Source of the DNA: Peptococcaceae bacterium BICA1-7
Lineage (GTDB): Bacteria; Bacillota; Desulfotomaculia; Desulfotomaculales; Desulfocucumaceae
Direction of reading: 5' to 3'
Assembly: GCA_000802095.1 (NCBI GenBank)
Contig: JUEB01000033.1
Span: 434,001 to 498,000 of the forward strand
Length of the DNA: 64,000 nt
Position numbers and translations under genes: made by a program. Positions 1-64,000 of this stretch are shown here, in pieces. The number at the start of each line of letters is the position of its first letter. Positions within the stretch are counted from its first letter, which is position 1. The notes below the pieces were generated by a model. The model was not told the DNA's origin. It saw only the letters and a program-made list of their open reading frames with translations, and did no database searches.

Positions 1-2
1 TT

Positions 3-323
3 GGTGATATAGGGGGGATTCCCAGGCTGCTGGATATAGGACAGTGCAACGACGCCTACTCAGCGGTCCAGATAGCGGTGGCCCTGTCCAAAGCCTTTGG
101 CTGCGGAGTCAACGACCTGCCCCTGTCCATGGTGCTGTCCTGGTACGAGCAGAAGGCCGTGGCCATACTGCTGACCCTGCTGCACCTGGGCATCAAGGGC
201 ATCCGCCTGGGGCCCAGCCTGCCGGCCTTCATTACACCCAACGTGCTGGATGTGCTGGTGAAGAACTTTGACATCAAGCCCATCACCACAGTAGACCAGG
301 ATCTGGCCGCCATACTGGGCTGA
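3..323 (+). CDS. hcp: Hydroxylamine reductase / hybrid-cluster protein, C-terminal part (partial)
   Basis: The reading frame is open from the window edge and ends at a TGA at 321-323, giving the last 106 residues of a protein that starts upstream. It carries the family's cluster-ligand segments: a Cys in GQCNDAYSA, a Cys in [11 protein letters not shown], and Glu and Lys in SWYEQKAV, which correspond to hybrid Fe-S-O cluster ligands and active-site residues of Hcp. Known members are cytoplasmic and handle hydroxylamine or nitric oxide in anaerobes. A strong terminator follows at 342. The N-terminal Fe-S cluster domain lies outside the window, so class I or II cannot be told. Confidence 0.95.
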
Positions 324-341
324 TACAGATATAAAGAGCAG

Positions 342-376
342 AAAAGAGAGCCAAGCGCTCTCTTTTCTGTTTTTCT
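342..376 (+). terminator. Rho-independent terminator of hcp
   Basis: A perfect 10-bp stem (342-351 with 357-366, loop CAAGC) is followed by a T-rich tract. It lies 18 bases after the hcp stop codon and before the next promoter. Confidence 0.85.
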
Positions 377-430
377 TTCCCTGCCAATAGCCTGTTCTGT
401 TTGCTCTCTCTCCGCCTGTAAGGGGTTTTT

Positions 431-460
431 TTGCCAGTTTTTTGTTTTGTGTGCTATAAT
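431..460 (+). promoter_or_regulatory. Sigma-A type promoter for the rRNA methyltransferase gene
   Basis: TTGCCA (431-436) and TATAAT (455-460) are separated by 18 bp, and the -10 is extended (TGCTATAAT). Transcription would start near 467. A coding start at the TTG in 431 is therefore unlikely, because that TTG is the -35 box itself. This supports the start at 518. Confidence 0.7.
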
Positions 461-517
461 TTTGATTTACCGGAGGTTTTTCCGGCAGGTTACGGTTTTT
501 TATGCGGGGGGGTTCTT

Positions 518-1174
518 TTGTTAAGGATTGTCAGAGGCAAAAAGATAGAAGGCGGTGGGCTGGACCTGAGGGAAATGGCCTCAGGCTATAGCTCGGTTAT
601 TGTTGACCTGGGCACCGGCGATGGAAGGTTTGTTTACAAGATGGCCCGGGAACAGCCCGGGAATCTCTTTATAGGTGTGGACTCCGCCGCCGAGAACATG
701 ATGGAGTACTCTGCCAAAGCGATAAAAAAAGCTGCCCGGGGTGGGGCTGCCAACGCGGTATATGTGGTGGCCAGCGCAGAGGACCTGCCGGCCGAAATGA
801 GCGGTATAGCTGATAAGATTTTTGTAATACTGCCCTGGGGAAGCCTTTTGGAGGGTATTATCAAGGGCAGCAAAGAGATACTGGGCGGTATTGCCAGGGC
901 CGCCAGGCCCGGGGCAGACCTGGAGCTTTTCTTTACATATAGCCACCTGCACGAGGAGGGAGAAATAGGCAGGAGAGAGCTTCCCGGGCTTTCCCTGGAA
1001 TACATTGAAAGTACCATGACACCTCTGTACAGGGATTTGGGCATTGCACTGGGACAAAAAGAAATAATAACTAATGAAGAATTAAGGAAATATGAGACTC
1101 ACTGGGCCAGAAAGCTGGGCTTTGGGAAAAATCGCGATGTTTTTCACGTAAAGGGTATAATCGCCGGTCAATAG
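518..1174 (+). CDS. KamB/NpmA-like 16S rRNA (adenine-N1) methyltransferase
   Basis: The protein has 218 residues, close to NpmA (219). The N-terminal SAM-binding motif VDLGTGDGR is at residues 29-37, the acidic ribose-binding position in IGVDSAAEN follows at about 52-60, and RGGAANAV is at 74-81. The two tryptophans that sandwich the flipped A1408 in this family are present: W107 in PWGSLL and W196 in HWARKLG. Members methylate N1 of A1408 in the ribosomal A site and give resistance to kanamycin- and apramycin-class aminoglycosides. The TTG start at 518 is chosen because it gives an N-terminus like NpmA, follows a G-rich binding site and lies downstream of the promoter at 431-460. It is monocistronic, between hcp and a sugar kinase. 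The target base is inferred from the family. Confidence 0.85.
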   Translation: MLRIVRGKKIEGGGLDLREMASGYSSVIVDLGTGDGRFVYKMAREQPGNLFIGVDSAAENMMEYSAKAIKKAARGGAANAVYVVASAEDLPAEMSGIADKIFVILPWGSLLEGIIKGSKEILGGIARAARPGADLELFFTYSHLHEEGEIGRRELPGLSLEYIESTMTPLYRDLGIALGQKEIITNEELRKYETHWARKLGFGKNRDVFHVKGIIAGQ

Positions 1175-1232
1175 CCAAGTGTCGAGGGGATAATAGTCAA
1201 AATAAGACTAAGGTAAATGGTAAATTATGTGG

Positions 1233-1238
1233 TATAAT
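1233..1238 (+). promoter_or_regulatory. Possible -10 box (TATAAT) upstream of the PfkB-family kinase
   Basis: A perfect TATAAT lies about 115 bases before the kinase start, but no convincing -35 is seen at the expected distance, so it is only a candidate. Confidence 0.3.
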
Positions 1239-1354
1239 AGAAATGGTTGAAAAGAAGATAACCTCGGGCAAACCCTGTATGCATAAGGGGATTACTGATA
1301 GAATAATGTGGATTATTAAGAAAACAGTACATAATTGTGGAGGAATGAACTAAA

Positions 1355-2332
1355 GTGAAAGCGGCTGTTATAGGGACAACCTTTATTGACTGCAAGGGCT
1401 TTTCCAGGCAGGAGTACAGCCCCCTGGGGCGCAACCTCGGGAGTATACAGTTTGTGCATGGGGGAGTGGGCAGGAATGTGGCTGAAAACCTGGCACTGCT
1501 AAACGTTCCCACCTTTTTTGTCTCTTCGGTGGATAGATCGGCCCTGGGCGGGGAGGTGGCGGCCAGGCTGAAAAAGTCCGGTGTTGATCTTGAATTCCTT
1601 TCGCATTCGGACTCCCGGGGAATGGGTATGTGGCTGGCCATATTGGATCACTGCGGTGACCTGGCCGGGTCAATATCACAGATGCCCAACCTGGATCTGC
1701 TGGAGGAGTTAATAGAGGAAAAGGGACACGGCATAATGGAGGCCTCCTCCCACATTGTTCTGGAGATAGATTTGAACAGCCGAATCTCCGGAAGGGTGGC
1801 AGGGATGGCCCGGGAGTACGGTAAAAAGCTCTACGGAATTCCGGGCAACCTGGAGGTTATACTAAATAATCCTGAATTGCTTGCCTATACAGACTGCTTT
1901 ATCTGCAATGACATTGAGGCCGGAAAAATTTTTAAAACCAGCCTGGAGGGGCTGGAGGCCGGTGATCTGCTCAGGGAACTGGCCCGGTTTGCTTCCGGGT
2001 CCGGCATTCCCTCGATGGTGGTTACCCTGGGGGAGAGGGGGGCTGTTTATTATGATTCAAGAACCTCAGAGACCGGTTATCAGCCCGTAATTCCCACCAA
2101 GCTGGTAGATTCCAGCGGAGCGGGTGACGCCTTCTTTTCCGGCGCCGTAATGGGGCTGATAAATAAATACTCCCTGGGGGAAGCTGTGGCGTACGGAACA
2201 AGGATTGCTTCCTGGACCATACAGGTGGAGGAAAACAACTGCCTGGACCTCCCTTTCAGAATGAGGGAAGAAAAATTGTTCGGGAATATTATTTCAGCCG
2301 GGGGTAAGGGAATTAGCAGGACCGCAGGCTGA
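1355..2332 (+). CDS. PfkB-family carbohydrate (possibly pseudouridine or nucleoside) kinase
   Basis: This 325-residue cytoplasmic kinase has the ribokinase/PfkB signatures: GGVGRNVAENLALL near residue 36, and DSSGAGDAFFSGAVMG near 250, which includes the catalytic Asp and the anion hole. These enzymes transfer the ATP phosphate to a hydroxymethyl group of a sugar or nucleoside. The N-terminal half resembles the pseudouridine kinase branch, but the substrate cannot be fixed from sequence alone. The start is a GTG preceded by GGAGG about 11 bases upstream. A strong terminator follows directly, so it is probably transcribed alone. Confidence 0.85.
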   Translation: MKAAVIGTTFIDCKGFSRQEYSPLGRNLGSIQFVHGGVGRNVAENLALLNVPTFFVSSVDRSALGGEVAARLKKSGVDLEFLSHSDSRGMGMWLAILDHCGDLAGSISQMPNLDLLEELIEEKGHGIMEASSHIVLEIDLNSRISGRVAGMAREYGKKLYGIPGNLEVILNNPELLAYTDCFICNDIEAGKIFKTSLEGLEAGDLLRELARFASGSGIPSMVVTLGERGAVYYDSRTSETGYQPVIPTKLVDSSGAGDAFFSGAVMGLINKYSLGEAVAYGTRIASWTIQVEENNCLDLPFRMREEKLFGNIISAGGKGISRTAG

Positions 2333-2355
2333 TTAAGATTATAAATACCATCTGC

Positions 2356-2392
2356 AACCACCGGCCAGGAAGATGCCGGTGGTTTTATTTTT
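2356..2392 (+). terminator. Terminator of the PfkB-family kinase
   Basis: A perfect 10-bp stem (2356-2365 with 2375-2384, AACCACCGGC arm) runs into a T-rich tract. An ATG at 2373 that could extend the next gene lies in the loop of this hairpin, which argues against that start. Confidence 0.85.
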
Positions 2393-2510
2393 CTTTACAG
2401 GTAGAGACATCAGGGCTGAACAGAATATTAACAGTTTTTTTATACTGGCTTTAACTTGCTGCTTTAAAATGCTGGGTAGGATAAAATTTATGCATACAGG
2501 AGGAGTGTTC

Positions 2511-3815
2511 TTGAACGCAAAAGTGCTGGATACAAATGTGCTTCTGGACAGACCTTTGGAACAGACGCTTGCCTCCATGGACCCATGCAGGATTGTGATC
2601 CCCCTGGCAGTGGTAAGTGAGCTGGATGGCTTTAAGGGTCTGGATGACTCCCGGGGCTACTGCGCCAGGCAGGCTATCAGATTTTTGGACTCTCTGCGCC
2701 CGGATCTGCACAGGGGAGTAACCCTTGATTCAGGGCATATTGTGGTGGTGGAGGTAAATCATACCGATGTTGAACTGCCGGGCTTTCTTTCAAAGCACAA
2801 CAGCGATACCAGAATTCTGGCCGTTTCAAAGGGCTATCAGAAGGCGGACGATGTGGTCCTGGTGACCCAGGACATGTGTATTCGCATTATTGCCGATGTC
2901 CTCGGTATAAAATCAGAGAATTTCGTGGTAGAACATGTGGATGTGGAAACCCTGTACAGCGGCTGGGCCAAAACAAGCATTTCCGACGAAGAGGTGCAGG
3001 ATCTCTATGAGTATGGCCGGATACGTTCAACAGGCAGCTACCTGCCCAATCAGTACCTGGTCATGGCGGACTCGGCCGGGGGTTTGCACTACGGGCGCTT
3101 CGGCAGCGGCGTCATACGACTGCTGGGTAAAGAAGCGGGGGCCTTTGGAATTTCGCCTGCTCCAAACAACAGGGAGCAGGTTTTTTTAATGGATGCCCTG
3201 CTGGATCCCGGAATAGATCTGGTCAGTGTGCTGGGTCCGGCGGGAACCGGTAAAACCCTGCTGGCGCTTGCGGCCGGACTGAGCCAGGTGGTCAATCAGG
3301 GGCGGTATGACAAACTGGTGGTAACCAGGGAGCTGATACCTCACGGTCGGGATATAGGAGCGCTTCCAGGCAGCAAGTATGAAAAAATAAGCGCCTGGAT
3401 GGGGTCGGTGTTTGATAACCTGCAGTACCTGGTAAAAAACTTCTCCCCTGGAAAATACGATGAAAGGTGCAATCCGGCTCAAAGGGTGGAAAGGTTTATG
3501 GAAGAGGGTTTTATAGAGCTGGAGGCCTTAACGTACATCAGGGGCAGGTCCATTCCGGGACAGTGGATAATTGTGGACGAGGCCCAGAATCTGACCAAGG
3601 AGAATATAAAGACTATTATTACCAGGGCCGGGAAGGGCACTAAAATAATAGTCACCGGTGATATTCAGCAGATCGATAACTGCAGGCTTACTCCTGCCAA
3701 CAATGGTCTGGTTACCCTCATTGACAAATTTAAAGGACAGGATATATATGCGCATATAACCCTAAGCCAAAGTGAAAGAAGTACACTGGCCGGACTGGGA
3801 GTTGCTTTGCTATAA
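2511..3815 (+). CDS. PIN domain plus PhoH-type ATPase (YlaK/PhoH2-like)
   Basis: This protein has 434 residues. The N-terminal PIN domain (about 1-135) shows VLDTNVLLD, VVSELDGFKG and the acidic pair in DTRILAV and VTQD, as expected for a metal-dependent RNase. The C-terminal PhoH domain has Walker A GPAGTGKT near residue 242, Walker B IIVDEAQN near 353 and a sensor motif IIVTGD. PhoH2 proteins are ATP-dependent RNA helicase/ribonucleases. The TTG start at 2511 is chosen for its AGGAGG at 2498-2503 and because the longer frame begins inside the preceding terminator. The PHP gene follows after 28 bases and may be cotranscribed. Confidence 0.9.
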   Translation: MNAKVLDTNVLLDRPLEQTLASMDPCRIVIPLAVVSELDGFKGLDDSRGYCARQAIRFLDSLRPDLHRGVTLDSGHIVVVEVNHTDVELPGFLSKHNSDTRILAVSKGYQKADDVVLVTQDMCIRIIADVLGIKSENFVVEHVDVETLYSGWAKTSISDEEVQDLYEYGRIRSTGSYLPNQYLVMADSAGGLHYGRFGSGVIRLLGKEAGAFGISPAPNNREQVFLMDALLDPGIDLVSVLGPAGTGKTLLALAAGLSQVVNQGRYDKLVVTRELIPHGRDIGALPGSKYEKISAWMGSVFDNLQYLVKNFSPGKYDERCNPAQRVERFMEEGFIELEALTYIRGRSIPGQWIIVDEAQNLTKENIKTIITRAGKGTKIIVTGDIQQIDNCRLTPANNGLVTLIDKFKGQDIYAHITLSQSERSTLAGLGVALL

Positions 3816-3843
3816 AAGATTACTTAAAAAGGAGGATAAACCT

Positions 3844-4578
3844 ATGAAAATTGAAGCCGACCTGCATACACATTCTGTTGCCAGCGGACATGCTTTCAGT
3901 ACTCTTAACGAGATGGCCCAGCAGGCCTCCCTCAGGGGGCTGAAAATGATTGCACTGACCGATCACGGTATCAATATGCCCGGCGGGCCCCACCCGTATT
4001 ATTTCAGCCAGATAATGGGACTGCCCGAAAATATAGGTGAGGTGGATCTGTTGAAGGGAGTTGAGGCCAACATAATCGATCCGGAGGGGAATCTGGACAT
4101 GCCTGTACAGCTTCTTGAAAGACTGGACATAGTTCTGGCAGGCTTCCACTGTGATACCGGCTACCCGGCGGGATCGGTGGATCAGAACACCATGGCCCTT
4201 ATGGCAGCTATAAGGAACCCTTTTGTGCATATTATAAGCCACCCCGGGAACCCGGAATACCCGGTGGACCTTGAAAAGGTGGTCCAGGCCGCGAAGATGG
4301 CCGGAAAAGCATTGGAAATAAATAATAATTCCTTTTCCCTGAGCCGCCCCGGCAGTCCTCCCCGGTGTATGCAAATGGCCCGTTTGGCCGCCAGGGCCGG
4401 AATACTTGTTTCTATAAACAGCGACGCCCACAGCTGTTTTTCTGTGGGCATTTTTGACCATGCTGTTGAAGTGGCGGTCAGGGCGGGCATAAAGCCTGAG
4501 AAGGTGCTGAATACCTCAGCCGCCTTCATTAAAGAATATATACAGTCCTTTGGAATAATGTCCCAAAAAATATCCTGA
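3844..4578 (+). CDS. PHP-domain phosphatase, YcdX-like
   Basis: The 244-residue protein (YcdX is 245) has the PHP metal-binding motifs in order: DLHTHS at residues 5-10, LTDHG at about 40, a Glu in GVEANI, the HC of GFHCD, HPGNPEY and NSDAHS near the end. This family uses a trinuclear metal centre to hydrolyse phosphoesters; the natural substrate is mostly unknown. The start at 3844 follows AAGGAGG. It lies 28 bases after the PhoH gene, and a terminator at 4946 is the first seen downstream. Confidence 0.88.
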   Translation: MKIEADLHTHSVASGHAFSTLNEMAQQASLRGLKMIALTDHGINMPGGPHPYYFSQIMGLPENIGEVDLLKGVEANIIDPEGNLDMPVQLLERLDIVLAGFHCDTGYPAGSVDQNTMALMAAIRNPFVHIISHPGNPEYPVDLEKVVQAAKMAGKALEINNNSFSLSRPGSPPRCMQMARLAARAGILVSINSDAHSCFSVGIFDHAVEVAVRAGIKPEKVLNTSAAFIKEYIQSFGIMSQKIS

Positions 4579-4797
4579 TCAAGGGTGTCACCACTTATTC
4601 TTCCTGGGACGCGCTAAGACTTATAGAATAGTATAAAGAACCAGTTTTCTCCCTATATCAACCTGGCCTGGAAAAACAACCCCATATGTCAACGGGTTCT
4701 CCGGCGTAAACCAGCTCTAAAACTTGTGGCCAATGGAATACCGACCGCCCTCGAAAGGCCCGTCCTGGGCCTCTCCGGCTTATTTAATAATAATAGT
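4579..4797. other. Non-coding stretch after the PHP phosphatase
   Basis: About 220 bases without a supported gene. No start codon with a ribosome binding site and no clear hairpin are seen. It leads directly into a family A repeat. Confidence 0.5.
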
Positions 4798-4905
4798 AAC
4801 ATTCAGGCAGGGCTAAAAACCTCTGTGTCCTCTGTGTGCTCTGTGGTTTATTAGGACATTCATCAATAGCATGCAAAAAATATTTTCATTCCTCTGTGGT
4901 GCCGA
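4798..4905 (-). repeat. Dispersed family A repeat (CTCTGTG type), copy 1
   Basis: It contains three CTCTGTG-type units with about 9-base periodicity, then TTAGGACATTCAT, an AAAATATTTTCAT block and CCTCTGTGGTGCC. Its first part closely matches 51150-51208; its reverse complement matches 10593-10665. It lies between convergent-free neighbours in non-coding DNA. Confidence 0.8.
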
Positions 4906-4945
4906 AATTATATACGCATGTGTGTCTATGAATGTCACTATTGGG

Positions 4946-4967
4946 TCGCCCGGAGGGCGATTTTTTT
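4946..4967 (+). terminator. Rho-independent terminator upstream of galU
   Basis: A 6-bp GC-rich stem (TCGCCC, loop GGA, GGGCGA) is followed by seven T. The remaining 195 bases to galU hold no supported gene. Confidence 0.7.
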
Positions 4968-5162
4968 CATAGCTGTCAGCCATAGTTAATAGCCACCTAG
5001 AATAAATGCTGATTGCTGAATGCTGGTAGCTGACGACTAACCCCCCGACAGGGCTTTTTTTAATCGTTATTTCCCTGACATAAAAATGTCTTTGCCGCAT
5101 AGATATGATTGGATTGCATTGACTGACATAAAAACAGCTTATTGAAAGGAGCAAACTGACAG

Positions 5163-6053
5163 ATGGTAAAAATTCGTAAGGCGGTAATACCGGCCGGTGG
5201 GTGGGGCACCAGGTGTTTACCGGCATCCAAGGCTATACCCAAGGAGATGCTGACCATTGTCGACAAGCCCGCCATCCAGTATGTTGTGGAGGAGGCAATA
5301 GCCGCCGGGATTACCGATATACTGATCATTACCGGCAGGAACAAGGGATGCATAGAGGACCATTTTGACAGGAATGTTGAGCTGGAGACATTCCTCGATA
5401 TAAAGGGCAGGGAGGGTGAACTGGAAAAGGTGCGGCGCCCTGCCGGGTTTGCCAGCATCTATTTTACCAGGCAGCAGGAGCAGAGGGGTCTGGGCCACGC
5501 GGTATGCTGCGCCAAAGAGTTTGTAGGGCGGGAGCCCTTTGCGGTGCTGCTGCCCGATGACCTTATAGAGTCTGAAACTCCGTGCCTTAAACAGATGATG
5601 GATGTCTACCAGAGGCGTCCCGGCACTATGGTGGCGGTAATGGAGGTGACCCGGGATGAGGTCAAAAACTACGGGATAATAAAGCCGGTCCGACTGACCT
5701 CCAATGTATTCGTGGTGGGCGACCTGGTGGAGAAGCCTTCCCCGGGAAAGGCGCCGTCAAACCTGGCTATAGTGGGCAGGTATATAATAGCTCCTGAAAT
5801 ATTCGACTGCCTGGAGCGGGTGGGCCCGGGGGCCGGCGGAGAAATCCAGCTTACGGATGCACTGAAGATGCTGGCCGAAAAGGATGAAATGTATGCTTAT
5901 AAATTCTACGGCACCAGGTTTGATGTGGGCAATATTGCAGGCTTTATCTCAGCCAACATACAGATTGGCCTAAACCATCCCGAATACGGGAAGGACGTGG
6001 AGAGGAGAGTTCTTTCCATTATGGACAGCAGGCCCAGGGTGGGCAGCCTGTAG
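5163..6053 (+). CDS. galU: UTP-glucose-1-phosphate uridylyltransferase
   Basis: This 296-residue protein has the nucleotidyltransferase signature GGWGTRCLPASKAIPKEML at the N-terminus, followed by VDKPAIQYVVEEA, the standard GalU start. LLPDDL and GEIQLTDAL further on are also typical of the family. It makes UDP-glucose from UTP and glucose-1-phosphate for polysaccharide and glycolipid synthesis. The first motif reads AGGWGTR where most members have AGLGTR or AGWGTR. The ATG is preceded by GAAAGGAG at a slightly long spacing. It is a single gene closed by a terminator at 6085. Confidence 0.95.
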   Translation: MVKIRKAVIPAGGWGTRCLPASKAIPKEMLTIVDKPAIQYVVEEAIAAGITDILIITGRNKGCIEDHFDRNVELETFLDIKGREGELEKVRRPAGFASIYFTRQQEQRGLGHAVCCAKEFVGREPFAVLLPDDLIESETPCLKQMMDVYQRRPGTMVAVMEVTRDEVKNYGIIKPVRLTSNVFVVGDLVEKPSPGKAPSNLAIVGRYIIAPEIFDCLERVGPGAGGEIQLTDALKMLAEKDEMYAYKFYGTRFDVGNIAGFISANIQIGLNHPEYGKDVERRVLSIMDSRPRVGSL

Positions 6054-6084
6054 AATCAGCCTGCTTACATAAACATGCCCTTCG

Positions 6085-6112
6085 GCCGGGGATATCCCCG
6101 GCGTTATTTTTT
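6085..6112 (+). terminator. Terminator of galU
   Basis: A GC stem GCCGGGG/CCCCGGC with an ATAT loop runs into a T-rich tract 32 bases after the galU stop. Confidence 0.8.
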
Positions 6113-6215
6113 GGTAGGCGTCCTACAATTACGGGGAAACCGCCGCCCAGATAGAGCGGGCGGGCCTGCCGCCGGAGTTAGCCCGCTGCTATAAGAACGG
6201 AAATGGCTATCTCAC

Positions 6216-6250
6216 CGCCTCTGGTTCATCCAGGGAGGCGTATTTTTTTA
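6216..6250 (+). terminator. Second hairpin terminator before the spoVA operon
   Basis: A stem CGCCTC/GAGGCG with an inner TGG/CCA pairing and a small bulge is followed by a run of seven T. It would isolate the spoVA operon from upstream readthrough. Confidence 0.65.
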
Positions 6251-6257
6251 GTTTTTT

Positions 6258-6287
6258 TGAATATAATTCTCTTTTGGTAAAAGAATA
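6258..6287 (+). promoter_or_regulatory. Possible forespore (sigma-G-like) promoter of the spoVA operon
   Basis: TGAATA at 6258-6263 fits a sigma-G -35. AAGAATA at 6281-6287, 17 bp later, matches the CATACTA -10 in only four of seven positions. Expression of spoVA operons in the forespore is established in bacilli; this site is a weak guess. Confidence 0.3.
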
Positions 6288-6305
6288 GGTTATGCGGAGG
6301 TGGTC

Positions 6306-6515
6306 ATGTTGACAGTCAGCGCCCAGGTGAAACAGACCCTGGCCAGTCTTAAAGGGGTCAGGGCAACTCTGGAGACCTTTGCTCAGATAGAGCAGAACAA
6401 TGAGGCCCGGGAAGCCTTTTCTTCGGGCGCCCGGGAAATTGGCCTGGTGATTGGGGACCTGGAAAAAAGAGTGGGCTTACTGGAATTTCAGGAGCCCCAG
6501 TACAAGGGATTTTAA
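6306..6515 (+). CDS. DUF1657 small protein, first gene of a spoVA operon
   Basis: The 69-residue soluble helical protein matches DUF1657: SAQVKQTLASLKG near the start, a middle AREAF, and the family's ending EPQYKGF. Such proteins accompany the transferable spoVA-2mob operons of bacilli; their own function is unknown. ATG 6306 is chosen because GGAGGTGG at 6296-6303 fits it. It begins a run of six closely spaced genes ending at 9738. Confidence 0.85.
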   Translation: MLTVSAQVKQTLASLKGVRATLETFAQIEQNNEAREAFSSGAREIGLVIGDLEKRVGLLEFQEPQYKGF

Positions 6516-6538
6516 TTTGCAGTAGGGGAGTTATGCCT

Positions 6539-7399
6539 ATGCCTGAGTGGCTAAACATTTTACTTCGCTCAGCCGGACTTTTCGCTATTACCCTCCTGCT
6601 GGCGCGGCTGATAGGGAAAAGAACAACAGCCCGGATGACCTTCTTTGACCTGGTGACGGTGATAGTTATAGGTGTTACTGCGGCCGCCATCTCTATGGGG
6701 CTGGCCGTCAGCACTGCCGGTGGCCTTATCGCCCTGGCGGTCTGGACTGTGTTCCCGGCTCTTATATATGTCCTGGCCATAAAGTATAAAACTGTCAGGG
6801 ATATTGTGCAGGGGAAGGAGGCGGTGCTGATCAACCACGGCAAGATATTGGAGGACAGCCTGCTGGAGTCTCGCCTTACCCCGGAGGATCTTCTAAGCGA
6901 GCTGCGCAGGAAAAGCGTTTTCAGCTTTGCCGATGTGGAGTTCGCCGTTATGGAGCCCAGCGGGGAAATAAGTGTGCTTTTAAAAAAGGACAGCCGGCCG
7001 GTTACCCCCAAAACACTTAATATTGCGGCAGGCCGGGACAGCGTTCCCCAAACTGTTATTATGGACGGCATCATCATGGATGAGCCACTGACGGCCATGG
7101 GGCTTAACAGGAAGTGGCTGGGCACAGAGCTGGAAAAGGCGGGAGTGGCCCCCGAAAATGTTTTTGTTGCCCAGGTGGACTCCACCGGACAGCTTTACCT
7201 GGACCTTTTTGACGACGCCATACAGGTGCCCAGGCCCAAGGCCAGGGAACTGGCCTATTATACCCTGAAAAAGTGCCAGGCTGACTGTGAGCTCTACGCA
7301 CTGGGGACCCAGGATTCGGAGGCCAAAAGAATGTATGCCCGGTCTGCCGGTGTGCTTGCTGATATCGTAGACCAAACCGGGCCTCTTTTGACAAAATAG
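6539..7399 (+). CDS. DUF421 (YetF-like) membrane protein
   Basis: This protein of 286 residues has three hydrophobic helices at the N-terminus (about residues 5-22, 35-60 and 60-82), then GKRTTARMT-type and PVTPKTLNI-type conserved segments and a soluble DUF421 domain to the end. YetF-like proteins are membrane proteins of unclear biochemical role and are typical members of spoVA-2mob operons. ATG 6539 has the better spacing to AGGGGAG; the ATG at 6533 is almost in contact with it. It sits between the DUF1657 gene and spoVAC. Confidence 0.85.
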   Translation: MPEWLNILLRSAGLFAITLLLARLIGKRTTARMTFFDLVTVIVIGVTAAAISMGLAVSTAGGLIALAVWTVFPALIYVLAIKYKTVRDIVQGKEAVLINHGKILEDSLLESRLTPEDLLSELRRKSVFSFADVEFAVMEPSGEISVLLKKDSRPVTPKTLNIAAGRDSVPQTVIMDGIIMDEPLTAMGLNRKWLGTELEKAGVAPENVFVAQVDSTGQLYLDLFDDAIQVPRPKARELAYYTLKKCQADCELYALGTQDSEAKRMYARSAGVLADIVDQTGPLLTK

Positions 7400-7413
7400 G
7401 GTGGTGAAAGAAT

Positions 7414-7893
7414 ATGTCCAACAAGGTAAAAAAGAATCTTACCCCGGTGCAGCAGGAGTATTATGATTTCGCCAAGCAGAGAGAGCCAAAGAGGCCTGTT
7501 TTCAGCAACTGTGTGAGAGCATTCCTGGTGGGTGGGGGCATTTGCCTGCTGGGTCAGCTTATATCTGATTTTTTTTTATGGAACTTTGATTTTACCGAAA
7601 AAACGGCGGGCAATCCCACTGTAGCTATTTTAATAATAATTTCTGTGCTGCTCACCGCGCTGGGAGTATATGACCACATTGCCCAGTGGGCCGGGGCCGG
7701 AACAGCGGTGCCGGTAACCGGCTTTGCCAACACAATGGCCTCTGCGGCCATCGAGCACCGAACCGAGGGGTTTGTGCTGGGGGTAGGGGGAAAAATGTTC
7801 AAACTGGCCGGCCCGGTAATAGCTTTCGGTGTTTTTTCGGCCTTTGTGGTGGCGCTTATTAAAACAGTTATTACTATGCTGGGGGGGCTCTAG
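7414..7893 (+). CDS. spoVAC: Stage V sporulation protein AC
   Basis: The 159-residue protein shows the SpoVAC pattern: a soluble N-terminal stretch with LTPVQQEYYDFAKQREPKRPV, then about four membrane segments with GGGICLLGQ, GAGTAVPVTGFANTM and EGFVLGVGGKMFKLAGPVI. SpoVAC is a mechanosensitive-like channel of the inner spore membrane, used for Ca-dipicolinic acid movement during sporulation and germination. It lies 14 bases after the DUF421 gene and one base before spoVAD, so it belongs to the operon. Confidence 0.95.
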   Translation: MSNKVKKNLTPVQQEYYDFAKQREPKRPVFSNCVRAFLVGGGICLLGQLISDFFLWNFDFTEKTAGNPTVAILIIISVLLTALGVYDHIAQWAGAGTAVPVTGFANTMASAAIEHRTEGFVLGVGGKMFKLAGPVIAFGVFSAFVVALIKTVITMLGGL

Positions 7894-7894
7894 A

Positions 7895-8905
7895 ATGTTA
7901 AAGGGGCACCAGACCTGGGTTTATCCGGCTAAGCCCGTGATTATCTCAACCGGTACGGTAGGCGGCCCCCAGGAGGCCAAGGGGCCGCTGGCCGAAGACT
8001 TTGACCTGCTGCACGGGGATCTTTGGCTGGGCCAGGACAGCTACGAAAAGGCCGAAAAAAAGATGCTGGAAGAGGCCTGTGAAATAACTCTTAAAAAGGC
8101 CGGGTTACAGAAGAAGGACCTGCAGTTTTTTCTCTGTGGCGATCTTTTAAACCAGGTAGTATCCAGCAGCTTTGCCGCCAGGACACTGGCTGTTCCCTTT
8201 TTGGGGCTGTATGGCGCCTGCTCCACCTCCATGGAGGGACTTGCCCTGGGCGCACTCATAGTGGACAGCGGCTATGGAGAAAGGGTCTTATGCGGCACCT
8301 CAAGCCACAACGCCGCCACAGAAAAGCAGTACCGGTATCCTACCGAATACGGGTCCCAGAAGCCTCCCACAGCCCAGTGGACTGTTACCGGGGCCGGGGC
8401 CGCGCTGCTTGCCCCCGGGGGTGACGGCCCGGTGGTAACCTCGGCCACCATCGGCCGGGTGGTGGACATGGGCATGAGCGACCCTTTCAACATGGGAGGG
8501 GCTATGGCTCCTGCCGCGGTGGATACTATTACGGCCCACCTGAGGGACATGCAGGCATCTCCCCGGGACTATGATTTAATAGCCACCGGTGACCTGGGGA
8601 AGGTGGGGTTTGAGATAGCCTCAGATTTATTGAAAAAGCACGGCCTGGAGATTCCGTCAGAATTGTTTACCGACTGCGGCCTGGAGATATACGACAAGAA
8701 ACATCCCGAGGCGCTGTCCGGGGGAAGCGGCTGTGGGTGTTCAGCCACGGTGGTTTACGGTCATATTCTGAACAGGATGAAAAAGGGGGAGCTAAAAAAG
8801 GTTTTAATTGTGGCCACAGGCGCCCTTTTATCACCGCTTTCTTACCAGCAGAAGGAAACCATACCCTGTATAGCGCATGCTGTGTCCATAGAGTACGGCT
8901 GTTAG
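7895..8905 (+). CDS. spoVAD: Stage V sporulation protein AD
   Basis: The 336-residue protein (338 in Bacillus subtilis) has a thiolase-like fold with GACSTSMEG near residue 108, CGTSSHNAATEKQYRYPTEYG, and GDLGKVG and GGSGCGCSA near the C-terminus. SpoVAD binds dipicolinic acid and is needed to load it into the forespore. The start at 7895 gives the usual N-terminal QTWVYPAKPVI and sits one base after the spoVAC stop. An upstream in-frame start would run into spoVAC. Confidence 0.95.
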   Translation: MLKGHQTWVYPAKPVIISTGTVGGPQEAKGPLAEDFDLLHGDLWLGQDSYEKAEKKMLEEACEITLKKAGLQKKDLQFFLCGDLLNQVVSSSFAARTLAVPFLGLYGACSTSMEGLALGALIVDSGYGERVLCGTSSHNAATEKQYRYPTEYGSQKPPTAQWTVTGAGAALLAPGGDGPVVTSATIGRVVDMGMSDPFNMGGAMAPAAVDTITAHLRDMQASPRDYDLIATGDLGKVGFEIASDLLKKHGLEIPSELFTDCGLEIYDKKHPEALSGGSGCGCSATVVYGHILNRMKKGELKKVLIVATGALLSPLSYQQKETIPCIAHAVSIEYGC

Positions 8906-8918
8906 GAGTTGAAAAGGC

Positions 8919-9272
8919 ATGGAAGCTTATCTGTGGGCCTTTGTGGTGGGAGGTCTTATATGTGTAATAGGGCAAATTTTAATGGATGTATTTAAGTACA
9001 CCCCCGCCCATACCATGGCCATACTGGTAGTATCCGGGTCGATATTAAGCGGCCTGGGGCTTTACGAGCCCCTTATAGATTTTGCCGGGGCCGGCGCCAC
9101 CGTCCCCATTACCAGCTTCGGCAACTCTCTTGTGCACGGAGCCATGGCCGAGGCTGAAAGCACGGGGATATTGGGTATACTTACAGGGATATTTGAAGTA
9201 ACCAGCGCCGGTATTTCGGCCGCCATTATTTTTGCCTTCCTGGGAGCGCTTCTTTTTAAACCAAAGGGATAA
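8919..9272 (+). CDS. spoVAE: Stage V sporulation protein AE (SpoVAEb type)
   Basis: A 117-residue protein of about four membrane helices. Typical stretches are [23 protein letters not shown] and [19 protein letters not shown]. It is related to SpoVAC in fold and is part of the DPA channel complex in the inner spore membrane. The ATG follows TAGGAGTTG. It is 13 bases after spoVAD and 16 bases before the lipoprotein gene. Confidence 0.93.
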
Positions 9273-9288
9273 AGAGGGTTGGGTATGT

Positions 9289-9738
9289 ATGAAAACAGGT
9301 ATTAAAACTATTTTACTGGTGCTGCTTTTTTCAGCACTGGCAGGCTGCGGGGCAGTGGAGCCGTCTAAAAAGCCTCAGGCTCAGGGCAGTCAGGGCCAGC
9401 AGCAGTTACAGGTTGACCCGGAACTGGCCGCAAAGGTTAAAGATATGGCCAAAGCCGTCAGGGGTGTCCAGGACAGCACCGCCGTAGTTGTAAACACTGA
9501 TATCTCCACCGCTGTGAAGGTTAGCGGGCTGGACAGATTCAGGCTTAAGTCAATCAGGGAAGAGGTGCATGAAAGGCTGTCCATACTGGGCAGTGAGTAT
9601 CAAATTCATGTAACAACTGATAAAAAGCTTTTTAGTGAGATCCAAAAGATAGAGAGGCAGATTGAGGGGGAAAAAACCGATCCGCCGAAGGAGATAAAAA
9701 AGAAGGTGGATAAGATAAATGAGGATATGCAGGGGTAA
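9289..9738 (+). CDS. YhcN/YlaJ-family spore lipoprotein
   Basis: The 149-residue precursor has a lipoprotein signal (KTGIKTILLVLLFSALAGC, lipobox LAGC, residue C19). A Gln-rich linker follows, then a YhcN/YlaJ domain with AAKVKDMAKAVRGVQDSTAVV and a charged C-terminus. YhcN-type lipoproteins occur in the inner spore membrane and form part of spoVA-2mob operons. ATG 9289 is chosen because it gives a compact signal peptide; AGAGGGTTGGG precedes it. It is the last gene of the operon. Confidence 0.85.
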   Translation: MKTGIKTILLVLLFSALAGCGAVEPSKKPQAQGSQGQQQLQVDPELAAKVKDMAKAVRGVQDSTAVVVNTDISTAVKVSGLDRFRLKSIREEVHERLSILGSEYQIHVTTDKKLFSEIQKIERQIEGEKTDPPKEIKKKVDKINEDMQG

Positions 9739-9789
9739 TAAAACTTATACTGAAATTCTTATGGGGTCGGAATCCAGAATACAGAATTC

Positions 9790-10022
9790 AGACCCCCGGG
9801 CCGCCTAAAACGGCCACCAAAGAAGATGCAATTGGGGTCCTTTCCAAACCACAGAGGACACAGAGTACACAGAGGTTTTTAAGCCTGCTTGAATGCTTTA
9901 AGAACTTCTCTATTATCTACATAAATTTCAGACCCGAGAGTAATGCCTGAGAGCAAATTCTCTGTGATCTCTGTGCCCTCTGTGGCTAATAGAGACCCGA
10001 GAGGCTTTCAGGGTAGAATCCA
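9790..10022 (+). repeat. Dispersed family A repeat, copy 2 (complete, with both arms)
   Basis: The left arm (from 9848) carries CCACAGAGGACACAGAG and the right arm (to 9985) carries CTCTGTGATCTCTGTG then CCTCTGTGG, so the ends are inverted. Flanks GGCCACCAAAGAAGATG and CAGGGTAGAATCCA also recur at 48340 and, on the left, 53960. It follows the spoVA operon. No gene is supported in 9739-10148. Confidence 0.85.
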
Positions 10023-10078
10023 GAAGGGTTTGAGCATTCCTTATGGTTATCTTGTGCTGGCCTCTGGCGGTATGGAGC

Positions 10079-10116
10079 AAATCCCCGGATTGATTATAAA
10101 AAATCCGGGGATTTTT
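10079..10116. terminator. Hairpin with T tract between the spoVA operon and the cupin gene
   Basis: AATCCCCGGATT pairs with AATCCGGGGATT around a short AT-rich loop and is followed by five T on the plus strand. It can terminate rightward readthrough ahead of the convergent cupin gene. Confidence 0.7.
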
Positions 10117-10148
10117 GTGATACAACGGGTAATCTGCCGCCTGCAGCG

Positions 10149-10496
10149 TTAATTAAGGTCAAATACCACAATCAGCAGCATTTTGAATCTTTCCACCGCC
10201 TGGAGGCCGTGGGGGATATTGGCGGGCATGACAATTGTTTCACCTTTACCCACCATAAACTTTTCTCCCCCTATGGTGATCTCCGACCGGCCGTCCAGTA
10301 TGTAAACCATGGCATCCCCTGGGGCCGAGTGGGTGCTTATCTCCTCGCCCCTGTCAAAGGCGAAAAGGGTGATGCTTATTGGCCTGCCCTGGGCCAGGGT
10401 TCTGCTGACCACCCTTCCCTCCTGATAGTCTACCAGACTTTCCAGTTCCAGTGGTTTGGCAAAGTCAATATTTTTGATAAAATGCTTTCCTTCCAT
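10149..10496 (-). CDS. Small cupin-domain protein
   Basis: The 115-residue protein is a single cupin barrel. Its core motifs are STHSAPGDAMVYILDG (first cupin motif, with one of the usual metal-binding histidines) and VMPANIPHGLQA (second motif). Small cupins of this kind bind metals or small molecules, but no reaction can be assigned. The start at 10496 is set by AAAAGGAGGTT on the minus strand; longer frames begin upstream of that site. It is a single gene facing the spoVA operon. Confidence 0.85.
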   Translation of the reverse strand: MEGKHFIKNIDFAKPLELESLVDYQEGRVVSRTLAQGRPISITLFAFDRGEEISTHSAPGDAMVYILDGRSEITIGGEKFMVGKGETIVMPANIPHGLQAVERFKMLLIVVFDLN

Positions 10497-10592
10497 TTGA
10501 TAACCTCCTTTTACCATCGAATTGCTGTCAAATTCATTGTATATTATATATGCTTTAAATTGACATTCATAGATACCCCCGCTGTAAGAATA

Positions 10593-10700
10593 CGGCACCA
10601 CAGAGTAATAAAAATATTTTCATGCTGTTAATGTATGTCCTTAGTAAACCACAGAGCACACAGAGATTATCAGCCCTGCCTGATGGCTTTTTAAGGGTTT
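10593..10700 (+). repeat. Dispersed family A repeat, copy 3 (partial)
   Basis: It reads GGCACCACAGAG, AAAATATTTTCATGCT, ATGTCCTTAGTAAACC, ACAGAGCACACAGAG and CAGCCCTGCCTGA. This is the reverse complement of copy 1 in the same order; no right arm with CTCTGTG is seen. The rest of 10497-10874 shows no gene. Confidence 0.75.
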
Positions 10701-10874
10701 TATCAATGAAATGGAAAAGGCTGATAAAATCCTTTTTACCCGATACATTATATATTTAACTTAATCGGCCTGTTTATTCCGGAATAAATAGCTTTAATGA
10801 AACAAAAGGGACAAAAGTTTAGTCAATAACTGTAGACAGTGAGCTGGAAATTATTATTGGAATGGTGTGACTAC

Positions 10875-11934
10875 ATGTATGATATCGCCATTATAGGGGC
10901 CGGTCCGGCCGGGGCCACCCTGGCCCGGCTGGCGGGAAAAAGGCACAGGGTACTGCTGGTGGACAGGAGAAGGTTTGCCGGTGGCCCTGCTGAGGGCTCC
11001 GGGACCAAGTGCTGTGGCGGCCTGCTGGCTCCTGACGCTCAAAAAATGATGGCCGCACAGGGGCTGGGTGCCCCGGGAGGCGGTGGTGGGGCCACAACTC
11101 TTCACCGTAAGGACAATAGACCTGCAGACAGGGCTGGAAAGATACTACCAGAGATTCTATATCAACGTTGACCGGGAGAAATTTGACCGCTGGCTTTTAT
11201 CCATGGTCCCCGGATCAGTGGATAGGCGACTGGGGGCAGTTTTTAAGTCCCTTGAAAGAACCGGTCAGGGGTTTAAGATAACCCTTTTGCAAGATGAAAA
11301 GAGGCTTGAAGAGCAAGCTAGGGCTGTGATCGGTGCAGACGGGGCATTTTCCATGGTGCGGAGAATAGCCTTCCCCGGCCTTCCCCTTCCAAAAAAATAT
11401 ATCGCCGTTCAGGAGTGGTTTAAGTCCGAAAGGGTATTGCCCTACTTGACTGACTTTTACTGCTGGACCATCCCCAAGGAGGGCTGTCTGATAGTGGGTG
11501 CGGCGCTGGCGTTAGACAATCAGGTAGCCCACAGGTTTGAGCTTCTTAAAGAAAGACTGAGACATTACGGCTTTAAGTTGGGCAGCTGTGTTAAAAGGGA
11601 GGGGTCCTTCTTGCTGAGGCCGGAAAAGCTATATCATATAAATCCGGGGTCTGATGGGGTGGGCCTCCTGGGTGAAGCGGCGGGGTGGATCAGCCCCAGT
11701 TCCGCCGAGGGAATCAGCTATGCGCTCAGAAGCGCCATGCTGTGCTCCCGGAGCCTGGAGGAGGGGACGGAGGGATTTGCCGGGCGCTATAGCCGGTATA
11801 CCGGGCAGATGAGGAGAAACATTTTTATAAAGAACCTTAAATCTCCTTTTATGTATAGCCCCGCACTGAGAAAAATGGTGATGAGATCAGGCCTTTTAAG
11901 TATGGATGTGCAGCCTCCGCACAGCCTCCTGTAA
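10875..11934 (+). pseudogene. FAD-dependent oxidoreductase of the geranylgeranyl reductase family, frameshifted
   Basis: The first frame (from ATG 10875) encodes the FAD dinucleotide fold IAIIGAGPAGATLARLAG and then KCCGGLLAPDAQ. Near 11066-11068 the reading moves by one base. The second frame continues with PREAVVGPQLFTVRTIDL, NVDREKFDRWLL, GADGAFSMVRR and the C-terminal FAD motif GLLGEAAGWISPSSAEGISYAL. An extra G in the GGG at 11066-11068 explains it. Joined, the product has about 353 residues. Relatives reduce isoprenoid double bonds or act as flavin oxidoreductases. It may be a recent pseudogene or a sequencing error in a G run. Confidence 0.8.
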
Positions 11935-12381
11935 CATAATAACAAGAAATAAACAGGGGGATTTGAATATATATATTTCTGGAGGATTCCCATGGAAGAG
12001 ACCGGGACCTTTAAGGCCTCGGGAAGATGTCTTTAAAGAAGGCAGGGTGCAGACCGGGAGGTGAATATTTAAATGCAAAGAAAACACTGGATGCTACGGC
12101 AGGTGGCTCACTGCAAGGGTGGATGCAGTAGGAAGTCCCGGGCAAGACGTTAAACTGCCCGCAATTTAAGTTTAAAAAAAGAGGCTGACAGCCTCTTTTT
12201 TCATTATCAGCCGTCAGCTATCCTGCATGGCTCTTTTTTATGTAAATAATTACACCGTGCGAAAAAGGTGTCATTTTATAAATAAAAACAGAAAACACAG
12301 CATAAAAATATAAGCGGGCGCTGTCTGGGGATGTGTTTCTCAGGGGTATTCGCCCCGCATGGCTTTATAGAGAGGGGGGTA
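11935..12381. other. Intergenic stretch with a terminator and a possible 26-codon ORF
   Basis: A short frame at 12073-12153 follows GGGAGGTG and would encode a basic peptide with HCKGGCS. It ends shortly before a perfect hairpin terminator at 12175. The arrangement looks like a short transcript, coding or not; nothing known is recognised. 12203-12381 shows nothing else. Confidence 0.35.
12175..12202 (+). terminator. Rho-independent terminator
   Basis: AAAAAAGAGGCTG and CAGCCTCTTTTTT pair around a very short loop, ending in six T. It closes the short transcript unit at 11935-12153 or the FAD gene. Confidence 0.8.
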
Positions 12382-12828
12382 ATGTATACATTGAAAATAG
12401 GGAGACTCAGCCTGGCTGCCATGACGCTGCTTTTTGTTGCCGCAGTCCTGGCAGGCTGCGGGTCGGACACGGTTGATGAGGAAAAGGTAAGGCAGTATGC
12501 CGACCCGATAACTGAAAATGTATTAATGGCTGTTAATGAGGGCAGTTATGATAAATTCTCCCGGGACTTTGACCAGCAGATGAAAAAATCCCTTCCGGAA
12601 CAGGTATTCAGGGAGCTTAGCGCTGATACCAGGAGTAAAATAGGGGATTACCTGGATAAGGAGTTTTTAAAGGCAGGGAGGCAGGAGAGGTATACCGTTG
12701 TCTATTACAGGGCGCAGTTCACCAAGGAAAAGGAGGATGTGATCATAAAGGCGGTATTCAGCGAGGCCGGCGGCAAGGAGCTGCTGTCGGGCTTTTTTAT
12801 GGATGCCCAGGGGCTTAGAAAAAAATAG
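12382..12828 (+). CDS. Lipoprotein, DUF3887-like
   Basis: The 148-residue precursor has a lipoprotein signal ending LAGC. The mature part is soluble and mostly helical, with KFSRDFDQQMKKSLPEQVF and a C-terminal beta-rich part with YTVVYYRAQFTKEKEDVI. This fits DUF3887, whose function is unknown. ATG 12382 is preceded by AGAGGGGGGTA. It would be anchored on the outer face of the membrane. It is monocistronic, with a terminator at 12903. Confidence 0.75.
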   Translation: MYTLKIGRLSLAAMTLLFVAAVLAGCGSDTVDEEKVRQYADPITENVLMAVNEGSYDKFSRDFDQQMKKSLPEQVFRELSADTRSKIGDYLDKEFLKAGRQERYTVVYYRAQFTKEKEDVIIKAVFSEAGGKELLSGFFMDAQGLRKK

Positions 12829-12902
12829 GGCGGCTTTTTTATGCCCCTTCCGGGAGAATCCCTGCGGCAGGAGGCATTATTTATGGGCGGCTTTAAAAAG
12901 GT

Positions 12903-12936
12903 AAAAAGGCTGGAGCGCTACACTCCAACCTTTTTT
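12903..12936 (+). terminator. Terminator of the DUF3887-like lipoprotein
   Basis: AAAAAGGCTGGAG pairs with CTCCAACCTTTTTT with one mismatch, then T-rich sequence. Confidence 0.75.
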
Positions 12937-13104
12937 GCATTCGGGTGTTTTAAATCCTTTCACGGAGATACGAGTATTATTATCGATAGTTTTTTGGGAG
13001 ATTACTCACCTGGTACTTTTTGACTCCACAAAAATGGTTTATAGTTTATAGTATGATGTGTCTGCCACTTTGGGGGAAGGTCTGAAGAAAGGGGTATTTT
13101 TTAA

Positions 13105-13941
13105 ATGAAAAAGGTGCTGGGACTGGTTATTTCGGAGAGGAGGCTGGGTAACACCGAGCTTTTGCTAAAGGAGATTCTGGGCGGTGTCCCGGACCCTTGC
13201 CAGAGGGAAATGATAAGGCTCACTGAATACCGCATTGACCCCTGCCGGGCCTGCTACCGATGCCTTGAGCCCGGAGTGGAATGCCGCCTTAAGGATGACT
13301 TCAATTTAATAATAAAAAAAATAATGGAGGCAGATGCCCTGGTTATCGGCTTCCCGGTATATTTTCTGGGTCCCCACGCGCTTTTCAAGGCCCTCACCGA
13401 CCGCCTGCTGGGGGCCGTGGACTATTCCGGACAAACCAGGGGCAAGCCCTGCGCAGTGGTGATACCTTACGGCATGCCGGGCTGGGAAGGCTACACCAGG
13501 ACTTCAGCCCTGGTTTTGCCAGGGGTGCTGGAGATGAAGCTGGTGGACTGCTGGATGGTTCACGCCACTCTGCCGGGAGAGGGGGTTGTGACTGCAGAAA
13601 AAAGGGAGTACGCCCGGAGGATGGGGATGAGCCTGTTTAGTGGGGCCGACCGTCCAAAGGGACCCCGGGAGTGCCCTTATTGCGGGTCGGACCTCTTCCG
13701 GCTCCTTCCTGGCGGGGCCGTGGAGTGCCCCCTGTGCCTGGCCAGGGGGCAGGTGAAAGAGGACGGCGTCCCGGAGTTATCCGTCACCGGGCACCACCGC
13801 TTCTCCACCGGGGGGCTGCAGGAGCACTTCGGTGGCTGGCTGGTGGAGATGAAGAAAAAATACCTGGAAGAAAGGGAGCGTCTCAAAGAGGTCCAGAAGG
13901 AATACCGGGGGAAGGGGTGGTGGGTTGACCCCAGACCCTAA
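13105..13941 (+). CDS. NADPH-dependent FMN reductase-like (flavodoxin fold) protein with a C-terminal zinc ribbon
   Basis: The 278-residue protein has an N-terminal flavodoxin-like domain: LGLVISERRLGNTELLL (phosphate-binding loop), DPCRACYRCLEPGVECRLKDD with four Cys, and ADALVIGFPVYFLGPHALFKAL. Near residues 190-215 there is a ribbon CPYCG...CPLC that could bind zinc or iron. The last 60 residues are charged and helical. The family reduces flavins, quinones or iron-sulfur partners; the Cys-rich loop is typical of anaerobe iron-sulfur flavoproteins. The ATG follows GAAAGGGG. It converges with pepF, with a repeat cluster between. Confidence 0.8.
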   Translation: MKKVLGLVISERRLGNTELLLKEILGGVPDPCQREMIRLTEYRIDPCRACYRCLEPGVECRLKDDFNLIIKKIMEADALVIGFPVYFLGPHALFKALTDRLLGAVDYSGQTRGKPCAVVIPYGMPGWEGYTRTSALVLPGVLEMKLVDCWMVHATLPGEGVVTAEKREYARRMGMSLFSGADRPKGPRECPYCGSDLFRLLPGGAVECPLCLARGQVKEDGVPELSVTGHHRFSTGGLQEHFGGWLVEMKKKYLEERERLKEVQKEYRGKGWWVDPRP

Positions 13942-13963
13942 GAAGCCCTGAATTAGAGATCTG

Positions 13964-14203
13964 AAGCTAGGAGTCGGGAGACTGCTATACAGTATGAACT
14001 TAGGGTCAGGAGGCTGCTCTATAGAATGAATTTGAGGTCGGGAGACAGGAGATAGCTCTATAGTATGAACTAGGGTCAGGAGACAGGAGTTTTTATCTGC
14101 CTGTCTCCCGACCAAAAAGTACTACCCTCAAGCAGTCTCCCGACCCGGGGTAATACTATTGAGCAGTCTCCTGTCTCCATACCCTGGGTAATGCTATTGA
14201 GCA
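13964..14203. repeat. Cluster of family B repeats in both orientations
   Basis: At least four units of the type GTCGGGAGACAGGAG, each followed by CTATAGTATGAA-like sequence, are followed by three inverted units CTGTCTCCCGACC with TACTATTGAGCAG-like tails. The array can fold on itself and fills the space between two convergent genes. Similar units recur at 54217 and 58798. Confidence 0.8.
14071..14112. terminator. Central hairpin of the family B cluster, possible bidirectional terminator
   Basis: GGTCAGGAGACAGG pairs with CCTGTCTCCCGACC around a T-rich loop. Placed between convergent genes, it could stop transcription from both sides. Inferred from structure and position only. Confidence 0.45.
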
Positions 14204-16002
14204 ATATTCTCCTCCAGCTGGTCCAGCAGACGTGAAAATAGGTTCAGTCCCTCCTGGACAGGACGGGGCTCGGCCATGTCCACACCGGCTGATTTCAGTA
14301 TATTCAGCGGGTAGTCCGATCCCCCTTTTCTAAGGAAGCCCAGGTAGCGGGAGACCGCCGGGTCACCTTCCCTGAGTATCTGCCCGGTGAGGGCGGTGGC
14401 CGCCGAGAAGCCGGTGGCGTACTTGTATACATAGAAGGCCGAGTAGAAGTGTGGAATGCGGGCCCACTCCAGGTCTATGTCATGGTCCAGCTCAATGGCT
14501 GACCCGTAGTAGTCCTCATTCAGCTTGCGGTAGGCCGCGCACAGAGTATCCGGGGTAAGGGGCTCCCCGGCCTCGGACTTGGCATGGATAATCTTTTCAA
14601 ACTCGGCAAACATGGTCTGCCTGAATACCGTCCCTCTGAATTGCTCCAGGTAGTGGTTGAGCAGAAACAGCTTTTTATCCCTTTCGGTCACCGTGCTCAG
14701 CAGGTGGTTCATGAGCAGAGACTCATTTACCGTTGAGGCCACTTCGGCGGTGAATATGGTGTAGTGGGCGTACACATAGGGCTGCTGACGGTATGAATAG
14801 TAAGAGTGCATGGCGTGCCCCAGCTCATGGGCCAGTGTAAAGGTGTTGTTCAGATTGTCCTGGTAGTTCATCAGTATGTAAGGGTGAACTCCGTAAGGCC
14901 CCCAGGAGTACGCCCCGCTGGTTTTACCACGGTTTTCGTATACATCCACCCAGCCTGCATCCAGCCCCCCGGCCGCCGCCTGGCTGTATTCGTTCCCCAG
15001 GGGAGCCAGCCCGGCCTTGACCATTTCCACCGCCCCGGCATAGGGTATTGCCCATTTCACATCCTTGAAAAGGGGCACGTACAGGTCGTACATGTGCAGC
15101 TTATCCACCCCCAGGAGCCTTTTGCGGATGGCCATGTAGCGGTGCAGCGACCCCAGGTTCAGGCGCACTGTTTTGATAAGGTTATCATATACCTCGGTGG
15201 ATACATTGTCCTCAAACAGTGAGGCCTCCAGTGCAGACCCGAAATTTCGCACCCTGGAGTAGAAAACATCTTTTTTTACACTGGAATTAAGGGTGGACGC
15301 CAGGGTGTTCTTCAGCTTCCGGTAGGAGCTGTACATGGAGTGGAAGGCATCCTCGCGGACCCTGCGGCTGCTGTTTTCCATAAGCTGCCCATAGCGCCCG
15401 TGAGTAACCTCCACCTCCCGCCCGTCCTCACCGGTTATGGAAGGGAAGGTGATATCGGCGTTATTGAGCATCCTGAATATGTTGGCCGGGGCCGAGGTGA
15501 CATCGCCCGCCCGGGCTACGATCTGCTCCTGGTCGGGGGTGAGGGTGTGGGGCTTTTGCCTGGTTATTTCGTCCAGGGCAAAGCTGTACAGAGAGAGGTC
15601 GGGGAGCTCCCTCTTAAAGCCCTCCAGGGCTTCCTCCGGCAGGGCCAGTATTTCGGGCGCCATGAAGGAAAGTGCTGCTCCGGCCCGGGTGCTTAAGCCC
15701 TCGGCCCGGTCCGACAGAGCCTGGTATGTGCCTCTTGCATTGTCCTCATCACGCCTCATCCTGGCGTAGGTGTACACCTTTTCAGTAGTTTCCCTGAGGC
15801 TGTCCTGCAGCCGCAGGGCCTCCAGCAGGGTGGCCGCCGATTCCCCCAGCCTCCCCTTAAAGCTCTCAGCCTTGCCCAGCAGTTCCTCCACCTGCCGGAA
15901 GTCCCTCTCCCAAAGATCATCTCCCGGGTAAATGTCCTCCAGCCGCCACTTGTACTGGTCCGGTATATCGTCCCTGGCAGGCAGGGCTCCGTTTTGTGCC
16001 AT
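14194..16002 (-). CDS. pepF: Oligoendopeptidase F (M3 zinc metallopeptidase)
   Basis: The 602-residue cytoplasmic peptidase has the N-terminal WRLEDIYPGDDLWERD typical of PepF, and the catalytic HELGHAMHSYYS (HExxH) at about residue 390, with a downstream Glu in TAEVASTVNE as the third zinc ligand. PepF cleaves oligopeptides of about 7-17 residues. The start at 16002 is preceded by GGAGGT on the minus strand at good spacing; a start seven codons upstream would contain that site. The AAA ATPase gene lies upstream, 80 bases away, in the same direction. Confidence 0.95.
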   Translation of the reverse strand: MAQNGALPARDDIPDQYKWRLEDIYPGDDLWERDFRQVEELLGKAESFKGRLGESAATLLEALRLQDSLRETTEKVYTYARMRRDEDNARGTYQALSDRAEGLSTRAGAALSFMAPEILALPEEALEGFKRELPDLSLYSFALDEITRQKPHTLTPDQEQIVARAGDVTSAPANIFRMLNNADITFPSITGEDGREVEVTHGRYGQLMENSSRRVREDAFHSMYSSYRKLKNTLASTLNSSVKKDVFYSRVRNFGSALEASLFEDNVSTEVYDNLIKTVRLNLGSLHRYMAIRKRLLGVDKLHMYDLYVPLFKDVKWAIPYAGAVEMVKAGLAPLGNEYSQAAAGGLDAGWVDVYENRGKTSGAYSWGPYGVHPYILMNYQDNLNNTFTLAHELGHAMHSYYSYRQQPYVYAHYTIFTAEVASTVNESLLMNHLLSTVTERDKKLFLLNHYLEQFRGTVFRQTMFAEFEKIIHAKSEAGEPLTPDTLCAAYRKLNEDYYGSAIELDHDIDLEWARIPHFYSAFYVYKYATGFSAATALTGQILREGDPAVSRYLGFLRKGGSDYPLNILKSAGVDMAEPRPVQEGLNLFSRLLDQLEENIAQ

Positions 16003-16082
16003 CTGTTGGTACCTCCGTTGCAACGCTCCGGCGTTGTTTTTTATTATGATATTACTGCTAATAATAAAGTATTTTTAACAAA

Positions 16083-16799
16083 TTAAATAAGTTTTAAATA
16101 TTTGTCCCGGTCATTTAAAAAATCCCTGTAGATCTGGTAGTATTCCGTTTCCTCATATTGGATCTGCTTTACAGGGCTATGGTCGAAGCTGTAGATGCAG
16201 GCCCCGGGAAGGGCAAGCAGTATGGGGGAGTGGGTGGCTATGATGAACTGGGCCTGCCCGGACTGGCCGGACTCCTTTAATACTTTCAGCAATTCCAGCT
16301 GTTTTTTGGGGGACAGAGCGTTTTCGGGCTCGTCCAGAAGGTACAGACCCTTTATGCTGTATCTGCTTTTAAAAAAAGCCATGTGATACTGGCCGTGGGA
16401 TTTGGATAATAAATTCTCCCCGCCGAAATACTTAAGCATACCGGGGTCGGCCTTTGACCACTCATCTATATTTTTGGCCAGGTGGCGGAATATTTCAGAG
16501 GCGAAGAAGGACCCATGCACCTTGCCGTCGGCCCAGACTATATCCATATATCTGTAAAACTCCTCGGAGCATTTATTGCTGTCGAAGGAAAGTCTCTCAT
16601 CATTCCACAAAAAAATGCCGCACCTGCGGGCTATAGCCCTCAGCAGGGTGGATTTACCGGAGCCGTTCTCACCGGTAAAAAAAGTCACCGGAGTATTAAA
16701 TACAATTTTGCTGGTGGCGTTAAATATTTCCAGGGAATAAGGGTAGATGTCCCTGACCGGGTATTTATCCGGCTGAAGAGTTATTTCTTTTAGATGCAT
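16083..16799 (-). CDS. AAA-family ATPase (ABC/SMC-type predicted ATPase)
   Basis: The 238-residue protein has Walker A TGENGSGKSTLL near residue 42, a signature-like LSKSHGQ at about 151, Walker B GLYLLDEPENALS near 170 and an H-loop ATHSPILL. It lacks membrane segments and resembles stand-alone predicted ATPases of the COG3910 type. The role is unknown; relatives occur alone or with nucleases in defence or repair contexts, but no nuclease is adjacent here. It is followed by pepF on the same strand. Confidence 0.8.
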   Translation of the reverse strand: MHLKEITLQPDKYPVRDIYPYSLEIFNATSKIVFNTPVTFFTGENGSGKSTLLRAIARRCGIFLWNDERLSFDSNKCSEEFYRYMDIVWADGKVHGSFFASEIFRHLAKNIDEWSKADPGMLKYFGGENLLSKSHGQYHMAFFKSRYSIKGLYLLDEPENALSPKKQLELLKVLKESGQSGQAQFIIATHSPILLALPGACIYSFDHSPVKQIQYEETEYYQIYRDFLNDRDKYLKLI

Positions 16800-17083
16800 T
16801 CTGTGTAACCTCGCTATTTAGGCAGTCCCTGATTTACTAGATTATTTTACCATGAATTAACTAAAACTAAAGTCAAACTGATATCAGTATACCATTTTTA
16901 GACAGAAAAAAGGGCCTTTCAGGCGTTAAAAATTACCAGTTAGACAAATATATAGGAAAAATTTACTATAAGTATATGAAATGGGAAAATTATGGGATAT
17001 AATGATGCAATATATTAGAAAATAACTAAATAGATAAATAATGCAAATAAAAGAAAAGAATGGCAAACCGGGGAGGTGCCGCC

Positions 17084-17377
17084 ATGGATGATCTGTCTTT
17101 TACCCCGCTTGACGCCATGATACTGAAGAAGAGGCAGCTGGCCCGGGAAAAAAAGCAGCTCCAGGCCAGGGGTTATGAGGATTTTATTCAAACCGGGGAT
17201 ATAAATCTGATCCGGAAGACAAAGCAGATTGCCTCTCAAATTACCCAGTTGGAAAAGGATATTGATTTAATTCAGAAAAGCGGCGGGGACACTATCAGGC
17301 TGCACAGTATCAAAAGCGGCGATTATAAAAGGATGGCGGAACAAAGCTACGCTTTCATAATAAAAGGCGGGAGGTAG
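17084..17377 (+). CDS. Small coiled-coil protein next to a NusG-like gene, unknown function
   Basis: The 97-residue protein is soluble, charged and largely helical. Two long helices are likely: AMILKKRQLAREKKQLQAR and TKQIASQITQLEKDIDLIQ. No family is recognised. ATG 17084 is chosen because GGGAGGT lies six bases before it; a start at 17060 would include the site. Its end overlaps the ribosome binding site of the next gene, so the two are probably translated together and may work together. Confidence 0.65.
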   Translation: MDDLSFTPLDAMILKKRQLAREKKQLQARGYEDFIQTGDINLIRKTKQIASQITQLEKDIDLIQKSGGDTIRLHSIKSGDYKRMAEQSYAFIIKGGR

Positions 17378-17382
17378 CGGCG

Positions 17383-17904
17383 GTGGCGCAGTGGGTGGTT
17401 TTACACGTGCACGGCGGAAGGGAAATGGACGTTAAGTGGGTCATAGATGAAAGGTTAAAGAGAATTCAGCCGCTGGCGGCTCTTATTCATGAAACAGTGG
17501 CTCCGGTGAGACAGGTGGCGGTGCACTCAACTAAAAATATAATCAATGAGCAGGTGATCAAGGGATATGTTTTTGTCAGGTGCACTATGACAGGCCATCT
17601 CTGGCATTATTTGAGGAGCATGCCCTTTGTTTTCAAAATACTGGGCTGTCCCGTATCCGATGAGGAAATACGCAGCCTCGGACCTCATCTTGAGAGAATG
17701 GCCGAGCTCAGGCTGCCGGATAATGATGTGCTCAGCAGGATAAAGGGGAAATTCAAAGAGCTTATAGAGAAAAAGCGTAATAGAAAAACAGTTATAAGGC
17801 TGCCGTTAGGTTTATTCCGGGAGTTGTTAAAGTCTGCCAGATCTATTTTTGCCGGAGATATTTCTGAAAATGAGGTATTTCGGCTTATGCTGGAGTCTCC
17901 ATAG
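17383..17904 (+). CDS. NusG-like (NGN-domain) specialised transcription factor
   Basis: The 173-residue protein begins WVVLHVHGGRE. It has IIN...QVIKGYVFVRC, then LWHYLRSMPFVFKILGCP, the pattern of the NusG N-terminal domain (cf. PGYVLV and the Trp-rich helix before V-G). After residue 110 comes a basic helical segment (KELIEKKRNRKT), but no KOW domain is evident. NusG paralogues such as RfaH, LoaP and UpxY act on long secretion, polysaccharide or antibiotic operons. Here it stands directly before the 24-kb Tad locus. The GTG start follows GGGAGGT. The regulatory target is inference. Confidence 0.75.
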   Translation: MAQWVVLHVHGGREMDVKWVIDERLKRIQPLAALIHETVAPVRQVAVHSTKNIINEQVIKGYVFVRCTMTGHLWHYLRSMPFVFKILGCPVSDEEIRSLGPHLERMAELRLPDNDVLSRIKGKFKELIEKKRNRKTVIRLPLGLFRELLKSARSIFAGDISENEVFRLMLESP

Positions 17905-18202
17905 CAGTATTGCACCAGGCTGTTTACCTTTTTATTAAAAACTATTACTGGCAGCACCCGGATTTTATATATATATTCGTGCAATAGGAGAACGTGCCCA
18001 GGTTGCCTGTGCCACTACTTAGAGCATACGTAGGCCAATTAACTCAAATGTGGTATTTGAGGGTGGCGAAGCTTTGACTTTATCCATTCACCCCAATATT
18101 TGCGGTAAAAACCGTTGCCAATCATTTAAAGATTGAGGCGCGGGCTTTTATTCTTTTTAGAGGAAGAGTATCCGGTAAAACCACTCTGAATTGAGGTGTA
18201 GA
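17905..18202. promoter_or_regulatory. Leader region of the Tad locus with a small hairpin
   Basis: About 300 non-coding bases separate the NGN gene from cpaB. A perfect 7-bp hairpin, CTCAAAT-GTGGT-ATTTGAG, lies at 18043-18061. No terminator with a T tract is seen, so cpaB may be transcribed through from the NGN gene. The hairpin could be a recruitment signal for the NGN protein, as leader hairpins are for LoaP; this is a guess. No known riboswitch is recognised. Confidence 0.4.
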
Positions 18203-18847
18203 ATGTCAAGGTTTAAAAGGATATCGCACATTCTGCTGGCTATAATACTGGCCGCCGCTGCCGGGGGAGTGGTCTGGTATTATGTGGGTATTAACATCCC
18301 CAGTATTAAAGTGGTGGTGGCTGACAGTAAAATGCCCATAGGTACGGTAATTGGGCCTGGACATGTGGTATTAAAGGACTATCCTGTCACCGCCGTGCCC
18401 GGGGAGGCGGTGCAGTCAGTTCAGGAGGTGACCGGTAAAACAGTGGTGTCCGGCATCATATTCCCCGGTGATGTTATACGTCAGGGACATGTGGCGGCGG
18501 ATACCGGAAGCCTGAAAGCAGTGCTGCATTCCATAGCCCCGGGCAAGGAGGCCATAGATCTTCCGGCTGATACTTCCCCGGGGCTTAAAGGGGTGGCCAC
18601 TGGGGACCTGGTGAATGTATACACAGAAATAACAGTGGGAAAGGATGTCACCGAAGTTCAGTGTGTGGCCAGGGAGGCAGTGATACTAAAGGTCCCACCG
18701 GTGACGGCGGACAGAGATAACTCTTCTTCCGCCGTAAGGTCCTACGTGGTGGCGGTTACCCCGGAGGAGGCCCAAAAGGTGGCCGAAGGGAATGTGCTGG
18801 GGAAAAAGTTCTCTCTTTCGGTGCTCCCGCCCAGGGGGGGTCAGTGA
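18203..18847 (+). CDS. cpaB: Flp pilus assembly protein CpaB/RcpC (SAF domain)
   Basis: The 214-residue protein has an N-terminal membrane anchor (HILLAIILAAAAGGVVWYY), a SAF domain (VVVADSKMPIGTVIGPGHVV) and a C-terminal RcpC/CpaB-like domain with AIDLPADTSPGLKGVATGDLVNV. CpaB-type proteins sit at the outer side of the membrane and support assembly of Tad pili. ATG 18203 follows TTGAGGTG. It opens Tad set 1; the next gene starts one base after its stop codon. Confidence 0.85.
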   Translation: MSRFKRISHILLAIILAAAAGGVVWYYVGINIPSIKVVVADSKMPIGTVIGPGHVVLKDYPVTAVPGEAVQSVQEVTGKTVVSGIIFPGDVIRQGHVAADTGSLKAVLHSIAPGKEAIDLPADTSPGLKGVATGDLVNVYTEITVGKDVTEVQCVAREAVILKVPPVTADRDNSSSAVRSYVVAVTPEEAQKVAEGNVLGKKFSLSVLPPRGGQ

Positions 18848-18848
18848 A

Positions 18849-21095
18849 ATGGCTATAAGACAATTTCTGGGCAAAAAACCAGTGAAGAGGCAGGAGGAAG
18901 ATCTGCTTCTCTGGAAGGCCGGCCAGAATGCCGAAAAAGCTGAAAGCCGGGATCAGGGTGGGATAACCCATCTGTACAACATTCCTGTGGGCCCTCAGGC
19001 GCTGTCCGGAAAAGGAAAGATAATAGCGGTGCAAAGCTCTGCCGAGGGTGACGGGGCAACCACCGTGGCTGTAAACCTGGCTGGAATTGTGGCCCTTTCC
19101 CATCCTGAAAGAGTGATATTGGCCGACCTGGCAGGGTATGGGTCGGTAAGGGCCAGAATGGGTCTGCCTACCGGGGAGTGCCTTACAAATATACTGGACT
19201 GGGAAGATATTCACAGTCTGGGGGAAATAAACAGGGGGGTCTTTGCCCACTCCTCTGGAGTTATGGTGATACCCGGGGTGGTCCACTATGATCACGTGGA
19301 AAATATAGGCCCCGATCTTATATTTAAAATGCTTACCCTGTTGAAGGAAAGCTTTGATTACATAATACTTGACTGTCCGCCGGTGGGAACGGGCAACAGC
19401 GTTTGGGCCGGTATAATTGTGGCGGATGCTGTTCTGACTGTTTTTAAGCCGGACCGGGCCAGCCTTGATTTGTTGAGCGAAAACAGCGGGTTTATGATGA
19501 GGCTGGGCTGCCAAAACAGGGTGCGCCTGGTATTAAACCAGGCAGGCATCCCCGGAGGCATCAGGGCTACGGATATTGAAAGCATTCCCGGGCTGGAGCT
19601 GGCCGGAGCGCTGCCTTATTCTCCCGGAGTGGCCGGAGAGAACAACAGAAGGCAGTTTGCCGTGCTGACAAGACCGAGGGATCAGTTTTCCAGAGGACTG
19701 CAGCTGCTGCTGGACAGCGTCACGGGATCAGGGCCGCCGGAAACCGGGGGACTGGACAGGGATTTAATCAAAAAGCTGGCCTGCAGGTGCAGTGGCTTCT
19801 TTATTGAGGAAAAGGAGGGCGTCGGCACTGACCCTCCAGTCCCGGTAAATGGCGGCGGCATACCGGGTCTGGACGGGGAGAAGTACGCTGAAATACGTTT
19901 TTATGTCCAGAAGGCCCTGAGCAGTATTTTAAAGCCCGAGGAGAAAACCAGGAGCCGGGACCCTATTGTCAGGTCAAAGCTGAAAAGCATAGTGCTCAGG
20001 GGATTGCTGGAAAAAAGCGTGCCCCTGGGCGAGGAGGCCTCACTGATGCTGGTGGAGGAACTGGGCAACGAACTCCTTGGGTACGGCCCTGTGGAGCCTT
20101 TTTTCTACGACCCCGAGGTGACTGAGATAAAGGCCGGCAGGGATGTGATAAGGATAGAGAAGAACGGTCTGGAAAGGGTGGTAGAGGGCATCCGGTTCAG
20201 AAATGAGGACCACATAAAGGATGTTCTGGAAAGAATGCTGGCTCCTACCGGGAGAAAGATAGACATGGCCTCACCCAGGGTAAATGCCCGCCTGATTGAC
20301 GGGTCGAGGCTGATCGCCCACACCGCGCCGGTGTCCGTGGATGGGACCATGTTTACCATCCGCCGCTTCAGAAAGGACATGAACCTGGAAAACCTGATGG
20401 CCAGAGGTGTAATATCCCCGGAGGTAATGGAGTTTATAAAGATTGCCGTGCAGTCGAGGATGAATATTGTAATTAGCGGGGGCACCGGATCGGGAAAAAC
20501 CACTTTTTTAAACTGCACAGCCTCTTTTATTCCCGAAGAGGAGAATATTATCACCATCGAGGACCCAGCCGAGCTGCAGCTGCAGCATCCCAGTGTCAGA
20601 AGGCTGGAGGCCAGGCCGGCCACCGCCGAGCATGAGGAGATAACCCAGCGGGAACTGGTTAAGGATGCTCTGCGTATGAGGCCTGACCGCATCATAGTGG
20701 GGGAGGTCCGGGGGGCCGAGGCCTTTGACATGCTGCAGGCCATGAACACCGGGCACCAGGGCTCCGAGACCACCGGCCATGCCAATTCCGCCAGGCATTG
20801 CACAAAAAGGCTGGTGAACATGGTGCAGATGGCCGGAATGGACATACCCTACGACGGCATAGTGGAGCAGATAGCAGACGCCGTGGACCTTTTTATACAT
20901 GTATTAAAGGACAGATCAGGCCGGCGGCGGATGGACCATATCTGTGAGGTGGCCGGGGTGGAGCGGGTGGAGGGAGTGCTCAATGTCAAACTGAACACCC
21001 TCTGGCAGTACAGCCCCAAAACCGATGCCTTCGAATGGGTGGCCCAGCGTTTTTCCCGGCGGGAAGTATTTGCAGACAGGGGGTGGGCCGGGTGA
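18849..21095 (+). CDS. Fused TadZ-like and TadA/CpaF-type pilus ATPase
   Basis: This 748-residue protein joins two parts normally made by separate genes. Residues about 50-300 are a MinD/TadZ-like ATPase domain with a degenerate loop SAEGDGATTVAVNLA (no lysine before TT), then DYIILDCPPVG. Residues about 350-748 are a TadA/CpaF secretion ATPase with Walker A SGGTGSGKTTFLN, ITIEDPAELQL, RMRPDRIIVGEVRG and TTGHANSA. TadZ localises the machine at the membrane and TadA powers pilus assembly. It lies one base after cpaB and overlaps tadB by four bases. Confidence 0.9.
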   Translation: MAIRQFLGKKPVKRQEEDLLLWKAGQNAEKAESRDQGGITHLYNIPVGPQALSGKGKIIAVQSSAEGDGATTVAVNLAGIVALSHPERVILADLAGYGSVRARMGLPTGECLTNILDWEDIHSLGEINRGVFAHSSGVMVIPGVVHYDHVENIGPDLIFKMLTLLKESFDYIILDCPPVGTGNSVWAGIIVADAVLTVFKPDRASLDLLSENSGFMMRLGCQNRVRLVLNQAGIPGGIRATDIESIPGLELAGALPYSPGVAGENNRRQFAVLTRPRDQFSRGLQLLLDSVTGSGPPETGGLDRDLIKKLACRCSGFFIEEKEGVGTDPPVPVNGGGIPGLDGEKYAEIRFYVQKALSSILKPEEKTRSRDPIVRSKLKSIVLRGLLEKSVPLGEEASLMLVEELGNELLGYGPVEPFFYDPEVTEIKAGRDVIRIEKNGLERVVEGIRFRNEDHIKDVLERMLAPTGRKIDMASPRVNARLIDGSRLIAHTAPVSVDGTMFTIRRFRKDMNLENLMARGVISPEVMEFIKIAVQSRMNIVISGGTGSGKTTFLNCTASFIPEEENIITIEDPAELQLQHPSVRRLEARPATAEHEEITQRELVKDALRMRPDRIIVGEVRGAEAFDMLQAMNTGHQGSETTGHANSARHCTKRLVNMVQMAGMDIPYDGIVEQIADAVDLFIHVLKDRSGRRRMDHICEVAGVERVEGVLNVKLNTLWQYSPKTDAFEWVAQRFSRREVFADRGWAG

Positions 21096-21934
21096 ACCGT
21101 GAACTGGTTTTTCTGGCCGCCCTGCTGACAGGCCTGGCGGTTTTCTGGGCTGTTGCGGGCCATAAGGTGAGCCTTGCCAGGAGGAGGTCGGTGAGGTTAA
21201 GTGATGAGAGAATAGAGACCCGGAAAAAGGTGGTCAGGTCGTCCCAGGATGTAATTATCACCCTGGCGGGGGGGGTTATACTGGGCGGGGTGGCTCTGGC
21301 TGTAACGGGAAAGTGGTATTTCGGGCTGCTGGGCCTTAGTATGGGGTCGCTGGTGCTGAAGTGGTGGAAAAATAAACAGGAAGAGGACAAAATGGAGCTT
21401 CTCAGAACCCAGTTCGCTGATGTGCTGGGTCAGCTTGAGAGCGCCACTTACGGGGGCATGAATCCTTACCAGGCGGTAGAGGACGCTGTTCCCAACATGC
21501 CCAGGCCGTCCCGGGATGTATTCTATGAAATTCTGCGCCGGACCAGGACCGGGGATACACTGGCCCAGGCCATTGAGGCGGTAAGAAAGGAGACCGGCTG
21601 GGAGGAGCTGAAGTCCCTTTCCATTGCCATCAGGCTTTACAACAGGGTAGGTGTTGACCTGGCGGAAACCTGCCGGCACTCCATGGATGCTTACGAGGAC
21701 AGGGAAAGCTTCAGGAGTATAATCAATGCGGCGGTGGCCCAAAACATGATGACCTTAAAGGTGCTGACGGCGCTTCCTTTTTTATTTGTCGGGGCTACCA
21801 GGTTCCTGGCGCCGGGATTCGCGGACTCGCTATTTAACACAGCCCCCGGCAATATAGTTTTTATTACATCAACTGCCTGGATTATATACGGTAATATATT
21901 TACCCGGAGGATTATCAGAAAAGCCTTCAAATGA
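21092..21934 (+). CDS. tadB: TadB, inner-membrane platform protein of Tad pilus set 1
   Basis: The 280-residue membrane protein has hydrophobic segments near the start (LVFLAALLTGLAVFWAV), about residues 50-90, and two at the C-terminus, with a T2SSF domain between (LLRTQFADVLGQLESATYGGMNPYQAVE). TadB and TadC form the platform on which TadA acts. The GTG start overlaps the tadZ-tadA stop codon (GTGA), which indicates coupled translation. Confidence 0.85.
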   Translation: MNRELVFLAALLTGLAVFWAVAGHKVSLARRRSVRLSDERIETRKKVVRSSQDVIITLAGGVILGGVALAVTGKWYFGLLGLSMGSLVLKWWKNKQEEDKMELLRTQFADVLGQLESATYGGMNPYQAVEDAVPNMPRPSRDVFYEILRRTRTGDTLAQAIEAVRKETGWEELKSLSIAIRLYNRVGVDLAETCRHSMDAYEDRESFRSIINAAVAQNMMTLKVLTALPFLFVGATRFLAPGFADSLFNTAPGNIVFITSTAWIIYGNIFTRRIIRKAFK

Positions 21935-21947
21935 ACTGGGGGGTAAT

Positions 21948-22802
21948 ATGGTGCTGAAATACATTTACTCTCATCTTGGCGGTATTGACGGGGCAGCCAT
22001 TGGCGCGGCGTTTACGGCGGCAGCAGTTCTTTTTCTGGTGGCCGGCAACAAGCTGCGGCTGCCCGGAGGCTTTGAGCTTAACGGGCAGGCCGAAACACTG
22101 TTAAACAAAACGGGAACAAAGCTGGGTAATGAAATAAGCAAAACTATAATACAAAAGAAAATTATCCAGGCCGATCTCACCATCCAGCCGGAATACTTTA
22201 TTGGCCTTCAATACGGACTCCCGGTTCTGTGCCTGGCGTTACTGCTGCCGCCCACCTTGCTGGGCTGGGTGGATATATACTGGGGCATGCTGCTGGCCCT
22301 GGTAATGTATCTGATCCCGGGCATGTGGCTGAACAAAAGGGCCAGGGAGCGTATAGAGGCAATAAAGGGGGACATACCGGACTTTTGCATCCTTCTGGGC
22401 AATGCTGTAAGGGGCGCTGATTTAATGCTGGCCCTGCAGGAGGTTTCGGCTACTATGAAGGGTGAGCTGGCCAGAGAAATTGATAGGGCGCTGGCAGACA
22501 TGGCTACCGGAGACAGCCGGGCGGCAGCCCTGAATAAAATGGCGGACCGCTGCGGCATTCCTGAATTAACCGGGCTGGTGTCCAAAATACAGCAGGCCAT
22601 GCGCTATGGAAGCCCGCTGGAGCCGGTGGTAAAGCATTATGCGGAAAAGATTATGTCCAGGAAAAAGTATGAGGCCCAGAAAACAGCAGGAGAGCTTACC
22701 ATAAAACTGCTTTTCCCCATCATAATTTTTGTTCTGTTCCCACTGGGAGCAATGATCGGTTTTCCAATAGTGTGGAATATGTTGATTGTTTTCGGAAATT
22801 AG
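21948..22802 (+). CDS. tadC: TadC, inner-membrane platform protein of Tad pilus set 1
   Basis: The 284-residue protein carries a T2SSF domain (IPDFCILLGNAVRGADLMLALQE) between hydrophobic segments (VLCLALLLPPTLLGWVDIYWG upstream, LLFPIIIFVLFPLGAMIGF at the end). It also has the sequence MRYGSPLEPVVKHYAEK, typical of TadC. It is 13 bases after tadB and pairs with it in the pilus platform. The ATG follows TGGGGGGTAAT. Confidence 0.85.
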   Translation: MVLKYIYSHLGGIDGAAIGAAFTAAAVLFLVAGNKLRLPGGFELNGQAETLLNKTGTKLGNEISKTIIQKKIIQADLTIQPEYFIGLQYGLPVLCLALLLPPTLLGWVDIYWGMLLALVMYLIPGMWLNKRARERIEAIKGDIPDFCILLGNAVRGADLMLALQEVSATMKGELAREIDRALADMATGDSRAAALNKMADRCGIPELTGLVSKIQQAMRYGSPLEPVVKHYAEKIMSRKKYEAQKTAGELTIKLLFPIIIFVLFPLGAMIGFPIVWNMLIVFGN

Positions 22803-22847
22803 AGGGGTGTTAAGGCTGTGTACATAAAAGAAAAGGAGGTGAAAGAA

Positions 22848-23015
22848 TTGAAAAATTTTATAAAAAGGCTTCATCAAGATGAGAGCGGTCAGGGAATGGC
22901 GGAGTATGCCATTATTCTGGTAGTGATAGCGCTTTTTGCTGTTGCTGGATTTACATTCCTGGGCGATAGGATAAATGACAAGGTGGAAGATGCAGGGGAT
23001 GCCCTCGGTAATTAG
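22848..23015 (+). CDS. flp: Flp/Fap-type pilin of set 1
   Basis: The 55-residue prepilin has a short charged leader, the processing site of the G-xxxx-EY type in SGQGMAEYAIILV, and a single hydrophobic helix. This is the classic Flp pilin architecture: cleavage after the first Gly of GQGMAEY leaves Glu at position 5 and Tyr at 6. TTG 22848 is chosen for AAAGGAGGTGA at 22832-22842. A terminator-like hairpin follows, as expected for a highly expressed pilin gene. Confidence 0.9.
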   Translation: MKNFIKRLHQDESGQGMAEYAIILVVIALFAVAGFTFLGDRINDKVEDAGDALGN

Positions 23016-23033
23016 TTGTTTATATAGTATTTG

Positions 23034-23064
23034 AAGGGACATGGTTTACACCGTGTCCCTTTAT
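23034..23064 (+). terminator. Hairpin after the flp gene
   Basis: AAGGGACATGGT pairs with ACCGTGTCCCTT (one G-U pair) around TTAC. The T tract is weak, so it may attenuate or stabilise the pilin mRNA rather than stop all transcripts. Confidence 0.6.
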
Positions 23065-23101
23065 TTATATGGAATAAAACAATCTGATGAAAGGTGCTGA
23101 C

Positions 23102-23440
23102 ATGGTTCTTAAATTATCAAGTGGAGTAATTTTAGCAGGAGAAACCACTTTGGCCAAAAATTTTGCCGGCAGGCTGAGGGGGCTTATGGGAAGAAAGGGG
23201 ATGTCTGCCGGTGAGGCTTTGATTATAAAGCCCTGCTGCCAGATACACACCTTTTTTATGCGGTTTGACATTGACGTTATTTTTGTTGACCGGCAGGGGA
23301 GGGTGCTGCAGGTGGTGGAAAGGATGCCTTCCTGGAGGATAAGCAGCCTGGTGCCGCAGGCCCGCCTGGTGGTGGAACTGCCCGGGGGCTCTCTGAAGGC
23401 CAGTGTTGCCCCCGGCGACATGATAAAGCTGGAGGAATGA
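23102..23440 (+). CDS. DUF192 protein
   Basis: The 112-residue protein has the DUF192 core: AKNFAGRLRGLMGRKG, CCQIHTFFMRFDIDVIFVD and VVELPGGSLKASVAPGD. DUF192 proteins form a small beta fold and often accompany Tad loci; their function is unknown. Here the gene lies between the pilin and the prepilin peptidase. ATG 23102 follows AAAGGTG; ATG 23087 is possible but has no binding site. Confidence 0.85.
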   Translation: MVLKLSSGVILAGETTLAKNFAGRLRGLMGRKGMSAGEALIIKPCCQIHTFFMRFDIDVIFVDRQGRVLQVVERMPSWRISSLVPQARLVVELPGGSLKASVAPGDMIKLEE

Positions 23441-23469
23441 TGCCATTTTTTTGAAGGGAGTCAGTTGAT

Positions 23470-23952
23470 GTGTACCCTCTTATTTCCTTTTTTCTGGCGG
23501 CAGTCCTGGTGACCGCCTGTACCTGGACTGATTTAAGGAGCAGGCGCATCTACAATGTGTTCACGTACCCGGCTGCCCTTGCCGGGGTGGTCTTAAGCCT
23601 TATGGAGGGCAACTGGTTCAATTTATACGGCAGCCTCATTATTCTTGCCATGTACCTGTACTTTTTCCTGTCAGGTAAGATGGGTGCAGGGGATTTAAAG
23701 CTGGCCGTGGCCCTTTCCCTGCTCCTGGGCTTTATGCCGGTGCTTTTCGGCACACTTGCCGCCGGAGTGCTAATTATGGCCTGGGGCTTTTCAGCAACCT
23801 GGCGTAGAACAGGACAACTGCAGACTGCAGTGCTGGTGGTGGCCGGCAAGCTCCCCGGAGGAGAGGTGCCCTATGGGGCGGTGCTGGGGCCTTCGGCTTT
23901 GGGAGTGGCCGTGCTTCAGTATTATATAGATAATGGCGGCAATATTTCCTGA
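23470..23952 (+). CDS. tadV: Prepilin peptidase (TadV/CpaA, A24 family)
   Basis: This 160-residue membrane protein has the two catalytic aspartates of A24 peptidases: D in CTWTDLRSRRIYN near residue 20 and the GxGD motif GAGDLKLAVALS near residue 75. About five hydrophobic helices are present. It removes the leader from Flp and pseudopilin precursors. It is the only such gene in the locus, so it probably serves both pilus sets. The GTG start follows AAGGGAG at slightly long spacing. Confidence 0.9.
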   Translation: MYPLISFFLAAVLVTACTWTDLRSRRIYNVFTYPAALAGVVLSLMEGNWFNLYGSLIILAMYLYFFLSGKMGAGDLKLAVALSLLLGFMPVLFGTLAAGVLIMAWGFSATWRRTGQLQTAVLVVAGKLPGGEVPYGAVLGPSALGVAVLQYYIDNGGNIS

Positions 23953-23962
23953 CAGGTAAATG

Positions 23963-23991
23963 TTGACAATATACACATGTATGTGTATAAG
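23963..23991 (+). promoter_or_regulatory. Promoter of duplication unit 1
   Basis: TTGACA (23963-23968), a 17-bp spacer and TATAAG (23986-23991) with an extended TGTG before it. The same arrangement is kept at 26953-26981 in unit 2, which supports function and shows that this cassette is transcribed apart from tadV. Confidence 0.8.
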
Positions 23992-24077
23992 TATGAAAAC
24001 CAGTGAATTTAAAAAAAGCATGAATACATCGACAAGAAGACTATAAGGAGATAAAAAGGCTTAGGAGTGTGAGTTTA

Positions 24078-24995
24078 GTGAAAAGAATCATAACCATAGC
24101 TTTAGCTCTGGTCCTGGCGGCGGTGCTGGCGCTTCCCGCAATGGCCGAGCAGGTTAATTTGTATCAGAATAACCAACTGGTAAAAAGCGTGGTCTTTAAA
24201 ATAGGAGTACCCTATTATGTGGTCAACGGCCAGACTCCAGGAGTAAAGATGGACGTGGCGCCGTTTGTAAAGAGCGACCGCACCTTCGTGCCGGTGAGGT
24301 TTCTGGGTAATGCACTGGGCCTTGATGACAGCAGAATCATCTGGGACAACAGCACCCAGACTGCCACCCTTAAAGGAAACGCTATCCTACAAATGACCAT
24401 CGGCCAGGCCAGCATCATCAGTAATGGGGTCAAGAAAATAATTGATGTGGCCCCCATACTGCAAAGCGACCGCACATTCCTCCCGGCCAGGTACGTGGCC
24501 GAGGGGCTGGGCTACCAGGTTAGTTGGGACGACACCACTCAGACGGTGGTTTGCTGGCCTGAGGGAGAGATAAAGCCGGATGTCAGCGCGGTGGTGAGTT
24601 ACCTGGAAAATAAGGGGACAACTCCGGCCAAACCGATATCTGGAGACTTAGTTAATGGTTACAATATTCCCAAGAATACAGACTTAACCATTGCCAATTA
24701 TGCCAAAGAGGCTAGTGATGGCAAATGGATGGTTTTCTCCATCAACCTTACAAAAAGAAATCTGCAACAGCAGTATGCTGACACGCAAAGTATTATTTCT
24801 CAAACTGTTGACCCTGCCACAACCGCCGAGGCCATTGATTATGCTAAGAAAGTGCAATATGCGTTAGAAAATGGATCTAGAGAAAATCCTATATATTGCC
24901 CTATCACAACCTTCAATGCACCTAACGACATGGCTGTTAGGGTAGGCGCCGGTGGAGGCGACACCGTACAATTTGACCTCTGGTCAACAAAATAA
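24078..24995 (+). CDS. Secreted protein with copper amine oxidase-like N-terminal (stalk) domain, copy 1
   Basis: The 305-residue precursor has a signal peptide ending PAMA-EQ. Residues about 25-160 form two repeats of the copper amine oxidase N-terminal type: VAPFVKSDRTFVPVRFLGNALG and VAPILQSDRTFLPARYVAEGLG. The rest (about 170-305) is a separate domain with GKWMVFSIN, a Gln-rich helix and a Gly-rich end. Stalk domains of this type are common in cell-surface proteins of clostridia. Its copy at 27066 is nearly identical in the stalk but diverged after it. GTG 24078 has a better distance to AGGAG than GTG 24069. Confidence 0.8.
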   Translation: MKRIITIALALVLAAVLALPAMAEQVNLYQNNQLVKSVVFKIGVPYYVVNGQTPGVKMDVAPFVKSDRTFVPVRFLGNALGLDDSRIIWDNSTQTATLKGNAILQMTIGQASIISNGVKKIIDVAPILQSDRTFLPARYVAEGLGYQVSWDDTTQTVVCWPEGEIKPDVSAVVSYLENKGTTPAKPISGDLVNGYNIPKNTDLTIANYAKEASDGKWMVFSINLTKRNLQQQYADTQSIISQTVDPATTAEAIDYAKKVQYALENGSRENPIYCPITTFNAPNDMAVRVGAGGGDTVQFDLWSTK

Positions 24996-25015
24996 GCGAG
25001 GGAGGGAAAAGAATT

Positions 25016-26476
25016 ATGATAAAAAGACTATCCGCAATAGCGGCGGTCTTTTTTCTTTTGGCTTTTTTAAGTCCGGTCTTTGCTGGGACACCGTTTGATT
25101 CAAAAACTGCCATTAATGATGCTAAACAGAATAACAGCGACTACTATAACGATTGGTCCCCGAATGTACCGAAAAATGATCGAGGCCTTTATTACATAAC
25201 AAAATCGGGCCTTAGCCATATAACCGATGGGAATGGTAACAGTTACGGCTTTTTAACCTATGGCCAGCCTCACGGAGATCCTCCGCGTAATGGCCAGCAA
25301 CGCTATATCGGTTATACCTTTTATGGCGAGGATTACACCAACATGGACTATCCCGCTGACAAGAACGCCAACGGAGCTGATTTCGCAAGCAAAAATTGGG
25401 TGAGGCACCCATGGGGGGAATCACCTTCTGCTAAAGCTGTTAAAGCAAGTAATCCCTCTTTTGCATATTTTAACATTAATCCCGGTGACGGCTCCCCCGA
25501 ATACCTTACTGCCATGCAGGCCGGTATTCTGATTTACGGCGGCGCTAACGCAAATAACGGTTTCACAATGGCTAATTTCAAACAAGGTACCGAGCTTTAC
25601 GACAACATCGAGCAGTACGTCCACATACTGGCTCCCCCGACACAGTACGCTTGGGGTATCGGACGTATGTGGCACATTGAAAATGGCTCACTATGGTATG
25701 TCACAGTCCCAATAATGCCGGGAGCACTTTTACCAACTACCCCGGACCTGTCCACCAACCTTGAAATAGACAAATTTATAAACGTCCAGCCTGGCCGGAA
25801 AATTACAAGCACAGTGGCCTACAAACTTAACCAGGATCATAAACAGCCGGAACGGGCCTGGGTACGTTTGCACCATGTAGTTGACGGTCAGGAGTTCCCG
25901 GTACAGCTGACCCCTGTTAACGGAGCGCCGGTACCGGATGAAAAGGGTTATATTACATTGCAGCCCGGTGATATGAAGATATACAGCTATACCTTTACAG
26001 TACAGGACCAGACCACAAAAATACTGTCCCGGGTTAATCCGGTGGATACTGACCTGGATAAGGACTGGGACAATAACCGGGCTGAGGCTGCAGTTATTCC
26101 CCGGAGCTATGACATAAAGGTTAAAATAATCCCCGAAAAATACAAATTCACCTCAATAAACGGTGATATCACACCAGTGGCAGGCTATGTCGATGTCACA
26201 AGGAAAGACGGACTGCCGGGGGAGATCAGTGCAACTGGCTCAATAAAAAGCAAAGGAGAGACCCAGTATTTTGAGGCAACCCTGGGGCCAGGTGAAAAAG
26301 AGAGTATTGACTTTGGTTTCCCGGCCCGTCCGGGGACCTATGTAATTGAGGCTGAGGCCTGGCCTGTAGGCACGGAGGACATTTATCCCCCGGACAACCG
26401 GGACAGGGTGACCATAAGTGTGGATAATAAGATTCTTAATGTAGACAGTGAAATCTGGACAGAAACACTGAGGTAA
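25016..26476 (+). CDS. Large secreted protein of unknown function, copy 1
   Basis: The 486-residue precursor has a signal peptide (MIKRLSAIAAVFFLLAF...SPVFA). It has no recognised catalytic motif. The middle is rich in aromatic residues (GEDYTNMDYPADKNANGADFAS). The second half looks like two or three beta-sandwich domains (VQPGRKITSTVAYKL; GYITLQPGDMKIYSYTFTV; FGFPARPGTYVIEAEAWPVG), as in surface proteins that bind or carry others. The ATG follows GAGGGAGGGAAAAG. It lies 20 bases after the stalk-domain gene and is probably coexpressed and exported with it. Confidence 0.75.
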   Translation: MIKRLSAIAAVFFLLAFLSPVFAGTPFDSKTAINDAKQNNSDYYNDWSPNVPKNDRGLYYITKSGLSHITDGNGNSYGFLTYGQPHGDPPRNGQQRYIGYTFYGEDYTNMDYPADKNANGADFASKNWVRHPWGESPSAKAVKASNPSFAYFNINPGDGSPEYLTAMQAGILIYGGANANNGFTMANFKQGTELYDNIEQYVHILAPPTQYAWGIGRMWHIENGSLWYVTVPIMPGALLPTTPDLSTNLEIDKFINVQPGRKITSTVAYKLNQDHKQPERAWVRLHHVVDGQEFPVQLTPVNGAPVPDEKGYITLQPGDMKIYSYTFTVQDQTTKILSRVNPVDTDLDKDWDNNRAEAAVIPRSYDIKVKIIPEKYKFTSINGDITPVAGYVDVTRKDGLPGEISATGSIKSKGETQYFEATLGPGEKESIDFGFPARPGTYVIEAEAWPVGTEDIYPPDNRDRVTISVDNKILNVDSEIWTETLR

Positions 26477-26659
26477 TAAATAAGCCCACCTTGCTATGGT
26501 GGACTCAGACTGCTGGCATACCCATTAAGCATAATAAATGCTAAAGGGGATGCGGGGATCTAACGCTGGACGCAGCTTTATGGTGAATTAGCTTTGGGAT
26601 ACTGAAGCTCTGATACGGGCCTCACTTGCCGGAGGATTTTTGAAGGGAGGTGAGGCGGT

Positions 26660-26749
26660 GTGAAAACGTCTGACGTACTGCAACTTGTAATCGCCTTGCT
26701 TCTCGGATTAACCCTTGTAGTGTCGATTATTGGCCTTGCGGTAAAATAA
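26660..26749 (+). CDS. 29-residue hydrophobic peptide, possible holin-like or type I toxin-like
   Basis: A GTG start follows GGGAGGTGAGG and gives VKTSDVLQLVIALLLGLT-type sequence: a short polar N-terminus, one membrane helix of about 22 residues and a terminal lysine. Size and layout resemble holin-like small toxins of Firmicutes. A strong hairpin follows two bases later. It lies between the two copies of the duplicated cassette and has no counterpart beyond unit 2. No antisense RNA promoter was identified, so toxin function is only a possibility. Confidence 0.5.
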   Translation: MKTSDVLQLVIALLLGLTLVVSIIGLAVK

Positions 26750-26750
26750 C

Positions 26751-26783
26751 GATAACCGGGTTGTCGCAAGCAACCCGGTTATC
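26751..26783 (+). terminator. Hairpin after the 29-residue peptide gene
   Basis: GATAACCGGGTTG pairs perfectly with CAACCCGGTTATC. No T tract follows, so it may act in RNA stability or in pairing with another RNA. The rest of 26477-27065 shows no gene. Confidence 0.6.
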
Positions 26784-26952
26784 CTAAACACCTCTGGTCA
26801 GTGAGGCACCCAAGCCGTCTCATCTTCAGTATTTCCAAATATTTATAATTATTATGCTTAATTAAAACAAAAGTGTCAAGTCCTATAGAATCAATTTAGA
26901 TGTGGGGTGCTGTCTTCCTGTGGCGCAAAAGCGAATACTTCCCAGGTAAATA

Positions 26953-26981
26953 TTGACAGTATGCACAAGTATGTGTATAAG
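26953..26981 (+). promoter_or_regulatory. Promoter of duplication unit 2
   Basis: TTGACA (26953-26958), 17-bp spacer, TATAAG (26976-26981). It keeps the same elements and spacing as the unit 1 promoter while the spacer sequence has changed at four positions. Confidence 0.8.
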
Positions 26982-27065
26982 TATTAAAACCAGAGAAATA
27001 AAAAAGCTTAAATACGTCGAACAGGAAGACTTTAGGAGCAAAAATCGAATAGGAGTGTGAGTTCT

Positions 27066-27953
27066 TTGAAAAGAATCAATACCATAGCGTTAGCTCTGGT
27101 CCTTGTCCTGGTACTGGCGCTTCCCGCAATGGCCGAGCAGGTTAATTTGTATCAGAATAACCAACTGGTAAAAAGCGTGGTTTTTAAAATAGGAGTACCC
27201 TATTACGTGGTCAACGGGCAGACTCCAGGAGTAAAGATGGATGTGGCGCCGTTTGTAAAGAGCGACCGCACCTTCGTGCCGGTGAGGTTTCTGGGTAACG
27301 CCCTGGGCCTTGATGACAGCAGGATCACCTGGGGCAACAGCACCCAGACTGCTACCCTTAAAGGAAACGCCACCCTTCAAATGACCATCGGCCAGGCCAG
27401 TGTGACCAGCAACGGAGTCACCAGGCCGATTGATGTAGCCCCCACACTGCAAAGCGACCGCACATTCCTCCCGGCCAGGTACGTGGCAGAGGGGTTGGGT
27501 TTCGAGGTTGGCTGGGACGAGGCTACTCAGACTGTGGTTTGCTGGCCGGCAGGGCAACCTCAGCCTGATGTTAGTACTTCGGTTGATTTTCTAAATGAGC
27601 AAGTGACGAAACCGCCGATGACTGGAACTATAGCCAATGGGTATAAAATTCCGGCGGAGACAAAAATAACGATAGATGACTATGCTAATAAAGCAGGCGA
27701 TGGAAAGTGGATGGTTTTCTGGGTTAACCTTAAAGCAGGTGATTTGGAACAGCAGTATGCTGACGCGCAAAGTGTTATTTCTCAAACCGTAGACCCGGCC
27801 ACAAGCGCAGAAGTCATGGAATATGCCAAACAGGGACAATACAATGATGGGCTTTTGCCGATTAAAAACTTTTATTCGCCTAACGGCATGGGAGTATGTG
27901 TTGGCGGTGGCGGTGGATATACAGTACAATTTGACCTCTGGTATACCAAATAA
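27066..27953 (+). CDS. Secreted protein with copper amine oxidase-like stalk domain, copy 2
   Basis: The 295-residue precursor has a signal peptide and two stalk repeats nearly identical to copy 1. The C-terminal third (from about residue 165) is related but clearly diverged, with DGKWMVFWVNLKAGDLEQQY where copy 1 has a different set of residues. It ends in GGGGGYTVQFDLWYTK, like copy 1. TTG 27066 keeps the same distance to AGGAG as GTG 24078 in copy 1. It is followed after 19 bases by copy 2 of the large secreted protein. Confidence 0.8.
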   Translation: MKRINTIALALVLVLVLALPAMAEQVNLYQNNQLVKSVVFKIGVPYYVVNGQTPGVKMDVAPFVKSDRTFVPVRFLGNALGLDDSRITWGNSTQTATLKGNATLQMTIGQASVTSNGVTRPIDVAPTLQSDRTFLPARYVAEGLGFEVGWDEATQTVVCWPAGQPQPDVSTSVDFLNEQVTKPPMTGTIANGYKIPAETKITIDDYANKAGDGKWMVFWVNLKAGDLEQQYADAQSVISQTVDPATSAEVMEYAKQGQYNDGLLPIKNFYSPNGMGVCVGGGGGYTVQFDLWYTK

Positions 27954-27972
27954 ACAAGGAGGAAAATAGATT

Positions 27973-29409
27973 ATGATTAAAAGACTATCTGCAATAGCGG
28001 CGGTCTTTTTTCTTTTGCTCGCTTTTATAAATCCAGCTCAAGCTGAGTCATTCAATTCAACTAAGGCTATAGACAATGCTTTACAAAATAGTGGCTTTTA
28101 TCAGGATAATAATCTTAATAATGATGATATTAATTATGCTACTACCCCAGGACTTAGCCATATAACCAGCGGAGATGGTTATAGCTATGGCTTTCTAACC
28201 TACGGTCAGCCTCACGCTGCTAACTCGATCAGGAATGGTCAGTATCGTTATATCGGTTATACCTATTATGGTGAAGATTACACCAACATGGACTATCCAG
28301 CCGATAAAAATGCCAACGGAGCAGATTTCGCAAGTCAGAAGTGGGTTAGAGAGCCATGGAGTAAAACTAATTATCAAACCATTAAAGCAAGTAATCCTTT
28401 TTTTAGAAAATTTCCCGGTGACGGTTCCCCCGAATACCGTACAGCCATACAGGCTGGTATTCTGATTTACGGTGGCGCAAATGCAAATAACGGTTTCACA
28501 ATGGCTAATTTCAAACAAGGTACCGAGCTTTACGACAACATCGAGCAGTACGTCCACATACTGGCTCCCCCGACACAGTACGCCTGGGGTATCGGGCGTA
28601 TGTGGCATATTGAAAATGGCTCACTATGGTATGTCACAGTCCCAATAATGCCGGGAGCACTTTTACCAACTACACCGGACCTGTCCACCAACCTTGAAAC
28701 AGACAAATTTATAAACGTCCAGCCTGGCCAGAAAATTACAAGCACAGTGGCCTATAAACTTAACCAGGATCATAAAAAGCCGGAACGGGCCTGGGTACGT
28801 TTGCACCATGTAGTTGACGGTCAGGAGTTCCCGGTACAGCTGACCCCTGTTAACGGAGCGCCGGTACCGGATGAAAAGGGTTATATTACATTGCAGCCCG
28901 GTGATATGAAGATATACAGCTATACCTTTACAGTACAGGACCAGACCACAAAAATTATGTCCCGGGTTAATCCGGTGGATACTGACCTGGATAAGGACTG
29001 GGACAATAACCGGGCTGAGGCTGCAGTTATTCCCCGGAGCTATGACATAAAGGTTAAAATAATCCCCGAAAAATACAAATTCACCTCAATAAACGGTGAT
29101 ATCACACCAGTGGCAGGCTATGTCGATGTCACAAGGAAAGACGGACTGCCGGGGGAGATCAGTGTAACTGGCTCAATAAAAAGCAAAGGAGAGACCCAGT
29201 ATTTTGAGGCAACCCTGGGGCCAGGTGAAAAAGAGAGTATTGACTTTGGTTTCCCGGTCCGTCCGGGGACCTATGTAATTGAGGCTGAGGCCTGGCCTGT
29301 AGGCACGGAGGACATTTATCCCCCGGACAACCGGGACAGGGTGACCATAAGTGTGGATAATAAGATTCTTAATGTAGACAGTGAAATCTGGACAGAAACA
29401 CTGAGGTAA
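27973..29409 (+). CDS. Large secreted protein of unknown function, copy 2
   Basis: The 478-residue precursor shares the signal peptide and the whole C-terminal two thirds with copy 1 (a handful of differences). Residues about 25-150 differ strongly, though aligned blocks such as GFLTYGQPH, YYGEDYTNMDYPADKNANG and GDGSPEYRTA are kept. The ATG follows CAAGGAGG. The contrast suggests that the N-terminal part has specialised while the rest was homogenised or is too recent to differ. Function unknown. Confidence 0.75.
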   Translation: MIKRLSAIAAVFFLLLAFINPAQAESFNSTKAIDNALQNSGFYQDNNLNNDDINYATTPGLSHITSGDGYSYGFLTYGQPHAANSIRNGQYRYIGYTYYGEDYTNMDYPADKNANGADFASQKWVREPWSKTNYQTIKASNPFFRKFPGDGSPEYRTAIQAGILIYGGANANNGFTMANFKQGTELYDNIEQYVHILAPPTQYAWGIGRMWHIENGSLWYVTVPIMPGALLPTTPDLSTNLETDKFINVQPGQKITSTVAYKLNQDHKKPERAWVRLHHVVDGQEFPVQLTPVNGAPVPDEKGYITLQPGDMKIYSYTFTVQDQTTKIMSRVNPVDTDLDKDWDNNRAEAAVIPRSYDIKVKIIPEKYKFTSINGDITPVAGYVDVTRKDGLPGEISVTGSIKSKGETQYFEATLGPGEKESIDFGFPVRPGTYVIEAEAWPVGTEDIYPPDNRDRVTISVDNKILNVDSEIWTETLR

Positions 29410-29446
29410 TAAATAAGCCCACCTTTCTATGGTGGACTTATTTATT
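29408..29446 (+). terminator. Long hairpin at the end of duplication unit 2
   Basis: A stem of 16 positions (one mismatch) around TTTCTAT begins in the stop codon of the secreted protein gene and ends just before the ribosome binding site of the next gene. It may attenuate readthrough into the pseudopilin genes. Confidence 0.65.
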
Positions 29447-29461
29447 AAAGGGGGTGAATAT

Positions 29462-29887
29462 GTGCAAATGTTTATAAAAGACAGCAGGGGTTCGATCATG
29501 GTTGAGTTTGCGGTGGCCGGTATTATTTTCATAGGATTTGTGCTTGGAATTATTGTTATAGGCATCTGGATATACAATGTGTCCCAGGTTAGCCAGGCCG
29601 CCAGAATAGCGGCTCATAACGTTGCGGTAACCAATAACGCCGGCGAGTCTGAAGAAATGGCCTTAAAATATTTAAACAAAATGGTGATTGCCTGCCCGGA
29701 AAAAGGGGTAAGGGCCTCAAAGTCCTCGGGAAACGGCTATAGCGTTGCTGAAGCCTATATGAACCCCCTTTTTCCCGGGTTTCAAAAGCTTATAGACCCC
29801 CTTGGCAAGTCAACTATTAACGGTAGAATACATATCCGGAAGGAGGCGACGAGGGTTCTTGAAAACAGGTTTAGACCGGATAGTTAG
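29462..29887 (+). CDS. TadE-like pseudopilin
   Basis: The 141-residue protein has a short charged leader, a processing site DSRGSIMVEF (Gly, then Glu at +5), one hydrophobic helix and a C-terminal soluble domain. This is the TadE pattern of Tad loci, which form minor components of the pilus. GTG 29462 is preceded by AAAGGGGGTG. It overlaps the next gene by 29 bases. Confidence 0.8.
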   Translation: MQMFIKDSRGSIMVEFAVAGIIFIGFVLGIIVIGIWIYNVSQVSQAARIAAHNVAVTNNAGESEEMALKYLNKMVIACPEKGVRASKSSGNGYSVAEAYMNPLFPGFQKLIDPLGKSTINGRIHIRKEATRVLENRFRPDS

Positions 29888-30296
29888 GACGAAAAGGACT
29901 GAATTGATAAAAAACCGGGACGGGGTAATTTTTATAGAACTGGTTTTGGTGCTTTCTATAGTTACCGTAATCTTTCTGGCCACAGTAACATTCTCATTTC
30001 TTTTTACTGATTATTACGGGGCGCAAAAGGTGGCCAGGGAAGGAGCCCGGGAGGCCTGTATTTCCAAGGACATTGCATTGGCAAGGCAAAGAGCCGAAGA
30101 TGCCGCCTGGCTATGGGGCCTTGACCAGGACAGGCTGCTGATTCAATTTATGCAGGACAGCAAGGGGGTAACCTGTACTGTGCATTATGTGGCCAGGCCT
30201 TTTAGCAGGACGTTCCCTGAACTGCTAAATGATAAGCCGTTAAAAGACTATCACTTTCAGTCAGTGGCTATATATCCATGGACTAAAAAGGATTAG
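29859..30296 (+). CDS. TadE-like pseudopilin
   Basis: The 145-residue protein has a basic leader of about 25 residues, the site RDGVIFIELVLV (Gly then Glu at +5), a hydrophobic helix and a soluble part with KVAREGAREACISKDI, the usual TadE alpha-helical follow-on. TTG 29859 is chosen because GGAGGCGACGAGG precedes it; longer frames enter the previous gene. It is followed after 17 bases by the TadG-like gene. Confidence 0.78.
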   Translation: MKTGLDRIVRTKRTELIKNRDGVIFIELVLVLSIVTVIFLATVTFSFLFTDYYGAQKVAREGAREACISKDIALARQRAEDAAWLWGLDQDRLLIQFMQDSKGVTCTVHYVARPFSRTFPELLNDKPLKDYHFQSVAIYPWTKKD

Positions 30297-30313
30297 GCAT
30301 AGGAGGTTTATAC

Positions 30314-31021
30314 TTGAAAGATTTGTTAACTTCAGAAGAAGGAAGTATCCTCCCTATATTTGCAGTTGTAATAACAATTCTTTTTATAATCATGGCTATG
30401 GCAGTAGATTTCGGCCGACAGGTTCTGGTCAGTGAAAAACTAAAAATGGCCACTGATTCAGCCGCCAACGCCGCTGCATTTAGCGCCAAAAGATATGTAA
30501 GGGTAGAAATCGACCCGGGCAGATATGAGGACTTATGCTGCAGCGAACATAAATGCCGCAGATGTTGTAAGGACTGTGGGGAGCCTTTTGAGGTGGTAGG
30601 CCGTGAGGATGAGCTGATAGAACAAAAAGGCTATAAAAAATACTGCTGCAGCTGCGGGTGTGGTGGATTCAATATTCTTGAGCGGTGGGTGGAGTATGAG
30701 GATAATGGGGCCGAGGCCAGAACTGCAGCCCAGGCGTACTTTGATATGAACAGGCCAAAAGAAATGACCTCGGCTGCCGGCGGAGAATCATACATATCCT
30801 CAATAGAGATTTATGACAATAAAAGTAGTAACCTGTATCCCTCGGTTGTTGTACGGGCCAGGGGTGAAATAAAAACACTGATGCTAAATTTTATGGACAA
30901 GATGTATGGCTCCGACTTAACACATCTTGATACTTCAAAATGCTCCCAGGGGGGTACCTTTTACTATGACGTTAATAACCAAAAGCACAGGGCCGCTAAA
31001 AGTATTGAGGGCTGTGAATAA
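30314..31021 (+). CDS. TadG-like pseudopilin with a Cys-rich insertion
   Basis: The 235-residue protein has a leader with EEGSILPIFAVVI (no Glu at +5, as in TadG proteins), a hydrophobic helix and VDFGRQVLVSEKLKMATDSAANAAAFSA, typical of TadG. Between residues about 72 and 118 lies a segment with ten or more cysteines (CCSEHKCRRCCKDC and CCSCGCG), not usual in the family; it could bind metal or form disulfides. The next gene encodes a membrane thioredoxin-like protein, which may act on it. The TTG start follows AGGAGG. Confidence 0.75.
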   Translation: MKDLLTSEEGSILPIFAVVITILFIIMAMAVDFGRQVLVSEKLKMATDSAANAAAFSAKRYVRVEIDPGRYEDLCCSEHKCRRCCKDCGEPFEVVGREDELIEQKGYKKYCCSCGCGGFNILERWVEYEDNGAEARTAAQAYFDMNRPKEMTSAAGGESYISSIEIYDNKSSNLYPSVVVRARGEIKTLMLNFMDKMYGSDLTHLDTSKCSQGGTFYYDVNNQKHRAAKSIEGCE

Positions 31022-31034
31022 CAGGAGGTGGACA

Positions 31035-31775
31035 ATGAGATATTACGGCGGGCTTTTTTTTATTTCTGCGGCAGTATTACTGGCAGCAACAAAGTCCCCT
31101 GACATATTTACAGTGGCGGCGGTTGCAGCCTGCGCTCTGATGGCAGCCCTTTCCTCCACCAGGCATGCTGTATGGTCTGCCATAGGAGGGGCGCTGCTGA
31201 TAGGCGCATCTCTTGCCCTGCAGTCAGCGCTTTCCTATCGGTGTACTGACTGCATAAAGGCCGACCTCTTAATTATGGCCGGGGTAATATACCTTGCAGT
31301 GACCGAAAGCGGGGGGATGAAAAAGTCCTTAAGGGTGATGGCTGCGGTGGCCACTGCTATGCTGGCGGCCAGTGCGCTGCTGCATTACCCGGTATCTACC
31401 GGGTTCTCCCAGGAGGAAGCCCGGGGGGGCAGAATAAGCCAATTCATCAGTGTGGCAAATGACGGCGAAGGGGCTTTACTGGACACAGCTGTCAGGCCGG
31501 CGCTTTTTTTCTCGCCTTCCTGCGGGGCCTGCAGATCAGTTCTTGAAAAGCTGGCGGCAGCAGACCCGGAGGGTAACGGCTGGGCTCCAGTCCTCACGGG
31601 AGGAAGCCCGGGAGAGGGAAGAGATCTGCTTGACAGCAACGGGTACCTCGGCGTCATGTCCTGGTCGGAATGGGATGCCGCAGTCCCCGCCCTCATTATT
31701 ACAAGGGATGGACAGACTCGGGCGCTATACGGCCAGGAGGAGATACTGAGAGCGGTGAGGGGGGATAGCAGTTGA
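31035..31775 (+). CDS. Membrane protein with a C-terminal thioredoxin-like domain
   Basis: The 246-residue protein has about five hydrophobic segments in residues 1-125, a loop with YRCTDCIKAD, and a C-terminal domain with PALFFSPSCGACRSVLEKL (CxxC, thioredoxin-like) at about residue 160. This points to a thiol-disulfide carrier facing outwards. Its position right after a Cys-rich TadG-like protein suggests it oxidises or reshuffles that protein. The ATG follows ACAGGAGGTGG. It overlaps the start of the diguanylate cyclase gene by four bases. Confidence 0.7.
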   Translation: MRYYGGLFFISAAVLLAATKSPDIFTVAAVAACALMAALSSTRHAVWSAIGGALLIGASLALQSALSYRCTDCIKADLLIMAGVIYLAVTESGGMKKSLRVMAAVATAMLAASALLHYPVSTGFSQEEARGGRISQFISVANDGEGALLDTAVRPALFFSPSCGACRSVLEKLAAADPEGNGWAPVLTGGSPGEGRDLLDSNGYLGVMSWSEWDAAVPALIITRDGQTRALYGQEEILRAVRGDSS

Positions 31776-32602
31776 GCCTGTGGCTATGGGGCTCAGGAGG
31801 AGTTGTATTGTTCCTTTCAGGACTTGCCGCCGGCTTTTATCCACTGGTGGGCGTTATCTGGCTGGCTGCCTGGCTGTCTTTTGTGGGCATGACTATTCTC
31901 TGGGTCAGGCGGGTCAACAGTAAAATTGAAAGCATGCTCAGCAGTAATCCCGACCCGGTGGTAATCAATAGAGTGTTTACCACCTGTATAACAGATTTTG
32001 CCAGGGCGGACACCGGGCTCTCCGGGATCTACAAAAAAATGAAGCATAAGGATTCCGACCATCTAAACCAGAAAGCCCGCTACGCCGGAGAGAATCTGGA
32101 CCTGTTAATAATGTCCACAACCGACCCGTTGACCGGAGTGCAGAACAGGAATCAGCTCAACATCTTTATGAAAAAAGCCCTGGGCAGGCTTGAGCCGCTA
32201 TCCCTGATCATGGCGGATATAGATTTTTTCAAAAGAATTAACGACACTTATGGCCATGATGCAGGGGATATGGTGCTTAAACAATTTTCCGGTGTGGTAA
32301 GAAGGTCCGTACGGCCTTTGGATCAGGTTTTCCGCTTTGGCGGTGAGGAATTTATGGTGATCTGTGAGGCCGGACTTGAAGCTGCGGTGGTAATTGCAGA
32401 ACGCATACGGGAAAGTGTTGAAAAATCGCCTCTGGCAATGGGTGGGAGGCAGTCCGTTAATATTACAGCCAGCTTCGGGGTGGCCCTGCACAGGCCCGGC
32501 GACACCCCGGAGGATATCATCAAAAGGGCTGATGAGGCCCTATACAGGGCCAAGGGAAAGGGAAGAAACCGTGTGGAAGTGGAGGGTGTATTAAAAATAT
32601 GA
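31772..32602 (+). CDS. Membrane-bound diguanylate cyclase (GGDEF domain)
   Basis: The 276-residue protein has two N-terminal membrane segments (residues about 4-45), a short coiled linker and a GGDEF domain with the active motif FGGEEF at about residue 190. The inhibitory site RxxD lies five residues before it (RPLDQVFRF), so product feedback is expected. It makes cyclic di-GMP. Placed within a Tad locus and overlapping its neighbours on both sides, it probably controls or answers to pilus assembly. Confidence 0.9.
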   Translation: MSLWLWGSGGVVLFLSGLAAGFYPLVGVIWLAAWLSFVGMTILWVRRVNSKIESMLSSNPDPVVINRVFTTCITDFARADTGLSGIYKKMKHKDSDHLNQKARYAGENLDLLIMSTTDPLTGVQNRNQLNIFMKKALGRLEPLSLIMADIDFFKRINDTYGHDAGDMVLKQFSGVVRRSVRPLDQVFRFGGEEFMVICEAGLEAAVVIAERIRESVEKSPLAMGGRQSVNITASFGVALHRPGDTPEDIIKRADEALYRAKGKGRNRVEVEGVLKI

Positions 32603-33279
32603 AAAAGCCTCAAAAGCCGCTGTCTTTTTGGGTAGCCCTTCTGTTAACGGTGGTTACCATGTCCTTTGCCTACCTGACCTACTACCGTATGTACAGGCCC
32701 GTTACGGTGGTGGCGGCGGCGGAGGACATACAGGCCAGGGAGCAGATCAAGGAAAGCCAGCTGAAAACAATCACCGTATCATTAAAGGACTGTCATCCCA
32801 ACGCAGTGACCGCTATAGGCCAGGCTGCCGGGAAAATAGCCGGAAGGCAGATATATTCCAGTGAGCAGATAATTACCAATGGGCTGACCGATGACCCCTC
32901 CGGCCTGTCAGGGGTTTTTACCCGCCTGGGAGCCGATGAGACCTATCAAACTTTTACGGCATCAGAGGTCAAATGGCCAAACGGCTTAAAGGAGGGTGAT
33001 CAGGTGGTGGCCACAGCGGTGGCAGAAACAGGATCAATGCAGGTGGGCCTGCTGAGAGTGCTGGGCACCGACCACCCTGCCCTGGAGGTTAAGGCCCTGC
33101 AACCGGCATTGCCTCAGAATACAGATAAAATAACCGTTGCTGTTAAATGGCGGGATTTGAATAGGCTCCTTTTCGCAAAGGCACAGGCCAAGGCCTTTTA
33201 CTTAAGCCCGGCCCATCCCAATGCCAAAATGGAGGATATAGAGGGAGGTGTGCCGGCCGATGCTGAAAAGCCTGATTAA
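32599..33279 (+). CDS. cpaB: CpaB/RcpC-like protein of Tad set 2
   Basis: The 226-residue protein has an N-terminal membrane segment (FWVALLLTVVTMSFAYLTYY) and a SAF-type domain beginning VTVVAAAEDIQAREQIKESQL. It is only distantly similar to the set 1 protein. The ATG overlaps the stop of the diguanylate cyclase gene (ATGA), so translation is coupled. It opens the second full Tad set. Confidence 0.8.
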   Translation: MKKPQKPLSFWVALLLTVVTMSFAYLTYYRMYRPVTVVAAAEDIQAREQIKESQLKTITVSLKDCHPNAVTAIGQAAGKIAGRQIYSSEQIITNGLTDDPSGLSGVFTRLGADETYQTFTASEVKWPNGLKEGDQVVATAVAETGSMQVGLLRVLGTDHPALEVKALQPALPQNTDKITVAVKWRDLNRLLFAKAQAKAFYLSPAHPNAKMEDIEGGVPADAEKPD

Positions 33280-34585
33280 AAAGCCCCCGGCCATAAAAAA
33301 GGAAAACCCGGCGGAGCACACTGTCATAATGCCCGGCAGCCGGTTTAATAAACAGCAGTATATGAATACCCTGATAGAGGATATACGGCTAAATCTCATA
33401 AAGACCCAGGGGGATCTTTTCCTTGAAAACGTGGCCGGGAATATGGACCAGATCACAGGCGTTATAAGGCAATCCCTGGCTGAGACTGCCGGGGAGGCAG
33501 GGAGCGGCCTGGAGGAGGAGATAATCTCAAACCTGGTGGGCCTGGGACCGGTGGACAGGCTCAGAAAAATACCGGGAATCTCGGAAATAATGGTGAACGG
33601 CCCTGACGACGTCTGGATTGACGTTAATGGAAGGCTGGAGAAAACAGACGTCAGGTTTGGGTCTGAGAAAGAGGTCAGGGACCTGCTGGACCGGATAGCC
33701 CAGCGGTGCGGCAGGAAAATAAATATGAGCAATCCCATACTGGATGCCCGGTATGAGAATTTAAGAGTCAATGGGGTAGTCCCCCCGGCCGGTAAAAACA
33801 CGGTCATAACCATCAGGGTAAAGGTGGACGAAGGTCTGTTGACCGCCCGGGGGCTATTGAATAACGGCACCTTCACCCCGGAGATAGAAACCCTGCTGAA
33901 ATATGCGGTGAAGGCAAGGCTTAACATAATAGTGTGCGGGCCGGCAGGGTCGGGGAAAACCGTCCTTTTGAGAATACTTGGAGGATACATACCCCATGAT
34001 GAGAGGATTATTACAATAGAAGATGTGTACGAGCTGGGCCTTGAAAACATTCACCCCCACGTAATACCCCTGGAGGGCAATACCAAATCTGACGTGGCCA
34101 ACATCTATACCCTTACCATAAACTCTCTGCGTATGCGGCCTGAAAGGGTAATTATAGGTGAAATAAGAGGCCCGGAGGCCATTGAGCTTTTAAAGGCCAT
34201 GGGTACCGGCCATGACGGCTCACTGACCAGCCTGCACACAAACTATGCCCGGCAGGAGGTGATTAACCGCCTGCTGGGGGCCATGACCGAGGGCAGCGCC
34301 ATACCGGTGGATGACCTTAAAAGGATGATCGGTGAAACGGTGGACCTTACTGTTTTTATAAAAAAATACAAGGATGGGACCAGGAGGCTCCATATTTCTG
34401 AGGTAACCAACCGCAATAAGGACCGCCTGCCTGACTTTAACGACATATACAGGTATGACTTTGAAAAAGGGAGCTATGTATTTGATAAGCCCCTGACCCC
34501 GGAGCTTTTGTGGAAAATGAGGGACAACCTGATGGGAGAAAAGCTCCCGGGTATTTCGCCTTTCCAGGGAGGTGGCGGTGAATAA
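33260..34585 (+). CDS. tadA: TadA/CpaF-type pilus assembly ATPase of Tad set 2
   Basis: The 441-residue ATPase has Walker A CGPAGSGKTVLLR near residue 230, TIEDVYELGL, SLRMRPERVIIGEIRGPEA and TSLHTNYAR. The N-terminal domain has GLGPVDRLRKIPGISEIMVNGPDDVW, standard for TadA. It hydrolyses ATP to drive pilus assembly. Unlike its set 1 partner it is not fused to a TadZ domain. ATG 33260 is preceded by GGGAGGTG and overlaps the cpaB gene by 20 bases. Confidence 0.93.
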   Translation: MLKSLIKKPPAIKKENPAEHTVIMPGSRFNKQQYMNTLIEDIRLNLIKTQGDLFLENVAGNMDQITGVIRQSLAETAGEAGSGLEEEIISNLVGLGPVDRLRKIPGISEIMVNGPDDVWIDVNGRLEKTDVRFGSEKEVRDLLDRIAQRCGRKINMSNPILDARYENLRVNGVVPPAGKNTVITIRVKVDEGLLTARGLLNNGTFTPEIETLLKYAVKARLNIIVCGPAGSGKTVLLRILGGYIPHDERIITIEDVYELGLENIHPHVIPLEGNTKSDVANIYTLTINSLRMRPERVIIGEIRGPEAIELLKAMGTGHDGSLTSLHTNYARQEVINRLLGAMTEGSAIPVDDLKRMIGETVDLTVFIKKYKDGTRRLHISEVTNRNKDRLPDFNDIYRYDFEKGSYVFDKPLTPELLWKMRDNLMGEKLPGISPFQGGGGE

Positions 34586-35490
34586 TGGAGGTAGTCTTAA
34601 CCACAATATCTGCACTGGGGGCCATAGTTTCCTTTTTTCTGTACAAGAATGCCCATTATTTTAAATCCCGGTATAGCGGCCTCAGAAAACAGCTGCTGGA
34701 AGAGGCCAGAAAAAGGGAGCACTTCTTCCTCACCCCGGGAAGGAAAAAAGGACTGGAATTCAAGCTGTACCGTCTGGGCTATAACATAAGCTCGGCCCAT
34801 TTTTTATCGGCCGCCGGCGGCATATCTTTTTTAACAGGCATTGCGGTGGGATTGGCCATGAATAGCTGGCTGCTGTTTGTGGTGGTGGCAGTGGTGCTTT
34901 TCCTGTTTTTCTATACCAGGGTGCAGCTGGCCTATCAGAATAGAAAGACCCTGATGGACGAGCAGGCCGAGCTGGTGCTGCAGATAGTGGCTGGACTTTA
35001 CAAGTCCAACGGCAAGGATATGATACGGGCCATCCATGATGTGATACCCTCAACCAGGCCTCCCATTAGGGATGAGCTGGACAGGGTGATTATGGACAAT
35101 AATCTGGGCAAACCCCTTAACGAGTGCCTTAAAGAGCTTGCCGAGAAGTCGGACAATCCTGATATAGAGGTATTTGTGGACGGGGTGGTCATGGCCGAGC
35201 TCTTTGGCAGGGAGACCGAGCACGTGGTGGAAAGCACTGCGGAAATAATAAGGAAGAGGATTGAGCTGCGGGAGGATCTGCGTAATGAAACCACCATGCA
35301 GAGATGGATCATATACATATTCCTCCTGGCCCTGCCGGTGGCCTTTACCGCTCTATGGCTTTACTACCCTTCGGCCAGGGAAATACTCACCCACACAATG
35401 CTTGGGCAGGGTCTTATGGCGGCTGTGGTCTGCATTGAATTCGGGGCCTGGTATCTTTCCCGCAAAAGGGGGCTGGTGGATAGCCTATGA
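34585..35490 (+). CDS. tadB: TadB, platform protein of Tad set 2
   Basis: The 301-residue membrane protein has hydrophobic segments near residue 10, at about 72-110 and two at the C-terminus. Between them is a T2SSF domain with LVLQIVAGLYKSNGKDMIRAIHDVIP. Its ATG overlaps the tadA stop codon. It probably pairs with the following TadC. Confidence 0.85.
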   Translation: MEVVLTTISALGAIVSFFLYKNAHYFKSRYSGLRKQLLEEARKREHFFLTPGRKKGLEFKLYRLGYNISSAHFLSAAGGISFLTGIAVGLAMNSWLLFVVVAVVLFLFFYTRVQLAYQNRKTLMDEQAELVLQIVAGLYKSNGKDMIRAIHDVIPSTRPPIRDELDRVIMDNNLGKPLNECLKELAEKSDNPDIEVFVDGVVMAELFGRETEHVVESTAEIIRKRIELREDLRNETTMQRWIIYIFLLALPVAFTALWLYYPSAREILTHTMLGQGLMAAVVCIEFGAWYLSRKRGLVDSL

Positions 35491-36287
35491 ATATTTTAAC
35501 ACCTGAATCTGTGGCGGTAATGTCCGGTGTAACGGCGCTGTCATGGCTTTTAATGTACACCGGGGATATACCGAAGCCGCTCCTGGTGCTGGAGCGCATA
35601 GCCGGTAAGTCAATAAAGCCTGAAAAAATACGGGAAATGGATAAACGCCTGGAGGCTCTTAAAATACCTGTCCCGGCCATGAGCATAGTTACCGCCCAGA
35701 CAGGAATAGTAATAGTGCTGCTCCTCCTGACCATCCCGATCATGTTCAGGTCTCCCCCGGAAGCAGTGCCCCTCTTAATACTGGCTGCCGCAGCACATAA
35801 AAGCTCCGGCTTTGCTCTGGGCAGGCTGGAAAGGAGACGCAGGGAGGACCTGTCCAGAGAATTCCCCAGAATGGTTGACAATGTGAGGATTTTTGCCAGG
35901 GCGTCGGATATTCATACCGCCCTTAAAGCTGTACATTATTCCCTGCGGGGGAGGCTTGCTGAAGAAATGAGAATACTCTCGGTGGATATGGAAATGAACG
36001 ACCTGGAAAAGGCCCTTCATAACTTTTCCCTGCGCTGTGGAATACGACAGGCCTATGATTTTTCCAGTGTTGTTTTACAGGCCGCCTGGTCAGGGATGGA
36101 AGTGGACAGCATATTGTCCAACTACTCAAAAACAGCATACGAAAAGAGGCTGGGAGAGATAAGGAGAAGGATAAAGACCCGGCCTTTATTGATGACTATA
36201 ATACCGGCGGTATTGTTGCTGTCCATAATGCTCCTCTGGCTTATGCCCATATACAGCAGCATAATTAACCAGCTGCGCTCATTTTAG
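35487..36287 (+). CDS. tadC: TadC, platform protein of Tad set 2
   Basis: The 266-residue protein has a hydrophobic region at about residues 66-100 (IVIVLLLLTIPIMF), a T2SSF domain with FPRMVDNVRIFARASDIHTALKA and a C-terminal hydrophobic helix. It starts with an ATG that overlaps the tadB stop (ATGA). Its order after tadB is the standard Tad arrangement. Confidence 0.8.
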   Translation: MNILTPESVAVMSGVTALSWLLMYTGDIPKPLLVLERIAGKSIKPEKIREMDKRLEALKIPVPAMSIVTAQTGIVIVLLLLTIPIMFRSPPEAVPLLILAAAAHKSSGFALGRLERRRREDLSREFPRMVDNVRIFARASDIHTALKAVHYSLRGRLAEEMRILSVDMEMNDLEKALHNFSLRCGIRQAYDFSSVVLQAAWSGMEVDSILSNYSKTAYEKRLGEIRRRIKTRPLLMTIIPAVLLLSIMLLWLMPIYSSIINQLRSF

Positions 36288-36303
36288 TAAATGGAGGTTA
36301 TTC

Positions 36304-36519
36304 ATGATGATTAATAAGGTAAAAAGCCTGGCCCTGGGGATTCACCGGGACCAGAGAGGTCAGGGTGTGATGGAGTATTTTATAGTAATAGTGACCGTAG
36401 CTCTGATAGCGTCATTTTATCTCACCAACCTGTCCAGTGAGGGGATCGGGCCCAAGTTTAACGAGCTGACCAACAAGGTTAAAAACATCAAGCTGCCGGA
36501 TATGGGCATAAATGGATAG
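36304..36519 (+). CDS. flp: Flp-type pilin of set 2
   Basis: The 71-residue prepilin has the processing motif RGQGVMEYFIVIV (Gly, then Glu at +5, Tyr at +6), one hydrophobic helix and a soluble C-terminal tail. The ATG follows AATGGAGG; a second ATG one codon later is possible. It lies 16 bases after tadC. Confidence 0.88.
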   Translation: MMINKVKSLALGIHRDQRGQGVMEYFIVIVTVALIASFYLTNLSSEGIGPKFNELTNKVKNIKLPDMGING

Positions 36520-36530
36520 GGGTGAGCCGC

Positions 36531-36704
36531 ATGAAAATATTAAAAATGCTGCATGAAGACCAGGGGGGCCAGACATTTTTTGAAATTTTGCTGGCCCTGG
36601 CCATTGTGTCACTGCCCATAGCGGTGGTCATGGGCGGGCTGGGTGATGCCCTGGCGGATGTGGCCAGAGATTTAAAGGATGACGTGGGGCAGGTTGGCGA
36701 CTGA
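36531..36704 (+). CDS. Short pilin- or TadE-like protein
   Basis: The 57-residue protein has a leader with DQGGQTFFEILLAL (Gly then Glu at +5, Ile instead of Tyr at +6), a hydrophobic helix and a charged tail DVARDLKDDVGQ. The start motif is nearly the same as in the next gene (DQGGQTFFELLFAL). It could be a minor pilin. ATG 36531 follows AGGGGTGAG. It ends at the base where the next gene begins. Confidence 0.75.
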   Translation: MKILKMLHEDQGGQTFFEILLALAIVSLPIAVVMGGLGDALADVARDLKDDVGQVGD

Positions 36705-37189
36705 TGTTAAAAAAATTATATAAAGACCAGGGGGGGCAGACTTTTTTTGAGCTCTTGTTTGCCCTTCCCTTTATTTTCTTTATGCTATACCTTTCCTTTG
36801 AGTTCGGAGCTATGCTCTATAATAAGGCCATAATAAACTATTCCTCCGGGGTAGCTGCGGTAAGAGCCGCAACCAATGGACAATTTACCACCGATATCCG
36901 CCGGAGTCAGGCAGATTTTATTGAGAACTGGACCATCGGGGGAAAGGACTATGGCTACGTGGTCACTGAAGAAAACGGGCCTTCAGAGCCCTCGGAAGAT
37001 ACTGTTTATATCTACGGGACGGACAGTAACGATACCATCCAGAGAGGAAGCAACATATCCGGCTATGTTATATATCCCATAAAATTTAAAATACCGCTGT
37101 TTGATAAACTGGGGACTGCCGTGGTAGAAGATAGCCCGCTGATCATGAAATCCCACTTTGACATCCCCAGTGAGGTGTTTTTTGAATGA
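36704..37189 (+). CDS. tadE: TadE-like pseudopilin of set 2
   Basis: The 161-residue protein has the leader motif GGQTFFELLFALP, one hydrophobic helix, then FEFGAMLYNKAIINYSSGVAAVRAA, the TadE-type follow-on, and a beta-rich C-terminal domain. The ATG overlaps the stop of the previous gene (TGATG) and its end overlaps the next gene. Confidence 0.82.
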   Translation: MLKKLYKDQGGQTFFELLFALPFIFFMLYLSFEFGAMLYNKAIINYSSGVAAVRAATNGQFTTDIRRSQADFIENWTIGGKDYGYVVTEENGPSEPSEDTVYIYGTDSNDTIQRGSNISGYVIYPIKFKIPLFDKLGTAVVEDSPLIMKSHFDIPSEVFFE

Positions 37190-37722
37190 AATTTTTAAAG
37201 GATCAGCGCGGAGGGGTGGTTTTGTTTATTGCCCTGCTGTCGGTCCCTTTCCTGATGGCGGTCATGGTGCTAACCTTTGATGTGGGGAATGTGGTTGTTA
37301 ATAAATCAGAGGTTAAGTCCAAGCTGGCCCTGGCCTTAAGAGCCGCGGCCGGCCAGTATGATGAAGACTTGCTGAGTGACCCGGTAAACCCCAGGGCTGT
37401 AGTTGATGAGGCCAGGGCAGAGGTAAAATTCCATGAGTACCTGAAGAAAAATCTTAATTTAGACCATTCCTATAACCCGTTGGAGGGATCATTCGTCGCC
37501 GGAAGAGTGGAAGTGGTATATTTTAAAGTGGTATCGGACGGGGATCTGCCCTTTACATACGGATACAATGGGTACTCAGAGACAGTTGACAGATCCGGGG
37601 TGGTGGGGATCATCCGGTTCCCGGTTAAGTCCAGTCCCTTTGCCGCAGTGGCCGGCCAGGAGGAAAAAAGCTACATGTATGTTCACTCTACGGTGGTTAC
37701 CGAGCTTATCAATAACATCTAA
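37186..37722 (+). CDS. TadG-like pseudopilin of set 2
   Basis: The 178-residue protein starts KFLKDQRGGVVLFIALLSVP, a TadG-type leader without Glu at +5. Next come DVGNVVVNKSEVKSKLALALRAAAGQ and a soluble domain. It ends Tad set 2 and is followed by a terminator. The ATG overlaps the tadE stop codon. Confidence 0.78.
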   Translation: MKFLKDQRGGVVLFIALLSVPFLMAVMVLTFDVGNVVVNKSEVKSKLALALRAAAGQYDEDLLSDPVNPRAVVDEARAEVKFHEYLKKNLNLDHSYNPLEGSFVAGRVEVVYFKVVSDGDLPFTYGYNGYSETVDRSGVVGIIRFPVKSSPFAAVAGQEEKSYMYVHSTVVTELINNI

Positions 37723-37735
37723 AAAACACTAACTT

Positions 37736-37766
37736 AGCCCCCCTTTTAGGGGGCCTTATTTTTTAA
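37736..37766 (+). terminator. Terminator of Tad set 2
   Basis: A C-rich/G-rich stem (37738-37743 with 37749-37753, loop TTTTA) is followed by a T-rich tract. Confidence 0.8.
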
Positions 37767-37799
37767 TAGAAACTATATTGGTGTTAGGGAGGTTTTATA

Positions 37800-38921
37800 A
37801 TGAAAATCAGATATTTATTCAACTTTGTAGGATTTGTTTTAGGATGTATTTTGTTGATGGCTGTGCCTGCAAAATCTGAAGCTCTTGAACGGACTGTAAA
37901 TACTCCTGTCAGTTGGCCTACTGATATAAGTTCTGCTTCGGTAGAAGGATATAATGTTCAGCATTATATCTATCAGAGTTTTCCTTGCTCAATTAATGGT
38001 TCACGCATATCTTATACTCTTCCAGACGATGGTTGTACATGGAGGGTTACTATTAGAGCTTCGCTTGTATGGGCTTTTGATGGTTCATCAGGTTATGGGG
38101 AGTATTTTGCCTCTGAAACTGTTACCACTAGTGGCAGTTTCACTGGATATTCTTTAAAAACTGCAACAGATGCGGCTAATAACGCAAATACAGCAGCCGG
38201 ACAGGCCAGAACTGCTGCTAATAATTCCAGTACGGCGGCCACCAACGCTGCTACCGCCGCCAATAATGCCAGTACAGCCGCCACCAACGCTGCCACCGCA
38301 GCCAATAACTCCGTTACCGTTGCCACCCAGGCCCGGGATGCGGCAAACAGTGCCAAGACTTCTGCAGATAATGCGGCTACGGTGGCCGGCACAGCCAGTG
38401 CCAATGCCCTGAATGCTTATAATGAGGCAGTGGTTATCAACAACAAATTGGATGGCCTTACAACAGAAGTAAGCGCTCTGGATACTTCCGAAATTGTTAC
38501 AGCAGTGAAAGACCCCAACGGCAACACCATTAATGCAGTAAGAGACACCAGCGGTACAGTTCTGGATGCGTCGAGGACCGCAAGGGATGCTTCACAGGAG
38601 GCTTTAACAAAGATTGATACCCTTCAGACAATGGTGAACAACTATATGTCAGCGGACACGAGCCCACCTGTTGTCAGTCTGAGCACTGTCTCCGGCGCCA
38701 GGGCCACCAGCGGCAGTTCTATCCTGGCAATGGTGGATGTGTCGGATAACCTGAGCAACACGTTTGAGTATAGTCTCAATGGGATTGATTATCTTTCGCT
38801 CTCTGTAGACGGGATAATAACCCTTCCAGTAAATTCATCGGGGACCAATACAATTACAGTCTGGGTTAAGGATGAGGCGGGAAATACGTCGCGGAAGTCA
38901 ATTACTATAAGAAAGTTTTAA
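37800..38921 (+). CDS. Secreted fibre-like protein 1 with Ala/Asn-rich repeats
   Basis: The 373-residue precursor has a signal peptide, a beta-rich N-terminal head (about 30-115), then imperfect repeats of the type AATNAATAANN and QARTAANNSS, and AVRDTSGTVLDASRTA modules that form likely coiled coil. The C-terminal domain has DTSPPVVSLSTVSGARATSGSS and VWVKDEAGNTSRKSITIR, an Ig-like or bacterial surface beta domain. The head/shaft/tail layout resembles fibres or adhesins. It is the first of three paralogues. The ATG follows TAGGGAGG. Function is inferred. Confidence 0.7.
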   Translation: MKIRYLFNFVGFVLGCILLMAVPAKSEALERTVNTPVSWPTDISSASVEGYNVQHYIYQSFPCSINGSRISYTLPDDGCTWRVTIRASLVWAFDGSSGYGEYFASETVTTSGSFTGYSLKTATDAANNANTAAGQARTAANNSSTAATNAATAANNASTAATNAATAANNSVTVATQARDAANSAKTSADNAATVAGTASANALNAYNEAVVINNKLDGLTTEVSALDTSEIVTAVKDPNGNTINAVRDTSGTVLDASRTARDASQEALTKIDTLQTMVNNYMSADTSPPVVSLSTVSGARATSGSSILAMVDVSDNLSNTFEYSLNGIDYLSLSVDGIITLPVNSSGTNTITVWVKDEAGNTSRKSITIRKF

Positions 38922-39016
38922 AAGTAGGGTGCAAGAATAATCTTTTTCATTAAAAAAAGCAGCGGGCAGTGACCGGACAGCAAATCTGCCTTTGATAACT
39001 TAAAGGAGGAGATTTA

Positions 39017-40222
39017 ATGAATAAAAAAGTGATTCTAATTGTTGTATTAGCAATGGTTTTAATGGCAAGTCCAGTTTTTGCATCAGTGCAAATAGATTAC
39101 ACAGGTGGGGGTACCATTTATCATTTATTTACGGATAGATGGTCTGAGGTGCACAGATTCCCTGCCAGCGATGTTTTAACGAGAATAACCTTTACTCCAA
39201 GGGATACCGGAGGGAGTTTTGAAGATCGTTATCCATATGCCTTTAGAGTTAAATCAGGCGGAACTCAAATTGGAAGTACAATCTATGTAGAATTAAGTCA
39301 ATCTGGGACAGTTGCTTTTGCGCCTTGCTCAAATATAAGTGTAGAGGCTCAGATTTGTAGTGGTCATAACTCTAGCTGGACAATGACTGTGGATATGATT
39401 TTAACAAAAGTTGGTTATATAGCTGATATAGGGGATATACAACCAGCAATAAATGCAGCAAATGCAGCAAAAACATCCGCAGACATCAGTGCAGCGCAGG
39501 CATCCGCATCATTAAATGCAGTTAGTAATGTAAGCGGTAACACGGTTTCAGCAGTAAGGGATGCCAGCGGAACTGTGCTATCCGAGGCGCGGCAGGCAAA
39601 AACAAATTCGCAAATTGCTAGTACGAATTCCTCCCAGGCCAGTACAAACGCCCAGAACGCATATAATACGGCCCAGACGGTGAATACAAAGGTTGATTCT
39701 CTTACAGCTGCAGTTAATCAAATTAACACATCGATCATAGGCGTAAATGATGATAACACACTTGTATCAGCCGTAAGAGACCCTGGCGGGACAGTGCTTT
39801 CAGTTTCAAAGGATACCCAGGGGGCCGTAGAGGATTTAAATGGAAACACCATTACTGCCATTAGAGACAGCAACGGCACGGTGCTGGATGCCTCAAGGAG
39901 TGCCAATGAAAAGATAGATACTCTCCAAACGACAGTAAATAATTACATGTCCTCAGACACCTCACCCCCTGTCATAAAATTGAATACTGTCTCCGGAGCC
40001 AGGGCCACCAGCGGCAGTTCAATAAAGATTATAGTAAGTGCCTCTGATAACATCAGCAGCAATTTTTCATACAGCCTGGACGATACAACCTACCAGCCCT
40101 TACCTGTTGATAGAATTATTACGGTCCCCTTAATTGGGTTTGGTTCCATTCCAATCAATATCTGGGTTAAGGATGAAGCTGGAAATATAGGTATGGATTG
40201 CATTGTTATTAGAAGAATCTGA
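39017..40222 (+). CDS. Secreted fibre-like protein 2
   Basis: The 401-residue precursor has a signal peptide ending SPVFA and a different N-terminal head from protein 1. The shaft shares VSGNTVSAVRDASGTVLSEARQAK, IASTNSSQASTNAQNAYNTA and NKVDSLTAAV-like modules, and the C-terminal Ig-like domain has DTSPPVIKLNTVSGARATSG. So heads differ while shaft and tail are common. The ATG follows AAAGGAGGAG. It lies 95 bases after protein 1. Confidence 0.7.
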   Translation: MNKKVILIVVLAMVLMASPVFASVQIDYTGGGTIYHLFTDRWSEVHRFPASDVLTRITFTPRDTGGSFEDRYPYAFRVKSGGTQIGSTIYVELSQSGTVAFAPCSNISVEAQICSGHNSSWTMTVDMILTKVGYIADIGDIQPAINAANAAKTSADISAAQASASLNAVSNVSGNTVSAVRDASGTVLSEARQAKTNSQIASTNSSQASTNAQNAYNTAQTVNTKVDSLTAAVNQINTSIIGVNDDNTLVSAVRDPGGTVLSVSKDTQGAVEDLNGNTITAIRDSNGTVLDASRSANEKIDTLQTTVNNYMSSDTSPPVIKLNTVSGARATSGSSIKIIVSASDNISSNFSYSLDDTTYQPLPVDRIITVPLIGFGSIPINIWVKDEAGNIGMDCIVIRRI

Positions 40223-40283
40223 GACAGCAGTATAAAAACAGGTTGAGTGTTTTCCATGAGGAGAATTATCGGAGGTGGTTTTA

Positions 40284-41492
40284 ATGATAAGAAAACTTTG
40301 TTTGCTATGCTTTTTAAGGAAGCTGATTATTTTACACATTTGTCTTATTGCGTTTATCTGTTTGCCCACAATATCTCAAGCTGCGACATACTCATACGAT
40401 ACAGGGATAATTGCTTATGAATTATTTGAATATAATAATCCCTTATCTGTACAAATTACAGGTTTTAATAGAACTAATGCAGTGACACAGGCACTGGCAT
40501 ACAGTTTAAGTACATATAATGCTGGCGGTGAAAAATGGCGGATAAATTATGTGGTACCAGATGACGGCAGTACCTGGAATGTGACAGGAGTAATTACCAG
40601 CTATTATATTAGGCAATATGATGGTATATCAGCCGGGTCTTATGGTCTTTTGGGTATCGGTAATTCTACATTTACTGCTACGCATACTACTGGAGGTACA
40701 TATGTCGGGGCTTCAATTGGCGCGGCAACAACTGCGGCCAATACTGCAGCCAATAACGCCGGAGCAGCGGCAGCTAACTCTTTAAACGCTTATAACGCTG
40801 TATCCAGCGCCAACGGCAATGCTATTACTGCCGTAAGGGACGGGAGTGGAACTGTACTCTCTGAGGCCCGGCAGGCCAAAACAAACTCACAGAATGCATA
40901 CAATACAGCGCAGACGGTTAATACAAAGGTTGACGCGCTCACGGCTGCTGTTAATGATATCAACACATCAATTACCGGAGTAAACGATGATAACTCGTTA
41001 ATTGTCTCGGCTGTAAGGGACCCGAACGGGACGGTGCTGGATATTTCCAAAGACGCTTACGGGGCCGTGGAGGACGCTAACGGCAACACCATTAATGCAG
41101 TAAGGGACACCAGCGGAACTGTTTTAGAGGCATCACGCTCAGCATATAACGAGGCCAATACCGCAAACACAAAAATAGATAACCTCCAGACCACTGTGAA
41201 CAATATACAGAATACTCTCGGGAGCGACACTACCTCCCCGGTGGTAAAGATAAGGACTGCTTCAGGGGCTGCCGCTACCTCCGGCAATACAATAAGGGTA
41301 GTGGTAAGCGCCAGTGATAATGTGAGCACAGAATTTGATTATAGTCTGGATGGGACCGGTTATCAGCCTCTGCCTAGTGACGGGGTTATACTCATGCCTG
41401 TAGATTCACCCGGACCGAATCTTATAACAGTATGGGTAAAGGATGAAGCCGGAAATATTGGCAGAGAATCAATAACAATAAGAAAGCTTTAA
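40284..41492 (+). CDS. Secreted fibre-like protein 3
   Basis: The 402-residue precursor has a long hydrophobic leader ending ISQAA, a third type of head, the same VRDGSGTVLSEARQAK and NTKVDALTAAVNDINTSITG modules, and the C-terminal VWVKDEAGNIGRESITIRK. ATG 40284 follows CGGAGGTGG; the frame upstream begins inside that site. A short terminator at 41507 closes the group of three. Confidence 0.7.
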   Translation: MIRKLCLLCFLRKLIILHICLIAFICLPTISQAATYSYDTGIIAYELFEYNNPLSVQITGFNRTNAVTQALAYSLSTYNAGGEKWRINYVVPDDGSTWNVTGVITSYYIRQYDGISAGSYGLLGIGNSTFTATHTTGGTYVGASIGAATTAANTAANNAGAAAANSLNAYNAVSSANGNAITAVRDGSGTVLSEARQAKTNSQNAYNTAQTVNTKVDALTAAVNDINTSITGVNDDNSLIVSAVRDPNGTVLDISKDAYGAVEDANGNTINAVRDTSGTVLEASRSAYNEANTANTKIDNLQTTVNNIQNTLGSDTTSPVVKIRTASGAAATSGNTIRVVVSASDNVSTEFDYSLDGTGYQPLPSDGVILMPVDSPGPNLITVWVKDEAGNIGRESITIRKL

Positions 41493-41506
41493 AGAACTTT
41501 GTTGAT

Positions 41507-41530
41507 CCGGATAATCCGGGTTTTTCTTTT
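41507..41530 (+). terminator. Terminator after the fibre-like genes
   Basis: A 5-bp stem CCGGA/TCCGG with a TAA loop is followed by a run of T. Short but well placed. Confidence 0.55.
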
Positions 41531-41548
41531 TATAGAGGGGGTTTTTGG

Positions 41549-42286
41549 ATGATTAAAAAGACTTTGGCACTATTAACCATATCAGCATTATTGGCACTGT
41601 CCGGGTGTGCTAACGCAAAAACCGGCCTGACGGAGCCTGCCAGGGTGGCTGAGACGTATATAAATGCCTCGACAGCGCTTAAATGGGATGTGGTTGACGG
41701 TATATTGTGCGGCGAGGCCCTGGTGGATGCGAGAAAGAATCGGGCAAGGGTTACAAGATCAGAAGAAGTTATAGCAATTAAAACCAAATCCATTTTTATT
41801 ACAGGGGAAATTGCCGAGGTTGAGGCCGATGTTTCAAAAAAAGCCACTTATGGGGCAGACCGGGAGGCCTACAGGTTCAGTCTGCAAAAACAGGGCGATA
41901 GCTGGAAGATATATAACTGCCAATATGGTGAGTACCAGCACGGGGAATTAAAACCGGGCCCTTTGCCGGCCGGAGTGGACGGGGTGGTAAGGGAGTACAT
42001 TGAGCTGCCGGCTGCTAAAAAGCAGGAGAGCTCCGCCCGTTTCCTGGCGGGAAGGCTGCTAAAGATATCGGCTGCCCAGGGTCAACTTCCCCAGGTATCG
42101 GAGGGGGAGGTTAAGCAGGCGGTTAAAAACATAACCTGCCTGGGCGCCGCAGACGATTATGCCATTGTTCAGGCTGACTATTATATTTCCCGGGAGGAAA
42201 AGACCTACCCGGCCACGGCTATAATTGATCTGGCTGCCGTGGAGGGAGTCTGGAGAATTGTAAGGCTCAATATCAGCAAAATATAG
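41549..42286 (+). CDS. Lipoprotein of unknown function
   Basis: The 245-residue precursor has a lipobox LSGC after a typical signal. The mature part has two similar NTF2-like (alpha plus beta) sections: AETYINASTALKWDVVDGIL... and later ADDYAIVQADYYISREEKTY. That fold is common in periplasmic or outer-face lipoproteins. It lies between the fibre genes and a large secreted protein, with an ATG after AGAGGGGG. Confidence 0.65.
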   Translation: MIKKTLALLTISALLALSGCANAKTGLTEPARVAETYINASTALKWDVVDGILCGEALVDARKNRARVTRSEEVIAIKTKSIFITGEIAEVEADVSKKATYGADREAYRFSLQKQGDSWKIYNCQYGEYQHGELKPGPLPAGVDGVVREYIELPAAKKQESSARFLAGRLLKISAAQGQLPQVSEGEVKQAVKNITCLGAADDYAIVQADYYISREEKTYPATAIIDLAAVEGVWRIVRLNISKI

Positions 42287-42300
42287 GGGGTTATGGAACC

Positions 42301-43968
42301 GTGAGAAAAATGGTTTTATCTGCTTTTATATTCATGGCAGTAGTCCTGACGGCGGTCTCTGCCCGGGCCGATACATTTAACGATGATTTCTCCGGCAGCA
42401 GTAATATTGATTTCAATAAAACAACCGCCTATTATAACAGCGAGGAAGGCTGCATGGAGCTCCCCCTGCAGGAGGTGCCCAATGCCCTTGCCCTTCAGGA
42501 TGTGGGCCAGGGCTACGCTGTGGCCACCACTGACGGGATCAAAATGTATGAGCTGGACGATGCCACCGGGCAGGTAGCCGAGAATCCGGCCTTCTCCTGT
42601 GACTTTGCCACTGACTCCATTGGAGTGGCCATACAGCAGGACACTTTAGGCATATGGTCAATTACCCGGGATTCAGTGGCCTACTACCGGCACGAGGGCG
42701 GCTCAATGGCAGACAACCCCCATCTGAAAGTATCTGGCTTATCAAACCTTCTGTCTGTGGCCGGTTTTAAAAACAGCGACAGAGGAATCGTTCTTAAAGA
42801 AGACGATGACGGAAAGGCCGTGGTTGACAGGTATGAGGTTGTGGGTACCCAGTTGCAGAATACCTTCACATACAACCCGGATATTACCGATCCTGTTGCT
42901 GTTTCAATAGTGAACGACAGCCCGGACTTCCGCCTGGCCACAAAGGATGCCGTTTATTATTTCATGTATGACGATGGTACCGGGGGGTACGTAGAGGACC
43001 CGGCTAAAAAGATCTCCGGACTGGAGGATATAGCCGGTGTGGGCGCCGACAACACTGGAAACGCTATTATGACCCCTGAGGGTGTTGATTATTTTTTGAA
43101 CCTGGATGACGGCGGAGCTGTCAGGGTGGATGATTACAGCCTCAATGCCTCTGATAAGCCGGTGGCGGTCAGTCTGAGAGCCGGGACAGTTGAGTATGCC
43201 TACATAAATGAAGATGGATTATTGAAATATTATACCCTGGATGACGCTACAGATCAGGTTGTCCGGGACATCTCCCTGGAGCCTTCAGCTGCCTTTAGCC
43301 TCAATAGAGGTTACCTGACACCAAGGTTATATTACAGTAAAGCCTTTTCTACTGCCGAGGAGTACGATGCTGTTTACCTGGAAGCTGTTGTGGACATTCC
43401 TGCAGGAACTGCAATTCTATTCCAGGTTTCCTCTGATGGAGTAAACTTTTATGATATCGAATTAAACACCTGGGATGTTATACCTAAGGGAAATAACTTT
43501 GTGGTAAAAGCAGAGCTCTCCACCACAGATAGTAGCCAGACACCGAGAATAAACAGGGTAGAATTGACCGTTGGCGATGATTTTCAAATTGTAGCCAATG
43601 TGGAGCCGGAAGTGGCTGAGAGGGGAAGAAATATATTGGTTACCGCCAGGGCGGTAAAGGTTGACACCGGGGGCACTGTGGATATGGATTTCATGACGGC
43701 TATAATACCAATGGCTGAAAAAGAAGATGGAAGTCCGGCCCTTCCCGGTGGGCAGCCTTCCCGGGAGGTCAGTATGACCAATACCGGAAGTCAGTGGGAA
43801 TATATCTATTCTATCGGTGAAAAGACGCTGGATGACCGGTGGCCGGATGACGGGATCTATATGATAGAGGTAACCGGGACCAAGGGCGCGGTCAGAAGGG
43901 AGGCCAGGATTAGTCTGGAAATAAGGGGGCACATACTGAACAGGGTTATTGTGAGAACATACAGCTGA
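42301..43968 (+). CDS. Large secreted protein, possible beta-propeller-like
   Basis: The 555-residue precursor has a signal peptide. Residues about 50-330 contain repeats of the type ALQDVGQGYAVATTDGIKMYEL, LATKDAVYYFMYDDG and GNAIMTPEGVDYFLNL, which look like propeller blades. The C-terminal third is beta-rich and includes SSQTPRINRVELTVGD and DGIYMIEVTGTKGAVRRE, an Ig-like part. Function is unknown; it may be a surface or pilus-associated protein. The GTG start follows ATAGGGGG. It is 14 bases after the lipoprotein gene and is the last gene of the locus. Confidence 0.65.
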   Translation: MRKMVLSAFIFMAVVLTAVSARADTFNDDFSGSSNIDFNKTTAYYNSEEGCMELPLQEVPNALALQDVGQGYAVATTDGIKMYELDDATGQVAENPAFSCDFATDSIGVAIQQDTLGIWSITRDSVAYYRHEGGSMADNPHLKVSGLSNLLSVAGFKNSDRGIVLKEDDDGKAVVDRYEVVGTQLQNTFTYNPDITDPVAVSIVNDSPDFRLATKDAVYYFMYDDGTGGYVEDPAKKISGLEDIAGVGADNTGNAIMTPEGVDYFLNLDDGGAVRVDDYSLNASDKPVAVSLRAGTVEYAYINEDGLLKYYTLDDATDQVVRDISLEPSAAFSLNRGYLTPRLYYSKAFSTAEEYDAVYLEAVVDIPAGTAILFQVSSDGVNFYDIELNTWDVIPKGNNFVVKAELSTTDSSQTPRINRVELTVGDDFQIVANVEPEVAERGRNILVTARAVKVDTGGTVDMDFMTAIIPMAEKEDGSPALPGGQPSREVSMTNTGSQWEYIYSIGEKTLDDRWPDDGIYMIEVTGTKGAVRREARISLEIRGHILNRVIVRTYS

Positions 43969-44092
43969 CTTACTATTTTTTATATTTTCTTGACAGCCCC
44001 GGAATTTTTAGACCATGCCAAATCGGCATCAATCCTGTCTACACTCTATGTGTTTTCCTGAAATAACATGCACTTCTGTCTTTGTGCCATGT

Positions 44093-45118
44093 TTAATATT
44101 TTGACTTAACTACAGATATTGTCCTGCCCACATCGATTTCATGGATTATTTTATCGTTATTTACAATTAATAATCTATTATTTATTTGATCGCCAACCAA
44201 AATGTCATTACCATTAAAAGCTATATCACGAGGGTGGTGAATGTTTTCTAGTCTCTTAGTCAGCACATTTTTAGAAGGATCAATTAATGAAATTGATTCA
44301 CCAGACATATCATCAACATTATAATGTGTTATATACAAAAATGATTTACCATTAATTTCATTAGTATATATTCTCCAGGGATTATTATCTGCAAGTTCTA
44401 CTTTTTCTATCATTCGAGGTTCTCTTTTCCAATCTATCACATAAAGCGAGGGTTCACTTGATAAATCGTTTAAAGCATATATTGCATTGTCTATTACCTT
44501 TATTGAAGAAGCTTTAAAATAAATTGGTATTGTATCAATAATAGAATTATTATCCAGATCTATAATATCTATTCTGTCATTATAATCCGCATCCCACGAA
44601 CTAACAATCATTATGTTTTCCTTTGCAAAAGTTATATCCTCTATTTCATAATTATAGGGCATGCAATTAACCACTTGATCATTTGTAGTATCAATAGTAC
44701 TGATATAGTTTTGACCTAAAAAACGAATATGGCCAACATATATTTTATCATTATATTGGTTGTATTTGATAACCCTGGGCAACGGAAACTCTAGCTCAAT
44801 ATTCTTGATGATTTTACCATACTGAAGTACTGCAACCTCTTTGCCAGCTTTAGAAAGGCTTCCTCTTATTGCTATATATATTTTTCCATTTCTTGCAGGA
44901 GTCATACTCCATGCACCATTAACCCGCGTTTTATTTAAAATACTGTAATCTTTACCAGATATATAAAATACATCTCTCGAAGTATTTAAACAATAAATTT
45001 CTTCATTTTCCTTTGCAACAGCATACTCACTTTGTGGTGAATTTTTAAAGCTATAATAAATAAAAGCAATGGCTACAACTATAGCAGAGAACATTGCTCC
45101 GATCATAATTTTTTTCAT
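44093..45118 (-). CDS. Exported beta-propeller protein (YncE-like)
   Basis: The 341-residue protein has an N-terminal membrane segment (IMIGAMFSAIVVAIAFIYYS), then about seven blades with motifs such as YISTIDTTNDQVV, DRIDIIDLDNNSIIDTI and NNRLLIVNNDKIIHEID. This is the YncE/YVTN type of propeller, often for binding at the cell surface. No catalytic site is evident. The start at 45118 is set by GCGAGGAG on the minus strand; a start 23 codons upstream lacks a site. It is AT-rich compared with its neighbours. Confidence 0.7.
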   Translation of the reverse strand: MKKIMIGAMFSAIVVAIAFIYYSFKNSPQSEYAVAKENEEIYCLNTSRDVFYISGKDYSILNKTRVNGAWSMTPARNGKIYIAIRGSLSKAGKEVAVLQYGKIIKNIELEFPLPRVIKYNQYNDKIYVGHIRFLGQNYISTIDTTNDQVVNCMPYNYEIEDITFAKENIMIVSSWDADYNDRIDIIDLDNNSIIDTIPIYFKASSIKVIDNAIYALNDLSSEPSLYVIDWKREPRMIEKVELADNNPWRIYTNEINGKSFLYITHYNVDDMSGESISLIDPSKNVLTKRLENIHHPRDIAFNGNDILVGDQINNRLLIVNNDKIIHEIDVGRTISVVKSKY

Positions 45119-45315
45119 TATTTGTGTCTCCTCGCATAATAACTCAATTACTGATAATTGAAGAAGTTCTATCCATTTAACCAACAATATTTTTGTAAGA
45201 CAGAAACAAGAACATTTGCATAATAGCTTTTTACAGAGCTATTGTTATATAAAATATTGCGAATAATTAAGTACCGGGGAGGAGAAGACATGTTCCCCCC
45301 CGGTACTTCGTCTTT

Positions 45316-46134
45316 TTAGTAAGCAGATGCAAAAATACTAGTATCATCACTACCTTCAATATCATCAGGCACACATAGTCCACCATCTTCATTTAAGTCA
45401 CAAATATAATGTTCTTCCCAACCAACCCAAGGTAGTTTTGTGCAATACCAAGTACCTCTATCATTGAACGACGTAAATCCATATGGTTCTCCAAGTTGGT
45501 CTTTTAGATAATCAACTATGAAGTTTCTGGTCTCAGTTCGAATTTCGTTATCATAGTCTGGTACCCAAACACCAATTGCTTCGTCATAATTATCGCGATA
45601 CCAACTTTTATCTTCCCAAATAACACCGTCGCCATTCCCTTGATCACTTAATTGTGCTGAGATAAATTCCCCGCGACCTTCATCATATGTTCCCCCATGT
45701 CTGTAATAGCCGTACAAGCATATGCCATCATGCACTAGAATTATATCTGCATCCTCAAATGCTGAGTAGCTTATTGAGTTACTACCTGTAGGTTCTTCAT
45801 CACCCAAACTTAGAGTACTGATATCACCAGATGAATCAGATTTGGATTTAACTTTATTGCCAAATTGTCTCATGTCACCTTCAATTAATTTTATAAACTC
45901 CTTGGCTTCAGGTGAATCTAAGTCATTTATCTTTGAATCATCTATCACATAATTATTCTTATAATAATCTTTAATATTTTTTTCAATTTGTTTGATAGTA
46001 CCCTTGCTCTCCAACTCTTTCATCTGCTTAACTTTTAAGTTGAGCTTATCTCCTTTTTCAGCTGCGTTAGCAGATATAGGAATAATTAACAAGAGTGTTG
46101 CAAGTAACATACTTAATACTTTTCTAAATACCAT
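45316..46134 (-). CDS. Secreted YiiX/NlpC-P60-like protein (permuted papain fold)
   Basis: The 272-residue precursor has a signal peptide ending SANAA. A helical section with a Lys-rich coiled stretch follows. The C-terminal half has DADIILVHDG, YYRHGGTYD (candidate His), AIGVWVPD, WYCTKLPWV (candidate catalytic Cys) and VPDDI, the order found in YiiX-like permuted NlpC/P60 enzymes. Those cleave amide bonds in lipids or peptidoglycan. The ATG follows AAAGGAGG. Catalytic residues are inferred from the pattern. Confidence 0.65.
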   Translation of the reverse strand: MVFRKVLSMLLATLLLIIPISANAAEKGDKLNLKVKQMKELESKGTIKQIEKNIKDYYKNNYVIDDSKINDLDSPEAKEFIKLIEGDMRQFGNKVKSKSDSSGDISTLSLGDEEPTGSNSISYSAFEDADIILVHDGICLYGYYRHGGTYDEGRGEFISAQLSDQGNGDGVIWEDKSWYRDNYDEAIGVWVPDYDNEIRTETRNFIVDYLKDQLGEPYGFTSFNDRGTWYCTKLPWVGWEEHYICDLNEDGGLCVPDDIEGSDDTSIFASAY

Positions 46135-46473
46135 CCGGATATACCTCCTTTAAAATAGCTATCTGTTAAAATACTCTGTAAACATTCCTATGTAAAGAAA
46201 AGATTCTTGTATAACCACCCCCTCCAACACACTTCTTACTCCTTCCGCAGTCCGCACCTAAAAAAAGAACCCAACTGATGTTAGGAATACATATTCTACA
46301 ATAAAAAATCAAAACCTCCCAGAAAAACCAAAAAATAACATATTATGGTCTACAAAGGTTTATATCGTGTCTAAAAGTATAATATTTATGTCCCAAACGG
46401 TAAAATATTCCTTTTGTCAATAAACCGCCTTCTATAGAAGTTTAGGACAGCGGACTTAATATTTTTATCTTTC

Positions 46474-46502
46474 TTGACAGCCGGCAGTTGTTATAATATA
46501 AT
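46474..46502 (+). promoter_or_regulatory. Consensus sigma-A promoter
   Basis: TTGACA (46474-46479), a 17-bp spacer and TATAAT (46497-46502) make a perfect consensus. It drives the DUF3796/XRE pair. A second TATAAT at 46492 overlaps it out of spacing. The rest of 46135-46470 shows nothing else. Confidence 0.9.
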
Positions 46503-46547
46503 AACAAAAAGTTATAAATAGATAACATATTGTTAAAAAATTATAAC
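46490..46547 (+). promoter_or_regulatory. Three operator-like palindromes, GTTAT-N6-ATAAC type, 21 bp apart
   Basis: Sites lie at 46490-46505, 46511-46526 and 46532-46547, each 16 bp (the third reads GTTAA at its left end). The first covers the -10 box, the second the transcription start region, and the third lies just before AAGGAGGG. Equal 21-bp steps place them on one face of the DNA. The XRE protein encoded at 46898 is the natural candidate to bind them. Confidence 0.75.
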
Positions 46548-46562
46548 AAGGAGGGTATTACT

Positions 46563-46898
46563 ATGTATGGCAAGTGGCTAAAGTACCTGGGGCTGCTGGG
46601 ATTCCTGGGCCTGCTGGGGTTTTTTACCGACAATCCCGGCTTTTACGGTTTTTTCGGCTTTTTTAGCTTTTTTAGCTATGGGAAGAGGGTCATGGATGAG
46701 AGGTTTGAGGCCGATGTAAACAGGTCGGCCAGAAACGCCTTTGTTGTATCCATGGCCACCTTTGCGGTGGGACTGGCAGCGGGCAGCCTCAGTAAAAATA
46801 CGCAGGTATTTCTATTGGCCTTCGCGCTGGGCTTTGCCATTCAGGTAATGGTGTTCAGCTTCTCGATGGTGTACTACGACCGGAAGGGCAACTGCTGA
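46563..46898 (+). CDS. DUF3796-type small membrane protein
   Basis: The 111-residue protein has two N-terminal hydrophobic segments rich in Gly, Leu and Phe ([26 protein letters not shown]), a charged stretch, and two more helices ([27 protein letters not shown]). It fits DUF3796, which is often paired with a short XRE regulator. Function unknown. ATG 46563 follows AAGGAGGG. Its stop overlaps the start of the regulator gene (TGATG). Confidence 0.8.
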
Positions 46899-47101
46899 TG
46901 GGGCTGAAAACAAGGATTAAGGAATACCGGGCCAGGCTGGACATGACCCAGGAGGACCTGGCCAAAAAGGTTGGGGTAAGGCGGGAAACAATTGTTCACA
47001 TGGAAAAGGGGAAGTACAACCCGTCCCTTAAGCTGGCCTTTGACATTGCCAGAGTGCTGGACGCCACGGTGGAGGAGATTTTTAGCTTTACCGATGAGTA
47101 A
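46898..47101 (+). CDS. XRE-family transcription regulator
   Basis: The 67-residue protein is a single helix-turn-helix domain: [39 protein letters not shown]-like order, with the Gln of MTQ, the VRRETI recognition helix and the E-x-G-K turn. It belongs to the short regulators paired with DUF3796 proteins. It probably represses its own operon through the palindromes at 46490-46547. The ATG overlaps the preceding stop, so it depends on coupled translation. Confidence 0.9.
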
Positions 47102-47725
47102 TGTATGCCTTTAATGGTATAATATAGCTTATATACTATACAAAGGAAAAAGTATGCATTTAAGCCTGGATAAGGCCTGCGAGAGCAGACTTTTTTCTTT
47201 TTAAGGACAATTTAATGTCATTTATTCTGTCCTGGCACTGTCATAAAAAAAAGAAAAATTTTTATGAAACATATAGGCTTCTGGTGCGTCTATATATACA
47301 GGTAGTAAAGAGCCGCAGCCATCTATTTTATATCTCCGGTAATCAGCCGGGGACCGAAGGGCGCACGGATGAAGTCCCGGCGGCGGTTTTAAAGGAGGTG
47401 ACTTAAGATAAACGGGCGATTCGCCATTTTTGTAGGGTTTGTTATAGCCCTGGCCTTGCTGACCATAAACCTGCCCCACATAAAACCACTATAATATAAC
47501 GACAGCAGTGAGAGGCACGTATCCGCCCTAAAGAGCGGGTGTTTAAATATAACTTGCCCTACCCTTAAAGACATAGCCCCGGATGTAAATCCGGGGCTAT
47601 GTCTTTTTCCCAATTTTCATATGCCTGTAGCGGGATATTGCACGTCTTCCTTTTCACGGGGCCGGAAGGATGGTAAACTTAGAAATAACCAGTTAATCAG
47701 AAAATAAATGGATGGGGTGTTTTAT
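47102..47725. other. Non-coding stretch with a possible short ORF and a strong terminator
   Basis: A TATAAT lies at about 47119. AAGGAGGTGA at 47392 precedes an open frame that begins with ATA at 47408 and ends at 47494 (28 residues, one membrane helix). A strong terminator follows at 47571. This looks like a short transcript of about 450 bases. Nothing known is recognised. Confidence 0.4.
47571..47609 (+). terminator. Strong Rho-independent terminator
   Basis: ACATAGCCCCGGAT pairs perfectly with ATCCGGGGCTATGT around GTAA, followed by TCTTTTT. It ends the short transcript region at 47102-47570. Confidence 0.88.
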
Positions 47726-48328
47726 TTGGCCGACAATAAAAAGCAGGAAATGCTCACAGCCTCGGGATATCAGTACGACAGTGACCTGGTGAAGGTGCCC
47801 ATTAAGGTTACCCCGGCCTTGCAGGCCGTCATCGCAAATCAGCTGGACCTGATAGAAATGCTGGAAAAGGGCGGCCACAGGGATCCAGTGTTTATAGACC
47901 AGCACAGGGCCGAGCTGTCCCAGTTGGAGGAGGAAATAGCCGGCGCCTTTGCAAAATATGCCAAGAAAAAGGAAGCTGAGAAGGAAAGACGGGCTGTGAA
48001 GAAGGAGAGCCAGGATATTCCCGTTTGGGCCCCCGAGGAGCAGTCTGCGCCGAAAAAAGCAGGCCGCCAACGACCAGAGCGGGAAGAGGACTACACCCTG
48101 GGGCCGGACATGGAAAAGCAGCTTGACAGCATGGCGGACAGGCTAAGCCCGGGACTTCCCTCGGCAAAGTACGAGCAGCGGACCCGCCCGGTGGAAAGGC
48201 CGGCTGAGGTGGATGTTCGAAGGGTGGCCGTGGGTGCCGCCATTAAGGCCCTGTCGGGCTTTCTGGGCCGGGAACTGACCGGGGAGGAGATGGCCGCCGT
48301 GGAAAAACAGGTGGAGAGCTACCTTTGA
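47726..48328 (+). CDS. Soluble protein of unknown function
   Basis: The 200-residue protein has an N-terminal folded part (about 1-75, with DLVKVPIKVTPALQAVIANQLDLIEMLE), a charged linker rich in Lys, Glu and Arg (about 80-130), and a C-terminal helical part (VAVGAAIKALSGFLGRELTGEE). No domain is recognised. TTG 47726 follows GGGGTG; the ATG at 47708 has no binding site. A family A repeat follows. Confidence 0.65.
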   Translation: MADNKKQEMLTASGYQYDSDLVKVPIKVTPALQAVIANQLDLIEMLEKGGHRDPVFIDQHRAELSQLEEEIAGAFAKYAKKKEAEKERRAVKKESQDIPVWAPEEQSAPKKAGRQRPEREEDYTLGPDMEKQLDSMADRLSPGLPSAKYEQRTRPVERPAEVDVRRVAVGAAIKALSGFLGRELTGEEMAAVEKQVESYL

Positions 48329-48339
48329 CCTCCTTAATG

Positions 48340-48585
48340 CAGCCACCAAGGAAGATGAAAAAATGGGTCCTTTTTAAGCCACAGAGCACACAGAGGGCAC
48401 AGAGGTTTTTAAGCCCTGCTTAAAGGTTTTTATTAAAAGAATTGATTGGGCTAAAAAAATCTATTATTTAATACATAGGTTTCAGACCTGAGAGTAATGC
48501 CTGAAAGCAATTCTCTGTGATCTCTGTGTCCTCTGTGGTTCATAAAAAAGACATTCATATTTCAGTTTCAGGGTAGAATCCAAAT
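48340..48585 (+). repeat. Dispersed family A repeat, copy 4 (both arms)
   Basis: The left arm at 48379 (CCACAGAGCACACAGAG, then GGCACAGAGG) and right arm to 48540 (CTCTGTGATCTCTGTG, then TCCTCTGTGG) are inverted. Flanks match copies 2 and 6. It covers most of the space between the 200-residue protein and degV. Confidence 0.85.
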
Positions 48586-48619
48586 TTCAGAATTATGCTC
48601 TAAAGAAAAAGTGGATGAA

Positions 48620-48673
48620 CAAGCATTTTTATGTTTTCTCTGTGTGTTCTGTGGTTTTTTAAATACATTCATT
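48620..48673 (-). repeat. Dispersed family A repeat, short partial copy
   Basis: TCTCTGTGTGTTCTGTGG followed by AAATACATTCATT resembles the end of copy 1. It is probably a fragment of a reversed element just after copy 4. 48674-48875 shows no gene. Confidence 0.6.
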
Positions 48674-48875
48674 TGACCGCTAACCGGCGGTTTTTTTATT
48701 GCCCGGCCTGGAAGAGGGCCTATTTTCCTTTTCTTTTGGGACGCCTGCATTATTTAAATTTGGCGGGGGGAGTGGTAAACTTTTTAGTGAATTCGGCAGG
48801 GGAACTGGCTTGCAGCCTTAGCAAAGAGCCTACATTACAAGGTTTATAATATCCTGCCGCATGGAGGTTTTTTAA

Positions 48876-49727
48876 ATGGTCAAGGTTGTGACGGACAGCA
48901 CCTCATACATTCCCCACGCTCTGAGAAAAGAACTGGATATTTCGGTGATTTCCCTTAATGTGAATTTTGAGTCGGAGTCCTTCAAGGAAGAGGACACAGA
49001 CAGCAGATCTTTTTATGAAAGGATGCTGGGGAGCAGGATGAACCCCACCTCCTCGCCACCTGCTCTGTTCGACTTTTACGATGTTTTCGAGAGTATCGTG
49101 GCGAGCGGGAAAGGAGTAGTGGGTATTTTTCTCTCCTCAGAAATGAGCCAAACATATTCCACCGCGCTGATGGCCAAAAATATGGTTTTGAGCAACTACC
49201 CGGATGCTGCCCTGGAGATAATCGACTCCCGGTTCAACTGCATGGCTATGGGCTTTGCGGTGCTGGCTGCGGCAAGGGCGGCCAGGGAAGGGATGCCGGC
49301 TGACCAGGTTGCCGGCCGGGCCAGGGAGGTTATCAGCAGGCTGCGGTTCATGTTCGTGCCTGAAACCCTGGAGTATCTCAGGCGGGGCGGCAGGATAGGA
49401 GGTGCGGCGGCCCTTCTGGGCCAGGTATTAAAGATCAGGCCGGTGCTCACCATCAAAGACGGGAAGGTAGAGGTCCAGGAAAAGGTTCTTACCCAGTCCA
49501 GGGCAATACAGAGCATAGCCGACCATCTTTTTAAAGATGCCGGAAAGAAAGGCCTGGGGGAAGTTGTTGTGCACCATATAAACTGTAATGGCGGGGGGGA
49601 CAGGCTGGCCGGCAGTATAGAAGAGAAGCTAAAGGTTAAAGCAACGATGGTGCCCATAGGCCCGGTAATTGGTCTCCACGTCGGGCCGGGAACGGTGGGA
49701 GTGGCCTATTATACTGAAAGGGAATAA
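48876..49727 (+). CDS. DegV-family protein (fatty-acid-binding fold)
   Basis: The 283-residue protein has the DegV start VKVVTDSTSYIPHAL, the conserved TSSPP and IFLSSEMSQTYSTA, then EIIDSRFNCMAMGF, and GPVIGLHVGPGTVGVAYY at the end. DegV proteins bind a fatty acid and act as FakB-type partners of fatty acid kinase. No fakA is adjacent. The ATG follows CATGGAGG. A shared terminator lies between it and the convergent membrane-protein gene. Confidence 0.92.
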   Translation: MVKVVTDSTSYIPHALRKELDISVISLNVNFESESFKEEDTDSRSFYERMLGSRMNPTSSPPALFDFYDVFESIVASGKGVVGIFLSSEMSQTYSTALMAKNMVLSNYPDAALEIIDSRFNCMAMGFAVLAAARAAREGMPADQVAGRAREVISRLRFMFVPETLEYLRRGGRIGGAAALLGQVLKIRPVLTIKDGKVEVQEKVLTQSRAIQSIADHLFKDAGKKGLGEVVVHHINCNGGGDRLAGSIEEKLKVKATMVPIGPVIGLHVGPGTVGVAYYTERE

Positions 49728-49732
49728 TAATT

Positions 49733-49764
49733 AGGGCTGGGAATAGAATCTTCCCGGCCCTTTA
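49733..49764. terminator. Hairpin between convergent genes
   Basis: AGGGCTGGGAA pairs with TTCCCGGCCCT (one G-T pair) around TAGAATC. It can serve degV and the convergent gene at 49774. Confidence 0.65.
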
Positions 49765-49773
49765 TATTTATTG

Positions 49774-50184
49774 CTACCTGTATTTTTCGGGTGGCTTAAG
49801 CCATGAGGGATAGTGGCTTTTCCTTTTTTTGTATAAAAATCGCCATATCAGTATTTCCTCAAGGATATATAAAATTATGAAAATACAGGCAATAAGGGAA
49901 AAGTAGGGCCAGGCCGGGGCCAGCCTGCTGTCCGGGGGGGCCATGCTTACAGGGACTATATACAGCATTATCGGTGAGACCCCAAAAATAAGGGCAATCG
50001 TTATTTTTCTCCTTAGCTTCAGCATGGTTCCGGGAAGGAATAAAAAAGCCACCAGCAGTAAAAACAAAAGAGCTGCCGCATAATACTCCACCCTTTGGTG
50101 GTATTCGCTTCCTTTCAGCTCTAATAGCACTCTTCTGGTAAAATCCGGCAGGCCTATTATCAAACTCTTTAAAAAGTCCAGCAT
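49774..50184 (-). CDS. Membrane protein of unknown function
   Basis: The 136-residue protein has three hydrophobic segments: YYAAALLFLLLVAFLFL, IALIFGVSPIMLYIVPV and YFSLIACIFIILYILEE, with a basic C-terminus. No family is recognised. The ATG follows ACAGGGGGG on the minus strand. 50185-50479 to its left-hand neighbour shows no gene or clear signal. Confidence 0.6.
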   Translation of the reverse strand: MLDFLKSLIIGLPDFTRRVLLELKGSEYHQRVEYYAAALLFLLLVAFLFLPGTMLKLRRKITIALIFGVSPIMLYIVPVSMAPPDSRLAPAWPYFSLIACIFIILYILEEILIWRFLYKKRKSHYPSWLKPPEKYR

Positions 50185-50479
50185 TGGTATAACCCCCCTG
50201 TAAATCAGCTGGAAACATTTAGCACCCTGAACATTTTAATTGCAGGTAGCAGGCATGACTGTCCTTTGAGTTGATACTTAATGTGTAAATTCGTCATAAA
50301 TACTGAATATCCTCCTTATTTTTCCTTATATGCTATTGCTGACGAGGTATGGGATGTAATAAATAAACGGTACTTGCGTACTGTGAATTGATATTTGCAA
50401 ATTTTATGGTTAGAATATATCCAATTCTTACTAGTAAAAACATATAACCTGCCGGCGGATAACTTTCTGCCGTGCGGCC

Positions 50480-51022
50480 ATGGGCGGGGGGCCGGCGTTT
50501 TTGGGAGAGCTGCCTGATTATCTGGACTTTAATCTTAAAATTTTGTTTGTGGGCTATAATCCCGGGGAAAGATCGGCCTCCCTGGGGAATCACTATGCCG
50601 GCAGGGGTAACCAGTTCTGGCGTCTGCTTTATGATGCGGGGCTTACCGGCAGGCTTTATCTGCCCGCAGAGGACAGGCTGCTGCCTGCCCTGGGCTACGG
50701 GCTGACAAACCTGGCCGCCCGGCCCAGCAGGAGCAGCTCAGACCTGTCCGGCCCGGAAAAAAGAGAGGGGGCAGGGGAGCTGAGAGGAAAGGTCAGCCTG
50801 TACCGACCGGAGGTGGTGTGTCTTCTGGGTAAGGAGGTGTACCGGTGCTATGCCGGGAAAAAGGCGGGAGAGCCTGTGCAGTACGGCCCTGCCTCCGGTC
50901 AGGGTGTTTGTGATGGAGTAAAGGATTTTATCGCCCCCAACCCCAGTGGGCGAAGCACTGTGCCATACTCCCAAAAGCTGTTTTTTTTCAGGATGCTTAA
51001 GGATATGGCCTCTATCCTGTAA
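50480..51022 (+). CDS. mug: G/T-U mismatch-specific DNA glycosylase (Mug-like)
   Basis: The 180-residue protein has the uracil glycosylase-type motif ILFVGYNPGERSA near residue 20, GNQFWRLLYDAGLT, and GLTNLAARPSRSSSDLS, in the order of the Mug/TDG family. The C-terminal motif NPSGRS is also present. Members remove uracil or thymine mispaired with guanine. The motif reads GYNPG where the family usually has GINPG. ATG 50480 lacks a good binding site, so the true start could be slightly downstream. Confidence 0.85.
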   Translation: MGGGPAFLGELPDYLDFNLKILFVGYNPGERSASLGNHYAGRGNQFWRLLYDAGLTGRLYLPAEDRLLPALGYGLTNLAARPSRSSSDLSGPEKREGAGELRGKVSLYRPEVVCLLGKEVYRCYAGKKAGEPVQYGPASGQGVCDGVKDFIAPNPSGRSTVPYSQKLFFFRMLKDMASIL

Positions 51023-51030
51023 ATAATAAA

Positions 51031-51215
51031 TGTCTTTTTAAAACCACAGAGGGCACAGAGATCACAGAGAAAAAATAACAGGCACTACCATTGAAGGAGT
51101 TATGCCAGTTGCCAGTCGTTTTCCAAATCATTTAGTAAAAAGAATATTAAACATTCAGGCAGGGCTAAAAACCTCTGTGTTCTCTGTGTGCTCTGGGGTT
51201 TAAATAGGACATGCA
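51031..51215 (-). repeat. Dispersed family A repeat, copy 5 (both arms, reversed)
   Basis: The left arm (CCACAGAGGGCACAGAG, then ATCACAGAGAA) and right arm (CCTCTGTGTTCTCTGTG, then TGCTCTGGGG) show the element in the opposite orientation to copies 2, 4 and 6. The right part repeats copy 1. It lies between mug and the malic enzyme gene. Confidence 0.85.
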
Positions 51216-51272
51216 TGATCACATTAATGCTGGCATTAATTTCAGGCCTACTAAAGATTAGGAGTGATTTTT

Positions 51273-52694
51273 ATGGGAATGTCCTTAAATATGGTTATAC
51301 GTGTAAGGCTGATCAACCGCCCCGGCACCCTGGCCGGTGTGCTGAACGCTATCGCCAGGGAAGGAGGAAGCGTGGGGGCTATCGAACTTATCTCGGCCTC
51401 ACCGACACAGCTGATCAGGGATATAATGGTGCGCCTGCAGGGAAGGGACACCATCGGGGGGCTGGTCAGCGCCCTGGGCCAGATTCCGGGGGTAAATGTG
51501 GTGCATGTGGCCGACAGGGTCTATAACAGGCACCTGGGAGGCAAGATTGAAATTATGCCCAAAAAGCCGGTGACCGACTGGGAAGACCTGTCCCTTGTGT
51601 ACACTCCCGGTGTGGCCCGGATTTCCGAGGCTATCGCCAGGGATCCCGGCCTGGCCTACCGGCTGACCATGAAAGGGAATTCGGTGGCCATTGTGACAGA
51701 TGGATCGGCTGTTCTGGGCCTGGGCAATCTGGGGGCTGCCGCCGCACTGCCGGTAATGGAGGGCAAGGCCCTTCTCTTTAAGAAGTTCTCCGGCATAGAC
51801 GCCTTCCCCATATGCCTGGACACCCAGGACACCGATCAGATTATAAGTGTTGTGGCCGCCCTGGCCCCGGCCTTTGGGGGCATCAACCTGGAGGATATAG
51901 CCGCTCCCAGGTGTTTTGAGATAGAGGAGCGGCTTTCGACAATACTGGACATACCGGTTTTTCATGATGACCAGCATGGCACCGCCATTGTTGCCCTGGC
52001 GGGACTGATCAACGCCCTTAAGGTGGTGGAAAAGGATCTGCGGAAGGTGCGGGTGACCATGAGCGGGGCCGGTGCGGCGGGGATGGCCATAACAAAAATG
52101 CTTATCAGCGCCGGGGCCCGGGACATTATTGTTTGTGACAGGAAGGGGGCCATATCCCGGGAGAATCCCCCCACAGACCCGGCCAAGGCGTGGCTGGCCC
52201 AGAACACCAACGGGAAGGGTGTCCGGGGAACTTTAAAAGAGGTCCTCCGGGGGGCCGATGTGTTCATCGGTGTGTCCGCCCCGGGGCTGCTCTCCCGGGA
52301 GGATATTGTCAATATGGCCGAAAAGCCTGTGGTATTCGCCCTGGCCAACCCGGAGCCGGAAATCAATCCTGAGGACATATATGACATAGCCGGTGTAATT
52401 GCCACCGGAAGGTCCGACTACCCCAACCAGATAAACAACGCCCTGGCCTTCCCGGGTGTTTTCAGGGGGGCACTGGACTGCCGGGCACTGACTGTTAACG
52501 ATGAGATGTGCCTGGCGGCGGCCCATGCCCTGGCTGGAGTGGTGGACGCCGGGCATCTGTCTGCTGAAGACATTATACCCTCGGTATTCAACGAGGAGGT
52601 GGCCCCGGCTGTGGCCAGGGCGGTGGAGGAGGCCGCCAGGCGGACCGGTGTGGTCAGGGAGATGCCGGAAAGTGTGGTTGATTTAAAAGGGTAA
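51273..52694 (+). CDS. NAD-dependent malic enzyme with N-terminal ACT domain
   Basis: The 473-residue protein starts with an ACT-type domain (about 1-80: [21 protein letters not shown]). The malic enzyme core follows: [42 protein letters not shown], and the NAD-binding [11 protein letters not shown]. It converts malate to pyruvate and CO2; the ACT domain suggests allosteric control. ATG 51273 follows TTAGGAGTG. It lies 57 bases before the iron alcohol dehydrogenase, with no terminator between, so they may be cotranscribed. Confidence 0.93.
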
Positions 52695-52751
52695 AGCCAG
52701 TGCCGGGGAGAAACTTTATACAGTAAAAAACATTGAAGGGAAGTTTTTAAG

Positions 52752-53912
52752 GTGGATACTTCTTTTGGCTTTTATCTCCCCACCAGAATTGAGGCGGGGT
52801 GCGGTATTTTAAAGAACTCCGGGGCACTTGTAAAGGGTGTCACCGGGGGGAAAAGGGTGTTTTTGGTGACCGACCGGGGAGTCCGTGCCGCCGGGCTGGC
52901 CGGGGAGGTGGGGGATTCCCTCAGCCGGGAAGGGTTTGACTGCCTGTGGTTTGACCAGGTGGAGCCCAATCCAAAAGACCGGGACTGTGAGGCCGGCGGC
53001 GAGGCTGCCCGGCAGTTTAAGGCCGATGTTATAGTGGCGGTGGGAGGCGGGTCGGTGCTGGACTCCGCCAAGGCCATCGCTGTCTTGCAGACCCACGGTG
53101 GATATATCCGGGACTACGAGGGAAGGGGAAGAATAACCCGGGAGATCACTCCCCTGGTGGCCATTCCCACCACCGCCGGAACCGGGTCCGAGGTGACCAG
53201 GTCGGCGGTGATTACAGACACTGAAAGAAAATTCAAAATGACTGTAAAGGATGTGGGCATGGCTCCCCGGCTGGCCATTGTGGACCCGGACACAACCCGC
53301 CTCCTGCCGCCTGCCACCAAAGCCTCTACCGGCATGGACGCCCTGGTCCATGCAGTGGAGGCCTTTACCTGCCGCCCGGCCAACCCAATGTCCGATGTGA
53401 TGGCCCTGGCGGCCATGGGCAGGATATTCCCCTCGCTGAGGGCGGCTGTTCAGGGAGGTGACTCCGGAGCCCGGTACAACATGATGATTGGCTCACTGCT
53501 GGCCGGAATAGCCTTTTCCCACGCCGATGTGGCCGCAGTCCACTGTATGGCCGAGGCCCTGGGGGGGCTTTATGACACTCCTCACGGGGTGGCCAACTCC
53601 ATGTTTTTCCCTATGGTTACCGCCTTTAACGCCCAGGCTGACCCGGAAAAGCACGCCCGGGCGGCTGAGGCCTGCGGCCTGCCGGTGGCGGGGCTCTCCA
53701 GCGCCGGGGCGGCCACAATGCTGGTGCAGGAGCTGGGTAAGCTGGCCGAGGATATCGGCATACCGTCATTTAGAAGCCTTGACTATGTGAAGGAGGCCGA
53801 CTTTGAGAAGCTGGCCGAGGCCTCTTACGTGAACGGGTCCACTCCCAGCAACTGCAGGGAGATTACCCGGGAGGACTATTTGAGGCTGTTCAGGGAAAGC
53901 TTTAGCGGCTGA
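52752..53912 (+). CDS. Iron-containing alcohol dehydrogenase
   Basis: The 386-residue protein has the group III Fe-ADH motifs: AVGGGSVLDSAKAIA (NAD binding), IPTTAGTGSEVTRSAVI, and metal-binding His in FSHADVAAVHCMAEALGG...PHGVANS. It oxidises or reduces an alcohol or hydroxyacid with NAD. 4-Hydroxybutyrate dehydrogenase belongs to this family, and a 4-hydroxybutyryl-CoA dehydratase homologue lies 5 kb away, but no direct link is shown. The GTG start follows GAAGGGAAG. Confidence 0.9.
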   Translation: MDTSFGFYLPTRIEAGCGILKNSGALVKGVTGGKRVFLVTDRGVRAAGLAGEVGDSLSREGFDCLWFDQVEPNPKDRDCEAGGEAARQFKADVIVAVGGGSVLDSAKAIAVLQTHGGYIRDYEGRGRITREITPLVAIPTTAGTGSEVTRSAVITDTERKFKMTVKDVGMAPRLAIVDPDTTRLLPPATKASTGMDALVHAVEAFTCRPANPMSDVMALAAMGRIFPSLRAAVQGGDSGARYNMMIGSLLAGIAFSHADVAAVHCMAEALGGLYDTPHGVANSMFFPMVTAFNAQADPEKHARAAEACGLPVAGLSSAGAATMLVQELGKLAEDIGIPSFRSLDYVKEADFEKLAEASYVNGSTPSNCREITREDYLRLFRESFSG

Positions 53913-53939
53913 CAGGCACTGCTTTTCGACCGGAATTAG

Positions 53940-54190
53940 GAATCCAGACACCAGGGCCGCCTAAGCAGCCACCAAGGAGAATGAAAATTCGGGTCCTTTT
54001 TAAAGCCACAGAGGACACAGAGGTTTTTTGTCCTGCTTGTATGCTAATAAAAAATTCTATTAAATAAATTTGGGGAAGACTGACAGAGGCTTTCAAACTA
54101 TCGGCTTCTTTGCTTCAGGGTAGTGCCTGTGAGTAATTCTCTGTGATCTCTGTGCCCTCTGTGGCTAATAGAGACCCGAGGGGTTTTCGG
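53940..54190 (+). repeat. Dispersed family A repeat, copy 6 (both arms)
   Basis: The left arm at 54005 (CCACAGAGGACACAGAGG) and right arm to 54163 (CTCTGTGATCTCTGTG, then CCCTCTGTGG) are inverted, with flanks as in copies 2 and 4. A family B unit follows at 54217. It lies after the Fe-ADH gene. Confidence 0.85.
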
Positions 54191-54216
54191 GAAAATAAGA
54201 TAGAAGAATATATTCT

Positions 54217-54233
54217 GAGTCGGGAGACGGGGA
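54217..54233 (+). repeat. Single family B repeat unit
   Basis: GAGTCGGGAGACGGGG matches the start of the family B unit. It adjoins family A copy 6. The rest of 54234-54343 shows no gene. Confidence 0.6.
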
Positions 54234-54343
54234 TAAAGCTGAGGTGCCGCCTGTAAAATGGCGGCATTTATTATTTTTAAAGAAGTATTAAGTTTTTATG
54301 GCCATACTTTAGGGGACAATAGCGTAAAAATGGGGGGCCGGTT

Positions 54344-54763
54344 ATGCAAGATCAGTTCGAAATTATTCTCAGGCTGGTGCTATCCTTTATGCTGGGAGGT
54401 CTCTTTGGCCTGGAGAGGGAAAGGCGGCACAAGCCCGCTGGGCTGCGCACCCACACCCTGGTCTGCCTGGGGGCTGCCCTGTTCACTATTGCCGGGAGCT
54501 ATGGCTTTCCCCTTACGGAAGGGGGCCCTTTGGTAAGGGACCCTGCCCGGGTGTCTGCCCAGATTGTCAGCGGGGTGGGCTTTATAGGAGGGGGGATAAT
54601 CTTCAAGGAGAGGGATCATGTCCGGGGAATTACCACCGCCGCCAGTATCTGGCTCACTGCCGGGCTGGGCATGGGCATCGGCCTGGGGCTGTACCTTATC
54701 ACCGGGGTGGCGGCCCTTTTGGGGCTTGCCGGACTGGCGCTGGACCGCCTTTCCCGGAGCTGA
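54344..54763 (+). CDS. MgtC/SapB-family membrane protein
   Basis: The 139-residue protein has the MgtC N-terminal domain: LVLSFMLGGLFGLERERRHKPAGLRTHTLVCLGAAL, then QIVSGVGFIGGGIIFKERDHVRGITTAASIW, and two more helices. MgtC-type proteins are linked to magnesium limitation and membrane ATPase control; the biochemical role is still debated. It lacks the C-terminal ACT-like domain of longer members. The ATG follows AATGGGGGGCC. The next gene is 97 bases downstream. Confidence 0.9.
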   Translation: MQDQFEIILRLVLSFMLGGLFGLERERRHKPAGLRTHTLVCLGAALFTIAGSYGFPLTEGGPLVRDPARVSAQIVSGVGFIGGGIIFKERDHVRGITTAASIWLTAGLGMGIGLGLYLITGVAALLGLAGLALDRLSRS

Positions 54764-54860
54764 ACAGTTTTTTAAAGGAGGGCCGGGCAGGGAAGGGTAA
54801 ATAAATTGTTGAACATAGATATAAAGTGGAATAAACAGGAGTAGAAGAAAGGGCAAATTA

Positions 54861-55745
54861 TTGGGTAATGTATTAAAATCCGGAGGACAGGGTCTGGGAG
54901 TGGCCCTGGTAATAGTATCCACCCTGTGCCTTAGCACCGAGGCCATAGCTGCCAAGATAGCCTATCAGGGAGGGGCCGGGGTGATGACCACCCTAACCCT
55001 GCGCTATATAATCGCAGCCTTTATATTCTGGGGCTTTATTCTGGCCGGAGGGTACCCCTACAAACTTTCAGCCCGCCAGCTGCAGGGGGTGGCCGCCCTT
55101 TCCCTGGGGGCCCAGACCCTTACTGTGCTGGCTCTTTTTCAAGCCTTCCAGTACATACCGGCGGCCATGGCCATACTTTTTCTCTACCTGTACCCTACCA
55201 TAGTAACCATACTGGCCTTTTTCTTTTTAAAGGAAAAAATCACCTGGCCTAAAGGGGCTGCCCTGGCTCTCACATTTCTGGGCGCTGCCTTTATTCTAGG
55301 GCAGCCGGTGGGGGAACTGGACATGAGGGGGGTGCTTCTGTCAGTGGCCGCCGCCGTGACCAACGCTATTTTTCTGGTGGGTACAGCCCGCCTGCTGTCC
55401 GGGATACAAACCCCGGTGTATAACGCCTACGTTTCTTCCATAGTGGCTCTGGCCGTGGGAATACTGGCCCTGTCCAGGGGGCAGCTCCACCTGGACTTAA
55501 GCTTCCAGGCCTGGGCCGCCATTGTGGCGCTGGGAATTGTGTCTACGGTTATAGCCATGGCGGCCCTGATGAGGGGGGTCCAGATTATCGGCCCCTCCAG
55601 GGCGGCCATTATAAGCACCTTTGAGCCCGCCGCCACAGCGCTGCTGGCCTTTTGGGCGCTGGGGGAAAGTCTCACCCTGTGGCAGGCCGCCGGGGGGATT
55701 GTTATACTGGCCGGAGTATTCCTGCTGAAAAGGAAGTCCGCATAG
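54861..55745 (+). CDS. EamA/DMT-superfamily transporter
   Basis: The 294-residue protein has ten hydrophobic segments in two similar halves, each an EamA domain. First half: VALVIVSTLCLSTEAIAAKIAY and AAMAILFLYLYPTIVTI. Second half: LLSVAAAVTNAIFLVG and IISTFEPAATALLAFWALGESL. Such proteins export or import small metabolites; the substrate is unknown. The TTG start follows AGAAAGGG; no other start has a better site. Confidence 0.88.
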   Translation: MGNVLKSGGQGLGVALVIVSTLCLSTEAIAAKIAYQGGAGVMTTLTLRYIIAAFIFWGFILAGGYPYKLSARQLQGVAALSLGAQTLTVLALFQAFQYIPAAMAILFLYLYPTIVTILAFFFLKEKITWPKGAALALTFLGAAFILGQPVGELDMRGVLLSVAAAVTNAIFLVGTARLLSGIQTPVYNAYVSSIVALAVGILALSRGQLHLDLSFQAWAAIVALGIVSTVIAMAALMRGVQIIGPSRAAIISTFEPAATALLAFWALGESLTLWQAAGGIVILAGVFLLKRKSA

Positions 55746-55943
55746 TCAGACACCAACACGCAGACAATATAGTGTGTGGTATTTTCAGTGTTTTAAAAAG
55801 TGTTTTAAAAGAGGAATTAATACAGTAAAGCTAGAATAAACCAGTAAGAGACAAAAACAGGGCATTAATCCCCGGCCCGCCGGGTAATAAACCGGCAGGG
55901 GTCTATAATAAAAGGCCCTGAATAATTCAGGAGGGATAAAAAA

Positions 55944-56228
55944 GTGGCAAAGGTGCAGATTACCGACGATGCAAGGGATTATATCCTGAAGCAGACTGAC
56001 ACTATAACCGTGCAGATAGAAATGTGCAGGGGGTGAAGGGGCGTAACTTATGAGCCTGCCGTGTATGCAGGACAGCCCACACCACCTGAGGAATATGAGA
56101 GCGTAGTTGCCAACGGTGTCACGGTCTACCTTAAAAAGGACGCCCAGACCGCCCCTGATGGGGTAAATATCTCCATGACCGGAGAAGGCGTTTGGAAAAC
56201 CATGAAAATAGAGGGTCTGCAGCAATAA
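55944..56228 (+). CDS. Likely selenoprotein of the CC/Se (HesB-like) type, with in-frame TGA
   Basis: A GTG at 55944, eight bases after CAGGAGGGA, opens a frame to TAA at 56226-56228, with one TGA at 56034-56036. Reading it as selenocysteine gives 94 residues with C28-R-G-U31 (CxxU). The coding continues evenly after the TGA (VTYEPAVYAGQPTPPEEYE, then GVTVYLKKD, MTGEGVWKTM). Right after it, 56055-56059 pairs with 56067-56071 around a 7-base loop with G at its second position, as bacterial SECIS elements need. The start KVQITDDARDYILKQ is HesB-like. A terminator follows. The function is not known. A nonsense mutation is the alternative. Confidence 0.8.
56055..56071 (+). promoter_or_regulatory. 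Candidate bacterial SECIS hairpin
   Basis: CCTGC, loop CGTGTAT, GCAGG. It starts 18 bases after the TGA, and the loop begins 24 bases after it with G in its second position. This fits the established rule for bacterial selenocysteine insertion elements. The short stem is weaker than in formate dehydrogenase genes. Confidence 0.6.
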
Positions 56229-56247
56229 AAAATTACAGACGCTGTTT

Positions 56248-56274
56248 AAAAGCTGCCTTAATCGGCAGCTTTTA
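56248..56274 (+). terminator. Terminator of the selenoprotein gene
   Basis: AAAAGCTGCC pairs perfectly with GGCAGCTTTT around TTAATC. It begins 20 bases after the stop codon. Confidence 0.8.
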
Positions 56275-56302
56275 ATGTTGGCTCACCCGGGGAGGGATAT
56301 GG

Positions 56303-56590
56303 ATGAAGCCTTGGGCTGTATTTGCCGGCTATCTTTTACTGGTAAACCTATGGGGGTATTTTATGATGGGGCAGGACAAGTCCAGGTCCCGGGCCGGCGC
56401 CTGGAGGATTCCCGAAAGACGCTTCCTGCTGGTCTCCCTGGCCGGGGGAGCGGCCGGGGTGATATTGGGCTTAAGGAGCTTCAGGCACAAGACCAGACAC
56501 TTTAAATTTACCGTGGTAGTGCCGGCCATACTTTTTATACAGGTGCTTGCAGCGGTATGGCTGTGGCAAAAAGGCTTTTTAGCTTTTTAG
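56303..56590 (+). CDS. DUF1294 membrane protein
   Basis: The 95-residue protein has three hydrophobic helices (VFAGYLLLVNLWGYFMMG; FLLVSLAGGAAGVILG; VVVPAILFIQVLAAVWLW) and the DUF1294 signature DKSRSRAGAWRIPE before the second. Function unknown. The ATG follows GGGGAGGGA. It lies 31 bases before tex. Confidence 0.85.
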   Translation: MKPWAVFAGYLLLVNLWGYFMMGQDKSRSRAGAWRIPERRFLLVSLAGGAAGVILGLRSFRHKTRHFKFTVVVPAILFIQVLAAVWLWQKGFLAF

Positions 56591-56621
56591 CGGATTCGCA
56601 TAATGTTATTTGGAGGTAAAT

Positions 56622-58772
56622 ATGGAAGACAGGCAGCTTTTCCAATTGATCGCCGGTGAGGCCGGCATAACCATGGGGCAGGCTCAGAAAACAGCCGCCC
56701 TGCTGGATGAGGGCAACACAGTGCCCTTTATTGCCCGCTACCGGAAAGAGGTCACCGGTGAGCTGGACGAGGTTAAAATCCGCCTGGTGGAGGAGAGGCT
56801 CAAATTCTACCGGGGCCTCAACGCCCGCAAGGAAGAGGTTATCCGGCTTATTGAGGACCAGGGAAAGCTGACTGAAGAGCTGAGGGATAAGATACTGAAG
56901 GCCTCCAGGGTCACCCAGGTGGAGGACCTGTACCGGCCTTACCGCCAGAAGAGGAAAACCAGGGCGTCGGTGGCCCGGGAGAAGGGTTTGGAGCCTCTGG
57001 CCCGCTACCTGCTCTCATTTCCGGGGTCCGGAGACCCCGCCCGGGAGGCGGATAAATACCTGAATGCTGATAAAGGTGCCGGCACAGGGGAAGAGGCCCT
57101 GCAGGGGGCTATGGATATAGTGGCCGAAGAGGTGTCCGATGATCCCGAGATAAGGGGCTGGGTAAGGGAGTATACCTTTAAGAGCGGAGTGCTTTCAGTA
57201 AGCGCCAGGGACAGGGAGGCCCCTTCGGTTTACGAGATGTATTATGACTTTCATGAGCCTGTAAGGCTTGTTTTGCCCCACCGGGTGCTGGCCATAAACC
57301 GGGGGGAAAGGGAAGAATTTTTAAAAGTGGCGGTGGAGGCCGACGAGGAGGTTATTACCGGACACATAGCCCGGAAGTGGGTAAAGGTGCCCTCGGTTAC
57401 CTCTGAAATAGTGCATGCGGCGGTGAGGGACAGCTACCGCAGGCTTATTGCACCGGCGGTGGAGAGGGATGTCCGGGGTGGGCTCACCGAAAAGGCCGAG
57501 GAGCAGGCTGTGTCCATATTCTCCAAAAACCTGCGCCAGCTTCTGCTACAGTCTCCGGTAAAGGGCAGGGTGGTGCTGGGGGTTGACCCGGCCTACCGCA
57601 CCGGATGCAAGTGGGCGGTGGTGGACGACACCGGCAGACTTTTGGAGGTGGGGGTGGTATACCCCACGCCGCCCCAGAACAGGGTGGAGGAAGCCCTCCG
57701 GGAGTTTACCAGGCTGGCCGGCCAGTATAAGGTGGATGTGATAGCCATCGGCAACGGCACCGCCTCCAGGGAAACCGAGCAGTTCGTGGCCTCATTTATC
57801 AGCGGGTACGGGGAAAGAAATATCCGCTATATAATTGTCAGTGAAGCCGGGGCCAGTGTTTACTCTGCCTCGGAGCTGGCCGCCCGGGAGTTTCCGGGGC
57901 TGGATGTCTCCGGACGCAGTGCGGTGTCCATAGCCAGGAGGCTGCAGGACCCGCTGGCCGAGCTGGTGAAGATAGAGCCCAGGGCAGTGGGAGTGGGCCA
58001 GTACCAGCACGATATTGCCCCCAAAAGGCTGGAGGACAGCCTGTCCGCGGTGGTGGAGTCGGTGGTCAATTACGTGGGCTGCGACCTGAACACAGCCTCG
58101 GCCCCCTTATTATCTTACATTGCCGGGGTGAACAGCACCGTGGCCGAAAATATAGTCAGGTACAGGGAAGAAACCGGCAGGTTTAAGGACCGCCGTCAGC
58201 TTAAAAAAGTTCCCCGCCTGGGGCCCAAAACCTTTGAGCAGTGCGTGGGCTTTTTACGCATTCCGGAGAGCGCCAACCCCCTGGATCATACCTCTATACA
58301 CCCTGAGTCCTACACCCTGGCCGAAAAGCTGCTGGGGATGGTGAACGCCTCCCTGGACGGGGTGGGCACCCCGGAATTGCGGAGGAGGCTTGAGGAGGTT
58401 GAGCCCGGAGAGGCCGCCGCCCTCCTGGAGGCCGGGGCGCCCACCGTGCGGGACATACTGGACAGCTTAAAGCGCCCGGGCCGCGACCCCAGGGAGGACT
58501 TGCCCGGCCCACTCTTCCGCAGTGATGTTCTCTCACTGGAGGACCTCAGCCCAGGCATGGAGCTGAAGGGCACGGTGCGCAACGTGGTGGACTTTGGGGC
58601 TTTTGTGGATATAGGGGTGAAGGTGGACGGACTGGTGCACCTCTCCCAGCTGAGCGACCAGTATGTCAGGCACCCTATGGATGTGGTGTCGGTGGGGGAT
58701 GTTGTGGATGTCCGGGTGCTGGAGGTGGACCCCCGCCGCAAGAGGGTTTCTTTGACCATGAAGAGGGGATGA
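56622..58772 (+). CDS. tex: Transcription accessory protein Tex (S1 RNA-binding)
   Basis: The 716-residue protein has the Tex domain order: N-terminal helical region with VPFIARYRKEVTGELDE, a YqgF/RNase H-like domain (VVLGVDPAYRTGCKWAVVD at about residue 318), HhH region (GCDLNTASAPLLSYIAGVN; PRLGPKTFEQCVGFLRI) and a C-terminal S1 domain (GMELKGTVRNVVDFGAFVDIG). Tex binds nucleic acid and affects transcription and RNA handling. ATG 56622 follows TGGAGG; the frame upstream starts before that site. A terminator lies at 58895. Confidence 0.95.
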   Translation: MEDRQLFQLIAGEAGITMGQAQKTAALLDEGNTVPFIARYRKEVTGELDEVKIRLVEERLKFYRGLNARKEEVIRLIEDQGKLTEELRDKILKASRVTQVEDLYRPYRQKRKTRASVAREKGLEPLARYLLSFPGSGDPAREADKYLNADKGAGTGEEALQGAMDIVAEEVSDDPEIRGWVREYTFKSGVLSVSARDREAPSVYEMYYDFHEPVRLVLPHRVLAINRGEREEFLKVAVEADEEVITGHIARKWVKVPSVTSEIVHAAVRDSYRRLIAPAVERDVRGGLTEKAEEQAVSIFSKNLRQLLLQSPVKGRVVLGVDPAYRTGCKWAVVDDTGRLLEVGVVYPTPPQNRVEEALREFTRLAGQYKVDVIAIGNGTASRETEQFVASFISGYGERNIRYIIVSEAGASVYSASELAAREFPGLDVSGRSAVSIARRLQDPLAELVKIEPRAVGVGQYQHDIAPKRLEDSLSAVVESVVNYVGCDLNTASAPLLSYIAGVNSTVAENIVRYREETGRFKDRRQLKKVPRLGPKTFEQCVGFLRIPESANPLDHTSIHPESYTLAEKLLGMVNASLDGVGTPELRRRLEEVEPGEAAALLEAGAPTVRDILDSLKRPGRDPREDLPGPLFRSDVLSLEDLSPGMELKGTVRNVVDFGAFVDIGVKVDGLVHLSQLSDQYVRHPMDVVSVGDVVDVRVLEVDPRRKRVSLTMKRG

Positions 58773-58797
58773 TTTAATCTCTTAAGGGAGGGTTTTA

Positions 58798-58880
58798 AAG
58801 GTCGGGAGACTGCCTTGAGGTAGTACCTGTGGTCGGGAGACAGGAGACTGCTCAAGAGGATGGACTTTGGGTCGGGAGAT
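58798..58880 (+). repeat. Family B repeats (about three units)
   Basis: GGTCGGGAGACTGCC, GGTCGGGAGACAGGAGACTG and GGGTCGGGAGATC occur in one orientation with TTGAGG/CAAGAGGATG-like tails. They resemble the cluster at 13964 and end just before the tex terminator. Confidence 0.75.
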
Positions 58881-58894
58881 CAGAAAAATGATAC

Positions 58895-58926
58895 GGGGTC
58901 AGGCTTTGTAAGCCTAACCCCTTTTT
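58895..58926 (+). terminator. Terminator between tex and the convergent dehydratase gene
   Basis: GGGGTCAGGCTT pairs with AAGCCTAACCCC (one mismatch) around TGT, then five T. Confidence 0.8.
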
Positions 58927-58950
58927 GTTTTCAAACTTCCGGTCTTACAG

Positions 58951-60423
58951 CTATTTTTTTCTGGGAGACATTCCGGCCAGGTTCCTGACTAGGTCTTTTT
59001 TGGACTCTATATCATACTGGCTGGTGATGGCTATCTGCTCCATGATGGGGGAGCCGCCGCCGTGATAGGCGCCGTAAGTCATCGAGCCGGCGGAGCCGGA
59101 CAGACCGAAATCTACGAAAGTCAGCCAGAACCTTATCTGGTCCTCGATAGGCATTCTGGGGTTTCTGTTTATGTATTTTTCCAGCAGGGCCCTGGTTTCA
59201 GGGTTGGCCAGATCTTTTTCATAAGGGAAGGTTGCGGGCAGTCCCCCTGCTATGTTGCACAATATCTCCTGCTCGTGGAACACTGCCTCTCCGGTCAGGC
59301 ACCTTCCCACATTGGCATAGATGGAGTGGGGGATATAGCTGCCGGGTCCGTAGGGCACAAAGCCCATGCCGGGCATGAATACCTCGGGCTTGCCCAGGGC
59401 GGAGGCGGTATAGCCTGCAGCGTAGCCCAGCTCGCCGGTCATAATCAGCTTGGAAAGCAGTTCCCTCACGTGGGGGGCCTTTTCAATTCCGTTGATCTCC
59501 GCCGCCAGCCCGGCCAGTCCGATCACAAAATCCAGCGTGGCAGGCTTGCAGCCTGAGTAGGAGTGACGGTGAAAAAGCGCGAACAGAAGGGCCGACAGGC
59601 CGCCGTGGATGGTTTCACCGCACAGGAACACCCTGTCCCAGGGAATGAAGCAGTCGTCAAAGATGACATAGGAATCGCTGTAGCCAAAATGATTTCCCTT
59701 GTCAAAGTGGTCTCTCTTGCGGGAATTGTGGTAGTGCACAACCTGCTTTATGCCCTCATAGTCAGAAGGAACCGCGAAGCACACCGCATAGGCCTCCTCA
59801 CCCTTTCTGAGGGCCCTGTTGGGCACCACCAGTATCTCGTCGGATATGGAGGCCTCGGAGATATGGACCTTGGAGCCCCGGACCACTATGCCGTCACTGC
59901 GCTCTTCCACAACACGCACGTACATATCGGGGTCAGTCTGCTCTGAGGGCCTTTTCAGGCGCTCGCCCTTGACATCGGTCTGGGCGCAGCTGGCTACCAG
60001 ATCTTCGGTCTGGAAGCGCTCCAGCCACTTAAGCCAGTTGTCATAGTAAGCTGTTTTGGCCTGGGGTGACTTCTGCGCCTCAAAGGAAACAGCGTTGAGG
60101 GCATTGGCGGCGTCAATCCCCATGCACCGCTGGATGCACTGCCCCACCTTGTTGCACAAATACCGGGTCATGTCCTGTTTCTTATGCAGGTCTTCCACGT
60201 TCTGATGAATGTGGTTGAAGCGGTTGATGGTCTCCCCGGTGAGGTGGGAGGTGGCTGTGCAAAGATCCTTGCTGGCCGGGTCCCAGGCTGCGTCGAAGGT
60301 AAGGCTCATTACATTGATGGCCCCTTCCTGGCGCTCATCCAGGCGGTCGATCTTCTCACCGTTGCTGTATAGGTTGCAGTTCATTTTACCCAATCTCTCG
60401 ATATACTGTTCCCTTGTTCTCAT
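58951..60423 (-). CDS. abfD: 4-hydroxybutyryl-CoA dehydratase-like FAD/4Fe-4S enzyme
   Basis: The 490-residue protein has the length of 4-hydroxybutyryl-CoA dehydratase and belongs to the 4-hydroxyphenylacetate 3-hydroxylase superfamily. The residues that hold the 4Fe-4S cluster are present: C96 and C100 in CIQRC, then H285 and C292 in HRHSYSGC. These are absent from the monooxygenases, so a dehydratase-type (radical) reaction, 4-hydroxybutyryl-CoA to crotonyl-CoA, is favoured. The exact substrate is not proven. The start at 60423 is set by GAAAGGAG on the minus strand. It stands alone, without CoA transferase or semialdehyde dehydrogenase genes nearby. Confidence 0.88.
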   Translation of the reverse strand: MRTREQYIERLGKMNCNLYSNGEKIDRLDERQEGAINVMSLTFDAAWDPASKDLCTATSHLTGETINRFNHIHQNVEDLHKKQDMTRYLCNKVGQCIQRCMGIDAANALNAVSFEAQKSPQAKTAYYDNWLKWLERFQTEDLVASCAQTDVKGERLKRPSEQTDPDMYVRVVEERSDGIVVRGSKVHISEASISDEILVVPNRALRKGEEAYAVCFAVPSDYEGIKQVVHYHNSRKRDHFDKGNHFGYSDSYVIFDDCFIPWDRVFLCGETIHGGLSALLFALFHRHSYSGCKPATLDFVIGLAGLAAEINGIEKAPHVRELLSKLIMTGELGYAAGYTASALGKPEVFMPGMGFVPYGPGSYIPHSIYANVGRCLTGEAVFHEQEILCNIAGGLPATFPYEKDLANPETRALLEKYINRNPRMPIEDQIRFWLTFVDFGLSGSAGSMTYGAYHGGGSPIMEQIAITSQYDIESKKDLVRNLAGMSPRKK

Positions 60424-60693
60424 GCTCAGTCTCCTTTCGGTTTTAGAGGGCTTCCACTCAAGGACTGGACGACCAAACCGCCAGTGTGAAAGCCGTAATT
60501 CTCCTGTTGCAATAACAGTACCAACCATGAGCGGCGGGGATACAGGCAGGAATTCTTTTGTGGGGCGCCTCTGAGCCCCTGCTATAGAGGGAAAGGTTAA
60601 ATGATGAGAGGTTGGGATATGTTAAGAATTTGAACGGCCAGGTTGTAAAATAGAACATTATGCTCAAAGGCGGTGCCGGGATTATTTGTCTGA

Positions 60694-61125
60694 CTAGCGG
60701 CGCTTCAGCAGCAGCAGATCCTTTACATTATCGACAACAGCAGCCCTGTTTACCTGAATCATAAGCCACAGTGTGCCGTTGAAGGGCCGGGCGGAACTTA
60801 TCAAAGCAAGTACATCTGTCTCAAACCGGCTGCTCATAGCCTCAATTACCGGTATAAGATCCAGTGTAATGACAACCAGGGCAACAAAGCCGTCCTTTTC
60901 AGGGTACAGTGTGCATATAGACTTGCCGGATTTATTATATTTCACATTCCACCCGGGCTTTGCCGAGCACTTGCTGTACATTATCTTTGGAGAGGCTTTA
61001 TATTTCTCTTGTATAAAGGAATTTAAATCCTGCCAATGAGCCTGGGCTGTTTTATTCATATAGTTATAAATCTGGTCATATGCAGGGGTAAAACCGGGAT
61101 CCTGAATCAAATCCTTTTCAGCCAC
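60694..61125 (-). CDS. DUF3788-family protein
   Basis: The 143-residue soluble protein has KPGWNVKYNKSGKSICTLYPEKDGFVALVVI and SARPFNGTLWLMIQVN, typical of DUF3788. The family is small and uncharacterised. GTG 61125 is chosen because GGAGGTG lies eight bases before it on the minus strand; the frame upstream begins before it. 60424-60693 shows no gene and no clear signal. Confidence 0.75.
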   Translation of the reverse strand: MAEKDLIQDPGFTPAYDQIYNYMNKTAQAHWQDLNSFIQEKYKASPKIMYSKCSAKPGWNVKYNKSGKSICTLYPEKDGFVALVVITLDLIPVIEAMSSRFETDVLALISSARPFNGTLWLMIQVNRAAVVDNVKDLLLLKRR

Positions 61126-61174
61126 TAAAACACCTCCATAGTATATATTATACACTGTCGGAAGAATACGGGTG

Positions 61175-62482
61175 CTATTTAGCCGTAAGCAGAGTGATCG
61201 AGATATTTCTCCTTCTGTATATACTGAAAACCAGGCCCAGCGCGGCGGCGTTGAAGATTAGCTGGGAGCCTCCATAGCTGATCAATGGCAGCCCAATCCC
61301 GGCAATGGGGGCCAGCCCTATATTCATCAATATGTTCCACAAAAACTGAACCGCGAAGATGGCTACAAACCCGCTTATAAGAAGCCTGGCATAGGTATTT
61401 TTCACTGTTTTTGCCACACCCGCCAGGCGTATGATAAACATAACCGCCAGTGCAGCCAGAATACCCCCGGCTATCCAGCCGAAGGAGAAAGTTATGTAAG
61501 AGAAAATAAAATCGGTGTGCAGGTAAGGTATAAGCTTGGGCTGCTGAGCCAGCCCCTGGCCAAACATCCCGGAGCCGCCAATTAATTCCCCCAGCTGTAT
61601 ACTGAGCCAGCCGCTGCCCAAAGGGTCATTTTCAGGACTTATAAAACCTGTTAGCCTCTGGAACATGTATGGAATTCCTGCAATTGTCATCATGATAAGC
61701 ACACTGAATAGCGAGCCGACCAGTAATAGGGTTATTCTACGCCCCGCCCCCGAAGCTATCACAATTACAGTGCAGGCTGCGGCGTAAACAGCGCTGGCCG
61801 ACAGGGGTCCGCTTGCCCACATAAGGGCCAGCGGCACAACACACAGCAGCAGGCCCTGTAGCAGCTTTTGGGGCTTATTCCAGTCCCAGCCGCTTAAAAT
61901 CCCTGCTAAGGCCATGCCCAATAAAAGTGGGCTTATGCCTACGATGTCAAAGGAGAAAGGGCCAATACTAAGATAATTTTTCCCGTTCACACTCTGACCA
62001 AATATAATCACAGCAACCAGCATTAATAAGGTTCCTGTATAGATATGCCTGGAATAGGGCATCAGCTTTCTATAGTCACACAAATACAGACCTGCTGCAA
62101 TAGCCGCCCCAATAATGGTGAAAACCACGCTCCTGGTAAAGAGATGCACAGGGGTGGCTGATAATGCCTGTCTTTCAATAAAGTATAGGGCCAGTAAGCC
62201 CAGGCCTACAAAAAGAAGACTTAGGGTTACAATACTCCATTCCGGCTTTGACTTATGAACCCTGTTAAGCTGTTTCCCTACTATAGCGGAGCTTCCCATC
62301 TGGGCAATGGCCCTGTCCACCGCCTCTTTTTCAGAAAATCCCCCGGCCGTATATTCATCCGCCACCTCATGAAGATGGGCATTAAGCTCAAGCTTAACCT
62401 CCTGGTGCATTTCACGGAATTTTATCTGCTGGCATACTTCATTGATATATTCCGTTATTCTTGCGTCATCAGCTGTCCCCAT
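61175..62482 (-). CDS. FtsW/RodA/SpoVE-like protein with an N-terminal permease prefix domain
   Basis: The 435-residue protein has a soluble N-terminal helical domain (about 1-75, with LNAHLHEVADEYTAGGFSEKEAVDRAIAQMG), like prefix domains of PadR-linked permeases. About ten membrane helices follow, with FtsW-family motifs NGKNYLSIGPFSF, GSGMFGQGLAQQPK, HTDFIFSYI and GLPLISYGGSQL. Family members polymerise peptidoglycan precursors. Its start overlaps the PadR gene by 28 bases, so the two form one unit. It may be a stress-regulated glycan polymerase. Confidence 0.88.
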   Translation of the reverse strand: MGTADDARITEYINEVCQQIKFREMHQEVKLELNAHLHEVADEYTAGGFSEKEAVDRAIAQMGSSAIVGKQLNRVHKSKPEWSIVTLSLLFVGLGLLALYFIERQALSATPVHLFTRSVVFTIIGAAIAAGLYLCDYRKLMPYSRHIYTGTLLMLVAVIIFGQSVNGKNYLSIGPFSFDIVGISPLLLGMALAGILSGWDWNKPQKLLQGLLLCVVPLALMWASGPLSASAVYAAACTVIVIASGAGRRITLLLVGSLFSVLIMMTIAGIPYMFQRLTGFISPENDPLGSGWLSIQLGELIGGSGMFGQGLAQQPKLIPYLHTDFIFSYITFSFGWIAGGILAALAVMFIIRLAGVAKTVKNTYARLLISGFVAIFAVQFLWNILMNIGLAPIAGIGLPLISYGGSQLIFNAAALGLVFSIYRRRNISITLLTAK

Positions 62483-62817
62483 ACAAAAGCCTCCTTATTT
62501 AGAACTTTATCCACCGCCGAGCTGAAGGTTTCCCACTCCTGCCTCTTTTCCTTTAAGCAGCTGTTTCCTTTTTCGGTGATTTTATAATACTTCCTTTGCC
62601 GGCTGCCTTCATTGCCCCACCAGTAGGACTCAATCATGCCGCCGGCCTCCAGTGAGTGCAAAATAGGGTATAGGGTTCCTTCTTTGAACATAAAAACGCC
62701 GCTGGACTCTTTTTCAATTTCCTTGATCATCTGATAGCCATACATAGGCTCACGGTCCAGCATGCTCAAAACCAGAATCACAGTACTTCCTTTTAAAAGC
62801 TCCTTGTTTACCTTCAC
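62455..62817 (-). CDS. PadR-family transcription regulator
   Basis: The 120-residue protein is a typical PadR winged helix: LLKGSTVILVLSMLDREPMYGYQMIKEIE at the start, then FKEGTLYPILHSLEAGGMIES and RKYYKITEKG. The C-terminal helix is short, as in small PadR proteins. It overlaps the FtsW-like gene, which it probably controls. The ATG follows AAGGGGG on the minus strand. A direct repeat upstream at 62854 may be its operator. Confidence 0.93.
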   Translation of the reverse strand: MKVNKELLKGSTVILVLSMLDREPMYGYQMIKEIEKESSGVFMFKEGTLYPILHSLEAGGMIESYWWGNEGSRQRKYYKITEKGNSCLKEKRQEWETFSSAVDKVLNKEAFVWGQLMTQE

Positions 62818-62853
62818 GGCAATCCCCCTTTCTAATGGGTAATATATCTATGC

Positions 62854-62887
62854 ATAGTATAACTAGGTATGATTTTATAGTATAACT
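62854..62887 (-). promoter_or_regulatory. Direct repeat upstream of the PadR gene
   Basis: ATAGTATAACT occurs at 62854-62864 and 62877-62887. Read on the minus strand each contains TATACT, a -10-like sequence. It could be an operator or a double promoter for padR. Confidence 0.4.
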
Positions 62888-63018
62888 GCCATACAATCAA
62901 TAGCTTTTCTCAAATATTTTAGCTAAAAACTGAGAAGAATTTTGGTGGGCCGCATCCGATGCAAAAGACAGGGGACTCTCACTATAAAAATAAGAATCCC
63001 CCGGGTAAGTTTATGACG

Positions 63019-64000
63019 TTATGGCCTGGTTTTCACGGCCTCCTCCAGCCGGGCAAGCGCCTCGGCCACCACACTGCGGGGGCAGGCCAGGTTGAACCTC
63101 TGGAAGCCCTCACCCCCGGGGCCGAATATAAAGCCGTCATCCAGGGCCAGCCCGGCCCGGTCACGGATGAAGGACTGCAGCTTCAGGGGGCTCATGCCCA
63201 GGCCCCTCATATCCACCCAGGCCAGATAGGTGCCCTCGGGCCTGATAACTTTCAGCGCCGGCATTCTTTTTTCCACCTCGGCTATAAAATACTCAATATT
63301 TCCGGTCAGGTACTCCTTAAGCTGGGCAAGGTACTGGTCCCCGTGGCGGTAGGCTGCCTCCAGGGCGGTGAGCCCGAATATATTCCCGGTGCTGTGGCCG
63401 GCCTGGGCCTGGACAAACTCCTTTCTCAGTCTGTCGTCGGGAATCACTGCGAAGGAGGTGTCCAGCCCGGCCAGGTTAAAGGTTTTGCTGGCCGACATAA
63501 GGGTTATTGTCTGCCTCTCCAGCTGCTCCGACAGAGAGGCGGTGACGGTGTGCCTTGATTCTCCCACCATAAGGTCGCAGTGTATCTCATCCGATATCAG
63601 AAGGCAGCCGTTTTTTAAGCAGATCTCTCCCAGTGTAAGCAGCTCCTCCCTGGTCCACACCCTGCCCACCGGATTGTGGGGGCTGCAGAGAATGAACATT
63701 TTTATCCTGGGGCTGCGGACAGGGAAGGTCTCAGAGGCCAAAAACAGATTCTCCAGACCGGTCAGGCTCATGGTATAGCGGGAGCCGTCAAAAGCCAGGG
63801 GGTTGTGCAGAGCCAGGCAGCCGCTGTCTTTTATGGAGTTGAAAAAGGGATAATAAACAGGAGGCTGTATGACAACCTCGTCACCCGGGCGGGTGTATGC
63901 CTTCAGGGCCAGGTGCAGCCCGTTAACCACCCCGGCGGTAAACACAATCCACTCTTTTTTGACTTTCCAGTCAAAATGCCTTTCCAGCCTTTCCATGATG
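63019..64000 (-). CDS. MalY/PatB-type aminotransferase (cystathionine beta-lyase family), N-terminus outside the window
   Basis: At least 325 residues of a PLP enzyme; relatives have about 390, so some 60-70 N-terminal residues lie beyond the window. It shows QPPVYYPFFNSI, SPHNPVGRVWTREEL, ISDEIHCDLM and the PLP lysine in SASKTFNLAGL, typical of MalY/PatB. These act as C-S lyases on cystathionine or as aminotransferases. The frame runs off the end of the window, so the ATG at 63996 is not the true start. Confidence 0.92.
   Translation of the reverse strand, partial: IMERLERHFDWKVKKEWIVFTAGVVNGLHLALKAYTRPGDEVVIQPPVYYPFFNSIKDSGCLALHNPLAFDGSRYTMSLTGLENLFLASETFPVRSPRIKMFILCSPHNPVGRVWTREELLTLGEICLKNGCLLISDEIHCDLMVGESRHTVTASLSEQLERQTITLMSASKTFNLAGLDTSFAVIPDDRLRKEFVQAQAGHSTGNIFGLTALEAAYRHGDQYLAQLKEYLTGNIEYFIAEVEKRMPALKVIRPEGTYLAWVDMRGLGMSPLKLQSFIRDRAGLALDDGFIFGPGGEGFQRFNLACPRSVVAEALARLEEAVKTRP

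Follow-up and report, generated by a model that had tools for sequence, protein, structure and literature searches.

A frame of 94 codons in the genome of Peptococcaceae bacterium BICA1-7, interrupted only by one TGA, raises two questions: whether that codon is read as selenocysteine, and what the resulting protein might do. The frame occupies positions 55944 to 56228 of the forward strand in the 64,000-nucleotide stretch of DNA analysed here, called the window. It runs from a GTG start codon at 55944 to a TAA stop codon at 56226-56228, preceded by a ribosome binding site, GGAGGG, at 55930-55935 and followed by an intrinsic terminator at 56246-56275 (-18.6 kcal/mol, z -4.6). The sole in-frame TGA, at 56034-56036, is codon 31. 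A TGC codon at 56025-56027 places Cys28 three residues ahead of it, giving a CxxU motif in the peptide CRGUR, and no Cys occurs downstream of residue 31. A first-pass annotation had proposed a selenoprotein gene here, and all of these elements, together with a hairpin carrying G in the second loop position (56055-56071), lie where it had put them. A bare frame is cheap by chance, the window holding 48 single-TGA frames of at least 90 codons; a CxxU or UxxC motif occurs in one of the 48, namely 55944-56228 itself.

Family membership and the reading of the UGA codon

The readthrough product matches NCBIfam model NF041239, "CC/Se motif family (seleno)protein", over its whole length at 6e-28, scoring 96.8 bits against a curated cut-off of 40 bits; an HMM search of the 94-residue product was a check that the first-pass annotation had proposed. 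The window protein shares with the family both the full-length match and the Sec/Cys motif site, occupied here by TGA codon 31, and nothing excludes its membership. Table 1 of a 2026 review (PMC13188914) gives NF041239 as a predicted selenoprotein family, a hypothetical protein with CxxU and one Sec. Because the family is already on record as a selenoprotein family, the window gene is of a known kind. Moorella is not mentioned in the main texts of Zhang and Gladyshev 2008 or Peng 2016, both cited by the review. The family occurs in 45 of the 113 genomes of the order and is absent from 225 of the 299 genomes of a phylum-wide sample; no relatives were found among viral contigs or on plasmids.

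We regard it as very probable that this is a stand-alone selenoprotein gene of NF041239. Its malic-enzyme and Tex neighbours are common only to the closest relative, and the search for a conserved neighbour beyond that relative found none and gives no functional clue. An Rfam scan of the window returned no match at gathering scores. On the opposite strand, an ORF of 146 amino acids at 55785-56225, with no Pfam match, is a mechanical shadow of the selenoprotein gene. Homologues, too, repeatedly have antisense ORFs of this kind. Such an ORF could be annotated in place of the gene, which is one way for annotation to overlook it.

Among 79 aligned members from the same order, the site of codon 31 is TGA in 43, TGC or TGT in 31, and a codon for Thr, Trp, or Tyr in five; G037, counted among the 31 Cys rows, is probably misaligned, with its TGA three residues later. 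The in-frame UGA thus aligns with Sec or Cys of homologues, the pattern by which bacterial selenoproteins are recognized. TGA is carried by both genomes of the same genus and by the sole other genome of the same family that has the gene. Coding continues past the TGA, as had been claimed, with dN/dS downstream of it at 0.10 and 0.18 in comparisons with the two same-genus genomes. The first-pass annotation had named two findings that would count against selenocysteine, an ordinary residue at this site in homologues and a genome lacking selB or selC. The first is answered by TGA or a Cys codon in 74 of the 79, and the second by the host genome, in which selA is adjacent to selB, selC encodes a tRNA-Sec with anticodon TCA (UCA), and selD contains a TGA of its own, so that SelA, SelB, SelC, and SelD, expected where a bacterial selenoprotein is made, are all present. 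SelB scores above cut-off in 109 of the 113 genomes of the order. By parsimony on a tree of 73 members, built on few columns and with many forks unresolved, Sec status changed nine times, with at least five changes on well-supported branches.

Comparison with these homologues shows, at the level of sequence, that UGA 56034 encodes selenocysteine. It would be inserted by the host SelA, SelB, SelC, and SelD using the SECIS-type hairpin just downstream. It is highly improbable that suppression or reassignment makes the TGA a codon for a different amino acid, Trp or Cys: one homologue does have TGG (Trp) at the site, but 31 have Cys, the SECIS-type hairpin and the full Sec machinery are in place, and against reassignment 9 of the 29 large genes of the window use TGA as an ordinary stop. 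Still less credible is a nonsense mutation in an ordinary gene, or a pair of short genes, which would account for a frame interrupted by TGA but not for a TGA that 43 members share at this codon, both same-genus genomes included, for purifying selection past it, or for the presence of the Sec machinery.

Several related loci were seen in the course of this comparison. The same genome has a second, divergent family member (contig C14, 43448-43645, minus strand; locus L040) with an in-frame TGA in the peptide HCRGUGG. Two loci elsewhere, G096:C2:729986-730864 (L062) and G097:C155:1877-2589 (L060), each hold two convergent family genes, of which one has Sec at the site and the other Tyr. At G097:C28:5059-5334 (L055) the Sec site is TGG (Trp) and the SECIS-type hairpin is still intact, apparently a case of recent Sec loss.

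The hairpin downstream of the UGA

The hairpin at 56055-56071 has the stem CCTGC/GCAGG and the loop CGTGTAT; it lies 20 nt past the TGA, and its loop begins 23 nt past it. Limits given for bacterial SECIS elements are a loop of 3-9 nt, a stem of 4-16 bp, G within the first two positions of the loop, and a distance of 16-37 nt from the UGA (PMC13188914), and the window hairpin, with its 7-nt loop, 5 bp, G in second place, and 23 nt, falls within all of them. By itself it is not unusual (z -0.8), it is not better than a synonymous-codon null (z +0.44), and it is without one outer pair (G-A) that most relatives keep.

The significance of the hairpin comes from family-wide comparison, where TGA members preserve it better than Cys members do. 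A hairpin over codons 37-43 recurs in the family as GCCTGC-CGTGTAT-GCAGGC. Its overlap with conserved residues made codon use the test of choice. Glu37 is encoded by GAG in 28 TGA members and by GAA in one, as against 11 and 7 for Cys members, and among TGA members 23 use GCC for Ala39 and 21 use GCA for Ala42. Measured against the synonymous-codon null, the mean z is -0.87 for TGA members and +0.61 for Cys members. The inner five base pairs are fully paired in 35 of 41 TGA members versus 9 of 31 Cys members (p = 6e-9, a value computed over kin sequences, which are not independent). The innermost pair, 26:34, shows a double change from C-G to U-A in 10 sequences, and the covariation score was reached by none of 500 shuffles.

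Predicted fold and the partner cysteine

An AlphaFold2 model built from an 18-row alignment has pLDDT 90, and its leading PDB matches all belong to IscA, SufA, and their relatives (VIA Z 10.4 and 10.1, with rmsd 2.6 across 84-85 residues; best Foldseek E 9e-4). A second AlphaFold model, led by a Cys homologue, has pLDDT 87 and matches IscA at Z 9.1, versus 2.5 for the best unrelated fold, with Foldseek E 1.4e-4; the two models have most alignment rows in common and are not fully independent. Profile alignment scores 27.7 to IscA and 31.3 to HesB-type selenoproteins, where 100 shuffled profiles reach at most 17.9, and places Sec31 opposite IscA Cys35. In the model Sec31 sits at the turn that joins strands 20-30 and 33-42. 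PDB searches by sequence, with the single sequence and with a profile, gave chance matches only, so the link to IscA depends on the fold match and on profile-profile alignment. Both predicted models have the IscA fold, and in all likelihood the window protein does too, with Sec31 at the tip of a beta-hairpin in the place of IscA Cys35 and without the C-terminal CxC.

This IscA-type scaffold is nevertheless outside both PF01521 and TIGR01911 by their own thresholds. It scores 12.9 bits against Pfam Fe-S_biosyn (PF01521; E 0.13), whose cut-off is 26.3, and neither the window protein at E<=1 nor anything in the whole genome matches TIGR01911. The TIGR01911 HesB-like selenoproteins (UxGP) resemble the window protein in being small, in belonging to an IscA-type family, and in having Sec at the first IscA cysteine by profile alignment, but the window protein is without the UxGP motif, and HesB selenoproteins align to IscA at 1e-27 whereas the NF041239 family does so weakly. 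The first-pass label "CC/Se-type HesB-like" merges two families: the CC/Se part agrees with NF041239, and the HesB-like part finds no TIGR01911 match but is right as regards the predicted IscA-type fold. With IscA/SufA the protein shares a predicted fold over nearly its full length (Z 10.4) and the location of Sec31 on Cys35. It differs from them in falling below the Pfam cut-off and in lacking the C-terminal CxC pair, which holds the IscA cluster with or without the first Cys (PMC5471300); a Cys within the last 25 residues occurs in 10 of 79 members. Two IscA-fold proteins with other roles, DsrR (2k4z) and PdhI/YneR (9a4q), were matched at Z 9.0 and 8.3; they are not selenoproteins, and no sequence match between them and the window protein was found. 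PdhI inserts its residue Y31 into the active-site entrance of its target (PMC10090944).

The partner of the Sec is not fixed. In TGA members the partner Cys is at -3 in 14 (including the window protein), at +3 in 12, and at +2 in 10, one member being counted in both of the latter classes, and it is absent in 7; no partner Cys is nearby in 16 of the 31 Cys members. Since the site is at a turn between two strands, a partner on either of these would lie close to it. Because the partner shifts or is absent, a single chalcogen, and not the CxxU pair, is the constant feature of the family. One exposed selenolate at the loop of IscA Cys35 would give an accessory protein a group for redox chemistry or for binding chalcogen or metal, and in the window protein Cys28 could resolve the Sec31 selenolate as a selenylsulfide. 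We infer, tentatively, that the protein acts through one exposed selenolate at the loop and not as a classical Fe-S carrier of the A type.

A thiol-disulfide oxidoreductase of the CxxU kind, in line with the motif label of the review and with Cys28 at the -3 position, is an unlikely reading: the partner moves to +2 or +3, or is missing altogether, in other members of both the TGA and Cys classes, and the predicted fold is IscA-like and not thioredoxin-like. Less probable again is a reduced A-type Fe-S carrier replacing IscA. That role would suit the predicted fold and the lack of any PF01521 match in 10 of 13 genomes searched, the host among the 10, but the missing C-terminal CxC, the scarcity of C-terminal Cys in the family, and its absence from most of the phylum sample argue against it. 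As a separate observation, the three PF01521 matches among 12 relatives contain a TGA, and no PF01521 carrier was found in the host genome.

The putative Sec-Sec subfamily and a possible role of the family

The phylum-wide sample contains a distant NF041239 subfamily with two exactly adjacent in-frame TGAs (GUUN, TUUT, and similar), at 12 loci in 11 genomes (L141-L150, L154, and L128; in L141, for example, the gene is at about 1501-1794). Five of them, scanned against NCBIfam, match NF041239 at 6e-10 to 1e-14, one just under the cut-off, and for one of the five there is also a weakly suggestive match, at 0.005, to NF038090, IscA/HesB family protein. Every locus has a hairpin whose 4-nt loop begins 21 nt past the second TGA and 24 past the first, except that one locus with an extra codon has its loop at 24 and 27 nt. 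In 11 distinct rows, from one of which a codon was taken out by hand for register, all 77 cells pair, four of the seven pairs show double changes, and the covariation score was reached by none of 500 shuffles. In close comparisons, dN past the TGAs is far lower than dS; one distant pair was uninformative. The two adjacent UGA codons are putatively Sec-Sec, with one SECIS hairpin serving both. The only precedent in the literature searched is the algal PDI_e (PMC7539508), likewise with two adjacent Sec, which differs in being a eukaryotic protein disulfide isomerase with another SECIS type.

At eight Sec-Sec loci a closely related aldehyde:ferredoxin oxidoreductase is the nearest sizeable upstream gene in the same orientation, at a distance of a few hundred bases, and at a ninth the upstream oxidoreductase is divergent (L141-L148 and L154 in all). 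The Cys-type member L107 adjoins a third such enzyme (L107:2543-3925). This link belongs to the relatives, the window gene adjoining none; it suggests that the subfamily may serve tungsten/molybdenum enzymes in an accessory or chalcogen-transfer role. The most far-reaching reading, with a probability of roughly 0.45, is that the CC/Se family is an IscA-fold family in which the Cys35 position is a hot spot for chalcogens, evolving through Cys, Sec, Cys-Cys, Sec-Cys, and, in the distant subfamily, Sec-Sec, that this subfamily has such a role, and that the window protein, with its single Sec, belongs to one functional kind with it.

The gene is one more member of a recorded, functionally blank selenoprotein family. 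What is new relative to PMC13188914 is the predicted fold of that family and the variation of its partner Cys; the fold assignment provides a structural frame for the family and a testable position, IscA Cys35. The Sec-Sec side result may matter more than the window gene itself: if true, bacterial SelB can serve two successive UGA codons at two spacings.
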